From the NCBI GenBank assembly GCA_037439705.1, contig JBBIVP010000043.1, positions 1 to 12,670 of the forward strand: DNA of 12,670 nucleotides. The letters are read 5' to 3'. The notes beneath the pieces are model-generated. The model did not search any database and was not told the DNA's origin. It was given only the letters and a program-made list of their open reading frames with translations. This document shows, one piece after another, positions 1-12,670 of this stretch. Every line of letters begins with the position of its first letter. Position 1 is the first letter of the stretch. A program made the translations under genes and the position numbers. The DNA comes from JBBIVP01 sp037439705 [NCBI: bacterium] (GTDB taxonomy: Bacteria; JBBIVP01).

Positions 1-175
1 ACATATGCGACATTTTATGAGTTTGAATGAGAAAATTTAAGGGGCTTTTTAGACCCTGGGATTTGTTTCATCTCTCCCTCATTCCTTAATGACGCGCATA
101 TCTTAACTTTTCAAAAAAAATTAAAAAAATTTTTCGTAAACTCCGATACTCGTCCAAGAACATCTATCCAAAAAC
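1..175. other. Noncoding left edge
   Basis: I see no gene here. The stretch is AT-rich, with A-tracts at 113-120 and 123-129 followed by a T-run at 130-134, which could bend DNA or act as an upstream element for the following promoter (inference). A short inverted pair, ATATGCG near position 4 and CGCATAT near 97, is too short to interpret. No convincing terminator or RNA gene is visible. Confidence 0.5.
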
Positions 176-203
176 TTGAAAAAACTTTTTATTCTTCTAT
201 TCT
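176..203 (+). promoter_or_regulatory. Candidate promoter of the LolA-like/ABC operon
   Basis: TTGAAA at 176-181 and TATTCT at 198-203 are separated by 16 bases. The -10 element ends only 8 bases before the ATG at 212. No Shine-Dalgarno sequence lies between them, so the transcript would be leaderless or nearly so. The -10 matches the consensus at four of six positions, so the call is tentative. Confidence 0.4.
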
Positions 204-211
204 AAATTAAA

Positions 212-940
212 ATGAAATTATTGCTTCCGTTTCTCCTCATTTTTCTTACAGGAAGGGATGTGATGGAAATGGTGAGAAACAGGAATACCCCAAAAAGTGG
301 AATCCTTCACATAAAGATGACCCTGATAAACAGGGAGGGAAAGATGAGGGAGAGGGAATTTGTAACATGGTCAAAAAAAGAAAAGGATGTATCAAAGAGC
401 ATAACAAAGGTTCTATCTCCTCCGGACATGAAAGGGAAGGGATTTCTATGGATAAAAAAGGGAGAGGATGTAACGCAGTACATATACCTTCCTGAGATGA
501 AGAAGATGAGAAGAATCAGTGTTCAGGAGAGGAGAGAAAGTTTCCTGGGCTCTGACCTATCCTATGAAGATTTCAGACCACGTCCCATTGATGAGGGTGA
601 ACATACCCTTTTAAGGGAAGAAGAGTGTGGTGGAAACAGTTGTTATGTGGTGGAAAGTGTTCCAAAAGATCCTGAAAGTTCGGTTTATGGAAAGGTGATC
701 TCCTGGATAAGAAAGGATATACTAATTCCAATAAAGGGAGAATTCTATAACAAAAAAGGAGAGTTTTATAAGACGATGAAGGCAATAAAAATTGAAAAAA
801 TTGGAGATTACTGGGTGGCAAGGAAGACCGAAGTTGAGGACCTTTCAAAAAAGCACAAAACCATAATGGAAGTCCCTGAGGTAAAATTTGACATTCCAAT
901 TCCGGATAATACATTTGGAGAAGCATTTTTCGGGAGGTAA
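212..940 (+). CDS. LolA-like outer membrane lipoprotein-sorting protein
   Basis: A 242-residue protein of the periplasmic LolA-like carrier family (outer membrane lipoprotein-sorting protein), predicted to shield lipid or lipoprotein between inner and outer membrane. Residues 1-14 form a short hydrophobic export signal, followed by the mature start around GRDVMEMV. Family hallmarks are the YIYLPEMKKMRRI strand at 90-102 and ESFLGSDLSYED at 109-120. Two cysteines, 139 and 144, could form a disulfide. The start at 212 has no Shine-Dalgarno sequence, but it supplies the signal peptide. A start near 260 has a better ribosome site (GGAAGGG) but would lose the signal, so I prefer 212. The stop is 2 bases before the permease start, so this protein probably works with the ABC pair that follows. 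The substrate is unknown. Confidence 0.82.
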   Translation: MKLLLPFLLIFLTGRDVMEMVRNRNTPKSGILHIKMTLINREGKMREREFVTWSKKEKDVSKSITKVLSPPDMKGKGFLWIKKGEDVTQYIYLPEMKKMRRISVQERRESFLGSDLSYEDFRPRPIDEGEHTLLREEECGGNSCYVVESVPKDPESSVYGKVISWIRKDILIPIKGEFYNKKGEFYKTMKAIKIEKIGDYWVARKTEVEDLSKKHKTIMEVPEVKFDIPIPDNTFGEAFFGR

Positions 941-942
941 AA

Positions 943-2055
943 ATGTATTTCCTAACAGTAGTGCTCAAAAATCTCTCAAGGAGAAAATTGAGAAACATCC
1001 TCACGATTGTTGGAGTTGGAATTGGTATAGGGGCGGTTGTATCCCTTGTTTCAATTACCGATGGATTTATGAAGAGTTTCACAGAAATGCTGAAATCAAG
1101 GGGAACAGACATTGCTGTAACAAAAGCAAAAAATCCGGATGTCCTTCTGAACTCAATTGATGAATCTATTGGAGAGGAACTAAAAAAGATAGAAGGCATT
1201 GAGTCCATTTCAAGGGTTCTTGTTGACCTTGTGAGCATAGAGGACCTTCCATCCGTTATGATCTTTGGATTTGACCCGGATGAGTTCATATTTGAACACT
1301 TCAAAATAATTGAGGGAAGAAAATTATCAAGGGATGAGGAAGATATGGTAATGATCGGGAAAATTCTCGCAAAGAATATAAATTTAAAAGTTGGAGATAA
1401 AGTGGAGATCGAAAGGGAAATTTTTAGAGTGGTGGGAATTTTTGAGAGCGGAAATGTGGTTGAAAATGGAGGAATAGTGATGAATCTAAAAACCCTTCAG
1501 AGACTCATGAACAGGGAAGGGTATGTAACTGTTTTCAATATAAAACTGAAAGAGCTGGAGTTTACTGATTCTGTTATTAATCAAATAAAAACAAAGTTTC
1601 CAGGGCTTGAAGCCATGACATCAGAGGAGATTACCAGAAACAATGAGGGTTATAAAATGGCTAAGGCGCTGGCATGGGCGACTTCATTTATTGCCCTTTT
1701 CGTTGGCGCCCTCGGAACAATGAATACTGTTTTCATGTCAGTTTTTGAGAGGACAAAGGAATTCGGGCTCCTCAGAGCAATCGGCTGGAGGAGAAGAAGA
1801 ATAATGCTTATGGTTCTTGGAGAAAGCATCATCCTTGGACTCATAGGTGGTGCCCTTGGAATGGCAATAGGTGTTATTGGAGTCCATCTCATAAACCAGA
1901 TTCCCATAGTGAAAGGTGGTATCGTGGGTGATTTTTCAGCTCCGTTGTTTGCTAAGGCAACTGCCATTGCTATTGGAATGGGAATCTTCGGTGGATTTAT
2001 ACCATCTTCATGGGCTTCATCCATTTCTCCTGCAGAAGCATTGAGATATGAATGA
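943..2055 (+). CDS. ABC transporter permease, FtsX/MacB/LolC-E type
   Basis: A 370-residue inner-membrane permease of the FtsX/MacB class, which moves lipids or lipoproteins by mechanotransmission rather than through a channel. It has the expected layout: one N-terminal membrane segment (about 17-38), a large extracytoplasmic MacB-PCD-like domain (about 40-235), and three C-terminal membrane segments (about 240-264, 287-315 and 338-358). Between the second and third membrane segments is the cytoplasmic signature FERTKEFGLLRAIGW (268-282), typical of this family. The C-terminus SPAEALRYE matches the usual PxEALRxE ending. Start 943 has a strong ribosome site (GGGAGGT) spanning the stop of the upstream gene. 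It overlaps the ATPase gene by 8 bases. No MacA-like adaptor is present here. Confidence 0.9.
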   Translation: MYFLTVVLKNLSRRKLRNILTIVGVGIGIGAVVSLVSITDGFMKSFTEMLKSRGTDIAVTKAKNPDVLLNSIDESIGEELKKIEGIESISRVLVDLVSIEDLPSVMIFGFDPDEFIFEHFKIIEGRKLSRDEEDMVMIGKILAKNINLKVGDKVEIEREIFRVVGIFESGNVVENGGIVMNLKTLQRLMNREGYVTVFNIKLKELEFTDSVINQIKTKFPGLEAMTSEEITRNNEGYKMAKALAWATSFIALFVGALGTMNTVFMSVFERTKEFGLLRAIGWRRRRIMLMVLGESIILGLIGGALGMAIGVIGVHLINQIPIVKGGIVGDFSAPLFAKATAIAIGMGIFGGFIPSSWASSISPAEALRYE

Positions 2056-2713
2056 AATCATCCTTAAAGCAGAAAACCTTGTAAAGGAATACGAAGAAGG
2101 AAGGGTAAAGGCTTTGAGGGGAGTTAACCTTGAAGTAAAAAGGGGAGAATTTGTGGCAATAATGGGACCGAGTGGATGCGGAAAATCTACCCTGTTAAAC
2201 ATGCTCGGTGCTCTTGATAGACCGACATCAGGAGATGTGATTATTGACGGCGAAAGACTTTCGCAGGCAAAATCACTTGATGAAATAAGACTTAAAAAAA
2301 TTGGTTTCATATTTCAGGCTTTTCATCTCATTCCAACCCTTACAGCCCTTGAGAACCTTCAGATTCCAATGATTGAAGCCAGAATTCCGAGAAAGGAAAG
2401 GCTCAAAATGGCAACGGAGCTTTTAAAAATTGTAGGACTTGAAGAAAGGATGAGCCAGATACCCCCAAAGCTTTCTGGGGGAGAGAGACAGAGGGTTGCC
2501 ATAGCAAGAAGCCTTGCAAACTCTCCATCCATTCTTCTTGCGGACGAACCCACAGGAAATCTTGACTCAAAAAGTTCAGAGCAAATTATAACCCTTTTGA
2601 GGAAGATAAATAAAACAAGAGGAATGACAATAGTTCTGGTTACCCACGACCCGAATGTAGCATCCTGCGCAGACAGGATAGTGAAAATGAAAGATGGAAT
2701 TCTTTATACATGA
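2048..2713 (+). CDS. ABC transporter ATP-binding protein, LolD/MacB type
   Basis: A 221-residue nucleotide-binding subunit, the usual length for the LolD/MacB/FtsE-like class. The motifs are complete and in order: Walker A GPSGCGKST (40-48), Q-loop glutamine 90, signature LSGGERQ (142-148), Walker B ILLADE with D166 and E167, D-loop, and H-loop histidine 200. It would energise the permease encoded just upstream. Its start overlaps the permease stop by 8 bases and lacks a strong ribosome site, which suggests translational coupling. Its own stop overlaps the next start in an ATGA. LolD and MacB-like ATPases cannot be told apart reliably by sequence alone, so I give no gene symbol. Confidence 0.93.
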   Translation: MNEIILKAENLVKEYEEGRVKALRGVNLEVKRGEFVAIMGPSGCGKSTLLNMLGALDRPTSGDVIIDGERLSQAKSLDEIRLKKIGFIFQAFHLIPTLTALENLQIPMIEARIPRKERLKMATELLKIVGLEERMSQIPPKLSGGERQRVAIARSLANSPSILLADEPTGNLDSKSSEQIITLLRKINKTRGMTIVLVTHDPNVASCADRIVKMKDGILYT

Positions 2714-3273
2714 GAAAAAGAGTTTCTTTAATTGCAATAGGAAACGAACTCCTTTCAGGAAAAATTAGAGATGAAAACCTTTTTTATGCAGCAAATAAAC
2801 TCACTCCCTTGGGTTTAAATGTTGTTGAAGAAAGAATAATAGGGGATGATGAGGAAAGCATAATTTCTGCATTAAAAGATGCTTCAAAGGTTGCTGATTT
2901 CGTTATAGTAAGCGGAGGGCTGGGACCAACCGAGGATGACAGGACAAGAAAATCTGTTTCAAAATTTCTCAAAAAACCCCTTATTTTGAGGAAGGATATT
3001 TTGAAAGCTCTTTCAGAAAGATTTGAAAAAAGGGGATTGAAAATGCCACTCTCCAACCGTAATCAGGCTCTATTTCCAAAAGGCGCAAAGATCATACCCA
3101 ATCCAGTGGGAACTGCTCCGGGATTCTCTGTGGGATACAAAAAATCACAGATTTTCTTCCTGCCGGGAGTGCCTTCTGAATTCAAGGCAATGCTTGAAGA
3201 TGTGCTCAAAAGGATAGGGAAGGGAAAAAATTTGAAGACCGTAAGGTTGAGGGTATTTGGAATTCCGGAATAG
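2710..3273 (+). CDS. cinA: CinA-family protein, N-terminal part, cut by in-frame TAG
   Basis: 187 residues carrying the molybdopterin-binding-like (MoCF) domain of CinA, known in homologues as an ADP-ribose pyrophosphatase. The hallmarks are GNELLSGKIRDEN near residue 12, SGGLGPTEDD near 69-78, and FFLPGVPSEFKAML toward the end. The frame stops at TAG (3271-3273), just after the GIPE stretch that opens the CinA KH-like linker. The same frame then continues without a break to 4635, with the expected CinA linker and PncC domain. In homologues these form a single chain of about 400-430 residues. So this is either the 5' part of a gene with a nonsense mutation, a sequencing error, or a gene read through at UAG. 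The ATGA overlap with the ABC ATPase gene puts it in the same operon. Confidence 0.85.
   Translation: MRKRVSLIAIGNELLSGKIRDENLFYAANKLTPLGLNVVEERIIGDDEESIISALKDASKVADFVIVSGGLGPTEDDRTRKSVSKFLKKPLILRKDILKALSERFEKRGLKMPLSNRNQALFPKGAKIIPNPVGTAPGFSVGYKKSQIFFLPGVPSEFKAMLEDVLKRIGKGKNLKTVRLRVFGIPE
3271..3273 (+). other. In-frame amber codon inside cinA
   Basis: The codons on both sides read G-I-P-E then E-I-A-D-R-L in the same frame, which matches the continuous CinA linker of homologues. One base change from a Lys, Glu, Gln, Ser or Tyr codon would create this TAG. No in-frame ATG follows until 3355, and no good ribosome site supports re-initiation, so the downstream part depends on readthrough unless the stop is an error. 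Confidence 0.9.
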
Positions 3274-3318
3274 GAAATTGCGGACAGGCTCAGGGATTTC
3301 TCTAAAGTATTCAAAGGA

Positions 3319-4635
3319 TTGAACATAGCCTTTCTTCCATCATTTCCAGAAAATATGATTGACTTGAGCGTTCTAAGAAAGGATGAAAAAGAGGCAGAAA
3401 GGCTCATAAATGAAGCGAAGGAATGGATAAAAGAGAAACTGGGAAATTTTCTTTATTCTGAGGGAGAAATCCTTCCCGAAGTGGTCGGGAAAATGTTAAG
3501 GGAGATGAACTGGAAAATAGCCACCGCTGAATCCTGCACGGGCGGACTTGTCTCTTCACTGATAACAGATGTTCCAGGAAGTTCCGATTATTTTAAAGGA
3601 GGATTTGTAACATATACATACCCTGCAAAATCTCAGTATCTCGGTCTGGATTTAAATATGCTTGAAAAAGATGGGGCTGTAAACGAAAGAACAGCAATTG
3701 AGATGGCTCGTGGTGCTCTAAGGGCTTTAGAAGCGGATATAGCGGTATCCACCACCGGCATCCTGGGACCGGGAAAGGGAGGAGAAAAAGAAGATGTTGG
3801 CACTCTCTTTGTTGGAATTGCGTGGAAGAAAGGAGAATTTTCAAAAAAATTGTTCTTCCCTCTTGGAGACAGAAGGGCAAAAAAAATCCTACTCGCATAT
3901 TTTGCTCTTGATTCAGTGAGAAGGTTTCTTGAAAGAGAAAAAAGGATGGGAAATTACAGGGAGGTTATAGAAAAGGCAACGAGCGATGGAATTGCCTTTA
4001 TAAAGAAGTGTAAAAACGGAAAATGCCCGATTTTTTTCTTCCTCACTGCCAATCCTCCCACAAGGGCTCACAGGACTATTCTTATGGAAGCAATAAAAGA
4101 ATTCTCTCCCGACGAGGTTGTTGTAATGCTTGACCTTTATCATGCTGATAAATCGGTTCAGGAAGCAAGCCTTGAAGAAAGGATAGAGATGATGAGACTC
4201 ACTTTTGAAGGAATTGAAAACTTATCCTTAGGAATTTCTTCAAAGGGACTTTTCGTTGAAAAACTTGACCTCATAAAAAAGCTCTGGGAATCTGAAAAAA
4301 TTAGATTTCTTGTAGGCATGGACACAATGTTGAGAATTCTATCCCCATCTTTTTATGAAGACCCTGATTCTGCATGGAAAAAACTCTTTGAAAACTCAGA
4401 ATTCATCGTTGCTGAAAGAATGGATATGGACGAGGAGGAAATCAAAGAGGTTTTGAAAGAAAGAAACCTTGAAGGATATCTCAATAAAATTAAATTCTTG
4501 AAAACCGATCCCTCTATAAGAAAAATTTCATCTACCGAAGTTAGGGAAAGAATAAAAAGAAATCAACCAGTTTCAGATATCCTTCCAGAAATGGTTGAGG
4601 AATTCATAAGGGAAAGAGGGCTATACAGGGAATAA
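3319..4635 (+). CDS. CinA C-terminal (PncC, NMN amidohydrolase) domain fused to a NadD-like adenylyltransferase
   Basis: The continuation of the cinA frame after the TAG. Numbered from the TTG at 3319, residues about 52-205 form the CinA C-terminal domain, which in PncC deamidates NMN to nicotinate mononucleotide. It has the AESCTGG serine motif (70-76), VPGSSDYFKGGFVTYTYPAK (85-104) and TTGILGPGKGG (145-155). Residues about 236-434 are a NadD/NMNAT-like Rossmann nucleotidyltransferase, with NPPTRAH (245-251, in place of the usual HxGH region), GMDTML (333-338) and ISSTEVRERI (403-412). NadD adenylates nicotinate mononucleotide, the product of PncC, so the fusion joins consecutive steps. The TTG at 3319 abuts AAAGGA, too close to serve as its ribosome site. 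An ATG at 3355 is an alternative start, but neither is convincing. Most likely the true start is 2710. Confidence 0.85.
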   Translation: MNIAFLPSFPENMIDLSVLRKDEKEAERLINEAKEWIKEKLGNFLYSEGEILPEVVGKMLREMNWKIATAESCTGGLVSSLITDVPGSSDYFKGGFVTYTYPAKSQYLGLDLNMLEKDGAVNERTAIEMARGALRALEADIAVSTTGILGPGKGGEKEDVGTLFVGIAWKKGEFSKKLFFPLGDRRAKKILLAYFALDSVRRFLEREKRMGNYREVIEKATSDGIAFIKKCKNGKCPIFFFLTANPPTRAHRTILMEAIKEFSPDEVVVMLDLYHADKSVQEASLEERIEMMRLTFEGIENLSLGISSKGLFVEKLDLIKKLWESEKIRFLVGMDTMLRILSPSFYEDPDSAWKKLFENSEFIVAERMDMDEEEIKEVLKERNLEGYLNKIKFLKTDPSIRKISSTEVRERIKRNQPVSDILPEMVEEFIRERGLYRE

Positions 4636-4701
4636 TTTATGGGATTAAAAAGAGGCATTTTCAGATTCCATAATTTTCCATTTGAACCCATTTATCCGCA
4701 T

Positions 4702-4730
4702 TTGAAGTCTTTTCAAAAAACCGCTAAAAT
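4702..4730 (+). promoter_or_regulatory. Promoter of yggS-proC-yggT, probably leaderless
   Basis: TTGAAG (4702-4707) and TAAAAT (4725-4730) stand exactly 17 bases apart, and each matches the consensus at five of six positions. Seven bases after the -10 comes the ATG at 4738, where transcription would be expected to start. No Shine-Dalgarno sequence precedes that ATG, so the message would be leaderless. This also supports 4738 over the upstream in-frame ATG at 4639. Confidence 0.6.
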
Positions 4731-4737
4731 TTTTAAA

Positions 4738-5430
4738 ATGGATTTGAAAAGAAGATACGAAGAATTTATGGAAAGGGTGAGAAGAAGAGCTGAGAGCGCT
4801 GGGAGGAATCCATCTGAAATAACAGTTGTTGCTGTTTCAAAAACCTTTCCTCCTCAAGCAATTCTTGAACTTTATTCTTATGGACACAGGGATTTTGGAG
4901 AAAATTACATTCAGGAAGCAAAAAGGAAAATTGAAGAAATAGGTTCATCAGAAATAAGATGGCACATGGTTGGTTCTCTTCAGAAGAACAAGGTTAAGTT
5001 CATGCCATCCCTCTTTCAGTGGTTTCATGCCCTTGACTCCATGGAATTACTGGCTCTTCTCTCTGAAAAATTTGAAAGTAATGGAAAGATGCTAAACCTG
5101 TTGATTCAAGTAGATTTAACAGGAAAGGAAGGAAGAAGCGGGGTGAATGAAGATGATGTTTTTGAACTGGCGAAAGCCTGTGTTTCAAAAAAGGGAATTT
5201 ATCTAAAAGGTCTTATGACACTTCCACCCCCTCCATCAAAACCTAAAGATTCAAGGCAATTTTTCAGAAGGCTCAGGGAATTGAGGGATGAATATGTCAG
5301 ATCAGGTATTCCCGCTGAATGTATGAAGGAACTCTCAATGGGGATGAGTGATGATTTTGAGGTTGCTATTGAAGAAGGAGCAACAATTCTTAGAATAGGA
5401 AGAGCAATATTTGGAGAAAGGTATGGCTGA
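4738..5430 (+). CDS. yggS: YggS/PROSC family PLP homeostasis protein
   Basis: A 230-residue single-domain PLP-binding protein of the alanine-racemase-like TIM-barrel fold, known to buffer pyridoxal phosphate and affect amino-acid metabolism. The PLP lysine is K35 in VAVSKTFP. Other family blocks are DFGENYIQEA (52-61), WHMVGSLQKNK (75-85), and SMGMSDDFEVAIEEGATILRIG (200-221), which holds the phosphate-binding residues. The open frame extends up to an ATG at 4639. That would add 33 atypical residues and would place the probable promoter inside the gene, so I use 4738, which gives the usual family length. It overlaps proC by 8 bases; yggS-proC adjacency is a common bacterial arrangement. Confidence 0.92.
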   Translation: MDLKRRYEEFMERVRRRAESAGRNPSEITVVAVSKTFPPQAILELYSYGHRDFGENYIQEAKRKIEEIGSSEIRWHMVGSLQKNKVKFMPSLFQWFHALDSMELLALLSEKFESNGKMLNLLIQVDLTGKEGRSGVNEDDVFELAKACVSKKGIYLKGLMTLPPPPSKPKDSRQFFRRLRELRDEYVRSGIPAECMKELSMGMSDDFEVAIEEGATILRIGRAIFGERYG

Positions 5431-6226
5431 AAGAATAGGAATAATAGGAACAGGAGCAATGGGAGGGACAATTGTTCGCGCCCTTTCATCCCATGGCATG
5501 AAAGAGATTTATGTATTTGATGTTATCAGGTCAAAGATGGAAGAGGTTATTAAAAAAACGGGCGTTCGGGGTAAGAAGGGGCTCGATGACTTCCAGGATG
5601 AAGACCTTGTAATAATAGCGGTCAAACCCAAAGATGTGGAAGATGTCCTACCGCACCTTAATGGATGCATGAAAGATGGTGCTTCTATCATTTCAATAGC
5701 AGCAGGAATAAGAATTAAAAAAATAAGGGAAAAAGTGGTGAGAAAAACAATTCATATAGGAAGGGCGATGCCAAATGTCTGTGCAAGAGTAATGGAAAGT
5801 GCCACCGCTTTATGTTTTGAGAAGGAATTTCCGGAGCCATTAAAAAAACTTTCTCTGAAAATATTTTCCACGCTCGGAAGGGTTTATGAATTTGAGGATG
5901 AAGGATATATGGATGTATTTACTTCCATAGGAGGAAGTGGACCTGCTATTGTGTGGAAATTTTTGAAAGGGATCGAAGATGCTGGCGTTCTGATGGGAAT
6001 ACCAAGGGAGAAAGCCTTAGAAATAGGGGTGCAGGTTCTATACGGCTCTGCAAAACTGATAAGGGAAAATGGAGGAACACCGGATGAATTAATAAAATTA
6101 GTTACCTCCCCAGGAGGAACCACGGTGGAAGCACTTTACCATCTTGAAAAAAATGGATTCAACGGAATTCTCATAGAAGCACTCGTTAAGGCTTTTGAGA
6201 AAGCTTCAAAATTAGGGAAAGAGTAA
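5423..6226 (+). CDS. proC: Pyrroline-5-carboxylate reductase
   Basis: A 267-residue cytosolic enzyme that reduces 1-pyrroline-5-carboxylate to proline with NAD(P)H, the last step of proline synthesis. The N-terminal Rossmann motif GIIGTGAMGG is at 6-15. AVKP is at 66-69, RAMPN at 114-118, and GGSGPA at 170-175. The C-terminal active-site block TSPGGTT is at 228-234. All are intact and the length is normal. I chose the ATG at 5423 because GGAG(AAAGG) sits just upstream. A TTG at 5411 in the same frame would add four residues and lose that site. The gene overlaps the yggS end by 8 bases, and one base separates it from yggT. Confidence 0.95.
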   Translation: MAERIGIIGTGAMGGTIVRALSSHGMKEIYVFDVIRSKMEEVIKKTGVRGKKGLDDFQDEDLVIIAVKPKDVEDVLPHLNGCMKDGASIISIAAGIRIKKIREKVVRKTIHIGRAMPNVCARVMESATALCFEKEFPEPLKKLSLKIFSTLGRVYEFEDEGYMDVFTSIGGSGPAIVWKFLKGIEDAGVLMGIPREKALEIGVQVLYGSAKLIRENGGTPDELIKLVTSPGGTTVEALYHLEKNGFNGILIEALVKAFEKASKLGKE

Positions 6227-6227
6227 A

Positions 6228-6527
6228 ATGTTTGTTCTCGGGAATTTTCTGGTAGCACTTGGAAAAACCCTGGGAATAGGAATAAAAATCTACATGTTTC
6301 TTGTTATTCTTTCTGCAGTATCCACATGGTTTACGGTTGACCCATTCCATCCAATAATAAGGTTTTTAAGAGGAACAACGGAACCAGTTTTTTCAAGGAT
6401 TAGAAGGTTCCTTCCTCCAATTGGGTTTGTGGACATAAGTCCACTTCTGGTCATTCTCATTCTTTATTTCCTCCTACAGTTTCTTCCTCCGACCTTAATT
6501 AAAGCAGGAGGTTCTCTTCAGAATTAG
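6228..6527 (+). CDS. yggT: YggT family membrane protein
   Basis: A 99-residue inner-membrane protein with two hydrophobic helices (about 12-35 and 70-90). They flank the family's signature block, with DPFHPIIRFL at 38-47, TEPVFSRIRRFLPP at 51-64 and DISPL at 69-73. Family members have been linked to osmotic tolerance and to cell division or chloroplast nucleoid organisation, but the molecular role is not settled. It starts one base after proC and sits ahead of a DivIVA-family gene, a common neighbourhood near division genes. This is the only gene here ending in TAG, and a TGA follows two codons later. Confidence 0.93.
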   Translation: MFVLGNFLVALGKTLGIGIKIYMFLVILSAVSTWFTVDPFHPIIRFLRGTTEPVFSRIRRFLPPIGFVDISPLLVILILYFLLQFLPPTLIKAGGSLQN

Positions 6528-6539
6528 CCATGAAAATTG

Positions 6540-6567
6540 TTGAAAATAAAAAAATTTATGGTATAAT
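6540..6567 (+). promoter_or_regulatory. Strong promoter of the DivIVA-family gene
   Basis: TTGAAA (6540-6545), a 16-base spacer and a perfect TATAAT (6562-6567). TG at 6559-6560 gives an extended -10 (TGGTATAAT). It lies in the 67-base gap after yggT, so the DivIVA-family gene has its own start even if some transcription runs through from yggS-proC-yggT. Confidence 0.75.
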
Positions 6568-6582
6568 TTTTTTATAAAATTC

Positions 6583-6589
6583 AGGAGGT
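6583..6589 (+). promoter_or_regulatory. Ribosome binding site of the DivIVA-family gene
   Basis: AGGAGGT, a full Shine-Dalgarno match, lies 5 bases before the ATG at 6595. It contrasts with the missing sites before 212 and 4738, so both initiation modes appear to be used here. Confidence 0.8.
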
Positions 6590-6594
6590 AAAAA

Positions 6595-7122
6595 ATGAAA
6601 CTCACACCAATGGAGATAGTTCAACAGCATTTTAAAAAGGTTTTAAGAGGATACGACCCCAAAGAAGTGGATGCCTTTCTTGAATTTGTGAAATCAGAAA
6701 TGGAAAGTTTGCTTACAGAAAACGGAGCTCTTAGAGATGAGGTTAAAAGACTGGAAAGCCTTATTGAAGAATACAAAGAGAGGGAAAAGAATCTTAACAA
6801 TGCTATAATGCTCGCTCAGAAAATAAAGGAAGATATTGAAAAAAACGCCAGAAAGGAAGCGGAAATTATTATTTCGGATGCGAAGATAAAAGCACAGGAG
6901 ATAGTGAACAGTGCCCAACTTCGCGCCATGGAATTGATGAGCGAAATAAAGGAGTTGAAAAGGCAAAAAATAATTTTTGAGAAGCATTTGAAAAATCTAA
7001 TAGAGACGCATCTGAAGCTCCTTGAGAGTGAAGAAAAAGAAGGTATAGAGGAGAAAATTGAACCTTTTATAAAGTCATTAGGAATCACGGGAAAGGAGGA
7101 CAAAAAATCTTCAAAAACTTGA
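6595..7122 (+). CDS. DivIVA-family coiled-coil protein
   Basis: 175 residues. The N-terminal DivIVA membrane-targeting domain (about 2-33) is recognisable from LTPMEIVQQHF followed by RGYDPKEVDAFLEFV. A long, highly charged coiled coil follows from about 35 to 150, rich in Lys, Glu, Ile and Leu heptads. In Firmicutes and Actinobacteria DivIVA proteins mark curved membrane and poles; shorter versions next to yggT occur in many Gram-negative lineages, where a role in division or envelope growth is assumed rather than shown. The C-terminal tail is Lys/Ser-rich and probably disordered. It has a strong promoter and ribosome site of its own. Its stop codon lies inside the -35 element proposed for the next gene. 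Confidence 0.9.
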   Translation: MKLTPMEIVQQHFKKVLRGYDPKEVDAFLEFVKSEMESLLTENGALRDEVKRLESLIEEYKEREKNLNNAIMLAQKIKEDIEKNARKEAEIIISDAKIKAQEIVNSAQLRAMELMSEIKELKRQKIIFEKHLKNLIETHLKLLESEEKEGIEEKIEPFIKSLGITGKEDKKSSKT

Positions 7123-7146
7123 CTTTAATTTTTTTATGACTATTTT
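7119..7146 (+). promoter_or_regulatory. Candidate promoter of the FmdB-like gene
   Basis: TTGACT (7119-7124) overlaps the stop of the DivIVA-family gene. TATTTT (7141-7146) follows after 16 bases. The -10 is weak (four of six), so the FmdB-like gene may also be read from the upstream promoter. Confidence 0.4.
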
Positions 7147-7170
7147 TGTTATGTCAAAAGGAGAAGTAAA

Positions 7171-7419
7171 ATGCCCGTTTATGAATATTATTGTGAAGAG
7201 TGCAAAAAAATTTATGAAATAGGGCAGAGGATTTCAGAGGAGCCCATTCGGATATGTCCTCACTGCGGTTCAGGAAAGTTCAAAAGAATAATCTCAGCTA
7301 CAAGCTTTGTGTTAAAGGGGTCCGGATGGTATAAAACAGACTATACGGATTACGGAAAGAGAAAAAAAGAAGAAGAGAAGAGTTCAAAGAGCGAGGCTAA
7401 AGTTGACAAAAATGATTGA
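7171..7419 (+). CDS. FmdB-type zinc ribbon protein
   Basis: An 82-residue protein whose first 50 residues match the FmdB/CxxC_CxxC_SSSS putative regulatory domain: MPVYEYYCEECKKIYE, with zinc ligands C8, C11, C29 and C32, then SGWYKTDY. Residues 60-82 are a Lys/Glu/Ser-rich tail. Such proteins were first named from the formamidase/amidase regulator region, but their function in most bacteria is unknown. A ribosome site, AAGGAG, precedes the ATG. The stop overlaps the -35 element of the next promoter. Confidence 0.9.
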   Translation: MPVYEYYCEECKKIYEIGQRISEEPIRICPHCGSGKFKRIISATSFVLKGSGWYKTDYTDYGKRKKEEEKSSKSEAKVDKND

Positions 7420-7444
7420 CAATGAAACTTTTTTATTTTATAAT
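7416..7444 (+). promoter_or_regulatory. Perfect consensus sigma-70-type promoter
   Basis: TTGACA at 7416-7421 and TATAAT at 7439-7444 are separated by exactly 17 bases, a full consensus match at both elements. A second TTGACA lies 13 bases upstream (7403-7408), giving a direct repeat of TTGACAA. Transcription should start near 7451, about 23 bases before the GTG start of the small zinc-ribbon gene. Confidence 0.85.
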
Positions 7445-7473
7445 ATATCTAAATTATTAAAAGGGGTAAAAAA

Positions 7474-7662
7474 GTGAGATGCCCGAGATGTAAAGGATTG
7501 ATGATGATGGAAAGGTTTCAGGATACCTCGGAGTTCTACAATGCATGGCATTGTCTGAACTGTGGAGAAATTATAGATAGTAACATTATCGGGAACAGGC
7601 TTAATCCGCCTGATTATAACCCGAGAAAAAAGCCAAGAAGAAGACGCTCTAAGAAGTTTTAA
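7474..7662 (+). CDS. Small zinc-ribbon protein with basic tail
   Basis: 62 residues starting at GTG, with AAGGGGT as the ribosome site. It has two cysteine pairs, C3-P-R-C6 and C27-L-N-C30, around the core WHCLNCGEIID (25-35), forming a zinc ribbon. Small proteins of this form, starting CPRCxGLM and with WRCxNCGE-like cores, recur in many environmental bacteria as unnamed proteins. Residues 51-62 are a strongly basic tail (Arg/Lys-rich), suggesting nucleic-acid or ribosome binding (inference). It is the sole gene between a perfect promoter and a strong terminator, so it is probably a monocistronic, highly expressed unit. I do not know its function. Confidence 0.8.
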   Translation: MRCPRCKGLMMMERFQDTSEFYNAWHCLNCGEIIDSNIIGNRLNPPDYNPRKKPRRRRSKKF

Positions 7663-7691
7663 AATAGCCCACACTTCCTCCCTCCCCTCCT

Positions 7692-7725
7692 AAGTGGGGG
7701 CGTTAAGCCCCCACTTCTATTTTTA
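7692..7725 (+). terminator. Rho-independent terminator
   Basis: Perfect 10-base inverted repeat, AAGTGGGGGC (7692-7701) and GCCCCCACTT (7707-7716), with a GTTAA loop, followed by CTATTTTTA on the plus strand. It ends the small zinc-ribbon transcript. There is no T-run on the other side of the stem, so it is not an efficient terminator for hisI coming from the right. Confidence 0.88.
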
Positions 7726-7761
7726 TGTGGTCTTGTTTCTGGAAAAAAGTCAATCTCTTTT

Positions 7762-8094
7762 TTATTCGGCGAGTTTTCTGTAAAAACAGGTTCTATTCCC
7801 TGTATGGCAGGCAGGTCCTTTCTGTTCAACTAAATAGATGAGAGCATCTCCATCACAATCATAAAGAATTTCTTTGACGGCCTGAGTATTTCCAGATGTT
7901 TCTCCTTTCATCCACAATTTCTTTCTTGACCTGCTGTAATAATGAGCATATCCGGTCTCAATGGTCTTCAAAATGGCTTCTTCATTTGCATAGGCAACCA
8001 TTAACACTTCAAGACTTGAGACTTCCTGAACAATCACAGGAATGAGCCCATTATCGTCAAACTTGAGGTCCTTTATTTCTGCAACTTTTTTCAT
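7762..8094 (-). CDS. hisI: Phosphoribosyl-AMP cyclohydrolase
   Basis: A 110-residue, HisI-only protein that hydrolyses phosphoribosyl-AMP to ProFAR precursor, the third step of histidine synthesis. The catalytic blocks are intact: [12 protein letters not shown] (60-71), DCDGDALIY (79-87) with the metal-binding aspartates and C80, then [14 protein letters not shown] (93-106) with zinc cysteines C96 and C103. No HisE (pyrophosphohydrolase) domain is attached, and no other his gene is in the window, so it stands apart from any his operon seen here. AGGA lies 7 bases before the ATG. It is divergent from rho; I see no confident promoter on its own strand. The convergent zinc-ribbon gene ends about 100 bases beyond its stop. 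Confidence 0.95.
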
Positions 8095-8152
8095 TCCGTA
8101 TTCCTACTTTATCAGTTTTAAAAATCTATGCCACTATTTTTTAAACAAAAAC

Positions 8153-8181
8153 TTGACAAGAAAAAATTTAGAAGTTATTAT
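8153..8181 (+). promoter_or_regulatory. Promoter of rho
   Basis: TTGACA (8153-8158) and TATTAT (8176-8181) are 17 bases apart, with an overlapping TATAAT at 8179-8184. Transcription should begin near 8188-8191, which rules out rho starts upstream of that point. The -35 lies within the near-palindrome CTTGACAAG, so the minus strand carries a TTGTCA at the same place, but no matching -10 for hisI is evident. Confidence 0.7.
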
Positions 8182-8217
8182 AATAAAAAAGCAATCTTTT
8201 ATTGTTTTTTCAGAGCA

Positions 8218-9684
8218 ATGCGGAGGAGAAAAAAAATAGATTCAGAAAAAGCTGAGGATTTAGAAGTGTTTGAAAATCAGAAGAATGGGGAAAATATGGA
8301 AGATAAAGAGCAGGAAGAGAAGAAGGTGGAGGAGGAAAAACCTCAGGAAGAAATGGATATTGAAAAGGCAGTAAAAATTGCGGAAAAGAAAGAACCACTT
8401 ATGTTAAAATACCTTAAAAAGATGAAAATCTCCGCCCTCTTTGAACTTGCCCGAGCCCTTGATATACCCGACCCAGCTTCTATGAGAAAACATGAACTGA
8501 TATACGCCATTCTAACAAAAAGTGCTGAAAGAGGACAACCGATATATGGAGAGGGTGTACTTGATATTATTTATCCAAACAGTAAAGGAGATAAAACAGA
8601 ACAGAAGGCTTATGGATTTTTAAGGTCCTATGAGATAAGCTATTTACAGGGTCCTGACGATATATATGTTGGACCGGGGCTCATTTCAAAATTCAACCTG
8701 CGGGTTGGAGATACCGTATATGGAGAATTGAGACCCCCCAGTGGTTCTGAAAAGTATTTTGCTCTGGCAAGAATAGAGGAAATAAACTTCCAGGAACCCG
8801 AGAAGGCTCTTGCCCGACCACTTTTTGAAAATCTCACCCCTCTTTTTCCTAACAAAAAATTTGCATTGGAGGTAGACGGAAAAAATCTATCAATGAGGAT
8901 TGTTGACCTTTTCACCCCTATTGGAAAGGGTCAGAGATGTTTAATTGTTTCTCCCCCCAGAGCAGGGAAAACCGTGCTATTACAAAACATAGCCAATTCC
9001 ATAACAGCAACTCATCCTGAAGTGTTTCTAATAGTTCTTCTCATTGATGAGCGTCCAGAGGAAGTAACTGAAATGGAGAGAAATGTAAAAGGAGAGGTCA
9101 TAAGCTCCACCTTTGATGAACCTGCTCAGAGGCATACAGTTGTTGCAGAGATAGTTCTTGAAAAAGCAAAGAGATTGGTTGAACATGGCTATGATGTGGT
9201 CATCCTGCTTGATAGTATAACAAGGCTTGCAAGGGCTTATAATGCTATAACCCCAGCAAGCGGTAAAGTTCTTTCAGGAGGCGTTGATTCAAATGCCCTT
9301 CACAAGCCTAAAAGATTCTTTGGAGCTGCAAGAAACATAGAAGAGGGAGGAAGCCTTACAATAATTGGAACCGCCCTTATAGATACCGGAAGTAGAATGG
9401 ATGAAGTGATATTTGAAGAGTTCAAAGGGACAGGAAATTGTGAAATTTATCTTGACAGGAGATTGGCTGAGAAGAGAGTGTTCCCAGCCATAGATATCAA
9501 CAAGTCTGGAACAAGGAGGGAAGAGCTTCTACTTGATGAATATACCCTGAACAGGATATGGGTTTTGAGAAAAACTATCCTTCAACCTATGAACACAATT
9601 GATTGTATGGAATTGCTCATAGAGCAGATGAGCAAAACAAAATCCAACAAAGAATTTATAGATAAAATGAGCGAGGAAGGTTGA
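8218..9684 (+). CDS. rho: Transcription termination factor Rho
   Basis: Hexameric RNA-dependent ATPase that ends transcription. From the ATG at 8218 it has 488 residues. An acidic, Glu/Lys-rich stretch (about 8-60) precedes the Rho N-terminal helical domain (about 63-105) and the cold-shock-like RNA-binding fold (about 110-185). The ATPase core follows: Walker A SPPRAGKT (245-252), Walker B VVILLDS (327-333), Q-loop [14 protein letters not shown] (352-365) and GSRMDEVI with arginine 393. The frame is open up to an ATG at 8128, but the promoter lies between, so that start is excluded. A later ATG at 8296, behind GGGG, would drop only the acidic region and is possible. Rho is followed 44 bases later by the sigma-factor gene, probably on the same transcript. 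Confidence 0.96.
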
Positions 9685-9728
9685 AACCCTTTTTAATATA
9701 GAGAGTCTAAATCTAACTGGAGGAAAAA

Positions 9729-10544
9729 ATGAAAATAATTAAAAAAACACCAATAAATAATTATGTGGCCGCAATAAAAAAATATCCGGTGTTAAGCAGG
9801 GAGGAAGAAAGGGAACTGGCTATCCGCTACAAAGAAAAAGGCGATCTTGACGCAGCCAAAAAACTCGTGCTTTCAAACCTGAGATTTGTCATCAAAATAG
9901 CGCTTGAATATAAGCACTTCGGAATTGACTTGTCTGAACTAATACAGGAAGGGACCCTCGGCCTCATGATGGCAGTGAAAAAGTATAACCCGTACAAGGG
10001 ATATAAACTTATATCCTATGCAGTTTGGTGGATAAGGGCGTATATCCACAACTACATAATGGCAAACTTCAGCATAATAAAAATGGGAACGAGGCTCGTG
10101 GACAGAAAACTTTTTCCTCATTTAAAAGAAATCTCGCAGGGAGAAGAAGCAACAAAAGAACTGGCTGAAAAGTTAGGAGTTGAGGAAAAAGATATTCTTG
10201 AAATGGAAATGAAAATAGCAAATAAGGACTTTTCACTTGATTATGAGCTATTTGAGGAGGGGAAGGTAAAATTTGGTGATTTCGTAAAAGATGATTCTCC
10301 AACTCCAGAAGAAGAGGTTATGAGGGCAGAGGAAGCACAGATTATTAATAAAAAAATTGAAGAAGCAAAGAAAACCCTTGAACCAGTTGAAAGATATATT
10401 ATTGAGAAGAGGGTTTTAAGCGAAAATCCGGTGACCCTTCAGGAAATAGGTGATGAACTTCATCTTTCAAAAGAAAGGGTTAGACAGATTGAAAAGAGAG
10501 CATTTCAAAAAATCAAAACAGCAATTCAACCGTATGGAAGTTAA
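9729..10544 (+). CDS. rpoH: RpoH-like (sigma-32 type) RNA polymerase sigma factor
   Basis: A 271-residue group-3/RpoH-like sigma factor. Region 1.2 is at about 8-40. Region 2 is at about 44-113, with SELIQEGTLGLMMAVKKYNP (69-88) and the -10-binding ISYAVWWIRAYI (95-106). RKLFPHLK (126-133) resembles the RpoH box (QRKLFFNLR) specific to heat-shock sigma factors. Region 4 is at about 212-266, with the helix-turn-helix VTLQEIGDELHLSKERVRQIEKRA (235-258). Region 1.1 is absent, as expected. A clear ribosome site, TGGAGGA, precedes the ATG. I see no strong promoter in the 44-base gap, so it is probably transcribed with rho. It may control heat-shock genes (inference from family); another specialised sigma role is possible. 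Confidence 0.85.
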   Translation: MKIIKKTPINNYVAAIKKYPVLSREEERELAIRYKEKGDLDAAKKLVLSNLRFVIKIALEYKHFGIDLSELIQEGTLGLMMAVKKYNPYKGYKLISYAVWWIRAYIHNYIMANFSIIKMGTRLVDRKLFPHLKEISQGEEATKELAEKLGVEEKDILEMEMKIANKDFSLDYELFEEGKVKFGDFVKDDSPTPEEEVMRAEEAQIINKKIEEAKKTLEPVERYIIEKRVLSENPVTLQEIGDELHLSKERVRQIEKRAFQKIKTAIQPYGS

Positions 10545-10584
10545 TGGATTTTTAGGAAAAACATTCCAGCCCCTGTAAAATCTA

Positions 10585-10998
10585 TCACCAGATAAGTCCT
10601 TCTAATTCTTTAACATTTGCAAGTTCAGGAAAGCGTTGAAGGTCAGGTTCGGCAAGTAGTTCGTCATCTAAGAAATGGAGGAATAAAGAAAATTTGAGGG
10701 TCATATTCAGGCAGTTTTGAAGTTGCAAAATCGTTCCCTAAAAAACTTTTTCTGAACCAAAGAATTCTTTCACCCTTACAAGATACTTACGAAGGGCTTC
10801 CCATTTTGGACTTCCAACCTTGGGCTCAAAATAACGTGGTGTAAACATCCATGAAGCATAGGATTTCCCTTTATAAGTGAAACATTTCCATTCAGAAAAT
10901 GTTATATCTACGCTACGAAAAACACCAAAAACAGCATTAACCTCTTCCTGACTCCTTTGTAATCTATTTTCCACCATAATCACAAAGTTAACACCCAT
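10585..10998 (-). pseudogene. Broken, unrecognised minus-strand reading frame
   Basis: An open frame of 86 codons (10998 to 10738) ends at TAG. The same frame then stays open for 50 more codons to a TGA at 10585-10587, ending LQRFPELANVKELEGLIW. Just after the TAG a second frame reads LGNDFATSKLPEYDPQIFF, which looks more protein-like than the original frame there. An A6 run (10740-10745) sits at the break. So this may be a gene with two frameshifts, or one with a single internal TAG. I do not recognise the family. The rest of 10545-10997 holds nothing else I can support. Its position beside a tRNA gene would fit a remnant of inserted DNA, but no attachment repeat is visible. Confidence 0.4.
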
Positions 10999-11018
10999 TT
11001 GTTTTTAGAAACATAAAA

Positions 11019-11090
11019 AGCGGGAGACGGGCTTCGAACCCGCGACCCCGGGCTTGGGAAGCCCGTGTTCTACCCCTGAACTACTCCCGC
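11019..11090 (-). tRNA. tRNA-Gly (anticodon CCC)
   Basis: A complete 72-base cloverleaf on the minus strand: acceptor GCGGGAG/CTCCCGC, D-arm GTTC/GAAC with loop AGGGGTA, anticodon stem CGGGC/GCCCG with loop TTCCCAA (anticodon CCC, reading GGG), variable loop GGGTC, and T-arm with TTCGAAG loop. U is the discriminator base, as in other bacterial tRNA-Gly, and CCA is not encoded; a T-run follows. The anticodon and T stems are GC-rich. The 5' end lies 4 bases after the stop of the ATPase gene on the same strand, so it is probably cut from a shared transcript. Confidence 0.96.
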
Positions 11091-11094
11091 TTCA

Positions 11095-12003
11095 TTACTT
11101 TTCTTCAAGTTTTTCATCAACAAGATGTTCTAATTCCACATCTATCTTTTCTTCTTTTTTAAAAAAATTTCTCGGACTCTCTTCATCTTCCTTCTTAAAA
11201 CCAAAATCCTCCGCTACCATTTCAACCACCTTTTTTGTAACCTTCTCTAATTTTAGCAGAAAAGATTCAAAAAGGCAATTGTCACATATTATGTTTATCC
11301 TTCTTGGATTTCCTCCTGAATACCGATGAATAAGAGGATATGTATCAGGTTCAAACAAACTTCTATATGCTCCCGCAAGTTTCAATCTATGTTCTATATA
11401 AGCTTTTGTGGATTCTTCAGTAAATGGTTCAAGCCGATATTTCAATGCTACCCTGTGAGCAAGTGGTTCATCCATTTCCAAAACATCTTCAAGCTCCGGG
11501 AGCCCGAACAATATAAAGGTGATTAGTTTCTTAGATTCAGATTCTATATTAAGTAAACCCCTCAACTCCTCCATCAGTTCTTTTTTGTTAAGCATCTGGG
11601 CTTCATCTATAAGCACAATCGCTTTTTTCTTCATATCTGCAATTTTGAAGAGCCTTTCTGTAAGTGCTGAAAGAATGGATATCTTATCCTTTTCCACATC
11701 TTTTACCCCCATCTGTATTGCAATTTTTTTCAAAAGCCATTCAGGAGTTATGTCTGAGTGAACAATTACGAAAAGTGCTGCCTCATACTCCTCCTCAGGG
11801 AGGGACTCAAATGCTCTTCTCGCCAGTGTAGTTTTGCCTGTCCCAATATCACCCAGAAGAACCGCGAGTCCCTTCATTGATTCAGCTGCGTAAAGTAGAC
11901 GAACAAGAGCCTTTGAATGCTGGGGACTGTTGTAATAAAACCGGGGATCAGGGGTGTTTGAAAATGGCTCTTCCTTTAAATTGTAAAATTCAAGGTAGCT
12001 CAT
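11095..12003 (-). CDS. ExeA/GspA-type AAA ATPase
   Basis: 302 residues of the ExeA/GspA/MshM-like AAA family. The N-terminus YLEFYNLKEEPFSNTPDPRF with SPQHSKALVRLLYA is diagnostic. Walker A GDIGTGKTT is at 51-59, Walker B AIVLIDEAQ at 128-136, and the sensor-2 region YSGGNPRRIN at 228-237. Residues about 271-302 are a charged tail. The transmembrane and peptidoglycan-binding segments of classical ExeA are missing, so this is a soluble form. Relatives act in secretin or pilus assembly, polysaccharide export, or as transposition-type ATPases; with a TPR partner directly upstream, envelope assembly is the better guess. Its ATG directly follows the stop codon of the TPR gene, suggesting coupled translation. 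Confidence 0.9.
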   Translation of the reverse strand: MSYLEFYNLKEEPFSNTPDPRFYYNSPQHSKALVRLLYAAESMKGLAVLLGDIGTGKTTLARRAFESLPEEEYEAALFVIVHSDITPEWLLKKIAIQMGVKDVEKDKISILSALTERLFKIADMKKKAIVLIDEAQMLNKKELMEELRGLLNIESESKKLITFILFGLPELEDVLEMDEPLAHRVALKYRLEPFTEESTKAYIEHRLKLAGAYRSLFEPDTYPLIHRYSGGNPRRINIICDNCLFESFLLKLEKVTKKVVEMVAEDFGFKKEDEESPRNFFKKEEKIDVELEHLVDEKLEEK

Positions 12004-12670
12004 TTACATATAGTGAATTTTCTTTTTCCTCCTTGCAGTGGTAATATCTTTTACTTCCGCTATAGGTTCTTCTGGAACTTCTGCTTTCTTTACTCCTTCA
12101 AGTTCTGAAATAATTTTTTCAATCGCCTCCCTCTCCTTCTTTCTAAACCCTTCATCTGTTCTTGGAAGAAGGGAAAGGGCTTCTTTATAATAATTCAATG
12201 CTTCGGCAATTTCTCCATTTCTTTTCATCATGTCTCCAAGTTCTTTTTTAATCATGGCTTTCCCTTCATCGTCTATCTCTTCCAAAAGGGCTTTGGAAGC
12301 AAACTCCATTGCCATCTGAACATCTCCATTCCTTGCATAACACCTTGAGATAAGTGAATAGATTGTTACCCTCTTCAAAGGGTCTGAAGAGCATATTTTA
12401 AATTCTTTTATTGCCTCATCCCATAGCCCCATATCCATATAAGCGTGTCCGAGTTCATAATGGGTTTGAGTGTCTTCCGGGGAACAAACTTCATTTACCT
12501 TCTTCTTAAACTCCTCAAGAACCTCTTTAAGGATTTCTTCATCTTCTTCCCTTCCCTCTTCTTTTATTATATCCTGTAGATTCTCTCGGGATTTACTTTC
12601 CAAAAGGATTTCTTGAGGTTTAATCTCCATTTCAATCTCTTTTAAGAGAGAGGTTGCAAAAACATTTTTG
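12004..12670 (-). CDS. TPR-repeat protein, C-terminal part (runs off the right edge)
   Basis: The frame ends at 12004 and has no stop up to the window edge, so the gene may begin outside. An ATG at 12630 would give 208 residues, but it has only a weak ribosome site. Numbered from that ATG, tetratricopeptide repeats are visible: THYELGHAYMDMGLWDEAIKEF (56-77), a second around residues 86-115, and a third (KKELGDMMKRNGEIAEALNYYKEAL) around 128-152. A charged tail ending RRKKKIHYM follows. The first repeat closely resembles the final repeats of large TPR proteins encoded next to ExeA-like ATPases in other bacteria (recalled, not checked). It is probably a scaffold working with the ATPase. The function of the pair is not established. 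Confidence 0.75.
   Translation of the reverse strand, partial: KNVFATSLLKEIEMEIKPQEILLESKSRENLQDIIKEEGREEDEEILKEVLEEFKKKVNEVCSPEDTQTHYELGHAYMDMGLWDEAIKEFKICSSDPLKRVTIYSLISRCYARNGDVQMAMEFASKALLEEIDDEGKAMIKKELGDMMKRNGEIAEALNYYKEALSLLPRTDEGFRKKEREAIEKIISELEGVKKAEVPEEPIAEVKDITTARRKKKIHYM

Follow-up and report, generated by a model that had tools for sequence, protein, structure and literature searches.

A CinA-like locus followed in frame by an NMNAT-fold adenylyltransferase domain and interrupted by a TAG codon

The window, a bacterial stretch of 12,670 nucleotides (contig JBBIVP010000043.1, assembly GCA_037439705.1), carries two consecutive open reading frames on its forward strand, 2710-3273 (187 amino acids) and 3319-4635 (438 amino acids, from a TTG start), which become a single frame of 641 codons, 2710-4635, only when an in-frame TAG is taken as a residue. 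As deposited, the locus consists of a COG1058 part of 187 amino acids and a separate KH-PncC-NMNAT part. The domains, motifs and immediate neighbors are collected in Table 1.

Table 1. Genes, domains and motifs at the cinA-NMNAT locus (positions in the window)
Feature	Position	Strand	Details
ABC transporter ATPase, upstream gene	2048..2713	+	Named by sequence reading; its TGA (2711-2713) overlaps the cinA ATG (2710-2712)
COG1058/MoCF domain of CinA (ADP-ribose pyrophosphatase type)	2710..3270	+	187 codons; Pfam core 2728-3213
In-frame TAG stop codon	3271..3273	+	Directly 3′ of GIPE; at the Ser position of the conserved GIGES loop of CinA
CinA KH domain	3274..3456	+	PF18146 (CinA_KH), 1.2e-6, model positions 13-72
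PncC / NMN deamidase domain	3472..3927	+	AESCTGG at 3526-3546; catalytic-type Lys codon at 3628-3630
NadD/NMNAT-fold adenylyltransferase domain	3961..4632	+	Core about 4018-4632; profiles, fold model
NPPTRAH, T/HxxH ATP-binding motif	4051..4071	+	Sequence, domain alignment
GMDTMLRILSPSFY, motif common to related NMNATs	4315..4356	+	Comparison with relatives
ISSTEVR, SxxxxR motif	4525..4545	+	Sequence, domain alignment
YggS/PLP-binding type gene (Ala_racemase_N), downstream	4639..5430	+	First ATG 3 bases past the cinA-NMNAT stop

The MoCF, KH and CinA/PncC domains occur in the order typical of CinA, and the reading frame through them is not continuous. Matches to the CinA model NF001813 extend over both sides of the TAG (positions 4-190 on its 5′ side and 193-413 on its 3′ side), and the first 12 positions of the KH model, unmatched in the KH segment, would fall 5′ of the TAG. 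The COG1058 segment was recognized by Pfam MoCF_biosynth (PF00994, 1.8e-35) and by comparison with Thermus thermophilus CinA (phmmer, 4e-27); inspection of that comparison by eye showed the counterparts of TtCinA Glu-12, Asp-20, Asp-45, Asp-76 and Glu-156, the residues named in PMC4246079, to be retained. For the PncC domain, the matches were to Pfam CinA/PncC (6.6e-46) and NCBIfam TIGR00199 (126.1 bits against a cut-off of 68.9), and the counterparts of AtCinA S31, Y58, K63 and T105 (alignment to 2a9s) are retained, as is, by alignment to 4uux, the counterpart of TtCinA R377, which we equate with AtCinA R145. These Ser, Lys, Tyr, Thr and Arg residues of the AtCinA PncC domain were shown to be needed or important (PMC5384747 and PMC4246079), and K63A abolishes AtCinA activity according to the former. 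Both a CinA N-terminal domain and a PncC-type NMN deamidase, as proposed in the original prediction, were thus recovered by these profiles. T. thermophilus CinA (4ct8/4uux) and the Shewanella COG1058/PncC protein share these three domains and their order, with active-site residues retained in the window, whereas the window adds a C-terminal NMNAT to the COG1058-KH-PncC arrangement and has an in-frame TAG in the KH loop.

The C-terminal domain has the fold (as modeled), the T/HxxH motif and the SxxxxR motif of the NadD/NMNAT superfamily. Beyond a match to Pfam CTP_transf_like (1.6e-9), it scored 78.7 bits (E 5.5e-22) against TIGR00482 (NadD/NMNAT) within the 453-amino-acid chain and 81.4 bits when 3931-4632 was used, in both cases below the cut-off of 112.45. 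Scores against PRK01153, which we take to be a NadM-type model, were 11.8-14.3 bits (E 0.02-0.13; cut-off 127). An AlphaFold2 model of 3961-4632 had a mean pLDDT of 94 and matched solved NadD/NMNAT structures at Z 18-22; both bacterial NadD and the dual-specific human NMNAT are among the nearest, separated by no more than about 2 Z units. Together with the NPPTRAH and ISSTEVR motifs, these results agree with the predicted NadD/NMNAT-like domain. A structure search against viral proteins yielded weaker NMNAT/cytidyltransferase matches and unrelated ones; viral contigs scanned with KH-PncC-NMNAT and with Rho gave no hit, and PHROGs yielded no match for the window, L083, L085 or L131. Rho reached at most 65% in 25 genomes and, among the matches listed for 198 genomes of the phylum of G019, at most 69%, so the window is assigned to no phylum on this basis.

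In an alignment of 89 NMNAT domains, the TxAH positions were Thr in 88, Ala in 85 and His in all, and T/HXXH is described as the general motif in PMC13191266. The suspicion that TRAH in place of HxGH might alter specificity or activity therefore loses its force, because TxAH is the norm in the domain's own set. The window domain retains P32, H37, K64, R74, G119, D121, Y132, R153 and R195, all invariant in the other 88 domains, as well as T34 (the same in 87 of 88), and deviates at five nearly invariant positions (29 S to T, 30 F to A, 128 D to S, 131 Y to F and 139 L to W). In the final NMNAT tree, drawn with the root at its midpoint, ten NadD proteins formed a clade (100/100) that branches from within the other proteins, and the window grouped with L210, L212 and L142 (99/98). 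A first tree had grouped it with L211, L212, L142 and L210 (99/99, long branches), but L211 left this group once NadD and four operon members were added. The domain belongs to a loose set of NMNATs with TxAH as the norm and not to canonical NadD: it shares with NadD the fold and both motifs, yet it falls short of the TIGR00482 cut-off, lies outside the NadD clade and is fused. For these reasons, and given the separate NadD in most of the relatives' genomes (see below), the name NadD used in the original prediction is too specific.

We surveyed 27 genomes chosen among those with such an NMNAT, and a separate NadD above the cut-off was present in 26, the one exception (G024) being an assembly that may simply be incomplete. 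No CinA domain was found in 7 of the 27 assemblies, so this NMNAT does not seem to depend on PncC. When genome contigs were scanned with the NMNAT part alone, taken as one protein, 46 pattern matches came up and no relative among them.

Pairing with PncC was sought with phmmer among all open reading frames of at least 80 amino acids in loci L086-L286 (201 loci from both groups, duplicates included). Seven distinct genomes had PncC inside the NMNAT gene or beside it, and in L234 it was on the opposite strand. PncC and NMNAT are usually apart, and most loci lack the pairing. In the class of G160, the NMNAT occurs in 5 of 55 genomes, and in all five it directly follows a full cinA (424-455 codons). 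It is then in the +1 frame and has an ATG lying 10-40 nt ahead of the last base of the cinA stop codon. These pairs (L211 and L270-L273) resemble the window in having a full cinA with an NMNAT directly behind it, but they are two genes in different frames and both proteins fall in clades apart from those of the window; we do not propose that the window fusion and the overlapping pair descend from one ancestor. At L182, a pncC gene is followed 42 nt on by the NMNAT, and the catalytic Ser and Lys motifs of PncC are retained there and in the operon proteins.

The only PncC fusion to such an NMNAT that we found elsewhere is L105 (Anaerolineales MAG SuakinDeep_MAG45_1), where PncC and NMNAT share a single frame. 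Like the window it joins PncC to a related NMNAT, but Gln replaces the catalytic Lys, searches of this locus for COG1058 and KH domains found neither, and its NMNAT lies elsewhere in the tree. Group B proteins, mostly 349-460 codons long, combine a PncC-like part with a nucleotidyltransferase; their N-termini (11 sequences read, 8 of them aligned) lack the AESCTGG and Lys motifs, yet hhalign shows a relationship to PncC (90%, 1.5e-6) across 93 columns beginning past the AESCTGG region. The window retains both motifs and is not of this type. Plant AT2G01220 is, we assume, also a PncC-like protein with a nucleotidyltransferase, and a literature search for it gave no paper. The CinA and NMNAT partnership is thus rare but recurring. 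This accords with the view that a C-terminal adenylyltransferase on CinA is out of the ordinary; the PncC-NMNAT pairing recurs among the relatives, but no close relative with the same COG1058-KH-PncC-NMNAT fusion was found. In the literature consulted (titles and abstract openings, mainly of papers outside subscription), a PncC-NMNAT fusion was not described. PMC3680494 names just three settings for COG1058 (on its own, joined to PncC and joined to FAD synthase), and it also names a fusion of an ADP-ribose pyrophosphatase with a mononucleotide adenylyltransferase. The idea is the same as in the window, except that the window has a COG1058-type pyrophosphatase, with PncC placed between the two.

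On balance, we lean towards reading the locus as a full-length CinA gene that has acquired, in frame at its C-terminus, an accessory NadD/NMNAT-fold adenylyltransferase for mononucleotides; an uninterrupted form of this fusion would recycle NAD breakdown products. The original prediction had presented 2710-4635 as one intact CinA-PncC-NadD chain, mentioning a "second part" and naming no stop; CinA followed by an NMNAT in the same frame and a recurrent PncC-NMNAT link hold up, but the TAG interrupts the chain. The GIGES loop in which it falls and Glu-187 of CinA are described in PMC4246079. We read the TAG as a probable single nonsense change or an error of sequencing or assembly, because the 13 neighboring genes (3,145 codons) contain no in-frame TAG; a changed genetic code was considered and thought unlikely on the same count. 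Only yggT among the 13 terminates with TAG, and a TGA follows two codons beyond, so yggT is no proof that TAG acts as a stop. Reading of the TAG as an amino acid, by a suppressor or as pyrrolysine, would make one protein of the 641-codon frame, which is indeed open once the TAG is passed, and nothing in the window marks TAG as a needed stop; against the absence of TAG within the other genes, we regard this as most improbable. Should the TAG be genuine, a COG1058 fragment is the most that the cell would be expected to produce, unless a restart of translation also yields the KH-PncC-NMNAT piece. A gene broken in this way, either decaying or split into two products, is a possibility that we entertain with some doubt: the stop codon stands in the list of open reading frames, in-frame starts 3′ of it include 3319 (TTG), 3355 (ATG) and 3493 (ATG), and several nearly invariant NMNAT positions are altered, but the TAG separates the catalytic Glu from the remaining KH domain instead of falling on a domain border, the frame stays open for another 453 codons of normal codon use, and by eye no convincing ribosome-binding site precedes these three starts. 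GC3 and codon use in the COG1058, KH-PncC and NMNAT segments are similar to those of other genes in the window.

PncC makes NaMN and NadD uses it; the two are well known and usually separate proteins. In the product of the intact CinA-NMNAT gene that we favor, COG1058 would cleave ADP-ribose, giving AMP and ribose 5-phosphate, and PncC would convert NMN into NaMN by deamidation. The NMNAT domain would adenylate a mononucleotide, in all likelihood NaMN to give NaAD, in addition to a housekeeping NadD and not in its place. Replacement of that NadD by the fused domain in the source organism seems very unlikely given its presence in nearly all the relatives' genomes, that of the L105 fusion (G009) included. 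A different substrate is suggested by yeast Pof1, which is presumably not fused to PncC. Pof1 is an NMNAT that uses NMN only, according to PMC13191266, and it has the T/HXXH and SXXXXR motifs in common with the window domain. Were the window domain likewise NMN-specific, making NAD from NMN, PncC and NMNAT would be competing exits for NMN and the fusion would set the split; the assemblies that have the NMNAT and no CinA domain, and the genomes whose own NadD could serve NaMN, would suit this arrangement. We consider it rather unlikely, as bacterial NadD and the dual-specific human enzyme are both among the nearest solved folds and the repeated pairing with a PncC of intact catalytic motifs agrees no less well with a sequential path. 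A regulatory fusion with one enzymatically dead domain, as may hold for L105 with its Gln at the position that K63A inactivates in AtCinA (PMC5384747) and for group B, which lacks the motifs, is improbable for the window, where the PncC residues are intact and so are the NMNAT residues shared by all other aligned domains.

Channelling of NMN or NaMN within the CinA-NMNAT fusion is a possibility. Tentatively, and with less confidence than in the fusion itself, the intact form may be a trifunctional enzyme (ADP-ribose pyrophosphatase, NMN deamidase and non-NadD adenylyltransferase) that passes NMN through NaMN to NaAD, and it may be one case among several in which PncC and such an NMNAT were joined independently. 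If so, PncC and NMNAT would form a functional module, and a job could be named for an uncharacterized NMNAT set. The recurrent physical link of PncC with a non-NadD adenylyltransferase points towards a further enzyme of this type, dedicated to salvage, in several uncultured phyla. Both the overlapping gene pairs and L105, whose deamidase is altered, offer proteins in which to test whether NMN is channelled or shared between two exits.

The gene at 2710-4635 had been read as a frame joining CinA, PncC and NadD/NMNAT-like domains. While Pfam recovered all of these domains (see table) and NCBIfam gave the same domain picture, the frame is interrupted by a TAG at 3271-3273, with 187 codons before it and 453 more after. 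The NCBIfam match to TIGR00482 (NadD/NMNAT) scored 78.7 bits (E 5.5e-22), below the cut-off of 112.45. Against the CinA model NF001813, the side before the TAG ends at position 190 and the side after begins at 193. GC3 is 0.33-0.35 across the COG1058, KH-PncC and NMNAT segments and 0.35 in the remaining window genes, with codon-use correlations of 0.84-0.90 between these segments and those genes. The ATG of the gene overlaps the stop of the preceding ABC ATPase gene; at its other end, 3 bases separate the gene from the first ATG of a downstream YggS-type gene. We conclude that the CinA-NMNAT fusion in the window is real yet interrupted by a stop.

Coordinates of features, in the window unless a locus is named
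Feature	Location	Strand	Evidence
COG1058/MoCF domain	within 2710-4635	+	Pfam PF00994, 1.8e-35
KH domain	within 2710-4635	+	Pfam PF18146, 1.2e-6
CinA/PncC domain	within 2710-4635	+	Pfam PF02464, 6.6e-46
CTP_transf_like domain	within 2710-4635	+	Pfam PF01467, 1.6e-9
Short HisI-like gene	7762-8094	-	sequence reading only
PncC + NMNAT, single frame	L105, 2676-4022	+	
pncC	L182, 1486-2082		
NMNAT	L182, 2125-3105		
NMNAT, Nudix and IF-2B-like domains, one frame	L142, 5900-7900	-	
NMNAT-oxidoreductase frame	L154, 2513-4873	+	

The TAG directly follows GIPE, the counterpart of the GIGES loop in T. thermophilus CinA, whose Glu-187 is described as extending into the ADP-ribose site (PMC4246079). A general change of genetic code is unlikely, because the 13 other window genes (3,145 codons) contain no in-frame TAG. 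One of them, yggT, does terminate with TAG, but a TGA two codons beyond backs it up, so this gene does not show that TAG acts as a stop; readthrough at the single TAG at 3271-3273 seems very improbable to us. Read off alignments, the COG1058 part keeps all counterparts of TtCinA Glu-12, Asp-20, Asp-45, Asp-76 and Glu-156, and the PncC part those of AtCinA S31, Y58, K63 and T105, together with that of TtCinA R377, taken here as AtCinA R145. In AtCinA, S31A, Y58A, K63A and R145A are reported to leave activity undetectable and T105A to reduce it (PMC5384747). The likeliest role of the fusion is salvage: we infer that PncC would convert NMN to NaMN, that the new NMNAT domain would adenylate NaMN to NaAD, and that COG1058 would clear ADP-ribose. 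An NMN-specific enzyme of the Pof1 kind is a serious rival to this reading, although we place it on the improbable side. Known precedents, as given in PMC3680494, are COG1058-PncC and NadM-Nudix fusions. Among 27 chosen NMNAT-bearing genomes, a separate NadD scored over cut-off in 26 (the exception being G024) and a CinA domain was present in 20, not being found in G019 and six Poribacteria, in assemblies of unstated completeness; the NMNAT therefore looks accessory and able to act without PncC.

The fold of the C-terminal part was borne out by structure prediction. The NMNAT domain model (mean pLDDT 94) has NadD and NMNAT structures as its top solved matches (Foldseek E about 1e-11), VIA-align scoring highest with 4ymi_B (Z 22.1, rmsd 2.6, 193 residues) and giving Z 20.8 with human NMNAT 1nup_A (rmsd 2.7, 200 residues); a 30-relative profile retrieves PDB NadD and NMNAT chains by sequence (best 4.1e-15). 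In the model of the whole 453-aa part (mean pLDDT 85, built with 16 sequences), a 39-residue helix (200-238) leads from PncC toward the NMNAT domain, and the KH part is poorly predicted. The original concern that TRAH departs from the expected active site did not hold, since these columns read T in 88, A in 85 and H in 89 of 89 aligned rows (83 distinct), window included, and T/HXXH and SXXXXR are described as general NMNAT motifs (PMC13191266); TRAH is the common form. All nine positions identical across the 88 other domains are kept. The window's NMNAT deviates at five positions that hardly vary in the others (29, 30, 128, 131 and 139), with Ala where 87 of the 88 have Phe before NP.

The recurring pairing of PncC with NMNAT is a more durable result than the window fusion. 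Using phmmer with the window PncC against all ORFs of at least 80 aa in 201 loci (L086-L286), we found PncC within or adjoining the NMNAT gene in 7 genomes; it was not found nearby in most loci, flanks reaching no further than about 1.5 kb in those that came from genome searches. The two share one frame in L105, an Anaerolineales MAG, where Gln replaces the catalytic Lys and AESSTGG replaces AESCTGG; this is the sole loss of the Lys among 17 PncC relatives inspected by eye (present in 16). In L211 and L270-L273, full CinA (424-455-codon frames) is followed by NMNAT in the +1 frame, its ATG 10-40 nt upstream of the end of the cinA stop (domains assigned by Pfam for L211, L270 and L272), an arrangement seen in all 5 NMNAT-bearing genomes of the class of G160 (55 searched). 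In L182 pncC precedes NMNAT; PncC lies on the strand opposite NMNAT in L234, and in genome G006 about 2.3 kb separate CinA from NMNAT, the two being encoded on opposite strands.

Several separate joinings are likely, and taken only as likely because tree branches are long. In the fuller NMNAT tree (43 rows), the window's NMNAT groups with L210, L212 and L142 (99/98), the NMNATs of the overlapping cinA-NMNAT pairs adjoin NadD (100/98), and L105 is placed apart from both; an earlier tree had set L211 beside the window. In the PncC tree, the proteins of the overlapping pairs form a clade (99/98) with the window outside.

Relatives were sought in genome contigs with a DNA pattern for GxDTxxRIxxPx[FY]Y, giving at least 119 matching stretches, which are no unbiased census because the pattern was built from the window and recall. 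An in-house profile found an NMNAT-like domain in 119 of the 119 matches listed, of which 33 were window-like (group A, at least 138 bits) and 86 scored at most 70 bits (group B); three matches from viral contigs were group B-like. Among the matches listed, frames closed at both ends spanned 240-300 codons in 21 of 26 for group A and 349-460 in 62 of 71 for group B. Group A is not one clade in the fuller tree, NadD arising from inside it. Genome searches with the NMNAT query (E <= 1e-8, where weak matches may include ordinary NadD) matched 11/198 genomes in the phylum of G019, 1/1 in a single-genome set, 53/251 in the phylum of G009, 22/64 in that of G025, 5/55 in the class of G160, 12/247 in the phylum of G534 (10 of the 12 already matched in the G019 search), 6/95 in that of G006 and 4/43 in that of G535.

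Group B proteins have the look of ancient fusions in which the deamidase has lost its site. Pfam CinA was weak and under cut-off in 3 of 8 (8e-5, 0.0024 and 0.0047) and not found in the other 5, and a profile of 8 N-termini, compared with four PncC, aligned across 93 columns that exclude the AESCTGG region (probability 90%, E 1.5e-6); the AESCTGG and Lys motifs were missing in all 11 sequences inspected. PHROGs gave no family match for the three loci tried (L083, L085 and L131). Examples occur in genome loci such as L131, L173, L176 and L193, in MAGs labelled Planctomycetota, Gammaproteobacteria and Chloroflexota, and in viral contigs (L083-L085); their frames, mostly 349-460 codons in the genome loci, join a degenerate PncC-like domain to a nucleotidyltransferase.

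Other fusions were also seen. The L142 frame, from a Planctomycetota MAG, is reminiscent of NadM-Nudix, and its NMNAT falls in the window's clade on a long branch. The 788-codon L154 frame (MAG bin29) runs from NMNAT to Fer4_20 and pyridine nucleotide-disulphide oxidoreductase, a putative single protein. The NMNAT locus of L164, a Latescibacterota MAG, also has genes similar to window 212-940 and 943-2055 (24-26% identity), hinting at a shared neighbourhood. Within the window, an FmdB-like gene and rho flank the HisI-like gene (phosphoribosyl-AMP cyclohydrolase), which is the only one there to run on the opposite strand; all of these names come from sequence reading.
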